Below are positions 1-42,150 of a stretch of DNA of 42,150 nt, in pieces (within the stretch, counting starts at the first letter, position 1; the number at the start of each line of letters is the position of its first letter). The notes under the pieces were generated by a model, which was not told the DNA's origin, made no database searches, and saw only the letters and a list, made by a program, of their open reading frames with translations. The position numbers and the translations under genes were made by a program. Source of the DNA: Nevskia sp. (GTDB taxonomy: Bacteria; Pseudomonadota; Gammaproteobacteria; Nevskiales; Nevskiaceae); contig JAUXYM010000115.1 in the NCBI GenBank assembly GCA_030694365.1, positions 1-42,150 of the forward strand, given 5' to 3'.

Positions 1-282
1 CACGCTGATCACCAGCCAGCTGCCGGTCGAGCAGTGGCACGCCTATCTCGGCGACCCGACCCTGGCCGACGCCATCCTCGATCGGCTCGTCCACAACAGC
101 CACCGCCTCACCCTCACCGGCGAATCCATGCGCAAGCGCGCCGCCGCCAAGGTCGCTGACGCCAACACCGTCAGCGCATAATCCATCCACCCGCTGCACC
201 GCCTCCCTCAGGCGGCCGACATCCCCCGGAATACCCGGCCGGCTTCAATCGGAATCAGTGGCCGACTTCGTCGGAATGCGCA
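1..282 (+). mobile_element. Right end of an IS21-family insertion sequence
   Basis: Downstream of the istB stop lie two imperfect copies of a subterminal repeat: CGGCTTCAATCGGAAT at 240-255 and CCGACTTCGTCGGAAT at 261-276. They are followed by TGCGCA, ending at 282. Multiple short terminal repeats with a CA end are typical of IS21 elements. The exact boundary at 282 is inferred from the CA end. The left end is outside the window, so the target duplication cannot be tested. Confidence 0.65.
2..181 (+). CDS. istB: IstB-like ATP-binding transposition helper of IS21 family, 3' end only
   Basis: This is the last 59 codons of a gene cut by the left window edge, read in the frame starting at base 2. 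The translation holds the conserved C-terminal stretch of IS21-family IstB proteins, including [27 protein letters not shown] and LTGESMRKR, and ends at TAA 179-181. IstB is the AAA+ partner of the IstA transposase and activates it for target capture. The Walker motifs and istA must lie upstream of the window. The position, about 100 bp before the inferred element end, is normal for an IS21 right end. Family assignment is firm. Whether the copy is complete or active cannot be judged from this fragment. Confidence 0.88.
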
Positions 283-287
283 CCCTC

Positions 288-344
288 TCCGCCATTCAAC
301 AAAAAAGCCCGACTCAATGTCGGGCTTTTTTGTTGAATGGCGGA
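288..344. terminator. Perfect long-stem bidirectional terminator
   Basis: A perfect 26-bp inverted repeat (arms 288-313 and 319-344) closes on the 5-base loop TCAAT. The inner stem GCCCGAC/GTCGGGC is followed by TTTTTT on + and, read from the other side, by the same T run on -. It can therefore stop transcription in both directions. It begins 5 bases after the inferred IS21 end. Confidence 0.85.
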
Positions 345-489
345 AACGCCGAGGGTGGGATTCGAAGCGGCGGCAGCCGCTGGGGGTTGAATCAAGGGCG
401 AGAGAGTTGGCGCAGTGAGTTTTGGGATTCGCGGCGGCAAAGCCGCCAAGAATCTTGCTGTTGCGGCGCCGTGCGCCCCACCCGCAACC
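345..489. other. Non-coding spacer with two GC hairpins, 3' of ispA
   Basis: I see no convincing gene here. There are two short perfect hairpins, AGCGGC/GCCGCT (366-371 with 376-381) and GGCGGC/GCCGCC (433-438 with 442-447). They sit in related surroundings, each preceded by GGGATTCG. The second lies about 43 bases past the ispA stop on the minus strand and could help end ispA transcription, although no clean T tract follows it. Confidence 0.4.
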
Positions 490-1398
490 TCAATGATTCC
501 GCCCCTCGATCTCCAAAGCCAGCCACCGCAACCCCTCCGCCTTCCCGCCCAGCCCCGCAACGGCTGCCCGCGCATCGGCAAACGTCTGCTCGGCTAGCGC
601 CTTGGCCGCATCGAAGCCGAGCAGCGCCGGATAGGTCGACTTCTCCTGCGCCACGTCCTTGCCGGCAGTCTTGCCGAGCTGTTCGGTGGATTGGGTGATG
701 TCGAGCACGTCGTCCTGGATCTGGTAGGCCAGCCCGAGCCGGCGGCCATAAGCAGTCAGCGCTTCGACGACATCCGCCGCAGGCGCGGCCATTGCCAGCG
801 GCATCTGCAGGCAGCTCAGGATCAGCGCGCCGGTCTTGCGCGCGTGCAGTGATTTGAGCCGGTCGAGCGGAATCCGCTGGCCTTCCGATTCGATGTCGAC
901 CGCCTGGCCGCCGACCATGCCGAGCGAGCCGGAGGCATGCGCCAGTGCCTTGATCACGCCGAGCAGACGGCGCGCGGCTTCGCCATCGGCCGGAATGCTG
1001 TGAGTCAGCGTTTCGAAAGCCAGCGTCTGCAGCGCGTCGCCGACCAGCACGCCCATCGCGTCGTCCCAGACCTTGTGCACGGTGGGCTGGCCGCGGCGCA
1101 GGTCGTCGTCGTCCATCGCTGGCAGATCGTCGTGCACCAGCGAGTAGGCGTGGATCAGTTCGACGGCAACGGCCGGGGCGTCGAGCTGATCGGCCGGCAG
1201 GCCCAGCGCTTCGCCAGCGGCGTAGACCAGCAGCGCGCGCAGGCGCTTGCCGCCGTTGCAGGTGTAGCGCATGGCTTCGTGCAGCTGCGCCGGGTCGGTG
1301 GCCAGCGGCGGCAGGGCGGCATCGAGGGCGCGATCGAAGCGGCTGCGGTAGGCGGCGATGCGCGCCGAGAAAGAGGGCAATGCTGCGACGGGATTCAA
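490..1398 (-). CDS. ispA: Farnesyl diphosphate synthase (geranyltranstransferase)
   Basis: Cytosolic trans-prenyltransferase that condenses IPP with DMAPP and GPP to give FPP, the substrate of the squalene synthase encoded just across the divergent apt gene. The 302-residue protein has the family length. The first aspartate-rich motif is DDLPAMDDDD, the conserved GGKRLR lies near the N terminus, and the second aspartate-rich motif is QIQDDVLD, followed by KTAGKD. The frame stays open far upstream but has no family similarity there. I place the start at TTG 1398 (MNPVAALPSFSARI), which gives a normal IspA N terminus; a TTG six codons later is possible. No xseB or dxs lies next to it, unlike the common proteobacterial arrangement. 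That fits a locus organised around mevalonate supply. Confidence 0.93.
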   Translation of the reverse strand: MNPVAALPSFSARIAAYRSRFDRALDAALPPLATDPAQLHEAMRYTCNGGKRLRALLVYAAGEALGLPADQLDAPAVAVELIHAYSLVHDDLPAMDDDDLRRGQPTVHKVWDDAMGVLVGDALQTLAFETLTHSIPADGEAARRLLGVIKALAHASGSLGMVGGQAVDIESEGQRIPLDRLKSLHARKTGALILSCLQMPLAMAAPAADVVEALTAYGRRLGLAYQIQDDVLDITQSTEQLGKTAGKDVAQEKSTYPALLGFDAAKALAEQTFADARAAVAGLGGKAEGLRWLALEIEGRNH

Positions 1399-1557
1399 GG
1401 CAGGCGGCTCACGGCGGCAATGATGGCAGGGCGGATTTCGGGCTGAAAGGTCTGGCGGAAGCTGCCAGACTGTTGCATTGCGATAACCACGGCCGCGCAG
1501 TTTGAACCGACGGCCCGAACCCGACAAGACAATGCCTAGCCCCCGCCCGATAACGAC

Positions 1558-2136
1558 ATGACGTCCATTGCTGCCACCGCCAAGCCGGCTGATCGGGAAG
1601 CTGTCGAACCGCTGTCTGAATTGTTTTGGGGGAGGCTGATCCGCGATGTGGCGGATTTCCCGAAGCCGGGCGTCGGCTTCAAGGACATCACGCCGCTGCT
1701 CGAGAATGCTGCCGGCTTTCGTGCCTGCATCGAGGCTCTGGCGGTGCGTGTCGCTGCGCGCAAGCCGGATGCGCTGATCGCGATCGAAGCACGCGGTTTC
1801 ATCTTCGGCGCGCCGCTGGCGATGCAGATGGGCTTGCCGCTGATCGTCGTCCGCAAGCCGGGCAAGCTGCCGCGGCGCACTGAGTCTGTCGCCTACCAGC
1901 TCGAGTACGGCGAAGACCGTCTCGAAGTGCATGCCGATGCGATCGTCGCCGGCCACCGCCATGTGCTCGTCGACGACGTGCTGGCCACGGGAGGCACGGC
2001 CGCCGCGGTCGTCTCGCTGGTTACCCGGCTCGGCGGGGTGCCGGCCGGCTGCGCGTTTCCGATCGAACTGGTGTTTCTTGACGGCCGCAGCCGTCTGCCC
2101 GGCGTGCCGGTCGACAGTCTTGTGACCTATCGGTGA
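1558..2136 (+). CDS. apt: Adenine phosphoribosyltransferase
   Basis: Purine salvage enzyme that makes AMP from adenine and PRPP. It has 192 residues, near the usual 170-190, with a slightly long N terminus. Diagnostic segments are FPKPGVGFKDITPLL near the N terminus, IEARGFIFG in the adenine-site region, VRKPGKLPR, and the PRPP-binding loop VLVDDVLATGGTA. The start ATG 1558 is the first in frame, and alternatives begin too close to conserved sequence. It is divergent from ispA, with 159 bases between the start codons. In context it may also salvage the adenine released by HpnG, which frees adenine from adenosylhopane. That link is inference, since apt is a general housekeeping gene. Confidence 0.95.
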   Translation: MTSIAATAKPADREAVEPLSELFWGRLIRDVADFPKPGVGFKDITPLLENAAGFRACIEALAVRVAARKPDALIAIEARGFIFGAPLAMQMGLPLIVVRKPGKLPRRTESVAYQLEYGEDRLEVHADAIVAGHRHVLVDDVLATGGTAAAVVSLVTRLGGVPAGCAFPIELVFLDGRSRLPGVPVDSLVTYR

Positions 2137-2159
2137 TTGCATTCTCGGCGCACTGCCCG

Positions 2160-2180
2160 GATGCTCCGTTTTGGAGCATC
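2160..2180. terminator. Hairpin after apt
   Basis: A perfect 8-bp stem, GATGCTCC/GGAGCATC, closes on a 5-base loop, 24 bases past the apt stop. No T tract follows, so it would be a weak terminator or an mRNA 3'-end stabiliser. A TACAAT at 2206-2211 shortly downstream could be the -10 of a promoter for the squalene synthase operon, but I see no good -35 at normal spacing. Confidence 0.45.
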
Positions 2181-2368
2181 GCGACGCCGTTACAGACAAG
2201 ATTGATACAATGTCGGCAGAAAATTCTGGCGAGCCATGCCCTTCTTCCGCCGCTTCAAGCCATGACTCACCCCATGATCCGCTCGATTCGGCCCAGAAAT
2301 TGGTACTGGCTGCCGACTTCAAAGCCTGCGATCCCGTCCCGCCAGCCGGCAACCGTATCGAATCCTTG

Positions 2369-3442
2369 ATGACGATCGAGCAATCCACCACGGACTCCCT
2401 GCTGATCGCGGCCGCGTTCCAGGCGCACATCCTGCCGGGCGTGTCCCGTACCTTTGCGCTGACCATTCCACAGCTGCCGCAGCCGCTCGGTGGCGTGGTC
2501 GCCAACGCCTACCTGCTGTGCCGGATCGCCGACACCATCGAGGACGAGCCGGCGCTGAGCCCGGACGACAAGGTGCGGCTGACGGAAGCGTTCGCCGATC
2601 TGGTCGGCGGCCGTGGCTCGGTGGCGGCCTTCGTCGATGAACTGTTGCCGAAGCTGTCGACGGCGACCCTGGCCACCGAGATGGAGCTGGTCAAGCACAC
2701 CCAGGCGGTGCTGACCATGACCCACAGCTTCGCGCCCGGTCCGCGTGCCGCGATCGAACGCTGCCTGCGCATCATGTGTCGCGGCATGTACCGCTTCCAG
2801 CAGCAGGCCGGGCCCGATGGCCTGCGTGATCTGAACGAACTGGGCCGCTACTGCTATTACGTCGCCGGCGTGGTCGGTGAAATGCTCTCCGATCTGTTCT
2901 GCGCCTACTCGGCTGATACTGCGAAGCGTCGCGGCGATCTGTCGCGCTATGCCGTGGCCTTCGGTCAGGGCCTGCAGATGACCAATATCCTCAAGGACAT
3001 CTGGGAAGATCGCGCCCGTGGCGTCAGCTGGATGCCGCGCCATGAATTCGCCCAGCACGGCGTGGTCATGATCGAGGTCGATCCGGCGAAGCAGGGCGCA
3101 GCGGTACAGCGCGCGCTGCAGGAGCTGGTCGCCGTCACCCATGCCCAGCTCGCTTACGCGCTGGAATTCACGCTGGCGATCGCCCCGGGCGACACCGGCA
3201 TCCGCAAATTCTGCGCGTGGAACATCGGCATGGCGCTGCTGACGCTGCGCAAGATCGTCGCCACGCCGGGCTATACCAGTGCTGCCGAAGTGAAGATCTC
3301 GCGGACGTCGGTGATGTGGACGATGGCGCTGACCAGCGTCGGCATCCGCAGCAACACCTGGCTTCGCTTCCTGTTCCGACGCACTGCTGCAGGCTTGCCG
3401 CAGATCGTCACCACCCCGGCTCAGGCACCGCTCGAAGCCTGA
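2369..3442 (+). CDS. Squalene synthase (farnesyl-diphosphate farnesyltransferase)
   Basis: Joins two FPP molecules head to head through presqualene diphosphate to give squalene for the cyclase encoded next. The 357-residue protein has the squalene/phytoene synthase fold signatures. The first aspartate motif is ADTIEDE (D55 TIED), the helix with YCYYVAGVVGEMLSDLF closely resembles the eukaryotic-type YCHYVAGLVG segment, and the second aspartate motif is NILKDIWED (D210, D214), followed by RGVSWMPR. The frame is open upstream to 2171, but that extension looks non-conserved and overlaps a possible -10 at 2206. I therefore use ATG 2369, just before the conserved domain; ATG 2210 is an alternative. 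Many hopanoid producers split this step among HpnC, HpnD and HpnE. A lone synthase here implies the one-enzyme route, although an HpnC- or HpnD-like partial activity cannot be excluded by eye. Confidence 0.85.
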   Translation: MTIEQSTTDSLLIAAAFQAHILPGVSRTFALTIPQLPQPLGGVVANAYLLCRIADTIEDEPALSPDDKVRLTEAFADLVGGRGSVAAFVDELLPKLSTATLATEMELVKHTQAVLTMTHSFAPGPRAAIERCLRIMCRGMYRFQQQAGPDGLRDLNELGRYCYYVAGVVGEMLSDLFCAYSADTAKRRGDLSRYAVAFGQGLQMTNILKDIWEDRARGVSWMPRHEFAQHGVVMIEVDPAKQGAAVQRALQELVAVTHAQLAYALEFTLAIAPGDTGIRKFCAWNIGMALLTLRKIVATPGYTSAAEVKISRTSVMWTMALTSVGIRSNTWLRFLFRRTAAGLPQIVTTPAQAPLEA

Positions 3443-3519
3443 CCGACACGCCCGTTGCGCGCGGTTCTTGCGTGCGCTGGCTCCCGAGCAAGCACCTTCC
3501 GGACCGAAGACTCTCGCCG

Positions 3520-5577
3520 ATGAATGCACCGAATGCTGCCCTGAATGCCGCCCTCTTTCGCCGCTCGACTAGCGAGCTGATCGCCGAGGCTGAAAGCCGC
3601 CTGCATACCGCGATCGACATCGGCCGCGAGGCCTTGCTGAAGCTGCAGAAGCCGGACGGCGAGTGGTGCTTCGAGTTCGAGGCGGATTGCACGATCCCCG
3701 CCGAATACATCCTGATGATGCACTTCATGGATGAGATCGACGACGCGCTGCAGGCGAAGATCGCCAAGTTCATCCGCGCCCAGCAAGTGCTCGACGGTCA
3801 TGGTGGCTGGCCGCAGTACCGCAATTACGACCAGCCGGGCGCGATCGACCTGTCCTGCACGGTCAAGAGCTATTACGCGCTGAAGTGCGCCGGTGACGAC
3901 GTCAACGCGCCACACATGGTCCGCGCTCGCGACGTGATCCTGGCGATGGGCGGTGCCGCGAAGGCCAACGTCTTCACCCGCATCCTGCTGGCGATGTTCG
4001 GCCAGGTGCCGTGGGCGGCGGCACCCTATGTGCCGGTCGAGATCGTGCTGTTCCCGCGCTGGTTTCCGTTCGAGATCTACAAGGTCGCGACCTGGGCGCG
4101 CGCGGTGATGGTGCCGCTGTTCGTGCTCTGCACCTTGAAGGCGAAGGCCAAGAACCCGCGCGAGATTCACATCGCCGAACTGTTCGTGCGCCCGCCGGAG
4201 CAGGAAACCCAGTGGTTCCCGAACGACACCGCGTTCGCCAAGTTTTTCCTGGCGCTCGACAAGTTCGGCCGCGCCATGGACCGTTTCGCGCCGAAGGCGC
4301 TGCGCCGCCTGGCGCTGAAGCGGGCCGAGAACTGGTTCGTCGCCCGCCTCAATGGCGAGGACGGCATCAACGGCATCTTCCCGGCGATGGTCAACGCTTA
4401 TGAAGCGCTGGCCCTGCTCGGCTATCCGGCCGATCACCCGCTGCGCGCCACCTGTCTGAAGTCGATCCAGAAGCTGATCCAGGAAACGCCGGACGGCAGC
4501 GCCTACGTGCAGCCCTGCCTGTCGCCGACCTGGGATACCGGCTGGGCGATGATGGCGCTGATCCACGCCGATGCCCCGGACGGCTCCAGCCGCGCCGCGA
4601 CCAAGGCCGCGATCCGCCGCGCCGAAGACTGGATGAAGCCACGCCAGATCCTCGACCACGTCGGCGACTGGATCCAGTCGGCACCGGACAAATCGCTGCG
4701 CCCCGGGGGCTGGGCGTTCCAGTACTGGAACGAGTACTACCCGGATCTCGACGACACCGCCGTGGTCGCCGGCGTCATGCACCTGGCCGGCCGCGAAGGC
4801 ACGGGGGGCGGCAATCGCCACGCGGAAGCGGTCAGCCGTGCCGCCGAATGGTTGCTCGGTCTGCAGTCGAAGAACGGCGGCTTCGGTGCCTACGACGCCG
4901 ACAACACCCATCACTGGATCAACTCGATCCCGTTCGCCGATCACAAGGCGATGCTCGATCCGCCGACCGAAGACGTCACCGGCCGCGTGCTCGCCTTCCT
5001 CGGCGTGCTCAATCGCCCGGAAGATCGTCCGGCGATCGAACGCGCGATCAAGTACCTGAAGAAAGCCCAGCAGCCGGACGGCTCCTGGTGGGGACGTTGG
5101 GGCACCAACTACATCTATGGCTCCTGGTCGGCCCTGGCCGGGCTGGCGCTGGTCGGTGAGAAGGCCGATGCGCCTTACATCGCCAGAGCCGTGGCTTACA
5201 TCGAAGCGCGCCAGAACGCCGATGGCGGCTGGGGCGAGACCAACGACACCTATCTCGACCCCGCGCTGAGCGGCACGATGCCGCGCAAGGGCGTGGTGAT
5301 CAGCACGCCGAACAGCACGTCCTGGGCGCTGCTCGCGCTGATGGCCGTGCATGGGCCCGAGCTTGGGCCTGGGCATCCGGCGATCGAAGCCGGCATCGAA
5401 TGGCTGATTGCCAACCAGCACAGCGGCGGTCAGTACGACGGTCTTTGGCATGACCCGGGCCACAACGCACCGGGCTTCCCGCGGGTGTTCTACATGAAGT
5501 ATTACGGCTACGACGCCTACTTCCCGCTGTGGACCTTGGCCCGCTACCGCCAGTTGCGCGCGCGCCGGACTGCCTGA
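3520..5577 (+). CDS. shc: Squalene-hopene cyclase
   Basis: Monotopic membrane triterpene cyclase that converts squalene to hopene and diplopterol. The 685-residue length is typical. The catalytic acid motif DLDDTA lies at about residues 409-414 (DXDD type, as in bacterial cyclases rather than the DCTA of oxidosqualene cyclases). Several QW repeats are visible, such as LQKPDGEW near the N terminus, QSKNGGFGAYD, QQPDGSWWGRWG and RQNADGGWGE. The frame is open back to 3217 inside the squalene synthase gene. ATG 3520 gives the usual N terminus (MNAPNAALNAALF) and leaves a 77-base gap after the synthase. It is followed 18 bases later by hpnG, so synthase, cyclase and hpnG likely share a transcript. 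Confidence 0.97.
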   Translation: MNAPNAALNAALFRRSTSELIAEAESRLHTAIDIGREALLKLQKPDGEWCFEFEADCTIPAEYILMMHFMDEIDDALQAKIAKFIRAQQVLDGHGGWPQYRNYDQPGAIDLSCTVKSYYALKCAGDDVNAPHMVRARDVILAMGGAAKANVFTRILLAMFGQVPWAAAPYVPVEIVLFPRWFPFEIYKVATWARAVMVPLFVLCTLKAKAKNPREIHIAELFVRPPEQETQWFPNDTAFAKFFLALDKFGRAMDRFAPKALRRLALKRAENWFVARLNGEDGINGIFPAMVNAYEALALLGYPADHPLRATCLKSIQKLIQETPDGSAYVQPCLSPTWDTGWAMMALIHADAPDGSSRAATKAAIRRAEDWMKPRQILDHVGDWIQSAPDKSLRPGGWAFQYWNEYYPDLDDTAVVAGVMHLAGREGTGGGNRHAEAVSRAAEWLLGLQSKNGGFGAYDADNTHHWINSIPFADHKAMLDPPTEDVTGRVLAFLGVLNRPEDRPAIERAIKYLKKAQQPDGSWWGRWGTNYIYGSWSALAGLALVGEKADAPYIARAVAYIEARQNADGGWGETNDTYLDPALSGTMPRKGVVISTPNSTSWALLALMAVHGPELGPGHPAIEAGIEWLIANQHSGGQYDGLWHDPGHNAPGFPRVFYMKYYGYDAYFPLWTLARYRQLRARRTA

Positions 5578-5595
5578 TCCGGAAACCTGACGACG

Positions 5596-6333
5596 ATGCC
5601 GCAAGCCGGGTTTGTGGGCAGGGTCGGTGTCGTCGTCGCACTGCTGTCGGAAGCGAAAGCGCTCGGCTTGCGCGCGCCGAAACCCGGGCTCAATGAAGGC
5701 CGCCCCGGCCTGCTGATCCACGTCTCCGGCATCGGCGAAACGGCCGCGGCGATGGCCGCCGAAGTGCTGGTCGATCGCGGCTGTCAGGCCTTGCTCAGCT
5801 ACGGCACCGCCGGCGGTCTGGCGGCGGTGCTAGAGTCCGGCGATGTCGTGGTGCCCAGCCAGGTGATGTTCATGGACGGCCACTGTGTCGACACCGACCC
5901 GGCCTGGCGTGCGCGCCTGGTTGCCGCCTGCGAGCGGGCGGATGTCGCGCTGGTCGACGGCCGCCTGCTGACCACGCGACAGACCCTGCTCAACGCCGGC
6001 ATCAAGTATCTGGCCCATACGCAAAGCCAGGCCGTCGCCGTCGACCAGGAGAGCTCGGCAGTCGCCGATGTCGCCGCCGCCCACGGTCTACCGTTCCTCG
6101 CCGTGCGGGCGATCGTCGATGATGCTGAAGCGACCTTGCCGCTGGCAGTGATCGACGGTGTCGACGCCTATGGCCGGCCGCAAGCAGCGGCAATGATCGG
6201 CGGCTTGCTGAAGGCACCGTGGCAGATCATGAAGCTGCCCGGTCTCGCCAGTTCATTTGCCGCGGCCGAGCGCAGCCTGCGCGCAGTCTGCGCCGCCGCT
6301 CCTGATTTCGCTTTCGCGCTTGAGCCCGGTTGA
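5596..6333 (+). CDS. hpnG: HpnG: adenosylhopane nucleosidase (phosphorylase superfamily)
   Basis: HpnG removes adenine from adenosylhopane, giving ribosylhopane or its phosphate on the way to bacteriohopanetetrol. The 245-residue protein has nucleoside-phosphorylase-family features: VVVALLSEAKAL at the N terminus, SGIGETAAAMAAE, SYGTAGGL, and the Glu-containing VDQESSAVADVAAAHG with VRAIVDDA. It lies 18 bases after the cyclase gene. The start at ATG 5596 is the only reasonable one. HpnH, the enzyme that makes its substrate, is encoded 12 kb away in the same locus. Confidence 0.9.
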   Translation: MPQAGFVGRVGVVVALLSEAKALGLRAPKPGLNEGRPGLLIHVSGIGETAAAMAAEVLVDRGCQALLSYGTAGGLAAVLESGDVVVPSQVMFMDGHCVDTDPAWRARLVAACERADVALVDGRLLTTRQTLLNAGIKYLAHTQSQAVAVDQESSAVADVAAAHGLPFLAVRAIVDDAEATLPLAVIDGVDAYGRPQAAAMIGGLLKAPWQIMKLPGLASSFAAAERSLRAVCAAAPDFAFALEPG

Positions 6334-6348
6334 CCATCTCTTTCAATT

Positions 6349-6438
6349 CGTCATTCCCGCGCAGGCGGGAATCCAGTTCTTCTGTTTCCAGCGGTGCGCG
6401 AACGACCAAACTGGATCCCCGCCTGCGCGGGGATGACG
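6349..6438. repeat. Long imperfect palindrome of the CGTCATTCCCGC type
   Basis: Arms 6349-6376 and 6411-6438 (28 nt, 26 complementary) read CGTCATTCCCGCGCAGG... and its complement. This is the dispersed palindromic repeat seen between genes in many GC-rich proteobacteria. It sits in the 166-base gap between hpnG and hpnA, so it may act as a terminator or RNA stabiliser that separates their expression. Confidence 0.8.
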
Positions 6439-6499
6439 GTTTTGCTGGCTGGCGCGCGGCGTCATCCAAGCCCTGCCCATAGCCTAGTGACCTGAACCC

Positions 6500-7501
6500 A
6501 TGACTGCCCGCCTCCCCGTTGCCCTGGTCACCGGCGCCACCGGCTTCGTCGGTTCGGCGGTTGCCCGCCGCCTGCTCGCCGAAGGTTTCGAGCTGCGCCT
6601 GCTGAGCCGCAAGAATTCCGATCGCCGCAATGTCGACGGCCTGGATGCGACGGTGGTGGTCGGCGATTTGACCGATCCCGAGTCCTTGCAGCGCGCCGTC
6701 GAAGGCTGCGACGCGGTGTTCCATGTCGCTGCCGATTACCGGCTGTGGGCACCGAATCCGGACGAGCTGTATCAGGCCAATGTCGATGGTTCGCGGGCGC
6801 TGGTCGCGGCCGCACATGCCGCAGGCGTGGCGCGCATCGTCTATACCTCCAGTGTTGCCGTGCTCGGCATTCCGAAGAACGGCACGCCAGGCGACGAGCG
6901 CACGCCGGTGACCGTTGCCGACATGGTCGGCCACTACAAACGCTCCAAGTTCCTGGCCGAAGTCGCGGTGCGCGAACTCGCTGCGCAGGGCGCGCCGGTG
7001 GTCATCGTCAATCCATCGACACCGATCGGCCCACGCGATGTGAAACCCACGCCGACCGGCCGCGTGGTCCGCGATGCTGCGGCTGGCCGCATGCCGGCCT
7101 TCGTCGACACCGGCCTCAACGTCGCCCACGTCGACGATGTCGCCGAAGGCCATCTGCTGGCCTATCGCAAGGGTGTGCTCGGCGAGCGCTACGTGCTCGG
7201 CGGTGACGACATGAGCCTGCGCGAAATCCTCGCCACCATCGCCGACATCACCGGCCGCCGCGCGCCGAAGATCCAGCTGCCGCATGCGGCGGTGATGCCG
7301 GTGGCCTACTTCGCCGAAGCGCTGTCGCGTTTCACCGGCCGCGCGCCGGTGGCGACGGTCGAGGAAATCCGCATGTCGAAAAAGCGGATGTATTTCTCCT
7401 GCGCGAAGGCGAAGCGCGAACTGGGCTACGCGCCGCGCCCGGCGCGCGCCGCGCTCGAAGATGCGGTGCGCTGGTTTCGCGACAACGGCTATTTGCGGTG
7501 A
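6500..7501 (+). CDS. hpnA: HpnA: hopanoid-associated NAD(P)-dependent sugar epimerase/reductase
   Basis: Extended short-chain dehydrogenase/reductase of 333 residues. The Rossmann motif is VTGATGFVGSAV at residues 9-20, the catalytic pair sits in HYKRSK (YxxxK), and TSSVAVLG supplies the active-site serine region. The segments NPSTPIGPRDVKPTPTG and NVAHVDDVAEGH match the HpnA type. The true substrate is not settled for the family; it is assigned to hopanoid side-chain modification by its constant linkage to hpn genes. A dispersed palindrome lies upstream and a 14-bp inverted repeat downstream, so it may be expressed alone. The next genes converge on it from the minus strand. Confidence 0.9.
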   Translation: MTARLPVALVTGATGFVGSAVARRLLAEGFELRLLSRKNSDRRNVDGLDATVVVGDLTDPESLQRAVEGCDAVFHVAADYRLWAPNPDELYQANVDGSRALVAAAHAAGVARIVYTSSVAVLGIPKNGTPGDERTPVTVADMVGHYKRSKFLAEVAVRELAAQGAPVVIVNPSTPIGPRDVKPTPTGRVVRDAAAGRMPAFVDTGLNVAHVDDVAEGHLLAYRKGVLGERYVLGGDDMSLREILATIADITGRRAPKIQLPHAAVMPVAYFAEALSRFTGRAPVATVEEIRMSKKRMYFSCAKAKRELGYAPRPARAALEDAVRWFRDNGYLR

Positions 7502-7533
7502 TTGGGGCGCTGAACTCGAAAATCAAAATCGGG

Positions 7534-7609
7534 CTCACGCGGAGAACGCGGAGATCGCAGAGAAAAGCGAAACCATTTCGAGGATGTCCTTAGTTGTTCT
7601 CCGCGTGAG
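7534..7609. repeat. Inverted repeat between convergent hpnA and hpnL
   Basis: Arms CTCACGCGGAGAAC (7534-7547) and GTTCTCCGCGTGAG (7596-7609) are perfect 14-mers, with a further AACGCGGAGA copy inside. It fills the 120-base gap between the convergent hpnA and hpnL stops. It is either a dispersed intergenic palindrome or a bidirectional terminator. The intervening bases are relatively A-rich compared with the flanking genes. Confidence 0.65.
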
Positions 7610-7621
7610 ATTGCTTTCGCT

Positions 7622-8605
7622 TCACCGGCGCAGCGCTCGCCGCGTCTCGGCCCATTGCCAGGACAGCAGCGCCGGAATGCCGTAGCCGAGTTCGCGCACC
7701 CGTTTCGCCAGCGATAGCGCGATCGCCGCATCGGCCGGCACGCCCAGCCACTGGCCGAACAGCACGAAGCCAGCCTCCTGCACGCCGAGCCCGGCCGGCA
7801 CGAAGAACGCGAAGTGGCGGATCGACAGGCCCAGCGCTTCCAGTGCGATTGCGGCCAGCGGCGAGATTTCGTGGCCGAGCAGGCGCAGCGCCAGCCAGAC
7901 CTCGAAGGCGCCGACCACCATCCCTGCGAGCTGCCAGAGCAGGCTGATCAGCAGATCGCGCCGGCGCTCGAAAATCAGCCGCAGTTCGGCGTCCAGCTTC
8001 GATGCGCTGCCGAACAGCGCGGCGAGCTTGCTCTGTTCACCGAGCATGCCGATCACCGCCCGTTCGATGCGTGCGAATACCGCGCCGTGGCGCAGCAGCC
8101 AGTACAGCAACAGCGGCACCGGCAAGCTCGCGGCGAGCCCGCCGAGCAGCGAACCGGCGAGGCTGCCGCCGTCGAGCGCGATCACCAGGCAAAGCCCGGT
8201 GGCGACGAACAGATAGACATTGACGATGGTCAGCAAGGTTTCGATGACGACGCTGGCGGTAACTGCCGCACCGTCCGGCACCCGCCACAAAGTCAGACGA
8301 ATGCCGACGATCTCGCCGCCAACACCTCCGACCGGCAGCAGCCGGCCCACCGCTTCACGGACCGATGCGATCCACCACAGGAACGGTAGCTGTGCGGTGC
8401 CATGGACATCGCGATGGCGCAGCAGCACCCGCCAGCCTTCGGCATCGAGGGCAATCGGCAGCACATGAAACGGGATCAGCCATAGCAGGCCCCAGCCAGC
8501 CGTAGCCAGCAGCGCGAGAATTTCCGTGGTGCCGCCATGCGCGACCAGACCGATCAGCAGGCCCAGGCCGAGCAAGCCGAACAGCGCCGGCAACCATTTG
8601 GTCAC
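7622..8605 (-). CDS. hpnL: HpnL: hopanoid-associated multi-pass membrane protein (LPG synthase TM-type)
   Basis: Integral inner-membrane protein of 327 residues with about eight hydrophobic segments, for example ALFGLLGLGLLIGLVAHGG at the N terminus and SIRHFAFFVPAGLGVQEAGF near the C terminus. The latter is a hallmark of the flippase-like lysylphosphatidylglycerol synthase transmembrane family. HpnL homologues occur next to hpnK and are suspected of moving or presenting hopanoid lipids, but their biochemical role is unknown. The frame extends upstream into hpnK. I choose GTG 8605, whose GTGA overlaps the hpnK TGA by 4 bases and implies translational coupling. Confidence 0.85.
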   Translation of the reverse strand: MTKWLPALFGLLGLGLLIGLVAHGGTTEILALLATAGWGLLWLIPFHVLPIALDAEGWRVLLRHRDVHGTAQLPFLWWIASVREAVGRLLPVGGVGGEIVGIRLTLWRVPDGAAVTASVVIETLLTIVNVYLFVATGLCLVIALDGGSLAGSLLGGLAASLPVPLLLYWLLRHGAVFARIERAVIGMLGEQSKLAALFGSASKLDAELRLIFERRRDLLISLLWQLAGMVVGAFEVWLALRLLGHEISPLAAIALEALGLSIRHFAFFVPAGLGVQEAGFVLFGQWLGVPADAAIALSLAKRVRELGYGIPALLSWQWAETRRALRR

Positions 8606-9420
8606 CGGCGTTCGACGAAATCGGCCCAGCGGCCGGTGACGATGCCGCGCTGGGCGATCGCGTCGCGCACTTTTGGCGACAGCAGCGCGGCCAGTTCGTC
8701 GTCGTGGCGATAGCCGCTCATGGTCGGAGTCAGGCTTCGACGGGTCGCTGGATGCAGATAGATTTCGCTCAAGCCCGGCGGCAGTTTTTCGATCGCCGCC
8801 AGCAGCGCCGCTTCGTCCATCGCGCCGCTCGCGCTCAAGCCGAACATCGCATCGTTGTGCAGGACGTTTGCAGCACGCAGTCGCCGCCGAGTCAGCGCCA
8901 GCCACGGCGCGAGCAGCAACGCCGCGCCCGGCTCGCGCGGCAGGCGCACAGCGTTCAGGCCGTAATCGCGGCCGATATCGAGAATCAGGCTCAGCACGGT
9001 CGGATGCAGATGGAAGTGCTTGTGCGCGTTGACGTGGTCGAGCGCCAGGCCGGTGGCCCGGAAGGCTTCGAACTGGGCGCGGATCTCGATGGCCAGTTGC
9101 CGGCGCACACGCGGCAGGAAGAAGAAGCGGAAGCCATCGCGCGCCATGTGGTCGCCGAAGCGGCCGCCGGCATCGACCAGATCGGGAATGGTGTCGCGTG
9201 GAGAAACCGCCGGACCATCGGCAAGCACCAGATGCAGGCCGACGCCGAGCCGCAGCAATCGCTGCGCGCGTTCAACCGCATCGCCAGCCGCAGCAGCGCC
9301 GATCATCAGGCTGGCGGTGGTCAGCACGCCGTCGACATGTGCTCGCTCGACGGCGGCATTCACGGCCGGGTCGAGGCCGTAGTCGTCGGCGTTGATGATC
9401 AGATGGGTGGGGCGAGTCAT
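8602..9420 (-). CDS. hpnK: HpnK: YdjC/ChbG-family deacetylase of hopanoid glycosides
   Basis: Carbohydrate deacetylase of 272 residues. The metal-binding NADDYG is at residues 10-15, HLVLADGPAV supplies a conserved His region, and HVNAHKHFHLHPTV holds the catalytic and metal His cluster. In characterised pathways HpnK removes the acetyl group from the N-acetylglucosaminyl-BHT made by HpnI, giving BHT glucosamine for HpnJ. All three genes occur here in one minus-strand run. The gene overlaps hpnL by 4 bases and is separated from hpnJ by a 120-base gap holding two hairpins. Confidence 0.9.
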   Translation of the reverse strand: MTRPTHLIINADDYGLDPAVNAAVERAHVDGVLTTASLMIGAAAAGDAVERAQRLLRLGVGLHLVLADGPAVSPRDTIPDLVDAGGRFGDHMARDGFRFFFLPRVRRQLAIEIRAQFEAFRATGLALDHVNAHKHFHLHPTVLSLILDIGRDYGLNAVRLPREPGAALLLAPWLALTRRRLRAANVLHNDAMFGLSASGAMDEAALLAAIEKLPPGLSEIYLHPATRRSLTPTMSGYRHDDELAALLSPKVRDAIAQRGIVTGRWADFVERR

Positions 9421-9431
9421 CTGAGTCGCTA

Positions 9432-9528
9432 CCTCCCCCGCGATAGCGGGGGAGGGTTGGGGAGGGCGTTGGACGGTGCGCTGAGACCAACCGCCCCATC
9501 CCGGCCTTCCCCCGCAAGCGGGGGAAGG
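9432..9528. repeat. Pair of C5/G5 hairpins between hpnJ and hpnK
   Basis: CCTCCCCCGC-GATA-GCGGGGGAGG (9432-9455) and CCTTCCCCCGC-AA-GCGGGGGAAGG (9505-9528) are both perfect and look like a paired REP-type element. They sit inside the hpnI-J-K-L run. They could attenuate or stabilise the mRNA and so change the ratio of HpnIJ to HpnKL. Confidence 0.75.
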
Positions 9529-9540
9529 AGCAAAGCGGTT

Positions 9541-10998
9541 TCAGGCTTCACGCGCCTTCAGAAACCGGAAAAACTCCACCCCCTCGCGCAGCCGCCGCTT
9601 CAGCATCTGCCAGTCGCTGAGCATCTCGCGAACGATTTCCCAGATCTTGCTCGGGCGGAAATAGAAACGCCGGTAGAACACTTCCATGCTGTGGAAGATT
9701 TCGTCCTTGGACAGATGCGGGTAGCTGATCGCGGCCAGTTGCACGCCCTGCGCGTTGACCAGATTCACCGCCTCGTTCTCGACCAGCCAACCGTTGTCGA
9801 CCGCCTGCTTGTACAGCGTGGTGCCGGGATACGGTGCTGCCAGCGAGACCTGAATGGTGTGCGGGTTGATGGCCTTCGCCCACTCGATGGTCTTCTCGAT
9901 CGTCGCTTTCGTTTCGCCGGGCAGGCCGAGAATGAAAGTGCCGTGGATGACGATGCCAAGCTGCCGGCAATCCTCGGTGAAGCGTTCGGCGATGTCGGTC
10001 TTCAGGCCCTTTTTGATGTTGTGCAGGATCTGGTCGTCGCCGGATTCGTAGCCGACCAGCAGCAGCCGCAGCCCGTTCTCCTTCATCAGCTTCAGTGAGG
10101 AGTACGGCACGTTGGCCTTGGCGTTGCAGCTCCAGGTCCAGCCCAGCTTGCCCAAGCCAATCGCGATCTCGTGGACACGCGCCATGTTCGAGGAATCGGT
10201 GAAGGTGTCGTCGTCGAACATCAGCTCGCGCACGGACGGCATGTGCTGCTGGATCCAGCGCGCTTCCTCGATGACGTTGGCGGCCGAGCGCACCCGGTAG
10301 CGATGACCGCCGACGGTCTGCGGCCACAGGCAGAAGGTGCACTTCGAGCGGCAGCCACGGCCGGTGTATAGCGACACGTAGGGATGCTGCAGGTAGCCGA
10401 TGAAGTAATTCTTGATCGTCAGATCGCGCTGGTAGATCGGTGCCACGAACGGCAGCGCGTCCATGTCCTCGATCGTTGCGCGCGGTGCGTTGTGCTTGAT
10501 CCTGCCATCAGGAAGGCGATAGCTGATGCCGGTGATCTCGGCCCAGGGTTTGTCGTTGGCGGCGAGTTCGGCGCAGGTGTAGTCGAACTCTTCGCGGGCG
10601 ACAAAGGCGATTGCTTCGGAGGCCTTCAGCGAGCCGCCCGGATCGACGGCGACCTTGGCGCCGACCATGCCGATGACGATCTGCGGTGCGCGCGCTTTCA
10701 GCAGCTCGGCGAACTTGGCGTCGGTCGGGAACGACGGGGTCGAGGTGTGGATGATCACCAGCGCGTAGGCTTCGGCGATCGCCAGGCTCTGCTCGACGCT
10801 CAGCTCATCGGCCGGCGCATCGACGACCCGGCTGCCCGGCACCATCGCCGCCGGCTGGGCCAGCCAGGTCGGATACCAGAAGCTTTTGATCTCGCGCTTG
10901 GCCTGATAGCGGCTGCCGGCACCGCCGTCGAAACCATCGAAGGACGGTGCCTGCAGGAACAGGGTTTTCAGTGCTCGGGTCGTTGGACGGGCGGGCAT
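9541..10998 (-). CDS. hpnJ: HpnJ: B12-type radical SAM enzyme forming the BHT cyclitol ether
   Basis: Predicted cytosolic radical SAM enzyme of 485 residues. The N-terminal cobalamin-binding-like Rossmann region (KTLFLQAPSFDGFDGG onward) is followed by the iron-sulfur motif GRGCRSKCTFCLW (CxxxCxxC), then MFDDDTFT and FILGLPGET, all typical of HpnJ. In Burkholderia HpnJ contracts the glucosamine ring of BHT-glucosamine to the cyclopentane of BHT cyclitol ether. The open frame runs on inside hpnI. ATG 10998 gives the usual MPARPTTRALKTLFLQ start and a 31-base overlap with the hpnI 3' end. Confidence 0.9.
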   Translation of the reverse strand: MPARPTTRALKTLFLQAPSFDGFDGGAGSRYQAKREIKSFWYPTWLAQPAAMVPGSRVVDAPADELSVEQSLAIAEAYALVIIHTSTPSFPTDAKFAELLKARAPQIVIGMVGAKVAVDPGGSLKASEAIAFVAREEFDYTCAELAANDKPWAEITGISYRLPDGRIKHNAPRATIEDMDALPFVAPIYQRDLTIKNYFIGYLQHPYVSLYTGRGCRSKCTFCLWPQTVGGHRYRVRSAANVIEEARWIQQHMPSVRELMFDDDTFTDSSNMARVHEIAIGLGKLGWTWSCNAKANVPYSSLKLMKENGLRLLLVGYESGDDQILHNIKKGLKTDIAERFTEDCRQLGIVIHGTFILGLPGETKATIEKTIEWAKAINPHTIQVSLAAPYPGTTLYKQAVDNGWLVENEAVNLVNAQGVQLAAISYPHLSKDEIFHSMEVFYRRFYFRPSKIWEIVREMLSDWQMLKRRLREGVEFFRFLKAREA

Positions 10999-12173
10999 TG
11001 CAGGGTTCGGGGCAGAGTTTGGCTTGGGGCAGGGCGGCGGACTCTCCGGGCGATCTTCATCGGGCGACCGCGCCAGCGCACCACGCGGCCGGCCAGGGCG
11101 ATCGTCCAGAGCAGTAGGGAGAGGCAGTCGCGGACGGGAATAAGCGCGAAATTCTTCAAGGAATCCAGTGGTTTCGACGTTCTTGTCGGCGATCTGGACT
11201 GGACCGAATGTAGCACGAGGCGCAAGCCCATCGCCGTGCTTGCCAGCAGGCTGGCCGACGCGGTTCCACCGGCCGCCCACCAGCCGGCCACGGCCATCGG
11301 CGTGGTGAACGTCACGAAGGTGAACAGGTAACCGAGCGGCGCGATCGAGCGGATCGAGCGCAGCCAGCGCAGTTCGCGGGCGGCCAGATCGGCGAGCCTG
11401 ACCTCGACGACATCGGTCTGCACCGCACATTCCGACAGCACCGTACGCAGCCCCTGCCGGCGGCTCAGTTCGCCGAGCCAGTAGTCGTCGGCCACGTGCT
11501 GGGACAGCGCCTCGAAGCCGCCGATCGCGCTCAGGGTGTCGCGGCGCAGCGCGATCGATGCGCCGAACGAGTAGTCGGTATAGCCGAAGCGCCGGGCCAG
11601 GGTCACCGAGGGCGCGAACCAGTCGTCGATGAACTGCGCGCCGAGCCGCGACCACAGGCCGCCGAGTGCAGCCCCGCGATACAGGCAGCTGACCACGCCG
11701 ACCGTCGGATCAGTCAGCGGCGCGGTGATCCGGCGCAGCAGATCGGGTGGCGCATGGATGTCGCTGTCGGCCAGCAGCAGCCAGTCGTGGCGCGCCTGCG
11801 GCAGCAGATTGATCAGGTTGCTGACCTTCAGGTTGAGGCCATGGACGCGGGCATCGATCGCCACGGCGATGTCCTGCTGCGGAAACTCGGCACGCAGGCG
11901 CTCGACAGTGGCGAGCGCGGCATCGTCAGCGCCGTGCAGGCCGAACACCAGTTGAAAGTGCGGGTGGTCCTGTACACAGAAGCTGCGCAGATTCTCGTAC
12001 AGGCCGGGCTCGTCGCCGGACAGCGGCTTGAGCACCGAGACCGCTTGCGTCGCCGACGGTGCTGGCGACCGCTGCGCGCGGCGCAGCCACCAGCGGCAGG
12101 CGATCAGCGTCGCCAGCGAATAGCCGGCGGCGGCGATCAGCAGGGCGTGGCCGAGGATAGGAGCGAGGGTCAC
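10968..12173 (-). CDS. hpnI: HpnI: GT2 glycosyltransferase, ceramide glucosyltransferase-like
   Basis: Membrane glycosyltransferase of 401 residues that, in characterised pathways, adds N-acetylglucosamine to bacteriohopanetetrol. An N-terminal membrane segment (ILGHALLIAAAGYSLATLIA) leads into the GT2 domain: SVLKPLSGDEPGLYENL, the metal motif LLADSDIHAP, the acid motif HVADDYWLGEL and the RELRW motif that corresponds to (Q/R)xxRW. C-terminal hydrophobic segments follow. GTG 12173 (MTLAPILGHALL) gives a normal N terminus; ATG 12230 would add 19 Pro/Arg-rich residues and is less likely. It heads the run hpnI-hpnJ-hpnK-hpnL and is divergent from the DUF2147 gene. Confidence 0.88.
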   Translation of the reverse strand: MTLAPILGHALLIAAAGYSLATLIACRWWLRRAQRSPAPSATQAVSVLKPLSGDEPGLYENLRSFCVQDHPHFQLVFGLHGADDAALATVERLRAEFPQQDIAVAIDARVHGLNLKVSNLINLLPQARHDWLLLADSDIHAPPDLLRRITAPLTDPTVGVVSCLYRGAALGGLWSRLGAQFIDDWFAPSVTLARRFGYTDYSFGASIALRRDTLSAIGGFEALSQHVADDYWLGELSRRQGLRTVLSECAVQTDVVEVRLADLAARELRWLRSIRSIAPLGYLFTFVTFTTPMAVAGWWAAGGTASASLLASTAMGLRLVLHSVQSRSPTRTSKPLDSLKNFALIPVRDCLSLLLWTIALAGRVVRWRGRPMKIARRVRRPAPSQTLPRTLQCPPVQRPEH

Positions 12174-12321
12174 GACGGGCCGAGGCAGTCTGGGTGGGCG
12201 GCAAGGGATAGCCGCATGGTAGCGGCGCAAGTTTGGTGCCGCTGTGTGCTGCGTCGCTTTGGGGTCTGCCGGCCCTTGTTTTGTGTAACGTCAATCATCG
12301 GATTCAGGAGGTGCCGTCTTG

Positions 12322-12354
12322 ATGACACAGGGTCAGCCGTGTTGCCGTTGCTGA
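12322..12354 (+). CDS. Possible 10-codon leader ORF with strong Shine-Dalgarno
   Basis: A textbook AGGAGG (12306-12311) lies 10 bases before ATG 12322. That ATG opens only a 10-codon frame, MTQGQPCCRC, ending at TGA 12352-12354. The DUF2147 gene is read in another frame from about GTG 12339, inside this mini-ORF. It may be a leader peptide coupled to the next gene, or the trace of a frameshift at the gene's original start. The evidence is the ribosome site alone. Confidence 0.35.
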   Translation: MTQGQPCCRC

Positions 12355-12851
12355 ACGTGGTCGCGCTGGCCGCGATGGCCGTGCTGATGGCGCTATTGCC
12401 GTTGACGGCGGCGGCCGAGGTGCCATGGATGCCGGACGCGATCGTCGGCCGCTGGCTGATCGCTAGCAAGGATGCGGTGATCGATATCCATCCGGTAGAA
12501 GGCCCAGCCGGTAGCGAATACCACGGCTCGATCGCCTGGCTGCTCGACAAGACCTATGACCGGAAAGACGGCCCGGCGCTGAACGGCAAGCCTCTGCTCG
12601 ATCACCGCAACCCGGACCCGGCGCTGCGCAAGCGGCCGCTGATCGGCCTGACTATGCTCAAAGGCCTGCACTTCGATGGTCGCGACCACTGGCTCGACGG
12701 CCGCGTCTACAGTTGCAACGACGGCCGAACCTATCGTGTGCAGGTCTCGCTCGCCGACCGCGATCACCTGAATCTGCGCGGCTATTTCGGCCTGCCGATC
12801 TTCGGCATGACTTCGGTGTGGACGCGAGTGCAGCAATTGCCGATGCCTTAG
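12339..12851 (+). CDS. Secreted DUF2147-family protein
   Basis: Predicted periplasmic protein of about 170 residues. A hydrophobic signal region (VVALAAMAVLMALLP then LTAAAEV) with a likely signal-peptidase site after AAA precedes a single DUF2147 domain: AIVGRWLIASKDAVIDI, YHGSIAWLLDK, a charged PLLDHRNPDPALRKRPLIG, and VYSCNDGRTYRVQV. DUF2147 proteins are small lipocalin-like beta proteins of unknown role, often in the periplasm. The start is uncertain. GTG 12339 keeps a full signal peptide, but the best Shine-Dalgarno upstream serves a different frame (mini-ORF at 12322). It precedes mvaD by 138 bases and is divergent from hpnI, so a lipid-related envelope role is possible but unproven. 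Confidence 0.75.
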   Translation: MLPLLNVVALAAMAVLMALLPLTAAAEVPWMPDAIVGRWLIASKDAVIDIHPVEGPAGSEYHGSIAWLLDKTYDRKDGPALNGKPLLDHRNPDPALRKRPLIGLTMLKGLHFDGRDHWLDGRVYSCNDGRTYRVQVSLADRDHLNLRGYFGLPIFGMTSVWTRVQQLPMP

Positions 12852-12989
12852 GGGGTCCCTGTTCGTCGTCATCGTGACGGTCTTGTAAACTTCGGCCGTG
12901 AAATCGCCGCATCTGCCTGATTGCCTTTCGTGCCAGCCCCGTATTCGCGGGCTTTGCACGCTTCCGACCGCGAATCTCCTGCACCCTTT

Positions 12990-14018
12990 ATGAGCGTGAT
13001 GTCGACGACGCCGGACCTTTCCCGTCGTGCTGCGGCCCAGGCCCAGCCGAATATTGCGCTGATCAAATACTGGGGCAAGCGCGATCTGCGCCTGAATCTG
13101 CCGGTGGTCGGTTCGCTGTCGATCACCCTGGATACGCTGTGGACGCGCACCGAAGTCCGTTTCGATGACGCGCTCGCGGCCGATTCGATGACCCTGAACG
13201 GTCGCAGCGATCCGAAGCAGTTGAAACGGACCAGCGCCTGTCTCGATCTGCTGCGCGCGCGCGCCGGCATCAGCACCCGCGCCGAAGTGATCAGCGAGAA
13301 CAACTTCCCGACTGGCGCCGGCCTGGCCTCGTCGGCCTCCGGCTTCGCGGCGATGGTGATGGCCGGTGATGCCGCACTGGGCCTGAAGCTGACGCCGGCC
13401 GAGCAATCGGTGCTGGCGCGGCGCTGCTCCGGCTCGGCGGCGCGCTCGATCTTCGGTGGATACGTCGAATGGGCGCACGGCATCCAGGCCGATGGCGAGG
13501 ATTCGGTGGCCACGCCCTTGCTTGCAGCCTCGGCCTGGCCGCTGAGTGTCGCCGTGGCGATCACCTCGACCGCCGAAAAAGCCATCGGCTCGACCGAGGG
13601 CATGAACCGCACGGCCGACACCAGCCCCTACCAGCAGGCCTGGATCGAATCCCAGGACGACGATCTCGCCGAAGCCCGCGCCGCGATCGCCGCCCGCGAT
13701 TTCGAGCGCCTGGCCGATATCTCCGAACACAGTTGCCTGAAGATGCACGCGCTGGCCTTGGCCGCGAAGCCGGGCCTGCTGTACTGGAACGCGGCGACCG
13801 TTGCCGCGATGCACTGCGTGCGTGGCCTGCGGGCCCAGGGCCTGCCGGTGTTCTTCACCATCGACGCCGGCCCACAGTTGAAAGCGGTCTGCCTACCGTC
13901 GGCTGCTGCAGCCGTGGCCGCCGCGCTGCGCGAAGTGCCGGGCGTGCTGAACGTCGTCGAGACCGGTCTCGGCGGGCCGGCGCGGCTGATTCCGCTTGCC
14001 GATCTCGCTGCGGCATGA
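12990..14018 (+). CDS. mvaD: Diphosphomevalonate decarboxylase
   Basis: Last step of the classical mevalonate pathway: ATP-dependent decarboxylation of mevalonate diphosphate to IPP. The 342-residue GHMP-superfamily protein contains NIALIKYWGKRD (catalytic Lys region) near residue 20, the ATP loop PTGAGLASSASGFAA, SGSAARSIFGGYVEW, and the C-terminal FFTIDAGPQLKAV that supplies the catalytic Asp. These match true diphosphomevalonate decarboxylases rather than phosphomevalonate decarboxylases, and the presence of a phosphomevalonate kinase downstream agrees. ATG 12990 is chosen over an upstream in-frame start at 12921; ATG 12999 is also possible. It heads the tightly packed run mvaD, kinase, fusion enzyme, idi. 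Confidence 0.93.
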   Translation: MSVMSTTPDLSRRAAAQAQPNIALIKYWGKRDLRLNLPVVGSLSITLDTLWTRTEVRFDDALAADSMTLNGRSDPKQLKRTSACLDLLRARAGISTRAEVISENNFPTGAGLASSASGFAAMVMAGDAALGLKLTPAEQSVLARRCSGSAARSIFGGYVEWAHGIQADGEDSVATPLLAASAWPLSVAVAITSTAEKAIGSTEGMNRTADTSPYQQAWIESQDDDLAEARAAIAARDFERLADISEHSCLKMHALALAAKPGLLYWNAATVAAMHCVRGLRAQGLPVFFTIDAGPQLKAVCLPSAAAAVAAALREVPGVLNVVETGLGGPARLIPLADLAAA

Positions 14019-14034
14019 GCTGCATGAGCCTCTC

Positions 14035-15120
14035 GTGAACATCGTCGCCGCGGCACCCGGCAAGCTGGTTCTGCTCGGCGAATACGCCGTGCTCGAAGGC
14101 GCGCCTGCGGTGGCGATGGCCATCGATCGCCGGGCCGTGGCCCGGCTGACCGTGCAGCCCGGCCCGCATTGCGAAGTGTTCGCGCCGGACGTGCTGAATC
14201 AGCGCCTGCCGTTTTCGATCGACAGCAATGGCCTGCCGGACTGGCAGGCTGCCGGCGCGGCGGCGGCGAAGCTGAACCTGGTCGACGAAGTGCTGCGCGG
14301 CCTGGCCGATGAAGGCCTGGCGCCGGCCCCCGGCAGCGGTTTCAAGCTCGCCCTCGATACTTCGGCGTTCTTCGATACCGGGAACGCCGAGCGCCCGAAG
14401 CTCGGTCTCGGTTCCAGTGCCGCACTGACCGTGGCGCTGGCGATGGCTTTCGTCGCGCGCGCGGGCTTGGCCGACGATGCGGCGAGCCATGCCCGCTGGC
14501 TGCCTTGTCTGCTGGCCTTGCATCGCAAGTTCCAGGGCGGCCAGGGCAGCGGCGTCGATGTCGCGACCAGCCTGGTCGGCGGTCTGATCGCCTATCAACT
14601 GAACGATGGCGGTGCCACGCCGACGGCGCGGCCGCTGACCTGGCCAGCGGGCCTGCACCAGCGTTTCATCTGGTCCGGCCGCTCGGCGTCGACGCCGAAA
14701 TTCCTGGCTATCCTGCGCGCCTGGCGGCTAGCTCACGAAGCCGAATACCGGACCCGGATGGACGCGCTGGGCGCGATCGCCACGGTCGCCGTCGCCTCGC
14801 TCGCGGCCGGTGACGCGCCCGGCTTTCTGATTGCTGCGGCGAGCTACGCCAACGATCTGCGCGCGCTCGGCCTGGCCAGCGGCGTCAGCATCTATTCGGA
14901 AGAACATGTGGCGATTGCAGCACTTGCAGCGTCGCATCAAGGCGTGGTCTACAAGCCTTGCGGGGCCGGCGGCGGTGACGTCGGCGTGTTGTTTGCAACG
15001 GATCCGGAGTGTCTGACTGCAGCCGTTGCGCAGTTGGCCGCCAGCGGATTCGCCAGTGTGCCGCTGGCGGTCGATGGGACTGGCCTGCGGATCGCGATCA
15101 CGGAGAATGTCGAAGCATGA
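14035..15120 (+). CDS. Phosphomevalonate kinase (GHMP family)
   Basis: Predicted to phosphorylate mevalonate 5-phosphate to the diphosphate. The 361-residue GHMP kinase has AAAPGKLVLLGEYAVLEG at the N terminus, the ATP loop KLGLGSSAALTVA, GGQGSGVDVATSLVGG, and the C-terminal glycine-rich PCGAGGGDVGVLFATD. Motifs and length fit the bacterial and eukaryotic GHMP-type phosphomevalonate kinase. Mevalonate kinase is already supplied by the downstream fusion, which makes this role the likely one. GTG 14035 lies 16 bases after the mvaD stop. The gene ends in ATGA, overlapping the start of the fusion gene by 4 bases, so translation is probably coupled. Mevalonate kinase is the alternative assignment. 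Confidence 0.88.
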   Translation: MNIVAAAPGKLVLLGEYAVLEGAPAVAMAIDRRAVARLTVQPGPHCEVFAPDVLNQRLPFSIDSNGLPDWQAAGAAAAKLNLVDEVLRGLADEGLAPAPGSGFKLALDTSAFFDTGNAERPKLGLGSSAALTVALAMAFVARAGLADDAASHARWLPCLLALHRKFQGGQGSGVDVATSLVGGLIAYQLNDGGATPTARPLTWPAGLHQRFIWSGRSASTPKFLAILRAWRLAHEAEYRTRMDALGAIATVAVASLAAGDAPGFLIAAASYANDLRALGLASGVSIYSEEHVAIAALAASHQGVVYKPCGAGGGDVGVLFATDPECLTAAVAQLAASGFASVPLAVDGTGLRIAITENVEA

Positions 15121-17465
15121 GTGCCGAAGCCCAGCCCACCGCCCAGCCTGCGGACCAGTCCCCGGACAAGTCGCCCGACAAGTCGCCCGACAAATCGAGG
15201 ATCCCGGAGTTCTACAAGCTGTCGGTCAGCGAACGCGTGCGCCTGATGCGCGAGCGCGGCTGGGTGTCGGAAGCCGACTACCAGCAGATGATCTCCGGCG
15301 ATCACACCTTGTCGCTGCATCGCGCCGACAAGATGATCGAGAACGTCGTCGGCGTGATGGGTCTGCCGGTCGGTCTCGGTCTCAACTTCCTGATCAACGG
15401 CCGTGACTACGTGATTCCGCTGGTGGTCGAGGAACCGTCGATCGTCGCCGCATTGTCGAGTGCCGCGAAGATCGTTCGCGGCCCGGACGGCTCGGGTGGT
15501 TTCACGGCGGAGATGGACGAATCGATGCTGATCGGCCAGATCCAGGTCGTCGACATCCCCAACGTCCCGCGTGCCCAGAGCGCGCTGCTGAAGCGCAAGG
15601 CCGAGCTGCTGAACCTCGCCAATTCGCTGCACCCACAGATGGTGGCGCGCGGTGGCGGTGCCCGCGATGTCGAGATCCATCTGCATCCCCGGCCCGATGG
15701 CCGTGGCGACATGATGATCGTCCACCTCGTCGTCGACACCTGCGATGCGATGGGTGCGAACCTGGTCAACACGATGTGCGAAGGCCTGGCCTCGCTGGTC
15801 GAGTCGATCACCGGCGGCAAGGTGTTCCTGCGCATTCTGTCGAACCTCACCGACCGCGCGCTGGTCCGCGCCAAATGCGTGATTCCGGTCGCGCGCCTCG
15901 CCGGCAAGGGTTTTTCGGGCGAGGAAGTGCGTGACGGCATCGTGCTGGCCACCGATTTCGCCAGCGTCGATCCGTATCGCGCCGCGACTCACAACAAGGG
16001 CGTGATGAACGGCGTCGATGCCGTGGCGCTCGCCACCGGCAACGACTGGCGCGCGATCGAAGCCGGCGCCCATGCCTATGCGGCGCGGTCCGGCCGCTAT
16101 ACCTCGCTGACCCGCTGGTACAAGGGCGACGACGGCGCGCTGGTCGGCGAGATCGAGATTCCGATGAAGGTCGGCACTGTCGGCGGCCCGCTGCAGTCGA
16201 ACCCGACGGTGGCGCTGAACCATCGCCTGCTCGGTGCCACCTCGGCGCGCGAACTGGCGATGGTGATGGGCACCGTCGGGCTGGCGCAGAACTTCTCGGC
16301 CCTGCGCGCGCTGACCACCGAAGGCATCCAGCAGGGTCACATGACCTTGCATGCGCGCTCGGTGGCGCTCGCCGCGGGGGCCTCGCCGGAAATCTTCGAG
16401 ACCGTGGTCGAGCGGCTGATCGAAGGCGGCGACATCAAGATCTGGAAAGCCCAGGAAATCGTCGTCCAGGTCAAGAAAGCCCTGCGCCAGGGCGATAGCG
16501 CCGAAGAGCCGACCTCGAACGCGCCGCGCGCCCAGGGCCACGGCAAGATCATCCTGCTCGGCGAGCATGCAGTGGTCTACGGCAGCCATGCGATTGCCGC
16601 ACCGGTGCCGCTGGCGATCGAAGCCAGCGTTCAGGACGGCGACAGCGGCAGCCTCAATCCCGGCGTTGATCTGATCATCCCGCGCTGGGGTGTCGAGTCC
16701 CGGCTGCACAAGGATCCGGCGCATCGCGATTCGTTCCAGCGCAGCTTGGGCATCGTCTTCGACAAGCTCGGCCTGACCGAGCGCAGCTTGCGCATCGAAG
16801 TGTTCCCCAATGTGCCACGCGGCATGGGCCTGGGCGGCTCGGCGGCGATGGCGGTGGCGGTGATCCGTGCGCTCGACCAGCACTTCAAGCTCGGCCATAC
16901 CGACGACGAGATCAACGCGCTGGCCTTCGAGTGCGAGAAGGTCGCCCATGGCACGCCGAGCGGCATCGACAACACGGTCGCCACCTTCGGCAAGCCGCTG
17001 CTCTACCGCCGCGCCCATGACGGTCGGTCGCTGCTGATGAAGCCGCTGGCGCTGGCCAAGCCGATTCCGCTGGTGGTCGGCATTTCCGGCAAGGAAAGCC
17101 TGACGGCGAAAACCGTCGGCGGCGTCCGTGCCGCCTGGCAGAAGAACCCGGAACTGTACGAAAGCATCTTCCGGCAGATCGACGCGCTGACCCTGCAAGG
17201 GGTCGACGCGGTGCAGAACTATCAGCTCGAGCGCCTCGGCGATCTGATGAATGTCTGCCACGGTCTGCTCAATGCGCTGCGGGTGTCGAGCTGGGAAATC
17301 GAGGAAATGGTGCAGATCTGCCGCGAGCAGGGCGCCCTCGGCGCCAAGCTGACCGGCGGCGGCTGCGGTGGTTCGATCATCGCGCTGGCGCCGGAACATC
17401 CAGAAAAAGTCATCGCTGCGCTGCGTGACGCGGGTTATTCGGGCCTGGAGGTGCGCATTGGGTGA
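15117..17465 (+). CDS. Fused class II HMG-CoA reductase / mevalonate kinase
   Basis: One 782-residue polypeptide carries two consecutive pathway enzymes. Residues about 30-455 are a class II HMG-CoA reductase. They contain ENVVGVMGLPVGLG, the catalytic Glu in VVEEPSIVAA (E105/E106), DAMGANLVNTMCEG, the catalytic Lys in THNKGVMNGVDA (K294), Asp in TGNDWRAIEAG (D310) and His in LHARSVALAAG (H412). After a short polar linker (about 458-473), residues 474-782 form a mevalonate kinase: GHGKIILLGEHAVVYGSHA, the ATP loop PRGMGLGGSAAMA, HGTPSGIDNTVATFG and KLTGGGCGGSIIAL. All key residues of both halves are present. No stop or frameshift separates them. The N terminus carries an SPDK repeat. It overlaps the upstream kinase by ATGA and is 1 base from idi. 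Predicted output is HMG-CoA to mevalonate to mevalonate 5-phosphate in one protein. Confidence 0.95.
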   Translation: MSAEAQPTAQPADQSPDKSPDKSPDKSRIPEFYKLSVSERVRLMRERGWVSEADYQQMISGDHTLSLHRADKMIENVVGVMGLPVGLGLNFLINGRDYVIPLVVEEPSIVAALSSAAKIVRGPDGSGGFTAEMDESMLIGQIQVVDIPNVPRAQSALLKRKAELLNLANSLHPQMVARGGGARDVEIHLHPRPDGRGDMMIVHLVVDTCDAMGANLVNTMCEGLASLVESITGGKVFLRILSNLTDRALVRAKCVIPVARLAGKGFSGEEVRDGIVLATDFASVDPYRAATHNKGVMNGVDAVALATGNDWRAIEAGAHAYAARSGRYTSLTRWYKGDDGALVGEIEIPMKVGTVGGPLQSNPTVALNHRLLGATSARELAMVMGTVGLAQNFSALRALTTEGIQQGHMTLHARSVALAAGASPEIFETVVERLIEGGDIKIWKAQEIVVQVKKALRQGDSAEEPTSNAPRAQGHGKIILLGEHAVVYGSHAIAAPVPLAIEASVQDGDSGSLNPGVDLIIPRWGVESRLHKDPAHRDSFQRSLGIVFDKLGLTERSLRIEVFPNVPRGMGLGGSAAMAVAVIRALDQHFKLGHTDDEINALAFECEKVAHGTPSGIDNTVATFGKPLLYRRAHDGRSLLMKPLALAKPIPLVVGISGKESLTAKTVGGVRAAWQKNPELYESIFRQIDALTLQGVDAVQNYQLERLGDLMNVCHGLLNALRVSSWEIEEMVQICREQGALGAKLTGGGCGGSIIALAPEHPEKVIAALRDAGYSGLEVRIG
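15153..15197 (+). repeat. 12-bp tandem repeat coding SPDK units in the fusion enzyme
   Basis: Roughly four 12-base units, consensus GACAAGTCGCCC, encode DQSPDKSPDKSPDKS at the N terminus. Two central units are identical. The segment precedes the reductase domain and looks like a disordered tail, whose length could vary between strains. Confidence 0.8.
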
Positions 17466-17466
17466 C

Positions 17467-18063
17467 ATGAAGATGAAGGTCGGCGGCGGCGCGCATCAGG
17501 TCGTGTCGTTCGACGACGAACCGCTGATCCTGGTCGACGAGCAGGACAACGAGATCGGCCATCTGCTCAAGGCCGAGGCCCACATGGGCCGCGGCAGCTT
17601 GCATCGCGCGTTCTCGCTGTTCGTGTTCAATGCTGAAGGCGAGTTGCTGCTCCAGCAGCGTGCCGCGGGCAAGCGGCTGTGGGGCCAGTTCTGGTCGAAC
17701 ACCTGCTGCAGTCATCCGCGCCGTGGCGAAACCATGGACATCGCGATCCATCGCCGGCTCAAGGAAGAACTGGGTTTCGAGTGCCCGTTCAAGTTCCTGT
17801 TCAAGTTCCAGTACCAGGCGCAGTTCGACGAAACCGGCGCCGAGCACGAACTTTGCTGGGTTTATGCCGGGCGCAGCGATCGGGTGCCTGCGGTCAACGG
17901 CAACGAGATTTCGGCGGTGCGCTATATCGCCCCCGATGCGCTCGATGCCGAGATCGAGGCCGCGCCGGATCAGTTCACGCCGTGGTTCAAGATCGAATGG
18001 GCGCGCATTCGGGCGCAGCACGCCGAGGTCTACGCGCGGCAGCCGCTGGCGTCTTTGGCATAA
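17467..18063 (+). CDS. idi: Isopentenyl-diphosphate delta-isomerase, type I
   Basis: Interconverts IPP and DMAPP. This step is essential for a mevalonate-only supply, because that route makes only IPP. The 198-residue Nudix protein has the catalytic Cys in WSNTCCSHPRRGE, the Nudix helix RRLKEELGFE, and the Glu-containing HELCWVYAG. It is a metal-dependent type I enzyme, not the flavin type II. ATG 17467 starts 1 base after the fusion gene stop, so the two are surely co-transcribed. The frame is open further upstream within the fusion gene but without family similarity. Confidence 0.95.
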   Translation: MKMKVGGGAHQVVSFDDEPLILVDEQDNEIGHLLKAEAHMGRGSLHRAFSLFVFNAEGELLLQQRAAGKRLWGQFWSNTCCSHPRRGETMDIAIHRRLKEELGFECPFKFLFKFQYQAQFDETGAEHELCWVYAGRSDRVPAVNGNEISAVRYIAPDALDAEIEAAPDQFTPWFKIEWARIRAQHAEVYARQPLASLA

Positions 18064-18120
18064 AATGCCGGATTCAGGGACTGGTCTCGATCAGGCCATT
18101 CCCGCACCCTCTGCAATAGG

Positions 18121-18162
18121 CACCGCCAGTATTCGGCGGTGTCGTCACAGACGCGCCGTCTG
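18121..18162. promoter_or_regulatory. Two hairpins in the hpnH leader
   Basis: CACCGCC/GGCGGTG (18121-18127 with 18135-18141) and CAGACG/CGTCTG (18148-18153 with 18157-18162) lie in the 127-base gap between idi and hpnH. They precede the Shine-Dalgarno GGAGA at 18182. A TAAAAT at 18061-18066 could be a -10 for hpnH. The hairpins could be an attenuator or leader structure that separates isoprenoid from hopanoid expression. Confidence 0.35.
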
Positions 18163-18190
18163 GCGCAGCCACCAGAGTTTTGGAGAACCC

Positions 18191-19327
18191 ATGGGCGTTC
18201 CGCTTATCCAGCAGGTCACCGTCGCACGCTACCTTCTCGGCAAGAAGCTTGCGGGTGTAAAGCGCTATCCGCTGGTGCTGATGCTGGAGCCGTTGTTCCA
18301 GTGCAACCTCGCCTGTGCCGGCTGCGGCAAGATCGATTACGAGAAGGACATCCTGCAGCAGCGAGTCAGCGTCGAGAAAGCGCTGGCTGCCGCCGCCGAA
18401 TGCGGTGCGCCGATGGTTTCGATTCCGGGTGGCGAGCCGCTGATTCACAAGGAAATGCCGCAGATCGTCGCCGGCCTGGTGAAGATGAAGAAATTCGTCT
18501 ACCTGTGCACCAACGCGATCCTGCTGAAGAAGCACATCCACGATTACACGCCGTCGCCGTACCTGACGATGTCGATCCATCTCGACGGCCTGGAAAAGCG
18601 CCACGACGAATCGGTGTGCATGGAAGGTGTGTTCGTCAAAGCGGTCGAAGCGATCAAGCTGTGCGTCGAGCGCGGCTTCCGCGTGACCATCAACTGCACG
18701 CTGTTCTCGGGCGAACCGCCTGCCGAAATCGCCGATTTCTTCGATTACGCGATGACCCTCGGCATCGAAGGCATCACCGTGTCGCCGGGCTACAGCTACC
18801 AGCACGCGCCGCGCCAGGACGTGTTCCTCGGCCGCACCGCGTCGAAGCAGTTGTTCCGCGATGTTTTCCGCATCGGCCGCACGCGCAAGTCGAACTGGAA
18901 GTTCAACCAGTCGCCGATGTTCCTCGACTTCATCGCCGGCAACCAGGCCTACCAGTGCGAGCCCTGGGGCACGGTGACCTACAACGTGTTCGGCTGGCAG
19001 AAGCCCTGTTATCTGCTCGTCGACGAAGGTCATGTCAGCACCTACAAGGAGCTGATGGAAACCACCCAGTGGGAAAACTACGGTGTCGGCAAGAACCCCA
19101 AGTGCGACAACTGCATGGCCCATTGCGGCTTCGAAGGCACGGCCGTCAACGACACCTTCGCCAATCCGCTGAAGGCCGCGCGCGTGGCGCTGTTCGGCCC
19201 GGACATCGATGGCCCGATGGCGCCCGACCTGCCGATTCTTTACGGCAATCGCAGCGATGCAGCAGCGGTGCGGATTCCGGTCAGCGCGATCACCAAGAAG
19301 GCCAAGCCGGCCGCCGAAAAGGCCTAG
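18191..19327 (+). CDS. hpnH: HpnH: adenosylhopane synthase (radical SAM)
   Basis: Attaches the 5'-deoxyadenosyl group of S-adenosylmethionine to hopene, giving adenosylhopane, the first extended C35 hopanoid. The 378-residue protein has the radical SAM cluster motif QCNLACAGCGK (CxxxCxxC) at about residues 36-46, SIPGGEPLIHKE, and a C-terminal cysteine cluster CDNCMAHCGFEG, as in HpnH. ATG 18191 follows GGAGA at good spacing; the longer open frame runs through idi. Its product feeds HpnG, encoded earlier in the locus. Confidence 0.96.
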   Translation: MGVPLIQQVTVARYLLGKKLAGVKRYPLVLMLEPLFQCNLACAGCGKIDYEKDILQQRVSVEKALAAAAECGAPMVSIPGGEPLIHKEMPQIVAGLVKMKKFVYLCTNAILLKKHIHDYTPSPYLTMSIHLDGLEKRHDESVCMEGVFVKAVEAIKLCVERGFRVTINCTLFSGEPPAEIADFFDYAMTLGIEGITVSPGYSYQHAPRQDVFLGRTASKQLFRDVFRIGRTRKSNWKFNQSPMFLDFIAGNQAYQCEPWGTVTYNVFGWQKPCYLLVDEGHVSTYKELMETTQWENYGVGKNPKCDNCMAHCGFEGTAVNDTFANPLKAARVALFGPDIDGPMAPDLPILYGNRSDAAAVRIPVSAITKKAKPAAEKA

Positions 19328-19392
19328 GGTCTGGCATTGGGCTTGGCGGCCGCTGCGATTTCCGCAACCGCCGATCGTCAAAGGTGATCGAG

Positions 19393-20526
19393 ATGGATGC
19401 CGCGTTCTGGTTGGCCGTTCCTGCGGCTGTCATGTGGTTCGGCCTGTGGCTGGCCCCGTGGCGGCCGTGGAGCGTCCGCGAGCAGTTGGCACCGACCGGC
19501 TTCGGCCCGAATCATCAGGGCGGGCCGGGCGACATCGATCAGGTCACCGTGCTGATTCCGGCGCGCAACGAAGCGGAAGTCCTCGAGCGCACGCTCGACA
19601 GCCTGCAGACGCAGGGTTCAGGGCTGAACATCGTGGTCATCGATGACCAGTCCGATGACGGCACCGGCGACATCGCCCGCCGCTATCCAAATGTCGAAGT
19701 GATCATCGGTCAGCCCTTGCCGAAGGGCTGGGCCGGCAAGCTGTGGGCGCTGGAGCAGGGCAAGTCGCGGGTCAAGACTTCGATGACCTTGCTGCTCGAT
19801 GCCGACATCGCGCTCGAACCGGGCCTGCTGGCAGCTCTGCTGGCCCACAAGCGGGCGACCGGCGCGCACTTCGTATCTTTAATGGCCGATCTGCGCCGCA
19901 CTTCGTTCTGGGATCGCCTGCTGCTGCCGGCGTTCGTCTACTACTTCAAGCTGATCTATCCGTTCTCGGTATCGAATTCGCCGTCGAAATGGGTGGCGGC
20001 GGCAGCCGGCGGCTGCGTGCTGGTCGATACGGCAGCGCTTCGCCAGGTCAATGCCTTCGAGTGCCTGAAGGATGCCCTGATCGACGACTGCACGCTGGCG
20101 CGGCATATCAAGGACGGCGGCTACAAGACCTGGATCGGCCTGAGCCGCGGCGTCATTTCGCTGCGCCCCTACGGCACCCTGAAAAGCGTGCATGACATGG
20201 TGGCCCGCTCGGCGTTCACCCAGTTGCGCTACTCGAACCTGCTGCTGCTGCTGGTCACCGTGCTGTTCGCGATGGCCTATTGGCTGCCGCTGGTCGCACT
20301 GGCCAATGGCTCCTGGCTGGCCGCCCTGGCGCTGCTGGCGATGTGCGCGGCCTATGTACCAACCCTGCATTACTACGGCCTGTCGCCGGTCTGGGCGCTG
20401 GCCTCACCTTTGATTGGAGCGCTGTATCTCGGGATGACGTGGAGTTCCGCGATCCGGAGCTGGCGCGGCGTGCGCTCGAAATGGAAAAACCGCACCTACG
20501 AAGTTATGAGTCCACCGAATCAATGA
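19393..20526 (+). CDS. hpnB: HpnB: hopene-associated GT2 glycosyltransferase
   Basis: Membrane GT2 glycosyltransferase of 377 residues. An N-terminal hydrophobic segment (FWLAVPAAVMWFGLWLAPW) leads to LIPARNEAEVLERTL, VVIDDQSDDGTGDIA, the metal motif LLLDADIALEPG and the acid motif ALIDDCTLARHIK. Three or so C-terminal membrane helices follow (LLLLLVTVLFAMAYWLPLV and later). HpnB is defined by linkage to hopanoid genes, and its acceptor has not been established. ATG 19393 is chosen; GTG 19384 is an alternative only three codons upstream. It follows hpnH after 65 bases. Confidence 0.9.
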   Translation: MDAAFWLAVPAAVMWFGLWLAPWRPWSVREQLAPTGFGPNHQGGPGDIDQVTVLIPARNEAEVLERTLDSLQTQGSGLNIVVIDDQSDDGTGDIARRYPNVEVIIGQPLPKGWAGKLWALEQGKSRVKTSMTLLLDADIALEPGLLAALLAHKRATGAHFVSLMADLRRTSFWDRLLLPAFVYYFKLIYPFSVSNSPSKWVAAAAGGCVLVDTAALRQVNAFECLKDALIDDCTLARHIKDGGYKTWIGLSRGVISLRPYGTLKSVHDMVARSAFTQLRYSNLLLLLVTVLFAMAYWLPLVALANGSWLAALALLAMCAAYVPTLHYYGLSPVWALASPLIGALYLGMTWSSAIRSWRGVRSKWKNRTYEVMSPPNQ

Positions 20527-20582
20527 GGTTCCACCCCCTGCTGGACGTACGCCTTGGGCGCACTGCGGCGTCAGAAATGCTC

Positions 20583-20601
20583 GCAATAGAACAACTATTG
20601 C
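20583..20601. promoter_or_regulatory. Small inverted repeat before HMG-CoA synthase
   Basis: GCAATAG-AACAA-CTATTGC is a perfect 7-bp inverted repeat in the 183-base gap after hpnB, in a locally AT-richer stretch. It could be a weak terminator after hpnB or an operator for the synthase gene. Confidence 0.3.
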
Positions 20602-20709
20602 TGTGCTTTCTTCCTTGCATTGCATCCCAATTCGCACGCCCATCAGGGGCGAACTCACAGGTTCGGTGGACTACTGACTGACGTCGGGCAGCAACAACAG
20701 AGAGAAGAC

Positions 20710-22197
20710 ATGAGCAAGGCAGAATTCGGCATCAGTGCCTTCGCGGCCTATGTGCCGCCGTATCGCGTGGACCTGCGCGAATGGTGCGAGTGGACCGGCA
20801 ACAGCTGGGACAAGACCCGCGCGGTGATCGGCGAAAGCTTCCGCGTGCCGGGCGTCGAGGAAGATGTTTACACGATGGCCGCCAATGCGGTGCTGGCGCT
20901 GATCGAACGCAATGACGTCGACCCGACGAAGATCGGCTATCTGGCGCTCGGCACCGAATCGAGCGTCGACAACGCCACCGGTGCGGTGATCGTCCGCGGT
21001 CTGGTCGATCGTGCGCTGGCTGCGAAAGGCAAGCCGCGCATCGCCCGCGACTGCGAGGTGCCGGAGTTCAAGCAGGCCTGTCTTGCCGGCGTCTACGGCA
21101 TCAAGGGCGCGATCCGCTATCTGTCGCACGACGGCTACGACCGCCAGGCGATCGTCGTCGCTGCCGACATCGCCGAGTACGAGCGCGGATCGAGCGGCGA
21201 GCCGACCCAGGGCGCCGGCGCCGTGGCGATGCTGCTGGAGCGCGATCCCAAGATCGTCGCGCTCGATCTGCGCAATGCCGGCAGCGCCTCGACCTTCCGC
21301 GGCCTGGACTTCCGCAAGCCGTTCCAGCGCTACGCCGGCCAGACCACCAGCGTCAGCGGCCGTCTGTCCGACTTCCCGGTGTTCAACGGCAAGTTCTCGA
21401 CCGCCTGCTATGTCGACGAAACGCTGTCGGCGATCGACCAGTTGCTGGCCAAGCGCGGCGGCGCCCACGGCCGCTATTTCCGCGAACTGGAAGCGGTGTT
21501 CATGCACCGGCCTTATCACAAGATGCCGGTCACCGCCTGGGCACTCGGCTATCTGTTCGCACTCGGTGCCGACGGCGCTCTCGGTGCCGAGGAGCTGAAC
21601 GGCTATTGCCTGGCCTCCGGTATCGAGCCGGCCCAGCTCGCCGCCGAAATGGCGGCGGTCAGCACGCGCGCCTTCGAGCCGGACTTCGAAGGCACGGTCG
21701 CCGAACCCTATCCGCTGACCGCCGGGCTGATGAAGGCGTTCCGCGAATCACCGACCTACAAGCTGGTCGTCGACGACAAGATGCGCCTGGGCTCGAAAGC
21801 CATGATGGCGATGGGCAACCTGTATTCGGCAGCACTGCCGGGCTGGCTGGCCGCCGGGCTTGAAGAAGCGGCGACCGCCGGTCGCGATCTCGCCGGCTGC
21901 GAAATCCTGCTGATCGGCTACGGCAGCGGCGACGCCTCCGAAGCGATTCCAGCGCGCATCGTGCCGGGCTGGCAGGCGGCCGCCAGCCGTATCCATCTGG
22001 CCGGCGCGCTCGATGGCACCGTCGCACTGAACGCCGAACAGTACGCGGCGCTGCACGAAGGCCGCCCGGCCCCAGGCATCGCGCCGGCTTGTCGCGGCAT
22101 CCGCATCGACCGCATCGGCGAGCGCCGTAGCGGCGCGCTGCAGGATTTCGGTGTGGCCTACTACAGTCTTCCTCTAGGCTTGCCGCCGACAGGCTGA
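20710..22197 (+). CDS. Hydroxymethylglutaryl-CoA synthase
   Basis: Condenses acetyl-CoA with acetoacetyl-CoA to HMG-CoA, the substrate of the reductase fusion. The thiolase-fold protein of 495 residues is longer than typical bacterial MvaS (about 390). Catalytic residues are in place: Glu in LGTESSVDNA (E83), nucleophilic Cys in FKQACLAGVYGIKGA (C124) and His in MHRPYHKMP (H266). The segment VEEDVYTMAANA is also characteristic. The extra length is mainly in the second half (EELNGYCLASGIEP onward) and the C terminus. ATG 20710 follows AGAGAAG. Functional context (reductase, kinases, decarboxylase and idi nearby) favours the mevalonate role over a polyketide beta-branching role. It is the last gene of the locus and may have its own promoter. 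Confidence 0.9.
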   Translation: MSKAEFGISAFAAYVPPYRVDLREWCEWTGNSWDKTRAVIGESFRVPGVEEDVYTMAANAVLALIERNDVDPTKIGYLALGTESSVDNATGAVIVRGLVDRALAAKGKPRIARDCEVPEFKQACLAGVYGIKGAIRYLSHDGYDRQAIVVAADIAEYERGSSGEPTQGAGAVAMLLERDPKIVALDLRNAGSASTFRGLDFRKPFQRYAGQTTSVSGRLSDFPVFNGKFSTACYVDETLSAIDQLLAKRGGAHGRYFRELEAVFMHRPYHKMPVTAWALGYLFALGADGALGAEELNGYCLASGIEPAQLAAEMAAVSTRAFEPDFEGTVAEPYPLTAGLMKAFRESPTYKLVVDDKMRLGSKAMMAMGNLYSAALPGWLAAGLEEAATAGRDLAGCEILLIGYGSGDASEAIPARIVPGWQAAASRIHLAGALDGTVALNAEQYAALHEGRPAPGIAPACRGIRIDRIGERRSGALQDFGVAYYSLPLGLPPTG

Positions 22198-22237
22198 GAT
22201 TGGTCAGCGCCGGGTCAGCGTTCCCGGACTGGCTGGC

Positions 22238-22255
22238 ACGACGGTTTGATGACAG
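22238..22255 (-). promoter_or_regulatory. Candidate PHO box, minus orientation
   Basis: Read on the minus strand, CTGTCATCAAACCGTCGT has the PHO-box layout of two 7-mers separated by 4 bases. The first 7-mer is a perfect CTGTCAT and the second is degenerate. It lies 55 bases upstream of the better box and could extend PhoB binding. Confidence 0.4.
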
Positions 22256-22309
22256 ATGGCCGCTGCTGGCTCAGGCTTGAACCGGCCGAGCAGGCAAACT
22301 GCGATCACC

Positions 22310-22327
22310 TTGTCATTGAAGCGTCAT
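22310..22327 (+). promoter_or_regulatory. PHO box upstream of pstS
   Basis: TTGTCATTGAAGCGTCAT fits the PhoB-binding consensus of two CTGTCAT-like 7-mers spaced by 4 bases (11-base repeat). It lies about 150 bases before the pstS start in a 281-base gap that otherwise holds no gene. PhoB activation under phosphate starvation is the expected control of pst operons. Confidence 0.7.
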
Positions 22328-22478
22328 CAAACAAGGAAACAATTCCTCGTGCTGCAAACCGGCGATTCGCCGGCCTGACAGATTCTGGCCGGCACCCCCG
22401 TTATCGAGACGGGGCCGTGATGGCCGCAGCGACCCTATCGATTCAAGCCTGATCCCAGGCCGATTCCAGGAGACACCC

Positions 22479-23540
22479 TTGAGATTCATCAATGCAGCTT
22501 CGCTGTGCGTTCTTGCTGCCAGCTTGCTGGCCACCGCCTGCTCCAAGTCCAGCGCGCCTGCGGCCGGCCAGGACATCTCCGGTGCCGGATCGACGTTCTT
22601 CTACCCGATCGCGTCGAAGTGGGCGGACAGCTACAAGAAGGGCACCGGCAGCGGCCTGAACTATCAGTCGATCGGCTCCGGCGGCGGCATCAAGCAGATC
22701 AAGTCCAAGACGGTCACTTTCGGTGCGTCCGACAAGCCTTTGAGCCTGGAAGAGCTGAACGAGGCGGGTCTGATCCAGTTCCCGGCGGTGATTGGCGGCG
22801 TCATTCCGGTCATCAATCTCGAAGGCGTGACCCCGGGCCAGCTGGCGCTGGACGGCAAGACGCTGGCTTCGATCTTCATCGGTGACATCAAGAAGTGGGA
22901 TGACGCCGCGATCAAGGCACTGAACCCGGACGCCAAGCTGCCGGCGGTCGACATCGCCATCGTCCATCGCTCGGATGGTTCGGGCACCACCTTCCTGTTC
23001 ACCGACTACCTGTCGAAGGTCGATGAAAACTGGAAGGCCAAGGTGGGAGCGAACTCGGCCGTCGAATGGCCGGCCGGTATCGGTGCCAAGGGCAACGAAG
23101 GTGTCGCGGGTGTGGTCAAGCAGACGGCGGGTTCGATCGGCTATGTCGAATATGCCTACGCCAAGCAGAACGCGATGGCGCACGTCCGCATGGCCAACAA
23201 GACCGGCAAGGTCGTCGAGCCGGGCATCGAATCGTTCCAGTCCGCCGCCGCCAGTGCCGACTGGGTCAATGCGCCAGGCATGAGCGTGGTACTGACCAAT
23301 GCCGAGGGTGATGCCAGCTGGCCGATCACCGGCGTGGTGTTCGTGCTGGTCCACAAGCGGCCGGAAAAGCCAGCCGAACTCGCTTCGGCGCTGAAGTTCT
23401 TCGACTGGACCTTCACCAACGGTGCCGCCGAAGCGAAGGCTCTGGATTACGTGCCGATGCCGGACGCGGTGGTGGCCCTGGTGCGGCAGTCCTGGAAGGA
23501 CAATATCAAGGACGCCGCTGGCCAGCCGCTGTATCGCTGA
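22479..23540 (+). CDS. pstS: Phosphate ABC transporter, substrate-binding lipoprotein PstS
   Basis: Periplasmic high-affinity phosphate-binding protein of 353 residues. The signal peptide ends in a lipobox-like LLATAC, so the mature protein is probably lipid-anchored at that Cys. Phosphate-contact segments are ISGAGSTFFYPI, IGSGGGIKQI, FGASDKPLS, and HRSDGSGTTFLFTDYLS. TTG 22479 is the start, supported by CCAGGAGAC just upstream; an ATG nearby is out of frame. It heads pstS-pstC-pstA-pstB behind a PHO box. Confidence 0.95.
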   Translation: MRFINAASLCVLAASLLATACSKSSAPAAGQDISGAGSTFFYPIASKWADSYKKGTGSGLNYQSIGSGGGIKQIKSKTVTFGASDKPLSLEELNEAGLIQFPAVIGGVIPVINLEGVTPGQLALDGKTLASIFIGDIKKWDDAAIKALNPDAKLPAVDIAIVHRSDGSGTTFLFTDYLSKVDENWKAKVGANSAVEWPAGIGAKGNEGVAGVVKQTAGSIGYVEYAYAKQNAMAHVRMANKTGKVVEPGIESFQSAAASADWVNAPGMSVVLTNAEGDASWPITGVVFVLVHKRPEKPAELASALKFFDWTFTNGAAEAKALDYVPMPDAVVALVRQSWKDNIKDAAGQPLYR

Positions 23541-23612
23541 ACCGTTCGGGTTCCCAAGGGAGGTCGGTGTGAACCGGCCTCCTCACTTGTGTAAAGTCTG
23601 CCGGAATTCCCC

Positions 23613-24599
23613 GTGAACCAGGTCGCCTCCGTGGCATCGCGAGCCTCCGCGCAATCGATCAACGCGTCAGCGCTGCGTCGCCATACCCTCTGGGATGCGG
23701 CGTTGCGCATCGGCACGCGAGCCGCTGCCGTCACCGTGCTGCTGCTGCTGGCCGGGGTCATCGTGACCTTGATCGAAGGCTCCTGGCTGGCCTTCTCGAC
23801 CTTCGGTCCGGGCTTTCTGAGCACCGAAACCTGGAATCCGGTGAAGGAAGAATTCGGCGCGCTGGCACCGATCTACGGCACCGTCGTCACCTCGATCATC
23901 GCCATGGCGATCGGCATTCCGATCAGCCTCGGCATCGCGATCTTTCTCACTGAACTCTGCCCGCCCAGCCTGAAGCGCAGCATCTCGACGGCGATCGAGC
24001 TGCTGGCCGGCATTCCGTCGATCATCTACGGCATCTGGGGCCTGTTCGTGCTGGCGCCGTTCCTGCAGGCGCACGTGCAACCGGTGGTCATCGGCACCTT
24101 TGCCGGCGTGCCGTTCCTCGGTGCCCTGTTTGCTGGCCCGCCTTACGGTATCGGCGTGTTCACCGCCGGCATCATCCTCAGCATCATGGTGTTGCCGTAC
24201 ATCACCTCGGTGACCCGCGACGTCTTCGAAACGGTCCCGCCGGTGCTCAAGGAATCCGCTTACGGTCTCGGCTGCACGACCTGGGAAGTGGTCACCAAGG
24301 TGGTGCTGCCGTTCACCCGTACCGGCGTCATCGGCGGCGTCATGCTCGGCCTTGGCCGCGCACTGGGCGAAACGATGGCGGTCACTTTCGTGATCGGCAA
24401 CGCCCATCGCATCTCCGGCTCGATCCTGGCACCCGGCACGACGATCTCCGCATCGATCGCCAACGAGTTCACCGAAGCCGAGACCGCGCTGTATTCGTCC
24501 AGCCTGATCGCGCTCGGCCTGTTGCTGTTCGTGATCACCTTCATCGTGCTGGCGATCGCCCGGTTCATGCTTTATCGACTCAAGCAGAAAGCCGGATAA
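23613..24599 (+). CDS. pstC: Phosphate ABC transporter permease PstC
   Basis: Inner-membrane permease of 328 residues with about six helices. The segments [41 protein letters not shown] and the coupling-loop sequence [14 protein letters not shown] are classical PstC. The N terminus carries a cytosolic tail before the first helix. GTG 23613 is used, 72 bases after pstS. The end is 7 bases before pstA. Confidence 0.96.
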
Positions 24600-24606
24600 G
24601 CCAGCC

Positions 24607-25494
24607 ATGCAGCCACAGACCCGCGACATGACCCGCAAGACGGGCTTCAGCATGGCGATGTACGACCGCCGCCGCTTCTTGAGCCGCCTGCTGATGCTGC
24701 TGTCTTGGGGCGCGGCGGCGACCGGCATGCTGGTGCTGCTGCTGATCCTCGGCACGCTGGTCTATCGCGGCGTCGGCGGCCTGAATCTCGCGGTGTTCAC
24801 CGAGAACACGCCGCCGCCGGGCAGTGCCGGCGGCATCAAGAACGCGATCTTCGGCAGCGTGATGATGACCTTGCTCGGCACCGCACTGGGCACGCCGATC
24901 GGTATCCTGGCCGGCACCTACATGGCCGAGTACGGCCGCAATACCTGGCTGACCACGATCGTCCGCTTCATCAACGACATCCTGTTGTCGGCACCGTCGA
25001 TCGTCATCGGCCTGTTCGTCTACGAAGTCATGGTGGTGACCATGGGCCATTTCTCGGCCTGGGCCGGCGGTGTTGCGCTGGCGCTGCTGGTGCTGCCGGT
25101 GGTGGTGCGGACCACCGAAGACATGCTGCTGCTGGTGCCGGACGGCCTGCGTGAAGCCGCCGCCGCGCTCGGTTCGCCGCGCTGGCTGGTGATTTCCAAG
25201 GTCTGCTACCGCGCCGCCAAGGCCGGCATGGTCACCGGCGTGCTGCTGGCCATTGCCCGCGTCACCGGCGAAACCGCGCCGCTGCTGTTCACCGCGCTGA
25301 ACAACCAGTTCATGTCCACCGACATGAACGCGCCGATGGCCAATCTGCCGGTTGTCATCTTCCAGTTCGCACTGAGTCCCTATCCTGAGTGGCAGCAACT
25401 GGCGTGGACCGCCGCGTTGCTGATCACGATGACGGTGCTGGTACTGAATATCGGCGCGCGCGCGCTGTCGACCCAGAATTCGAAGAACAACTGA
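24607..25494 (+). CDS. pstA: Phosphate ABC transporter permease PstA
   Basis: Second permease subunit of the phosphate importer, 295 residues with about six membrane helices. Typical segments are [30 protein letters not shown], and the ABC-contact loop [22 protein letters not shown] 24607 is used; the in-frame ATGs at residues 8, 16 and 18 are alternatives. It is separated from pstB by 4 bases, indicating one operon. Confidence 0.96.
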
Positions 25495-25498
25495 CGCC

Positions 25499-26335
25499 AT
25501 GAACGAAGCCAATCCCGCACCGATCCAGACGCAGAAGCCGTATCTGACGCCTCGGGATACCAGTGCGCCGAAGCTGCCGATGACTGAGAAGGTATCGGTG
25601 CGCGACGTCAACTTCTACTACGGCGATTACCGAGCGCTGAAGTCGATCTCGATGCCGATCTACGACAAGAAGGTCACCGCGCTGATCGGCCCCAGCGGCT
25701 GCGGCAAGTCGACTCTGCTGCGGATCTTCAACCGCATGTACGACCTCTACCCGAAGCAGCGGGCGGACGGGGAAATCCTCTTCGAAGGCAAGAACCTGCT
25801 CGATCCGAAGCAGGATCTGAACCTGCTCAGAGCCCGCATCGGCATGGTCTTCCAGAAGCCGACGCCGTTCCCGATGTCGATCTACGACAACATCGCCTTC
25901 GGCATCCGCCTGTACGAAAAGGTGCCGAAGTCCGAGCTCGATGATCGAGTCGAAACGGCGCTGAAGCGCGCCGCACTTTGGGACGAGGTCAAGGACAAGC
26001 TGAACCAGAGCGGCCTCGGCCTCTCCGGCGGCCAGCAGCAGCGCCTGTGCATCGCCCGCTCGATCGCGGTGCGCCCGGAAGTGCTGTTGCTCGACGAACC
26101 GACCTCGGCGCTCGATCCGATCGCCACCGCCAAGGTCGAGGAACTGATCTATCAGCTGAAGAGCGATTACACGATCTGCATCGTCACCCACAACATGCAG
26201 CAGGCCGCCCGAGTCGCCGACTTCACGGCCTTCATGTACCTCGGCGAACTGGTCGAGTTCGGCGAAACCAGCCAGGTGTTCACCAAACCGAAGCAGTCGA
26301 AGACCGAGGATTACATCACCGGGCGGTTTGGCTGA
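25499..26335 (+). CDS. pstB: Phosphate ABC transporter ATP-binding protein PstB
   Basis: Cytosolic ATPase that drives phosphate uptake and, with PhoU and PhoR, senses phosphate. It has 278 residues with Walker [11 protein letters not shown]-loop [20 protein letters not shown], signature [16 protein letters not shown], Walker [13 protein letters not shown] and the switch His in IVTHNMQQA. The roughly 30-residue N-terminal extension before [12 protein letters not shown] is normal for proteobacterial PstB. It is the last gene of the operon here. phoU, often next, is absent from the window. Confidence 0.97.
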
Positions 26336-26393
26336 AAGAGAACAGCGAGCATTGCTCGTTGCGCTCTTTCACGTCCGGCCATTGGATGGCCGG
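26334..26393. terminator. Tandem hairpins at the pstB 3' end
   Basis: The first hairpin, GAAAGAG...CTCTTTC (26334-26340 with 26364-26370), has an inner CGAGC-ATT-GCTCG and begins on the pstB stop codon. The second, CCGGCCAT-TGG-ATGGCCGG (26375-26393), follows directly. Neither has a T tract. They may protect the pst mRNA 3' end or end transcription weakly. Confidence 0.5.
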
Positions 26394-26485
26394 GCCGGGG
26401 TCAGACGAACGAGGATGCCGCCACGCCAGGGACGGTCTGATAAGCACAGCCGAATAAGTCCGCGCGCTGCTCGCACGCTGCAAAG

Positions 26486-26511
26486 AAAAATCCCGCCGAA
26501 GCGGGGTTTTT
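26486..26511. terminator. Bidirectional rho-independent terminator
   Basis: AAAAATCCCGC-CGAA-GCGGGGTTTTT is a stem with a T tract on both strands. It lies 16 bases past the esterase stop on the minus strand and about 150 bases past pstB, so it serves both convergent transcripts. Confidence 0.85.
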
Positions 26512-26527
26512 CATGTCAGCTTGAAGC

Positions 26528-27787
26528 CTACTGGCAGTTCCGCACCTGCTGCGCCTGGTAGCCCGGCAGATCGGCCGCATCGACACCGAACACGAAGATG
26601 TTCGAGTTCTGGTTGGCGAAGAAGTCGTTGTCCGAGGTGACCAGCAAGGTGCGCTGGCCGGTCGGCAGGGTTGGGCCGAAGGCCAGGCCTTCGATCTTCT
26701 CCGGGAAGCTGGCACCGGCCAGGCCGAACGCCGGACTGAGCAGGTCGATGAATGGCGTCTTGGTCACCGGCACCACGCCAGCGGGCACGCCGATCGCCGG
26801 CAGCGATTTGATGTTGCGGATATCGCTGGCACCATTGATGTCGATCTTGAAGATGCGCTTGAACTGGGCGGCAGCGCCGGCGCGGCCGTCACGCTCGATG
26901 ACCAGGAACTCGTGGTCGTTGATCGCGAGGATTTCGTTCAGACCGTAGCTGACGGCGTCGAGCGGGTAATAGAACTCGCGCAGCGCGCCGGTCGCCAGGG
27001 TGATTTCGACCAGGCGGGAGTTGGTGCTGACCCGCGCGTTGGCCGGGCTCAAAGCGCCGTCCTGGATCAGCGCATTCTGCATCAGGCCGTAGAGCTTGGT
27101 GCCGTCCGGGCTGATCGCCAGGCCTTCCATGCCGCGGTTGGCCTGACGGCCGAAGGCGTTGTTGCTGAGCTCGCTGGCCGGGTTGGCCGAAGCGGCATCG
27201 ATCAGCAGCTTGGTCGGCAGTTTCACCGAGCCGCTGCGCTTGCCGGTCGCCAGATCGAACGAATACAGGTAGGGGCCGTACTCGTCGGAGACATAGGCGC
27301 TGGTGCCGCAGGCGTCGATGCGGATGCCTTCCGGATCGAAGCGCAGACTGTCGGTCGAGCCGGTGGCGTCGAACGCTGCGTTGCTGCCGGTCAGCGGCTG
27401 GCCGGCTTCGTTGCTGAGCAGCAGAGTCTGGGTGACTGCCGGCGAGAACTGGAAGGCGTTGGTGCCGTAGGGGGCGATCTGGCGCACGCCGATGTCGATG
27501 CGATAGATGCGGTCGATGTAGCTGCTGTTGCCATCGGCCGGGCCGCGATCCGGCGCTGCGATGAAGCTCAGGCCGTGGCCGGTGTAAGTGAACGCCGAGC
27601 CGAAGCCGCCGATCTGGTTCTTCAGGGTGACGCCGTCTTCGAGCACGCCGGTGAAGCCTGACTGGTCGGTGGCAGTGCCGGAAATCGCGCCGGTGCCCAG
27701 CAGGGTCACGGCGGCGGCGGCGGTATCGACCTGCAGCACGCCGGCAACAGCCACGGCAAACAGCGATCTGCGCAAAGCTCGGTTCAT
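26528..27787 (-). CDS. Secreted phytase-like esterase family protein (PF13449 type)
   Basis: Exported protein of 419 residues. A signal peptide of about 25 residues (ALRRSLFAVAVAGVLQVDTAAAA) is followed by a beta-propeller-like domain with FSFIAAPDRGPADG-type metal-site sequence (SFIAAPDRGPADGNSSY), FDPEGIRID, AYVSDEYGPYLYSFD, GMEGLAISPDGTKLYGLMQ and EFLVIERDGRAG. These are the recurrent motifs of the esterase-like phytase family, in which PEG and DEYGP residues are diagnostic. ATG 27787 follows GGAGAA; the frame runs upstream without similarity. Lying convergent with pstSCAB, it could release phosphate from organic phosphates. I see no PHO box before it, so shared regulation is not supported. 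Confidence 0.8.
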   Translation of the reverse strand: MNRALRRSLFAVAVAGVLQVDTAAAAVTLLGTGAISGTATDQSGFTGVLEDGVTLKNQIGGFGSAFTYTGHGLSFIAAPDRGPADGNSSYIDRIYRIDIGVRQIAPYGTNAFQFSPAVTQTLLLSNEAGQPLTGSNAAFDATGSTDSLRFDPEGIRIDACGTSAYVSDEYGPYLYSFDLATGKRSGSVKLPTKLLIDAASANPASELSNNAFGRQANRGMEGLAISPDGTKLYGLMQNALIQDGALSPANARVSTNSRLVEITLATGALREFYYPLDAVSYGLNEILAINDHEFLVIERDGRAGAAAQFKRIFKIDINGASDIRNIKSLPAIGVPAGVVPVTKTPFIDLLSPAFGLAGASFPEKIEGLAFGPTLPTGQRTLLVTSDNDFFANQNSNIFVFGVDAADLPGYQAQQVRNCQ

Positions 27788-27872
27788 CGTCGGTTCTCCA
27801 GTTGTGGGATGAACCGCAGATGGTGTCGATCGAACGTGAACGACCGATGGCGATCGCGTTAAAGCGGCGGCG

Positions 27873-29684
27873 CTATGGGGCTTTCGTGAACGCCGCGAGA
27901 CCAAGCACTTCCTCGACGCTGGTCACGCCTTCGGCGAGCTTCACGCAGCCCGCGATGCGCAGCGGCATCATGCCGTCCTTGAGCGCCTGCTGGCGCAGCA
28001 CCAGCAGATCGGTGGTGGCGTTGATCGCCGCGTTCAAGGTCGCCGACAGCGGCATGATCTCGTAGATGCCGACCCGGCCCAGATAGCCGGTCTCGCGGCA
28101 TTCCAGGCAGCCCACCGGCGCGTAGATCTGCGCCGGCCGGTCGATCGGCCAGCCGCCGCTGATCTCGGTCCAGCGCTCGGGCTCGATCACCGCAGCACGC
28201 TTGCAGTGCGGGCACAGCTTGCGCACCAGCCGCTGGGCGACGACGCCGAGCAGGGTCGACTTGATCAGATAACCCGGCACGCCAAGATCGAGCAGGCGGC
28301 TGATCGCGCTCGGCGCGTCGTTGGTGTGCAGGGTCGACAGCACCAGATGGCCGGTGAGTGCAGCCTGGATCGCGATCTCGGCAGTTTCCAGATCGCGGAT
28401 TTCGCCGACCATGATGATGTCCGGGTCCTGGCGCATCAGCGCGCGGATGCGTTCAGCAAAGCCCAGATCGTTGTTCGGATGAACCTGCATCTGGTTGAAG
28501 CTGCCATCGACCAGTTCGATCGGGTCTTCGATGGTGCAGACGTTGACCTGAGGCGTCGCCAGCTGCTTCAGCGACGAATAGAGCGTCGTGGTCTTGCCCG
28601 AGCCGGTCGGGCCGGTGACCAGCACGATGCCATTCGGCTGTTCGATCATCGCCGCCCAAGCCTTGGCCTCGGCCTCGTTGAAGCCGAGCTGGCGGAAATC
28701 CTTGACCAGCACTTCCGGGTCGAAGATGCGCATCACCAGTTTTTCGCCGAACGCGGTCGGCAGGCTCGAACAACGCAGTTCGATCTCCTTGCCATCCGGC
28801 GAGCGGGTCTTGATGCGGCCGTCCTGCGGCTTGCGCTTCTCGGCGACATCCATGCGGCCGAGGATCTTGATCCGGCTGGTCACCGCGACCATCACCGGCG
28901 CCGGGATCTGATAGACCTCGTGGAGCACGCCATCGATCCGGAAGCGGACGTTGCCGCTGTCGCGGCGCGGTTCCAGATGGATGTCGCTGGCGCGTGATTC
29001 GAAGGCGTACTGCAGCAGCCAGTCGACGATGTTGACGACGTGCGAATCATCGGCCGTCAGCTGGCCGCGGCGGCCGAGATCGGTGAGCTGTTCCAGCGAG
29101 CGCGCGCTGCCGAAACTGACCAGCTTCGCGCGCTCCTCGCCGCTGGCTTTCACCGAACGGGCCAGCGCGTAGAACTCGACCAGATAGCGCTCGATGTCGA
29201 GCGGATTGGCGACCACGCGCTTGATGTCGAGCTTCAGCGCTTGCTTCAGGTCGTGCACCCAGTCGAACACCCAGGGCTCGCTGGTGGCGATCGTCACCTC
29301 GCTGCCCTGCACCTTGATCGGCAGGATCTTCAGCCGCGAGGCATAGGCATACGGCATCACCGTGGTGATCCGTGCGACTTCGATACCCAGCGGATCGATG
29401 CGCAGATAGGGCAGGCCGGCCCGGCCGGCAAGCCATTGCATCAGCGCCTCGAGTGTCAGCTTGCGACCCGGCTGAGTCGGGTTATCCCAGTCGCAGGCCG
29501 CGACTCGCACCAGCGGATGCCGATGCTCAGCCTTCAGCAGTGGCTTGGCGAGCAGCGCCTGCGCCGCGGCCGGCGTGCAGAGGCCGTCGGCAATCATCGT
29601 CGACAGGACCGTGTCCAGGTTCAGCGGGACATCGGCACGGCGCGTGCTGGCGTCGGCTGTCTGCGGCGAATTGAGAGCGTTCAT
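27873..29684 (-). CDS. GspE/PilB-family secretion or pilus assembly ATPase, orphan
   Basis: Cytosolic hexameric ATPase of 603 residues of the type II secretion/type IV pilus family. The N-terminal domain (about 1-200) contains a GspE_N-like region with PYLRIDPLGIEVARI. The ATPase domain has SRASDIHLEP, the Asp-box region, Walker A TGPTGSGKTTTLYSS at about residues 356-370, IEDPIEL, Walker B DPDIIMVGEIRD and the His box HLVLSTLHTNDA. A zinc-type CPHC...CLEC pair follows. No other pilus or secretion genes lie in the window, so its partner machine is unknown. ATG 29684 begins only 4 bases from the end of a MITE-like element, and no Shine-Dalgarno is visible. Confidence 0.9.
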   Translation of the reverse strand: MNALNSPQTADASTRRADVPLNLDTVLSTMIADGLCTPAAAQALLAKPLLKAEHRHPLVRVAACDWDNPTQPGRKLTLEALMQWLAGRAGLPYLRIDPLGIEVARITTVMPYAYASRLKILPIKVQGSEVTIATSEPWVFDWVHDLKQALKLDIKRVVANPLDIERYLVEFYALARSVKASGEERAKLVSFGSARSLEQLTDLGRRGQLTADDSHVVNIVDWLLQYAFESRASDIHLEPRRDSGNVRFRIDGVLHEVYQIPAPVMVAVTSRIKILGRMDVAEKRKPQDGRIKTRSPDGKEIELRCSSLPTAFGEKLVMRIFDPEVLVKDFRQLGFNEAEAKAWAAMIEQPNGIVLVTGPTGSGKTTTLYSSLKQLATPQVNVCTIEDPIELVDGSFNQMQVHPNNDLGFAERIRALMRQDPDIIMVGEIRDLETAEIAIQAALTGHLVLSTLHTNDAPSAISRLLDLGVPGYLIKSTLLGVVAQRLVRKLCPHCKRAAVIEPERWTEISGGWPIDRPAQIYAPVGCLECRETGYLGRVGIYEIMPLSATLNAAINATTDLLVLRQQALKDGMMPLRIAGCVKLAEGVTSVEEVLGLAAFTKAP

Positions 29685-29688
29685 GGTG

Positions 29689-29957
29689 AGGGCCTGTTAA
29701 CAATTGCTTTGATCGCTGCGTTGCGAGTCAAAAAGCCGCCGGGCGAGGCGCGAACCGCAGGCCATAGCCTACCTATGGTCAAGGTTCGCAACGAAGTCCG
29801 GCGGTTTTTTGGCCGCAACCCGAAGGGGCGGGATCGTTTTTGCCCATTGCTGCCTTACTCGTCGCGCCAATGGGTCGGCCATTGCCCGCGCCTCGTTCGT
29901 TGCACTGGGCAAAAACGACCTCCGCCGCAGCGACCAAAGTAATTGTTAACAGGCCCT
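29689..29957. mobile_element. 269-bp MITE-like element with 32-bp terminal inverted repeats
   Basis: The ends 29689-29720 and 29926-29957 are inverted copies (30 of 32 match), beginning AGGGCCTGTTAACAATT. Inside are further inverted repeats: a hairpin with GCGAACC/GGTTCGC and CCATAG/CTATGG, and CGTTTTTGCCCA/TGGGCAAAAACG-like arms. No gene fits inside. This is the architecture of a non-autonomous transposable element. No obvious target duplication is visible in the flanks ATGGTG and AAGCTA. The left end stops 4 bases before the GspE-like start codon. The remaining gap to 30113 (156 bases) holds only the GMC gene leader, with AAGGA near 30100. Confidence 0.8.
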
Positions 29958-30113
29958 AAGCTAGCACTCAACAATCGGAGTTACACGGCGTGACGCCAGC
30001 CGGATCAAGCAATAGACTGATCGTTCGATTCGTTCGCCAAGGCGAGCGGTATGCGTGATTACGATTGCGCGGAATTCATCAGCGGTGCGATGAACTGACA
30101 AGGACGATGACGC

Positions 30114-31805
30114 ATGAGTGAACTGAAGAATTTCGATTTTGTGATTGCGGGCGGCGGCTCGGCCGGCTGCGTGCTGGCCAATCGCTTGAGCGCCAGCGGC
30201 AAATGGCAGGTCTGCCTGATCGAAGCCGGCCCGGCGGATTCCAGTCCGTTCATCCACATGCCGGCCGGCATCATTCCGGTGGTGCGCTCGAAAATCCTCA
30301 ACTGGAACTACTGGACCGCGCCGCAGGCGCATTGCGGCAACCGTCAGATGTACTGGCCGCGCGGCCGCACGCTGGGTGGCTCGTCGTCGATCAATGCCAT
30401 GTGCTACGTCCGTGGCCACGCCTGGGATTACGACCACTGGGCTAGCCTCGGCAACGAGGGCTGGTCGTACAAGGACGTGCTGCCTTACTTCCGGCGCATG
30501 GAGAATTTCGAGGCGATCGACAAGGTCGACGATGGCCGTTCGTATCACGGCAGCGGCGGGCCGCTGAACGTCGCCGAGCCGCGCTACCTGAATCCGCTGA
30601 TGAAGGCCTTCGTCGCCGCCGGCCGCGAAGCCGGGCATGCGGTCACCGATGACTTCAATGGCGCGCAGCAGGAAGGCGTCGGCTACTACCACACGATGCA
30701 GAAGAACGGTCAGCGATGCAGCAATGCGCGCGGCTTTCTCGATCCCGCCAAGGGCCGCGCCAATCTGACGGTGATCACACGCGCCCACGTCGTGCGCGTG
30801 TTGTTCGAAGGCAAGCGGGCGGTCGGTGTGCGCTATCTGAGCGGTGGCCGTATTCACGATGTGCGCGCCAGCCAGGAAGTGATCCTCAGCGCCGGCGCCA
30901 TCGGCTCGCCGCAGGTGCTGCTGCTGTCCGGCGTCGGCCCGAAAGCGGAACTGGCCAGGCACGCCATTCCGCAGGTGCACGAACTGCCTGGCGTCGGCGA
31001 GAACCTGCAGGACCATCTCGACATCCACATCACGATGCGCGAGCGCACCCGGCATTCGATCAGCCTGCGGCCGCTGGGCTTGCTGAAAGGTGCCTGGGGC
31101 GTGATTCGCTATCTGTTCGGCCGGCGTGGCGAGCTGACTTCAAACTTCGCGCAGGCCGGTGGCTTCATCCGCAGCAATGCCGAGCAGACGGTGCCCGATC
31201 TGCAATGGCATCTGGTGCCCTTCGTCTACGCCAATCACGGCCAGACGCTGGCGCCGCTGTTCCGGCATTACGCCTACACCTTGATGACCTGCTTCCTGCG
31301 GCCGGAAAGCCGGGGCCGGCTGAGCTTGCGCGATGCCGATCCGATGTCCGCGCCCTTGATCGACGCCAACTATCTGGCCACCGAGCGCGACCTGCAGGCG
31401 CTGGTCGAAGGCTTCAGGAAGGCGCGCGAGCTGCTGGCCCAGCCGGCGATCGCCAGGCACGCGGTCGATGAACTGGAACCGGGCCGTGCGGTGCAGAGCG
31501 ATGACGACATCCGCGCCTACATCCGCGCCAAGTCCGAGACCGTCTACCACCCGATCGGCACCTGCAAGATGGGCCTTGATGCGATGGCCGTGGTCGACCC
31601 ACGTCTGCGCGTCCACGGGCTGACCGGGCTGCGCGTGGTCGATGCCTCGATCATGCCGACCCTGATCGGCGGCAACACCAATGCACCGACGACGATGATC
31701 GCCGAACGAGCCGCCGACCTGATCCTTCAGGATGCGGCGCTCGCGCGCAGCGTGCCAAACTACCAATCTGCGACCGCACCCGCTGTCGCCTGCGCAGAAA
31801 AGTGA
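30114..31805 (+). CDS. GMC-family FAD-dependent oxidoreductase (choline/alcohol dehydrogenase type)
   Basis: Flavoprotein dehydrogenase of 563 residues. The FAD-binding motif FVIAGGGSAGCVLANRL is at residues 9-25 and the GMC signature RGRTLGGSSSINAMCYVRG is at about 83-101. VILSAGAIGSPQVLLLSG is the second GMC signature. The C-terminal active-site His is in VYHPIGTCKMG, followed by GGNTNAPTTMIAERAA. It resembles PQQ-independent alcohol dehydrogenases such as AlkJ, or choline dehydrogenase, and the substrate cannot be told from sequence. No signal peptide is seen, so it is probably a peripheral inner-membrane enzyme passing electrons to quinones. ATG 30114 has AAGGA upstream. It is followed after 6 bases by a lipoprotein gene. 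Confidence 0.92.
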   Translation: MSELKNFDFVIAGGGSAGCVLANRLSASGKWQVCLIEAGPADSSPFIHMPAGIIPVVRSKILNWNYWTAPQAHCGNRQMYWPRGRTLGGSSSINAMCYVRGHAWDYDHWASLGNEGWSYKDVLPYFRRMENFEAIDKVDDGRSYHGSGGPLNVAEPRYLNPLMKAFVAAGREAGHAVTDDFNGAQQEGVGYYHTMQKNGQRCSNARGFLDPAKGRANLTVITRAHVVRVLFEGKRAVGVRYLSGGRIHDVRASQEVILSAGAIGSPQVLLLSGVGPKAELARHAIPQVHELPGVGENLQDHLDIHITMRERTRHSISLRPLGLLKGAWGVIRYLFGRRGELTSNFAQAGGFIRSNAEQTVPDLQWHLVPFVYANHGQTLAPLFRHYAYTLMTCFLRPESRGRLSLRDADPMSAPLIDANYLATERDLQALVEGFRKARELLAQPAIARHAVDELEPGRAVQSDDDIRAYIRAKSETVYHPIGTCKMGLDAMAVVDPRLRVHGLTGLRVVDASIMPTLIGGNTNAPTTMIAERAADLILQDAALARSVPNYQSATAPAVACAEK

Positions 31806-31811
31806 ATCGCC

Positions 31812-32513
31812 ATGGGTCCAGGTTCTGCTTCCCGTTTCCGTCAGCTTGCAGCGCCGCTCGCTGCGGCGGCTGTGGTGTTGACGGCCGGCTGCGGCAGCCT
31901 GTCGATTCCGGGACTGAGCCGGCTGCCGGGTGGTGACGATGATGTCGAGGTCAGCGAAATCCGCCGCTTCGGCAACTGCGTCACCAACGGCGAGGCCGCG
32001 GCCGTCACCTTGCTGGCCAACGAAGCGGCACTGCAAGCCTGGCAGACCGCACGCGGCATCGATCTGATCGCTGCGGCTTCCGGTGGCCTGCTGCCGCCGG
32101 GGCCGTTCGCGGTCGTCGAGCACGGCAGCCGTGCCACCGGCGGCTATGGCCTGCTGATCAGTCGTCGGGCCTATCAGGATGGTCACAACCTGCGCCTGAC
32201 CGCGAGCTTCCTGAGCCCCCCCCGGATTGGCCCAGGTGCCGACTCGGGCGCTGGCGAAGTCCGCCGCAATATCGCGACCAGCCCTTGCGTGCTGGTGCAG
32301 TTGCCGCCAGGCAATTACGACCGGGTCAGCGTCGTCGATCCGTCCGGCAAACGCCGTGCGCAGTACCTGCCGCCGGTGCCGGGCGTTGCCGTCCCCGCTG
32401 CGCCTGCACCTGCCCCTGCCCCTGCCCCTGATCTGGCGGCTCCGGCCCCCGCTCCGGCCGCATCTGCTCCCGCCGAGCCCGCCGAGCCCGCCGAGCCCGT
32501 ACCGGCGCCGTGA
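31812..32513 (+). CDS. Lipoprotein with a PrcB-like domain and proline-rich tail
   Basis: Predicted envelope lipoprotein of 233 residues. The signal peptide ends with the lipobox LTAGC. The middle part (FAVVEHGSRATGGYGLLISR through SPCVLVQLPPGNYDRVSVVD) resembles the PrcB C-terminal family fold, in which a GGY motif begins the repeat and a final VxLPxG strand follows. The C terminus is a low-complexity Pro/Ala tail (PAPAPAP, PAEPAEPAEP), perhaps spanning peptidoglycan. A run of eight C bases lies at 32216-32223 within the coding sequence. It starts 6 bases after the GMC gene and precedes the acyltransferase, suggesting co-transcription. Function is unknown. Confidence 0.7.
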   Translation: MGPGSASRFRQLAAPLAAAAVVLTAGCGSLSIPGLSRLPGGDDDVEVSEIRRFGNCVTNGEAAAVTLLANEAALQAWQTARGIDLIAAASGGLLPPGPFAVVEHGSRATGGYGLLISRRAYQDGHNLRLTASFLSPPRIGPGADSGAGEVRRNIATSPCVLVQLPPGNYDRVSVVDPSGKRRAQYLPPVPGVAVPAAPAPAPAPAPDLAAPAPAPAASAPAEPAEPAEPVPAP

Positions 32514-32551
32514 GCCTCATCACCTGCGGCACCCACGAGGAGTTCCCCTAG

Positions 32552-33457
32552 ATGCTGCGTTTCCTGCCGGGCTGGCTGTCGGGCGTGATCATGATGGCGC
32601 TGCTGGCCGTCAACACGCTGTTCTGGGCCACGCCGCTGCTGATCTTCGCGCTGCTGAAACTGGTGTCACCGATACGCGGCCTCAGCGATGGGCTGTCGCG
32701 CGCCGCCGCCGCCAGCGGCCAGCACTGGGCCACCGTCAACACCCTGCTCGGCGATGCACTGCTGCCGACCCGCTGGACCATCCGCGGCGTCGACAAGCTG
32801 GACATGAAGGGCCAGTACCTGGTCAGTTCCAATCATCAGACCTGGAACGACATCTACGTGCTGATGAAGGCTTTCGATCGTCGTGCGCCGTTCTTCAAGT
32901 TCTTCATCAAGCAGGAACTGATCTGGGTGCCGGTGCTCGGCCTGTGCTGGTGGGCGCTCGACTATCCGTTCATGAAGCGCTACTCGTCGAAGTATCTGGC
33001 CAAGCATCCCGAGCTGCGCGGCAAGGATTTCGAGACCACCAAGCAGGCTTGCGAGCGCTACCAGAACATTCCGGTGACGATCCTGAATTTCCTGGAAGGC
33101 ACCCGGTTCAGCAAGGCCAAGCAGGCCGAGACCAAGTCGCCGTACACGCATCTGCTGAAGCCGAAAGCGGGCGGCTTCGCGCTGACCATCGGCGCGCTCG
33201 GCGAGCAGATCAACTCGCTGCTCGACGTCACCATCGTCTATCCGGACGGCGCTCAGGGCTTCTGGGATTTCCTCTGCTGCCGGGTGCCGGAAGTGATCGT
33301 CGAGGTTCGCCAGATCACCATCCCGCACGAGATGTATGTCGGCCGTTACGAGACTGACAAGCTGTTCCGCAAGCACATCCAGAACTGGATCGCCAACCTC
33401 TGGGCGGAGAAGGATCGGCGGATCAGCGAACTGCTCGCGGAGGCGGGCGCGGCTTGA
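32552..33457 (+). CDS. 1-acyl-glycerophosphate acyltransferase-like (YihG type)
   Basis: Inner-membrane acyltransferase of 301 residues in the PlsC/LPLAT superfamily. An N-terminal membrane helix (GVIMMALLAVNTLFWATPLLIF) is followed by the catalytic HX4D motif in SNHQTWNDIY, then FIKQELIWVPVLG, and the acceptor motif NFLEGTRFS. Length and pattern match the YihG/YihY group of putative acyltransferases, which shape phospholipid acyl composition. ATG 32552 follows GAGGAG at good spacing. The stop overlaps the following hydrolase pseudogene start by 4 bases (TTGA). Confidence 0.88.
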   Translation: MLRFLPGWLSGVIMMALLAVNTLFWATPLLIFALLKLVSPIRGLSDGLSRAAAASGQHWATVNTLLGDALLPTRWTIRGVDKLDMKGQYLVSSNHQTWNDIYVLMKAFDRRAPFFKFFIKQELIWVPVLGLCWWALDYPFMKRYSSKYLAKHPELRGKDFETTKQACERYQNIPVTILNFLEGTRFSKAKQAETKSPYTHLLKPKAGGFALTIGALGEQINSLLDVTIVYPDGAQGFWDFLCCRVPEVIVEVRQITIPHEMYVGRYETDKLFRKHIQNWIANLWAEKDRRISELLAEAGAA

Positions 33458-34364
33458 CCAGGCAGCGGTGCCGCCAGCGCCGCTGCCTGGTCAACGCGCT
33501 GCCGTTGCTGGTCATGGCCACGATGAGCGCCTGCTCGCCGCTACCCGGCTCGGCAGCACCCGTCCAAGCACCACGGTTCGACGATCGTCTGGCCGAACTG
33601 TTTCCGGACGGCCCCCGGCCTGAGGCGCGCGACTACCTCGTCGAGGGCCGCAGCGTCCATTACCGGGTCATGCCGGGCGGGCCGCAGCGGCTGATCTTCA
33701 TCCATGGCCGGGCAACTGGCAGGGCTGGCATCGTTATCTGGCCGATCCACGCCTGCGCGAGCGGGCCACCTTGATCGCCGTCGACCGTCCCGGTTTCAGC
33801 AATTCCGGCAGTGGCCGGATGGTGCCGGCGCTCGCCGATCAAGCGCGGCTGCTGGCGCCGCTGCTCGGCAACGATGGTCACAAAAGCTGACTGGTCGGCC
33901 ACTCCCTCGGAGGGCCGATCGCCGCCAGGATGGCGATGGATCATCCGGATCAGGTCGCCGGCGTGCTGTTGCTCGCACCGTCGATCGCACCGGCGCTGGA
34001 GCATCCGCGCTGGTTCAATCATCTGGCCGATACCTGGCTGGCGCGGGCGCTGAAAGGCACCTGGCTGCAACGCCAGTTCGCCGACGACGATCTGTTCAAC
34101 TCCAACGACGAGATCATGCCGCTGGTAGCGGAGTTGTCTGCCATCGAGCCCCATTGGCAGCGGCTGACGATGCCGCTGGTGGTGGTTCAAGGCATGAAAG
34201 ACACACTGGTCAACCCGCGCACCGCCGACTACGCCGAACAGACCCTGCCGAAGCCGAACACGCGGGTGATCCGCCTGCCTGAACACGATCACTTCCTGAT
34301 CTGGAACGACTACCCGTACTGTTCGGCGCTGATCGTCGAACTGCTCGATCAGACGCCGCCCTGA
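33454..34364 (+). pseudogene. Alpha/beta hydrolase gene broken by a frameshift and a stop codon
   Basis: The first frame encodes a lipoprotein-type N terminus (lipobox-like MSAC, then DDRLAELFPDG and RLIFIHG) but is lost after the HG motif at about 33705. The continuation (GNWQGWHRYLADPRL, then VDRPGFSNSGSG) is in the -1 frame from 33708, as if about 4 bases were deleted. In that frame TGA 33888-33890 interrupts the protein just before LVGHSLGGPIAARMA, which holds the catalytic Ser. The rest is open to 34364, with the Asp in QGMKDTLVNP and the His in PEHDHFL. All triad residues survive, so decay is recent. Sequencing error could explain one defect but hardly both. The 3' end overlaps the convergent ACP phosphodiesterase by 16 bases. 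Confidence 0.85.
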
Positions 34365-34945
34365 GGGGTGCCAGCGGCGAAGGCCAGTGCCGCCGCTTCC
34401 AGATCAGCCATCAGCAGCGGATGCTCGGCACGAATAGTCGGCATTCGGCTGCGCCATCCGGCCGCCGCATCGAGCAGCAGGTGCGGCTTGCTGAGCCGCG
34501 TTGAAATGCGGGCGAGGGCGTCGTCGATGCCGGCTTCCTCGCGATACGAACGCAGCAGGGCAGCGAAGCGCGCCGCATCCGGCGCCGGGCGGTTGGCGGC
34601 CAGTTGCCAGGCACCGGGATCGACAACCGCTCTTGCGGCCCGCAGCGCAAAAGCGTCCAGCGCTTCCGGCTGCTCGGGCCAGGCCTGTGCCAGCGCGTGG
34701 TCGTGCAGCATGTCGAGGACGATGCCGGCATAGCGGCGCTGGCCGTTGCCGAAGCCGGCTCGTGCCAGCACCACCTGTGGATGCGCATCGGTCACCACGT
34801 CGATGCGCCGATGCAGCGCGATCGAACGTTCCAGCAGTGGCGGCAACCGGCCATCGAGCCGGCCGCGCAGGATATCGCCGAGTACCGCGCCGGCCAGCGG
34901 CAGGCCGGCGCGTTCGGTCAACCAGAGGTGGGCAAGAAAATTCAT
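34349..34945 (-). CDS. acpH: ACP phosphodiesterase (AcpH family)
   Basis: Predicted to remove the 4'-phosphopantetheine prosthetic group from acyl carrier protein, as AcpH does in E. coli. The 198-residue protein of the HD-like DUF479 family starts MNFLAHLWL. It contains GDILRGR, ALHRRIDVVTDAHP and GIVLDMLHDHAL, matching the metal-binding His/Asp blocks of AcpH. ATG 34945 is the only sensible start. It is convergent with the hydrolase pseudogene. No functional link to neighbours is evident, beyond general lipid metabolism. Confidence 0.88.
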   Translation of the reverse strand: MNFLAHLWLTERAGLPLAGAVLGDILRGRLDGRLPPLLERSIALHRRIDVVTDAHPQVVLARAGFGNGQRRYAGIVLDMLHDHALAQAWPEQPEALDAFALRAARAVVDPGAWQLAANRPAPDAARFAALLRSYREEAGIDDALARISTRLSKPHLLLDAAAGWRSRMPTIRAEHPLLMADLEAAALAFAAGTPQGGV

Positions 34946-35005
34946 CGCCGGAGTATGGCGGCCGTGGTCAGCACCGCGCGGCTGCGCCGATGAGGCCGGC
35001 GGGTT

Positions 35006-35248
35006 TCAGCTCCGCTTGCGGATTGCGCCAGCGATGAACAGCAGCAGCACGGCGCCGACCAGCGCGCCGATGAAGCCGGCCGGTTCGCCCGGCTGATACA
35101 GGCCCAGCGCCTTGCCGCCGTAGCTGGCGACCACCGAGCCGCCGATGCCGAGCACCGTGGTCAGGATGATGCCCATGCCGTCGTTGCCGGGCTTCAGCCA
35201 GCGGGCGACCAGGCCAACGACGAAGCCGATGAAAAGAGTCCAGATCAT
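35006..35248 (-). CDS. GlsB/YeaQ/YmgE-family stress-response membrane protein
   Basis: Small inner-membrane protein of 80 residues with three hydrophobic segments: MIWTLFIGFVVGLVARWL, GIILTTVLGIGGSVVASYGG and FIGALVGAVLLLFIAGA. It ends in a basic RKRS. The conserved ARWLKPG and LGIGG motifs identify the transglycosylase-associated (YeaQ) family, often induced by envelope or general stress. ATG 35248 gives the family length; the longer open frame upstream to 35353 is not conserved. The exact role is unknown. Confidence 0.9.
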   Translation of the reverse strand: MIWTLFIGFVVGLVARWLKPGNDGMGIILTTVLGIGGSVVASYGGKALGLYQPGEPAGFIGALVGAVLLLFIAGAIRKRS

Positions 35249-35504
35249 GTGCGCTGCTCCGATGAAGGGAGCCGAACTGTAGCCGCATCGCCGGCCGCAG
35301 GGCAGGGCAGGGCTGGCCGGCGTCTTCGCTTGACTGATGGGGCTGTGGATCATCGCGACGCCGGCAATGTGAGGTCGCCCGCAAATTCTTCAATTGATCG
35401 CCTGCCAATGCGACGTAGCGCACCGACTTGCGGCAGCGCTTTGTCCATACTGCCTCCATAGCGACAGGGCTCAGCGCCCTCGCCACCGGACAGGATCGCT
35501 CACT

Positions 35505-35837
35505 ATGCTTCGTTCATTCATTGCCGACGATATCTACCGCGTCACGCTAGGCAGTGACGCCATCGAACCGCTATCCCGCACGCTTGGCGAACACAGTCTG
35601 CGTTCAGAAGCGCCGATGCGCCGCATGTGTCGCGACGACGGCAGCGGCGTCTGGGTGCTGCCGGTATTGATCGATGGCGATACGCTGGAGCACATCGCGC
35701 TGCAGGCGCGGCTGATGCTGATGCAGATCGACAACTTCAGCGCCCGCCTGCGCGCCGCCCCGGAACTGCCCAGCAGCTCTGGCGAAAGCACACGGCACTG
35801 TGCCCTGAGCCCACGCCATTTCGGCATCGCGGCGTGA
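35505..35837 (+). CDS. Hypothetical protein, 110 residues
   Basis: I do not recognise a family. The frame is open from ATG 35505, with CAGGA a few bases upstream, to TGA 35835-35837, and a strong terminator follows about 100 bases later, supporting a real transcript. The protein (FIADDIYRVTLGSDAIEPL, RRMCRDDGSGVWVLPV, ARLMLMQIDNFSARLR) is soluble, with no signal peptide or membrane helix. Conserved-looking acidic residues lie in its first half. Codon use agrees with its neighbours. A longer upstream start (35394) is possible but lacks a ribosome site. Confidence 0.6.
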   Translation: MLRSFIADDIYRVTLGSDAIEPLSRTLGEHSLRSEAPMRRMCRDDGSGVWVLPVLIDGDTLEHIALQARLMLMQIDNFSARLRAAPELPSSSGESTRHCALSPRHFGIAA

Positions 35838-35895
35838 CTCTCGACACCGGTTCCCTGGATCAGCAGAGACAAGACGTTCCCGCTTGCGTCTGAGC

Positions 35896-35914
35896 GCATC
35901 GAAAATTTCGATGC
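35896..35914. repeat. 19-nt palindrome
   Basis: GCATCGAAA-A-TTTCGATGC is a perfect palindrome around a single central base, between the stop of the 35505 gene and its terminator. It could be an operator, a small RNA stem, or part of a two-part terminator. Confidence 0.5.
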
Positions 35915-35932
35915 CGTTCTCTGTCTGATGGT

Positions 35933-35965
35933 GCGCGAGCCGGCTTGCCGGTCTCGCGCTTTTTT
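35933..35965 (+). terminator. Rho-independent terminator
   Basis: GCGCGAG...CTCGCGC (35933-35939 with 35953-35959) with an inner CCGGC/GCCGG pairing is directly followed by six T. It ends transcription of the 35505 gene. The opposite-strand gene 35989-36540 ends just beyond it. Confidence 0.88.
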
Positions 35966-35988
35966 ATGGCCGGTATCGCGGCGTCGAT

Positions 35989-36540
35989 TCAGCGTTTGCT
36001 GTCTTCGCCATCAGGGGTTTTACCGGGGGGCTTGCCAGCACTCTTATCCGGCACCAAAGCCGGTGCCGCTCCGGGCTTGCCGGCGTCACCACGCTTCGCC
36101 GCCGCATCCTGCAAGCCTTTGCGAATCTCGCGGCCAACCGCCCGGTTGAGGCCGGACAGCGCACCGTAGACGCCATCGGTGATCGAATCGTGCACGCCGC
36201 GTACCAGCCTGGCCGAGTCGCGCGTCGCCGGAATCGAATCGAGGATGTCGAACGGAATCGCGGCGATGCCCTTGTGCACCTCGCGCACCACCGAGCTGCC
36301 GGCGGCGATCACCTGTTCGGCTGTCGCCTGCGCTTCGCGCAGGTTTTCCAGCGTCGCCAGACGTTCGGCCTGATCGCGGCCATCGGCCAGTGCCCGCTGC
36401 AGATCCGCTGCCAGCCGCTGCAGCTCCTGCTTGAGCTTCAAGGTGCGCAAGCCGATGGCGATCAGCAGGCCGATGGCGATGATCAGCGCCAGCAGCAGCA
36501 CCCAGAACAGCAGTCCCGTCGGCGGTCCGTCAGGTACCAT
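35989..36540 (-). CDS. Unknown membrane-anchored coiled-coil protein, 183 residues
   Basis: No family is recognised. One N-terminal membrane helix (LLFWVLLLALIIAIGLLIAIGL, split by a Gly) is followed by a charged coiled-coil-like stretch (LKLKQELQRLAADLQRAL, QAERLATLENLREAQATAEQ). Next comes a region with EVHKGIAAIPFDILDSIPATRD and LVRGVHDSITDGVYGALSGLN, and finally a Lys/Pro-rich tail (AGKPPGKTPDGEDSKR). ATG 36540 lies inside the 3' end of the upstream gene (11-base overlap), so the two are translated together. The arrangement suggests an inner-membrane anchor with a cytosolic or periplasmic helical domain. Confidence 0.7.
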   Translation of the reverse strand: MVPDGPPTGLLFWVLLLALIIAIGLLIAIGLRTLKLKQELQRLAADLQRALADGRDQAERLATLENLREAQATAEQVIAAGSSVVREVHKGIAAIPFDILDSIPATRDSARLVRGVHDSITDGVYGALSGLNRAVGREIRKGLQDAAAKRGDAGKPGAAPALVPDKSAGKPPGKTPDGEDSKR

Positions 36541-36871
36541 GGGTGGTCACCTGCGCGTCGACACCCTGTGCCTTCAACTGCTCGGCAATCTGCATCGCCG
36601 CGCGCGAGTAGACGATGCGTTCGATCATCCGTGGTGCCAGTTTCGCCGCCGGGCCGGCCAGCGGCGTATCGCGCACCGCCAGCTCGAACGGATTGAGGAT
36701 TTCGATCCTGATCACCGGTCGTGCGCGGCCGGACGCTGGCATAACCGGTGTGCTGTCGCCGATCTGCGAATGCAAGGCATCGACTCGCCGCTGCAGCCGC
36801 AGCAAGGCCCAGCCGAGCGCGGCGGACAGCAGCGCCACCAGCAGCGCAAGAACGGTCAGCAGCAGGCTCAA
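36530..36871 (-). CDS. Unknown small membrane-anchored protein, 113 residues
   Basis: No known family comes to mind. A single N-terminal membrane helix (LLLTVLALLVALLSAALGWALL) precedes a short helical part (LQRRVDALHSQIG). A conserved-looking domain follows, VIRIEILNPFELAVRDTPLAGPAAKLAPRMIERIVYSRAAMQI. It overlaps the next gene (36540) by 11 bases and so forms a two-gene unit of membrane-anchored helical proteins. It is divergent from glmS, with 95 bases between start codons. The pair recalls uncharacterised gene pairs near glmS in related bacteria, but I cannot confirm that. Confidence 0.7.
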   Translation of the reverse strand: MSLLLTVLALLVALLSAALGWALLRLQRRVDALHSQIGDSTPVMPASGRARPVIRIEILNPFELAVRDTPLAGPAAKLAPRMIERIVYSRAAMQIAEQLKAQGVDAQVTTHGT

Positions 36872-36966
36872 AAGGCATCTCCGAAAAAGCAGGGCGGCAG
36901 CCGCGGTACGGGGAAGGGGAAGCGCTGCCGATACAATAGCGCGGGCACCTCCCTATCCTCCATGCC

Positions 36967-38802
36967 ATGTGCGGAATCGTCGGCGCTGTTGCGGCGCGTG
37001 ATGTCACCCCGATGCTGATCGACGGCCTGCGCCGTCTCGAATATCGCGGCTACGACTCCGCCGGTGTCGCCCTGCTCACCGCCAGCGGCGCGCTCGATCG
37101 CCGCCGCGCGCAGGGCAAGGTGCAGAGGCTGGCCGATGGCATTGCCGCCGATCCGATCGCCGGCCATCGCGGCATCTCCCACACCCGCTGGGCGACCCAC
37201 GGCGTGCCCAGCGAGCGCAACGCCCATCCGCATTTCTCCGGCGATTCGGTGGCCCTGGTCCACAACGGCATCATCGAAAACCACGACGAGCTGCGCGACG
37301 AGCTGCGCGCCAAGGGCTATCCGTTCAGTAGCGAGACCGATACCGAAGTCGTCGCCCATCTGGTCGCCGAAGAACTGAAAGCCACCGGCTCGCTGCGCGC
37401 CGCCGTGCAAGCGGCGGTCAAGCGTCTGCACGGTGCCTACGCGATCGTGGTGATCTCGCCGAAGGACCCGGATTGCATCGTCGCCGCCCGCGCCGGCTGC
37501 CCGGTCGTCGTCGGTTACGGTGTTGGTGAGAACTACATTGCCTCCGACGTGCAGGCGCTGCTGCCGGTCACCCGCAGCTTCAGCTTCCTCGAAGAAGGCG
37601 ATGTCGCCGAAGTGCGCGAAAGCGGCGTCAGCATCGTCGATGCGCGCGGCCAGCCGGTGCAGCGCGCGGTGCGCGAATCGAGCCTGTCTGCCGATGCCGT
37701 CGAGCGTGGCGATTACGCGCACTACATGCTCAAGGAAATCTTCGAGCAGCCACGGGCGCTGGCCGACACCCTGGCCGAACGGATCAGCGGCAAGCGGGTG
37801 CTGGTCGCAGCCCTCGGCCCGCACGCCGAAGCGCTGCTGCCGAAAGTCCGCAACGTCCACATCGTCGCCTGTGGCACCAGCTACCACGCCGGCCTGATCG
37901 CCCGTTACTACATCGAACAGGGCGCGGAACTGCCGTGTACCGTCGAAGTGGCCAGCGAATACCGCTACCGCAACCCGGTGGTGCCGAAGGACACGCTGTT
38001 CCTCGCCATCTCCCAGAGTGGCGAAACGGCGGACACCCTGGCGGCACTCCGGGAAGCCAAGAAGCTCGGCTATCTGGCCACGGCCGCCATCTGCAACGTG
38101 CCGGAATCCTCATTGGTGCGCGAAGCTGATCTGGCGCTGATGACCCGCGCCGGCCCGGAGATCGGTGTGGCCTCGACCAAGGCATTCACCACCCAGCTCG
38201 CCGCGCTCGGCATCCTCGGCGTGGCGCTGGCTCGCCATAACGGCATGAGCGCCGCGGTGGAAGCCCAGTACGTGCGCCAGATCGCTCACGTGCCGGAAAT
38301 GATCGAGCGCACCCTGAAGCTCGAACCGCAGATCAAGGTTCTGGCCAAGCAGTTCGCCGACAAGCGCCACGCGCTGTTCCTCGGCCGTGGCCCGACCTGG
38401 CCGGTGGCGCTGGAAGGCGCGCTGAAGCTGAAAGAGATTTCCTACATCCACGCCGAGGCCTATCCGGCCGGCGAACTCAAGCACGGCCCGCTGGCCCTGG
38501 TCGATCACGACATGCCGGTGATCGCCGTCGCGCCGAATAATGCCTTGCTCGAAAAGCTCAAATCGAACCTCGAAGAAGTCCGAGCCCGCGGCGGCAAGCT
38601 CTACGTGTTCGCTGATCCGGAATCCGGCTTCACCGCCAGCGAAGGCATCGAAGTGATCACCATGCCCGAGCACATCACGCCACTGCAGGCGCCAATCCTC
38701 TACACGATCCCGCTGCAGTTGCTGGCCTATCACGTTGCGCTGCTGCGGGGGACGGACGTGGATCAGCCCAGGAATTTGGCGAAGTCGGTGACTGTGGAGT
38801 AG
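36967..38802 (+). CDS. glmS: Glutamine-fructose-6-phosphate aminotransferase (isomerizing)
   Basis: First committed enzyme of amino-sugar synthesis: makes glucosamine 6-phosphate from fructose 6-phosphate and glutamine for peptidoglycan and LPS. The 611-residue length is exact for the family. The N-terminal nucleophile Cys2 (MCGIVGAVA) belongs to the glutaminase domain, with HTRWATHG and [12 protein letters not shown]. Two SIS domains follow ([52 protein letters not shown]). The conserved C terminus [13 protein letters not shown], target of TnsD in Tn7 attachment, is intact. A TACAAT at 36932-36937 may be a -10. I see no glmS ribozyme, as expected outside Firmicutes. Confidence 0.98.
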
Positions 38803-39102
38803 TCGGGCTTTACCCAGACTGATCGGTTGTGATCGTTTTAGTAAAGCCCATAACTTTTGGTAAAACTCGTGAGGCCATTGAGCGGGCCTGGACGAATAAC
38901 GCGGCAAGGAGTCCGCGCGGCGAGGGCAACTCGATGCGGGAATTCGAGGTCGACCCGCCGGTTTGTCGCGGACTGACATCTGTGCAGCACGCGGGTAGCT
39001 GCCTGCTGCGGTTTTAGCCGCTTTCCGCTTCCAAAAGGAGCGCGCGAAAGTCGTTCTGACCCATTGATCCGTGCCAGGACGCGCATCTGGACCGCGCGCG
39101 CA
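38803..39102. other. Non-coding stretch downstream of glmS with TGT and short direct repeats
   Basis: No supported gene. TGT occurs exactly 25 nt after the glmS stop (38828-38830). It is followed by two TTTTRGTAAA copies 19 bases apart (38836-38845 and 38855-38864). An inverted repeat GGGCTTTAC/GTAAAGCCC (38805-38813 with 38841-38849) spans the same place and could be a glmS terminator with a long loop. The rest, to 39102, shows open frames on both strands but none with plausible coding character. Confidence 0.4.
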
Positions 39103-39375
39103 TCATTCACGGCGTTCTGGTGAGTGCAGGGCCTCCCAAATGTCGGAGCGGCGTTGCACGTTGAGCCAGAAATCGGGGGTATTCCCGAAAACCCGAGCCA
39201 GCATCAGCGCGGTGTCTGCGGTCACTGCGCGGCGGTCGTTGCACAATTCGTTGATGTGCTTGCGCGGCAACGTCGTCGCGCTGGCGAGTTTGCTCTGTGT
39301 CAGGCCCATCGGTTCGAGGAACTCTGTCTTCAGCATTCCGCCAACGGAAACCGGCTTTCGGGTCGTCAGCATCAT
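39103..39375 (-). CDS. higA: HigA-type antitoxin (XRE family), without its toxin
   Basis: Helix-turn-helix antitoxin of 90 residues of the HigA/VapI group. KPVSVGGMLKTEFLEPMGLTQ starts the fold, LTQSKLASATTLPRKHINEL is the DNA-binding HTH, and MLARVFGNTPDFWLNVQRR is the conserved C-terminal motif. In usual higBA operons the toxin gene comes first, directly upstream. Here only 61 bases separate this start from the end of the primase-helicase gene, too short for higB. It is therefore an orphan or acts with a toxin elsewhere. ATG 39375 or 39372 may be the start. Confidence 0.9.
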   Translation of the reverse strand: MMLTTRKPVSVGGMLKTEFLEPMGLTQSKLASATTLPRKHINELCNDRRAVTADTALMLARVFGNTPDFWLNVQRRSDIWEALHSPERRE

Positions 39376-39436
39376 GGGTTTGGCCTATCGGTAGGTGCTG
39401 CTGTCGAGGTGGAGGTATGAGGCGGTATTGCGGGCG

Positions 39437-41884
39437 CTAGTCCAGACGAAGGCCTATGGGCTCGGATCTTCTCGTAGTTCGGCGTGCGGTGACCTCATAT
39501 TTCATCAGATTCATTATGGCGGAGCGCGTTGTCTCGATCCGATAGCCCATCGCCCGGTAACCGCGTTGTCGCTTGTCCCACATGCGGAGCAATGCCGGGT
39601 GACCAGCGTCGACGAAGTCGATGATCCGGACCTCCGACTTTGTCGCGTGCTCTCGATGCAGGCGGCCAGCGTATTGCTGCAAGGTCCCCTTCCACGAAAT
39701 CGGCATCGCGAGCACGAGCGTGTCGAGCGGAGGGTGATCAAATCCCTCGCCGACCAGCTTGCCTGTCGCGAGCAGGACGCGGGGAGCATCTGACGGTAGC
39801 GCGTCGAGATCAGAAATCAGGCCGGCCCGCTGCTTCTTAGATATCCGCCCATGCAGTACAAACGGACGCGGAACACGCCCTGCCAGAGCGGCCAGAATCG
39901 CATCGAGATGATCGGTGCGCTCGGTCAGCGCCAATACTTTCCGTCCGGCATTGAAGGCGCTCGCGATCTCATCCGCAATCTCCGCTGTCCGGTCTCGATC
40001 TTCAGACAGGTATCGGAAGACATCCTGGATTCCGGCCTGGTCCGGCAGCTCGATACGGCGATTGATTTCGTGTGGCGTCACCGCCAGATCGTTTGGTGCA
40101 CCGATCGGTCGGCTTGCTGTGTGTCTGATCGGGCCGCATTGCATGAAGATGATGGGCTGCTGGCCGTCGCGGCGAATCGGTGTCGCGGTCAGTCCGAGCA
40201 CGTACTTCGCCTTGACCCGCTTGAGGATCGCGTCGAAGGAGAACGCGCCGACATGGTGGCACTCGTCGACGATCACCTGGCCGTAGTTTTCGACCAGAGG
40301 ATCGATCTCGCCTTTCCGCGACAAGGACTGCATCACGGCCAGATCAATTTTCCCCGTTGGTTTGGCCTTTCCGCCGCCAATTGTGCCGACTACGTCCTTG
40401 CCGACGCCAAGGAATGCCTGGAGGCGCTCCTGCCACTGCTTGAGCAGTTCGGTTCGGTGTACCAGCACCAGCGTGTTGACGCCGCGCCGCGCGATCATCG
40501 CGGAGCCGACGATGGTTTTCCCGAATGCTGTTGGCGCACAGAGAACGCCGGCATCGTGCGCCAGCATGGCCGAAACGGCAGTCTCTTGATCCATGCGGAG
40601 TGTTCCGCCGAACTCGACCTTGATGGGGTTGCCGGTGTTCCGCTCTTCGCGGATATCGCAGCGGATTGCGTTCTCTCGCAGTAGATCCCGAACGGCGTCC
40701 AGGCAGCCTCGCGGCAGGGCAATGTGTTCCGGGTGGTTCTCCGCGCAGCCAATGACACGAGGTTTATCCCAGACCGATAGGCGCATGGCCTGGGCTTTGT
40801 AGAACTCGGGATTCTGAAACGCAGCGATACGGATCAGTCGATTGGCCAAGCCCTGTGGTAGCTGCGCTTTCTCAAAGTACACGAGGTTGGCAAGCGTGAT
40901 GGTCAGGGACGCGGGCAGCGGACCCGGAAGTTTCTTCCCTGCCGGTGCCGCTCGCTTCCAAGGCTCCTTGTGGTCTTCCTCATCGACGAAGGTGACGTCG
41001 AGGGGATGCGCGCCGCCGGTGGCTTGGAGGATAGCCGGTTCGAGATCGTCGAGCGCCATCAAGCGCTGTGAGGCCAGGAAGGCCCATTGATCCGGGTAAG
41101 GCAGCAGAGCTTCGTCAACGAACACGCTGCATCCTGTCTCGCGTGGCTTCTTCTGCAGCGGCAGGGCGATGAGGTTGCCGAATCCGCCCTTGGGCATCGT
41201 GTCCTGATTCGGGAACAGTCGATCGTAGGACGTCAGCTGCAGTTGCCGAGTGCGCGCGCAGGTGTGGCTGATGATGGCGGTGCCGAGACGCCGGGCATCG
41301 CGCGCGGGGACGTACTGGGAGAAAAAGATCCAGACATGAGCGCCTTTCCCGGACCGGGAAATTTCGAGCGCAGCCGGTACCCCTAACTCGGTGCACGATC
41401 GGTAAAACGCGCGCGCTTCATCCCGCCAATCGGCCTCGTCGAAATCAACGGCGAGGAAATGACAGCTATCGTCGGAGTTGAGGGGGTAGACGCCGATGGT
41501 GTGCTCGCCAGCGAGGTGGTCATAAATGACCGATTCGGTCAGCGGGATGAACTGGCGATGCCCGCAGTCCGAACACTTGATGCGAGGCTTCTCGCAAATC
41601 CCCGCGCGCCATTCGTTGGCGCATGCCGGGCTGTAGCCGGTTTTGCCACTGGTCTTCCCCTCCCAGCGAACCGGGTAGACATCGGTGCGGCCGCGGAACA
41701 GACGTCCGAACAAGGCGACCTTCTCGGCGGTGGACAGCTTTGAAGGTTCTTGTTCCGGAGGCGGTGCTGGGGATGGCGCCGGTTGCAGGCACCACTCGAC
41801 CCCATGCTTGTCCAGAAGCGAGATCAGTCGCGCATTTTCGGCGCAGAGCTCGGTAAACGATTGGGAGGGGGAGGTCGGCTCCAT
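39437..41884 (-). CDS. TOTE-type conflict-system primase fused to SF2 helicase
   Basis: Large protein of 815 residues. The N-terminal part has a coiled lead-in (ENARLISLLDKHGVEW, typical of TOTE proteins). A zinc-ribbon-like patch follows (CANEWRAGICEK, IKCSDCGHRQF). An archaeo-eukaryotic primase-like domain carries the acidic pair in HFLAVDFDEADW and the nucleotide-site EISRSGKGAHVWIFF. The second half, from about residue 430, is an SF2 DEAD/DEAH helicase: CAPTAFGKTIVG (Walker A, about residue 450), VIVDECHHVG (Walker B), GLTATP, and the C-terminal motif QYAGRLHRE. Such primase-helicase fusions are known components of predicted TOTE conflict systems on mobile DNA. All catalytic motifs look intact. 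ATG 41884 has no strong ribosome site. The remaining partners, if any, would lie beyond the window. Confidence 0.85.
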   Translation of the reverse strand: MEPTSPSQSFTELCAENARLISLLDKHGVEWCLQPAPSPAPPPEQEPSKLSTAEKVALFGRLFRGRTDVYPVRWEGKTSGKTGYSPACANEWRAGICEKPRIKCSDCGHRQFIPLTESVIYDHLAGEHTIGVYPLNSDDSCHFLAVDFDEADWRDEARAFYRSCTELGVPAALEISRSGKGAHVWIFFSQYVPARDARRLGTAIISHTCARTRQLQLTSYDRLFPNQDTMPKGGFGNLIALPLQKKPRETGCSVFVDEALLPYPDQWAFLASQRLMALDDLEPAILQATGGAHPLDVTFVDEEDHKEPWKRAAPAGKKLPGPLPASLTITLANLVYFEKAQLPQGLANRLIRIAAFQNPEFYKAQAMRLSVWDKPRVIGCAENHPEHIALPRGCLDAVRDLLRENAIRCDIREERNTGNPIKVEFGGTLRMDQETAVSAMLAHDAGVLCAPTAFGKTIVGSAMIARRGVNTLVLVHRTELLKQWQERLQAFLGVGKDVVGTIGGGKAKPTGKIDLAVMQSLSRKGEIDPLVENYGQVIVDECHHVGAFSFDAILKRVKAKYVLGLTATPIRRDGQQPIIFMQCGPIRHTASRPIGAPNDLAVTPHEINRRIELPDQAGIQDVFRYLSEDRDRTAEIADEIASAFNAGRKVLALTERTDHLDAILAALAGRVPRPFVLHGRISKKQRAGLISDLDALPSDAPRVLLATGKLVGEGFDHPPLDTLVLAMPISWKGTLQQYAGRLHREHATKSEVRIIDFVDAGHPALLRMWDKRQRGYRAMGYRIETTRSAIMNLMKYEVTARRTTRRSEPIGLRLD

Positions 41885-41903
41885 GCGTGCAAAGCTTAAG
41901 CCA

Positions 41904-41929
41904 TCGACGCAGCCCGAAGGCTACGTCGA
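41904..41929. promoter_or_regulatory. Hairpin in the primase-helicase leader
   Basis: TCGACG-C-AGCC-CGAA-GGCT-A-CGTCGA forms a 10-bp interrupted stem with a tetraloop, 19 bases upstream of the minus-strand start at 41884. It could be an mRNA leader structure that limits translation, or a terminator for incoming transcription. Confidence 0.45.
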
Positions 41930-41947
41930 GCCATGAGCTTGCGGTTC

Positions 41948-42052
41948 GGTCGGCAGTTATTGATTCGGCCACGAAATAGTTGAACAAGGTGATACGTCTG
42001 AATTTGATGCCTGATCTTCCCAGCGAGGTCGGCACGTGGCCGAATCAATAAC
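41948..42052. repeat. Direct 8-mer plus inverted 18-mer structure upstream of the primase-helicase
   Basis: GGTCGGCA occurs at 41948-41955 and again in the same orientation at 42027-42034. Each copy is directly followed by the same 18-mer, in opposite orientations: GTTATTGATTCGGCCACG (41956-41973) and its exact complement (42035-42052). A third partial copy, GTTATTGA, at 42071-42078 forms a second inverted repeat (TCAATAACAAAA 42046-42057 with TTTTGTTATTGA 42067-42078). GTTGAACAAG (41979-41988) and CTTGTTCAAC (42131-42140) add an outer 10-bp pair. No gene is seen from 41885 to the window end. Confidence 0.75.
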
Positions 42053-42150
42053 AAAATCAATATGTTTTTTGTTATTGAGGCGGCCGGCGCGGTCTACAAC
42101 CCTGAGTCACTTCCTGCCATCGTCGGCTTGCTTGTTCAACATTTTGAGGG

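Follow-up and report, generated by a model that had tools for sequence, protein, structure and literature searches.

The window analysed here comprises 42,150 nt of a Nevskia sp. contig (JAUXYM010000115.1). On its forward strand, genes for diphosphomevalonate decarboxylase (MvaD), a phosphomevalonate kinase-like (PMK-like) protein, a predicted reductase-kinase fusion and type 1 isopentenyl-diphosphate isomerase (IDI1) form a mevalonate operon which is embedded in a hopanoid cluster (Table 1). This arrangement is frequently found elsewhere. Directly upstream of the fusion, 46 of the 51 fused loci with enough flanking sequence have the PMK-like gene or a squalene synthase gene that follows it; IDI1 lies directly downstream in 49 out of 53.

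Table 1. Genes and protein domains at the mevalonate locus, in positions of the window
Feature	Position	Strand	Remarks
Diphosphomevalonate decarboxylase MvaD	12990..14018	+	TIGR01240, 289.6 bits, over cut-off; scanned as 12921-14018
Phosphomevalonate kinase-like GHMP kinase	14035..15120	+	TIGR01220, 75 bits, below cut-off (165.7); assigned by position; scanned as 13996-15120
Predicted bifunctional HMG-CoA reductase-mevalonate kinase gene, 782 aa	15117..17465	+	its ATG overlaps the upstream TGA (ATGA)
Class II HMG-CoA reductase domain, residues 27-452	15195..16472	+	E106, K294, D310, H408
Linker, residues 453-473	16473..16535	+	no ATG, GTG or TTG; a single CTG (residue 456)
Mevalonate kinase (GHMP) domain, residues 474-782	16536..17462	+	K477, E483, H484, S575, E607, S615, D618
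Isopentenyl-diphosphate isomerase type 1	17467..18063	+	TIGR02150, 150.9 bits, over cut-off; scanned as 17368-18063
Adenosyl-hopene transferase HpnH	18191..19327	+	over cut-off; context
HpnB-like glycosyltransferase	19393..20526	+	358.6 bits, below cut-off (379.25); context
HMG-CoA synthase-like gene	20710..22197	+	TIGR01835, 177.1 bits, below cut-off (360.35)

The fusion gene translates without internal break into 782 amino acids plus stop. The protein was matched by the HMG-CoA reductase model TIGR00532 at residues 25-413 (416.6 bits, cut-off 259.95), by PF00368 (359.4 bits, cut-off 27) and by the mevalonate kinase model TIGR00549 at residues 475-757 (232.9 bits, cut-off 163.05). This confirms the preliminary description, according to which one uninterrupted frame joins a reductase to a complete kinase; both domains score above the curated cut-offs. 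A linker of about 20 residues separates the two, and only about 26 residues precede the reductase domain. With E <= 0.001 as threshold, the protein matched 19 NCBIfam and 3 Pfam families, none of them a thiolase. Since the frame contains no stop, readthrough is superfluous as an explanation; the same-frame split relatives that were examined carry an ATG shortly 5' of the kinase.

The reductase half shares its fold, the catalytic Glu/Lys/Asp/His and the C-terminal flap with class II HMG-CoA reductases (P. mevalonii, Delftia, S. pneumoniae; TIGR00532). Its AlphaFold2 model superimposes on PmHMGR (9dcp) with a TMt of 0.90 at 49% identity over 425 columns. The motif EEPS is found at residues 105-108, and chain positions 83, 267, 283 and 381 of the P. 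mevalonii enzyme align with E106, K294, D310 and H408; the roles of the catalytic residues in both halves follow excerpts of PMC1851959 and PMC10070635. The key residues named beforehand, E105/E106, K294 and D310, were thus recovered, but H412 was not the catalytic histidine, which is H408 in the P. mevalonii alignment. H412 corresponds to chain position 385 and is a conserved histidine as well (67 of 67 rows). About residues 400-452 correspond to the flap domain as described in the excerpt of PMC10070635, and the three helices of this flap are modelled at residues 404-419, 427-437 and 442-460, at the domain end. What sets the protein apart from class II reductases is the C-terminal kinase and the replacement of Asp146 and Leu148, in the same excerpt the NADH determinants of the P. 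mevalonii reductase, by H172 and Q174. Position 172 is a histidine in 63 of 67 rows. Our guess would be NADPH or dual cofactor use.

The top-scoring NCBIfam reductase model bears the name 'degradative', as would suit an enzyme which oxidises mevalonate for growth on it, like that of P. mevalonii. However, the gene shares its operon with MvaD, the PMK-like kinase and IDI1, an HMG-CoA synthase-like gene is close by, and hopanoid genes surround it. Furthermore, Dxr and IspH are absent from all 18 genus genomes, while each family was detected in 9 of 14 controls. The replaced cofactor determinants also speak against degradation, and a kinase competing for mevalonate would presumably impede it. Judged by the genomic context and the absence of Dxr and IspH in the genus, a degradative role is most improbable. 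In Nevskia, the mevalonate pathway encoded with the fusion seems to take the place of the MEP pathway. This is not so everywhere, because Dxr scored over its cut-off in 4 of 16 other fusion-bearing genomes.

The kinase half has the fold and the catalytic residues of GHMP mevalonate kinases (L. major 2hfs, M. mazei 6mde; TIGR00549), but here it makes up the C-terminal half of a longer polypeptide, behind a linker devoid of ATG, GTG or TTG. Its model reaches a TMt of 0.80 against 2hfs (33% identity, 331 columns). All four motifs listed in the preliminary description were located: GEHAVVYG at 482-489, LGGSAAM at 572-578, TPSGIDN at 613-619 and TGGGCGG at 746-752. The catalytic Lys and Asp, the metal-binding Ser and Glu and the Glu-His of motif 1 are all present, with K477, D618, S575, E607, E483 and H484 equivalent to LmMK Lys18, Asp155, Ser112, Glu144, Glu24 and His25. 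One oddity stands in motif 3, where the fusion has C750 and 64 of 67 rows have G. It is the single feature pointing towards a dead half that would serve as scaffold or regulator. Against this, neither half lacks any of its catalytic residues, and these are conserved in 64-67 of the 67 fused loci. In the same genome no further mevalonate kinase was found above cut-off and the sole other reductase homologue found is broken, although absences in this genome alone weigh little because it is 89% complete. We therefore consider a catalytically dead half very unlikely.

The two-domain architecture is widespread, which answers a check proposed at the outset. It occurs in a single frame in 56 out of 80 relatives, retrieved as loci on genome contigs; another 15 have two adjacent genes and 9 the reductase alone. 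Carriers include isolates of Rhodanobacter, Wenzhouxiangella and Dyella. At the level of the order, 36 of 85 genomes were matched at E <= 1e-60, with 35 of the 36 matches extending into both domains. Within the genus, 13 of 18 genomes hold the fusion at full length and free of stops; among the exceptions, one genome (G013) had no match and another (G012) has a stop within the reductase part. Of 58 plasmid records with a match, none covered 80% of the query.

Homologous domains in identical order, but as two open frames instead of one, are found side by side in many Myxococcota (Corallococcus, Myxococcus, Hyalangium among them). The order HMGR-MVK-MvaD was seen in 13 of 15 split loci in a first scan, and six Myxococcota loci (L057, L058, L060, L062-L064) even have both genes in the same frame, separated by a stop. 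From such a pair, a sequencing or assembly error could have produced an apparent fusion by erasing the stop. However, once duplicates are removed, the identical single frame is open in 67 fused loci, which stem from many assemblies and in part from named isolates, and it is likewise free of stops in the 13 genus genomes, so that an error of this kind is extremely improbable. In the trees of both domains, one single branch divides fused from unfused rows, with SH-aLRT values for a single change of 100 in the tree of 64 fused and 33 other rows and of 99 in that of 66 fused and 24 split rows. Therefore one origin suffices to explain the distribution, as far as the two trees indicate.

In eight comparisons, dN/dS ranged from 0.04 to 0.21 for the reductase and from 0.07 to 0.25 for the kinase. 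These ratios indicate strong purifying selection on both halves, which makes a chance frame very unlikely. For the linker, values of 0.20-0.77 were obtained in seven comparisons, the eighth being undefined, and its length varies from 10 to 60 residues across the fused loci. Such a variable and weakly constrained segment, modelled with low confidence (pLDDT below 50 at residues 460-466), might be cleaved, or an internal start might yield the kinase separately; the fusion would then only couple the expression of two proteins. An ATG, GTG or TTG does occur in the linker of 29 of the 64 scored loci, hence a separate kinase product is possible there. The other 35, among them the gene described here, have no such codon. 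Moreover, neither tree has a single split row inside the fused clade. The joined frame has thus been retained, for which free proteins would have no need, and we regard two separate products as unlikely.

We modelled two members of the family with AlphaFold2, the 782-aa protein and a relative with a short linker (L054). Their pTM values were 0.57 and 0.59 and the pose between the domains is undefined in both; consequently no inter-domain pose is claimed here, and the idea of a fixed interface was dropped. By the same token, direct channelling of mevalonate to its phosphate, as suggested in the preliminary description, finds no support from poseless models and a variable, weakly constrained linker. 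The accompanying proposal of a fixed enzyme stoichiometry holds as a consequence of the fusion, provided that the protein stays uncleaved.

Taken from its sequence and context, the gene very probably encodes one bifunctional biosynthetic enzyme, which makes and then phosphorylates mevalonate. The N-terminal class II reductase would convert HMG-CoA with two NAD(P)H to mevalonate, and the C-terminal GHMP kinase would phosphorylate this mevalonate with ATP. Three further products of the operon, the PMK-like kinase, MvaD and IDI1, would then lead to IPP and DMAPP. These would supply the neighbouring hopanoid genes and, with MEP-pathway enzymes seemingly absent, also every other isoprenoid. We infer that the protein remains uncleaved with both halves active, and that the gain should lie in equal dosage and in a kinase close to the site of mevalonate release, where it would draw the reversible reductase forward. 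A flexible tether would attach the kinase to the reductase where the mobile C-terminal flap ends, and we favour proximity rather than a tunnel. A bolder version, in which the kinase swings with the flap and the opening after the second hydride transfer passes mevalonate on, would make the protein a two-step machine with kinetic channelling; we think this rather unlikely. At 12 reductase and 17 kinase-side positions one residue is found in at least 85% of the fused rows and in at most 15% of the others. One is W443, which belongs to the last helix of the flap, and another is N619, the neighbour of the catalytic D618; such positions could be coupling residues. T466, one of the seventeen on the kinase side, sits in the linker and is filled in few rows.

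A natural fusion of two mevalonate pathway enzymes with a class II reductase is likewise known in MvaE of Enterococcus, an acetyl-CoA acetyltransferase-HMG-CoA reductase with the thiolase at the N-terminus. Whereas the partner in MvaE is a thiolase, here it is the enzyme for the following pathway step, attached at the flap end. A near-exact-phrase literature search returned no paper on a reductase-kinase fusion, judged by title. None of the matches listed described one by title or opening lines, with most subscription papers outside the search. Together with the missing thiolase domain, this agrees with the earlier assessment, according to which no reductase-kinase fusion is known to be described and the known fusion at this node is MvaE. 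In the excerpt of PMC13001223, mvaE encodes both thiolase and reductase. In agreement with the general view, the excerpt also treats the reductase reaction as the usual bottleneck of the mevalonate pathway and mevalonate kinase as a usual feedback point. A natural, long-lived fusion of both would offer enzyme engineers a ready two-step module, and would mark for evolutionary biologists the assembly and spread of the mevalonate pathway in Gammaproteobacteria.

Two minor observations concern the surrounding sequence. A scan of positions 12000-22500 gave 1 promoter-like site, with 1.2 expected, and 10 terminator-like sites, with 6.0 expected; neither count enters the interpretation given above. 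On the strand opposite to the fusion gene, a frame of 839 aa extends over 14949-17468, which we take for a putative antisense shadow of the G+C-rich fusion gene.

The joined frame is no artefact. Translation yields one open frame of 782 amino acids, whose ATG start overlaps the TGA of the gene upstream, and both curated NCBIfam families are found in it well above their cut-offs (see table), as are Pfam HMG-CoA_red, GHMP_kinases_N and GHMP_kinases_C, each above its own. Only the name given to the reductase family model hints at a degradative role. A scan of the genome collection returned at least 582 stretches, of which 578 were confirmed. Among the best 80 of these at least 578 loci, 56 carry both domains in one frame and 15 have two adjacent genes, while for nine only the reductase was seen. 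Together with loci from later searches, and after removal of 13 duplicates (own-genome rows or contigs already included), a set of 100 loci was obtained: 67 fused, 24 split and nine with the reductase alone. Thus the single uninterrupted reductase-kinase frame of the preliminary description is borne out by the translation, by both families and by 67 fused loci. Isolates are among the carriers, namely Dyella dinghuensis DHOA06, Wenzhouxiangella sediminis XDB06, W. limi C33, Rhodanobacter lindaniclasticus DSM 17932 and R. thiooxydans LCS2. In comparisons with eight near relatives, the reductase part shows dN/dS values of 0.04–0.21, the kinase part 0.07–0.25 and the linker 0.20–0.77, with one linker value undefined.

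Coordinates of the features (window positions unless a contig is named)
Feature	Position	Strand	Residues	Remark
Reductase-kinase fusion gene	15117-17465	+		
TIGR00532, HMG-CoA reductase			25-413	416.6 bits, cut-off 259.95
TIGR00549, mevalonate kinase			475-757	232.9 bits, cut-off 163.05
Triple SPDK repeat, fusion N-terminus	15159-15194		15-26	
C750 codon, kinase motif 3	17364-17366		750	
Squalene synthase-like gene	2171-3442			best model TIGR01559, 95.2 bits, cut-off 286.75
Second HMG-CoA reductase homologue, own genome	G000:C65:19909-21013			broken by stop and frame change

As far as the literature searched shows, the fusion is undescribed. No reductase-kinase fusion appeared in the titles or opening lines among the literature matches listed, in agreement with the first reading of the sequence, and the available part of PMC13001223 names IspDF fusions and the E. 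faecalis mvaE product, with no reductase-kinase fusion among them. The novelty lies in the joined architecture; both enzymes singly have long been known.

Mapping the two-domain order, a check proposed at the outset, found it in the genus, order, class and phylum samples. Of the named relatives, a Nevskia MAG (L004) is the closest, at 97% in both the reductase and the kinase domain. Within the genus 17 of 18 genomes match, G013 being the sole one without a match. Thirteen of these have the whole gene with no stop. In two (G021, G026) a contig end truncates the gene, whose two domains share one frame; G025 holds a fragment only, and in G012 (locus L118) the reductase part is interrupted by an in-frame stop, which leaves two open pieces. 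In the rest of the family the fusion occurs in two of 40 genomes, both of the same genus. At E ≤ 1e-60, 36 of 85 genomes of the order match: the 17 of the genus, the two other family members and 17 of another family (f3), the f3 matches all reaching both domains without a stop. The class sample gave 31 matches in 369 genomes at E ≤ 1e-20, with both domains spanned in nine (own included); in G238 a fragment at a contig end covers part of each domain, and G097 and G291, flagged with a stop, each proved on inspection to be a single frame, 753 and 754 aa long. For the phylum sample the numbers are 15 of 398 (E ≤ 1e-60) and two (own included). For the phylum to which Corallococcus belongs, matches at E ≤ 1e-10 occur in 150 of 195 genomes; among the best 20 loci 12 are split and eight fused, one of the fused ones being a contig-end fragment, so that the fusion is present in at least 8 of 195 genomes. 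A MAG filed under Planctomycetota (L039), the filing being taken as given, has it too.

In the reductase tree (97 rows, 64 fused and 33 others) the fused rows form one side of a single branch with SH-aLRT 100, and likewise in the kinase tree (90 rows, 66 fused and 24 split) with SH-aLRT 99. Rows were left out if the matched query stretch was below 380 (reductase) or 220 residues (kinase); both trees come from short searches without bootstrap and contain several branches flagged as long, of which some meet. A single fusion event would explain these data, as, in principle, would a single fission. Since the gene order is HMGR-MVK-MvaD in 13 of 15 split loci (best 80 of at least 578), the joining of neighbouring genes is the simplest route to the fusion. 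In both trees the fusion of Dyella dinghuensis (L013) groups within Nevskia, and it is flanked by HpnK, HpnJ, HpnI, HpnH and HpnB as at the Nevskia locus; transfer of the whole cluster seems likely.

By alignment, positions 83, 267, 283 and 381 of PmHMGR, which we take to be its catalytic residues, correspond to E106, K294, D310 and H408. From the key residues listed initially, E106, K294 and D310 are therefore present; the catalytic histidine is H408, H412 being position 385 of the P. mevalonii reductase. His-381 of pmHMGR is discussed in the closed flap, and His-376 is the catalytic histidine of the Enterococcus enzyme (PMC10070635, in part). In L. major mevalonate kinase Lys18 and Asp155 are catalytic, Ser112 and Glu144 are the counterparts of the rat enzyme's metal-binding pair, and Glu24, His25 and Ser152 are strictly conserved (PMC1851959, in part); in this order they align with K477, D618, S575, E607, E483, H484 and S615. 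All 67 fused rows keep K294, D310, H408, K477, E483, S575, S615 and D618. E607 is kept in 66, with D in one, and E106 in 64, the exceptions being two gaps and an H in L059, a locus whose fused frame was found to hold no more than the final part of the reductase. H484 is invariant across the 54 sequences of a separate alignment (A1). In kinase motif 3 the window has C750, the position being glycine in 64 of 67 fused rows. Beyond this odd residue nothing speaks for one half being catalytically dead.

The AlphaFold2 model of the window protein (mean pLDDT 85.4, pTM 0.57) has segments 1–24 and 460–466 under pLDDT 50. Foldseek matches the reductase half to PmHMGR 9dcp (TMt 0.90) and the kinase half to L. 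major mevalonate kinase 2hfs (TMt 0.80). Given these matches and the pTM values, 0.59 for the short-linker relative L054, the two folds are clear in the models, without a clear mutual pose of the halves. From residue 452 to 473 the window has 22 residues; across the 67 fused rows the length of this stretch ranges from 10 to 60. Separate reductase and kinase products, through cleavage or an internal start, are possible: ATG, GTG or TTG lies inside 29 of the 64 linkers scored (three of 67 rows without the anchor motif were left out), but 35, the window's included, have none. In the joined protein the kinase would be suspended from the last helix of the reductase flap, which in class II enzymes closes when ligand is bound and moves to allow the cofactor to exchange (PMC10070635, in part). 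As a class II reductase, that of Ruegeria, has been assayed also in the reverse direction (PMC12292504, in part), a nearby kinase could pull the reaction forward. The NADH determinants Asp146 and Leu148 of PmHMGR (PMC10070635, in part) are replaced by H172 and Q174, which argues against strict NADH use, although it is no proof.

The window holds FPP synthase, squalene synthase-like, squalene-hopene cyclase, HpnG-like, HpnA, HpnK, HpnJ and HpnI genes, followed by MvaD, a PMK-like kinase, the fusion, IDI1, HpnH, HpnB-like and HMG-CoA synthase-like genes. The five genes termed "-like" are below curated cut-offs; for the squalene synthase-like one the best model is ahead of HpnC and HpnD, which are below theirs as well. 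For the fused loci within the best 80 (56 in all), counted where the flank sufficed, a PMK-like or squalene synthase gene lies directly upstream in 46 of 51 and IDI1 directly downstream in 49 of 53. The second reductase homologue of the own genome (L002, L003) is distant from the window's reductase, with no blastp hit between them at 1e-8, and is perhaps class I; its break may be a relic or a sequencing error.

Dxr and IspH were not found in any of the 18 genus genomes, each family being matched in 9 of 14 controls. This absence alongside the fusion is not general: Dxr exceeds its cut-off in 4 of 16 other fusion-bearing genomes, namely the two Rhodanobacter examined, one Natronospirales and the Planctomycetota MAG. 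Weaker Dxr matches occur in Dyella (239 bits) and another Natronospirales (21 bits). With fusion and Dxr in both Rhodanobacter genomes (L028, L030), the two isoprenoid routes may coexist there.
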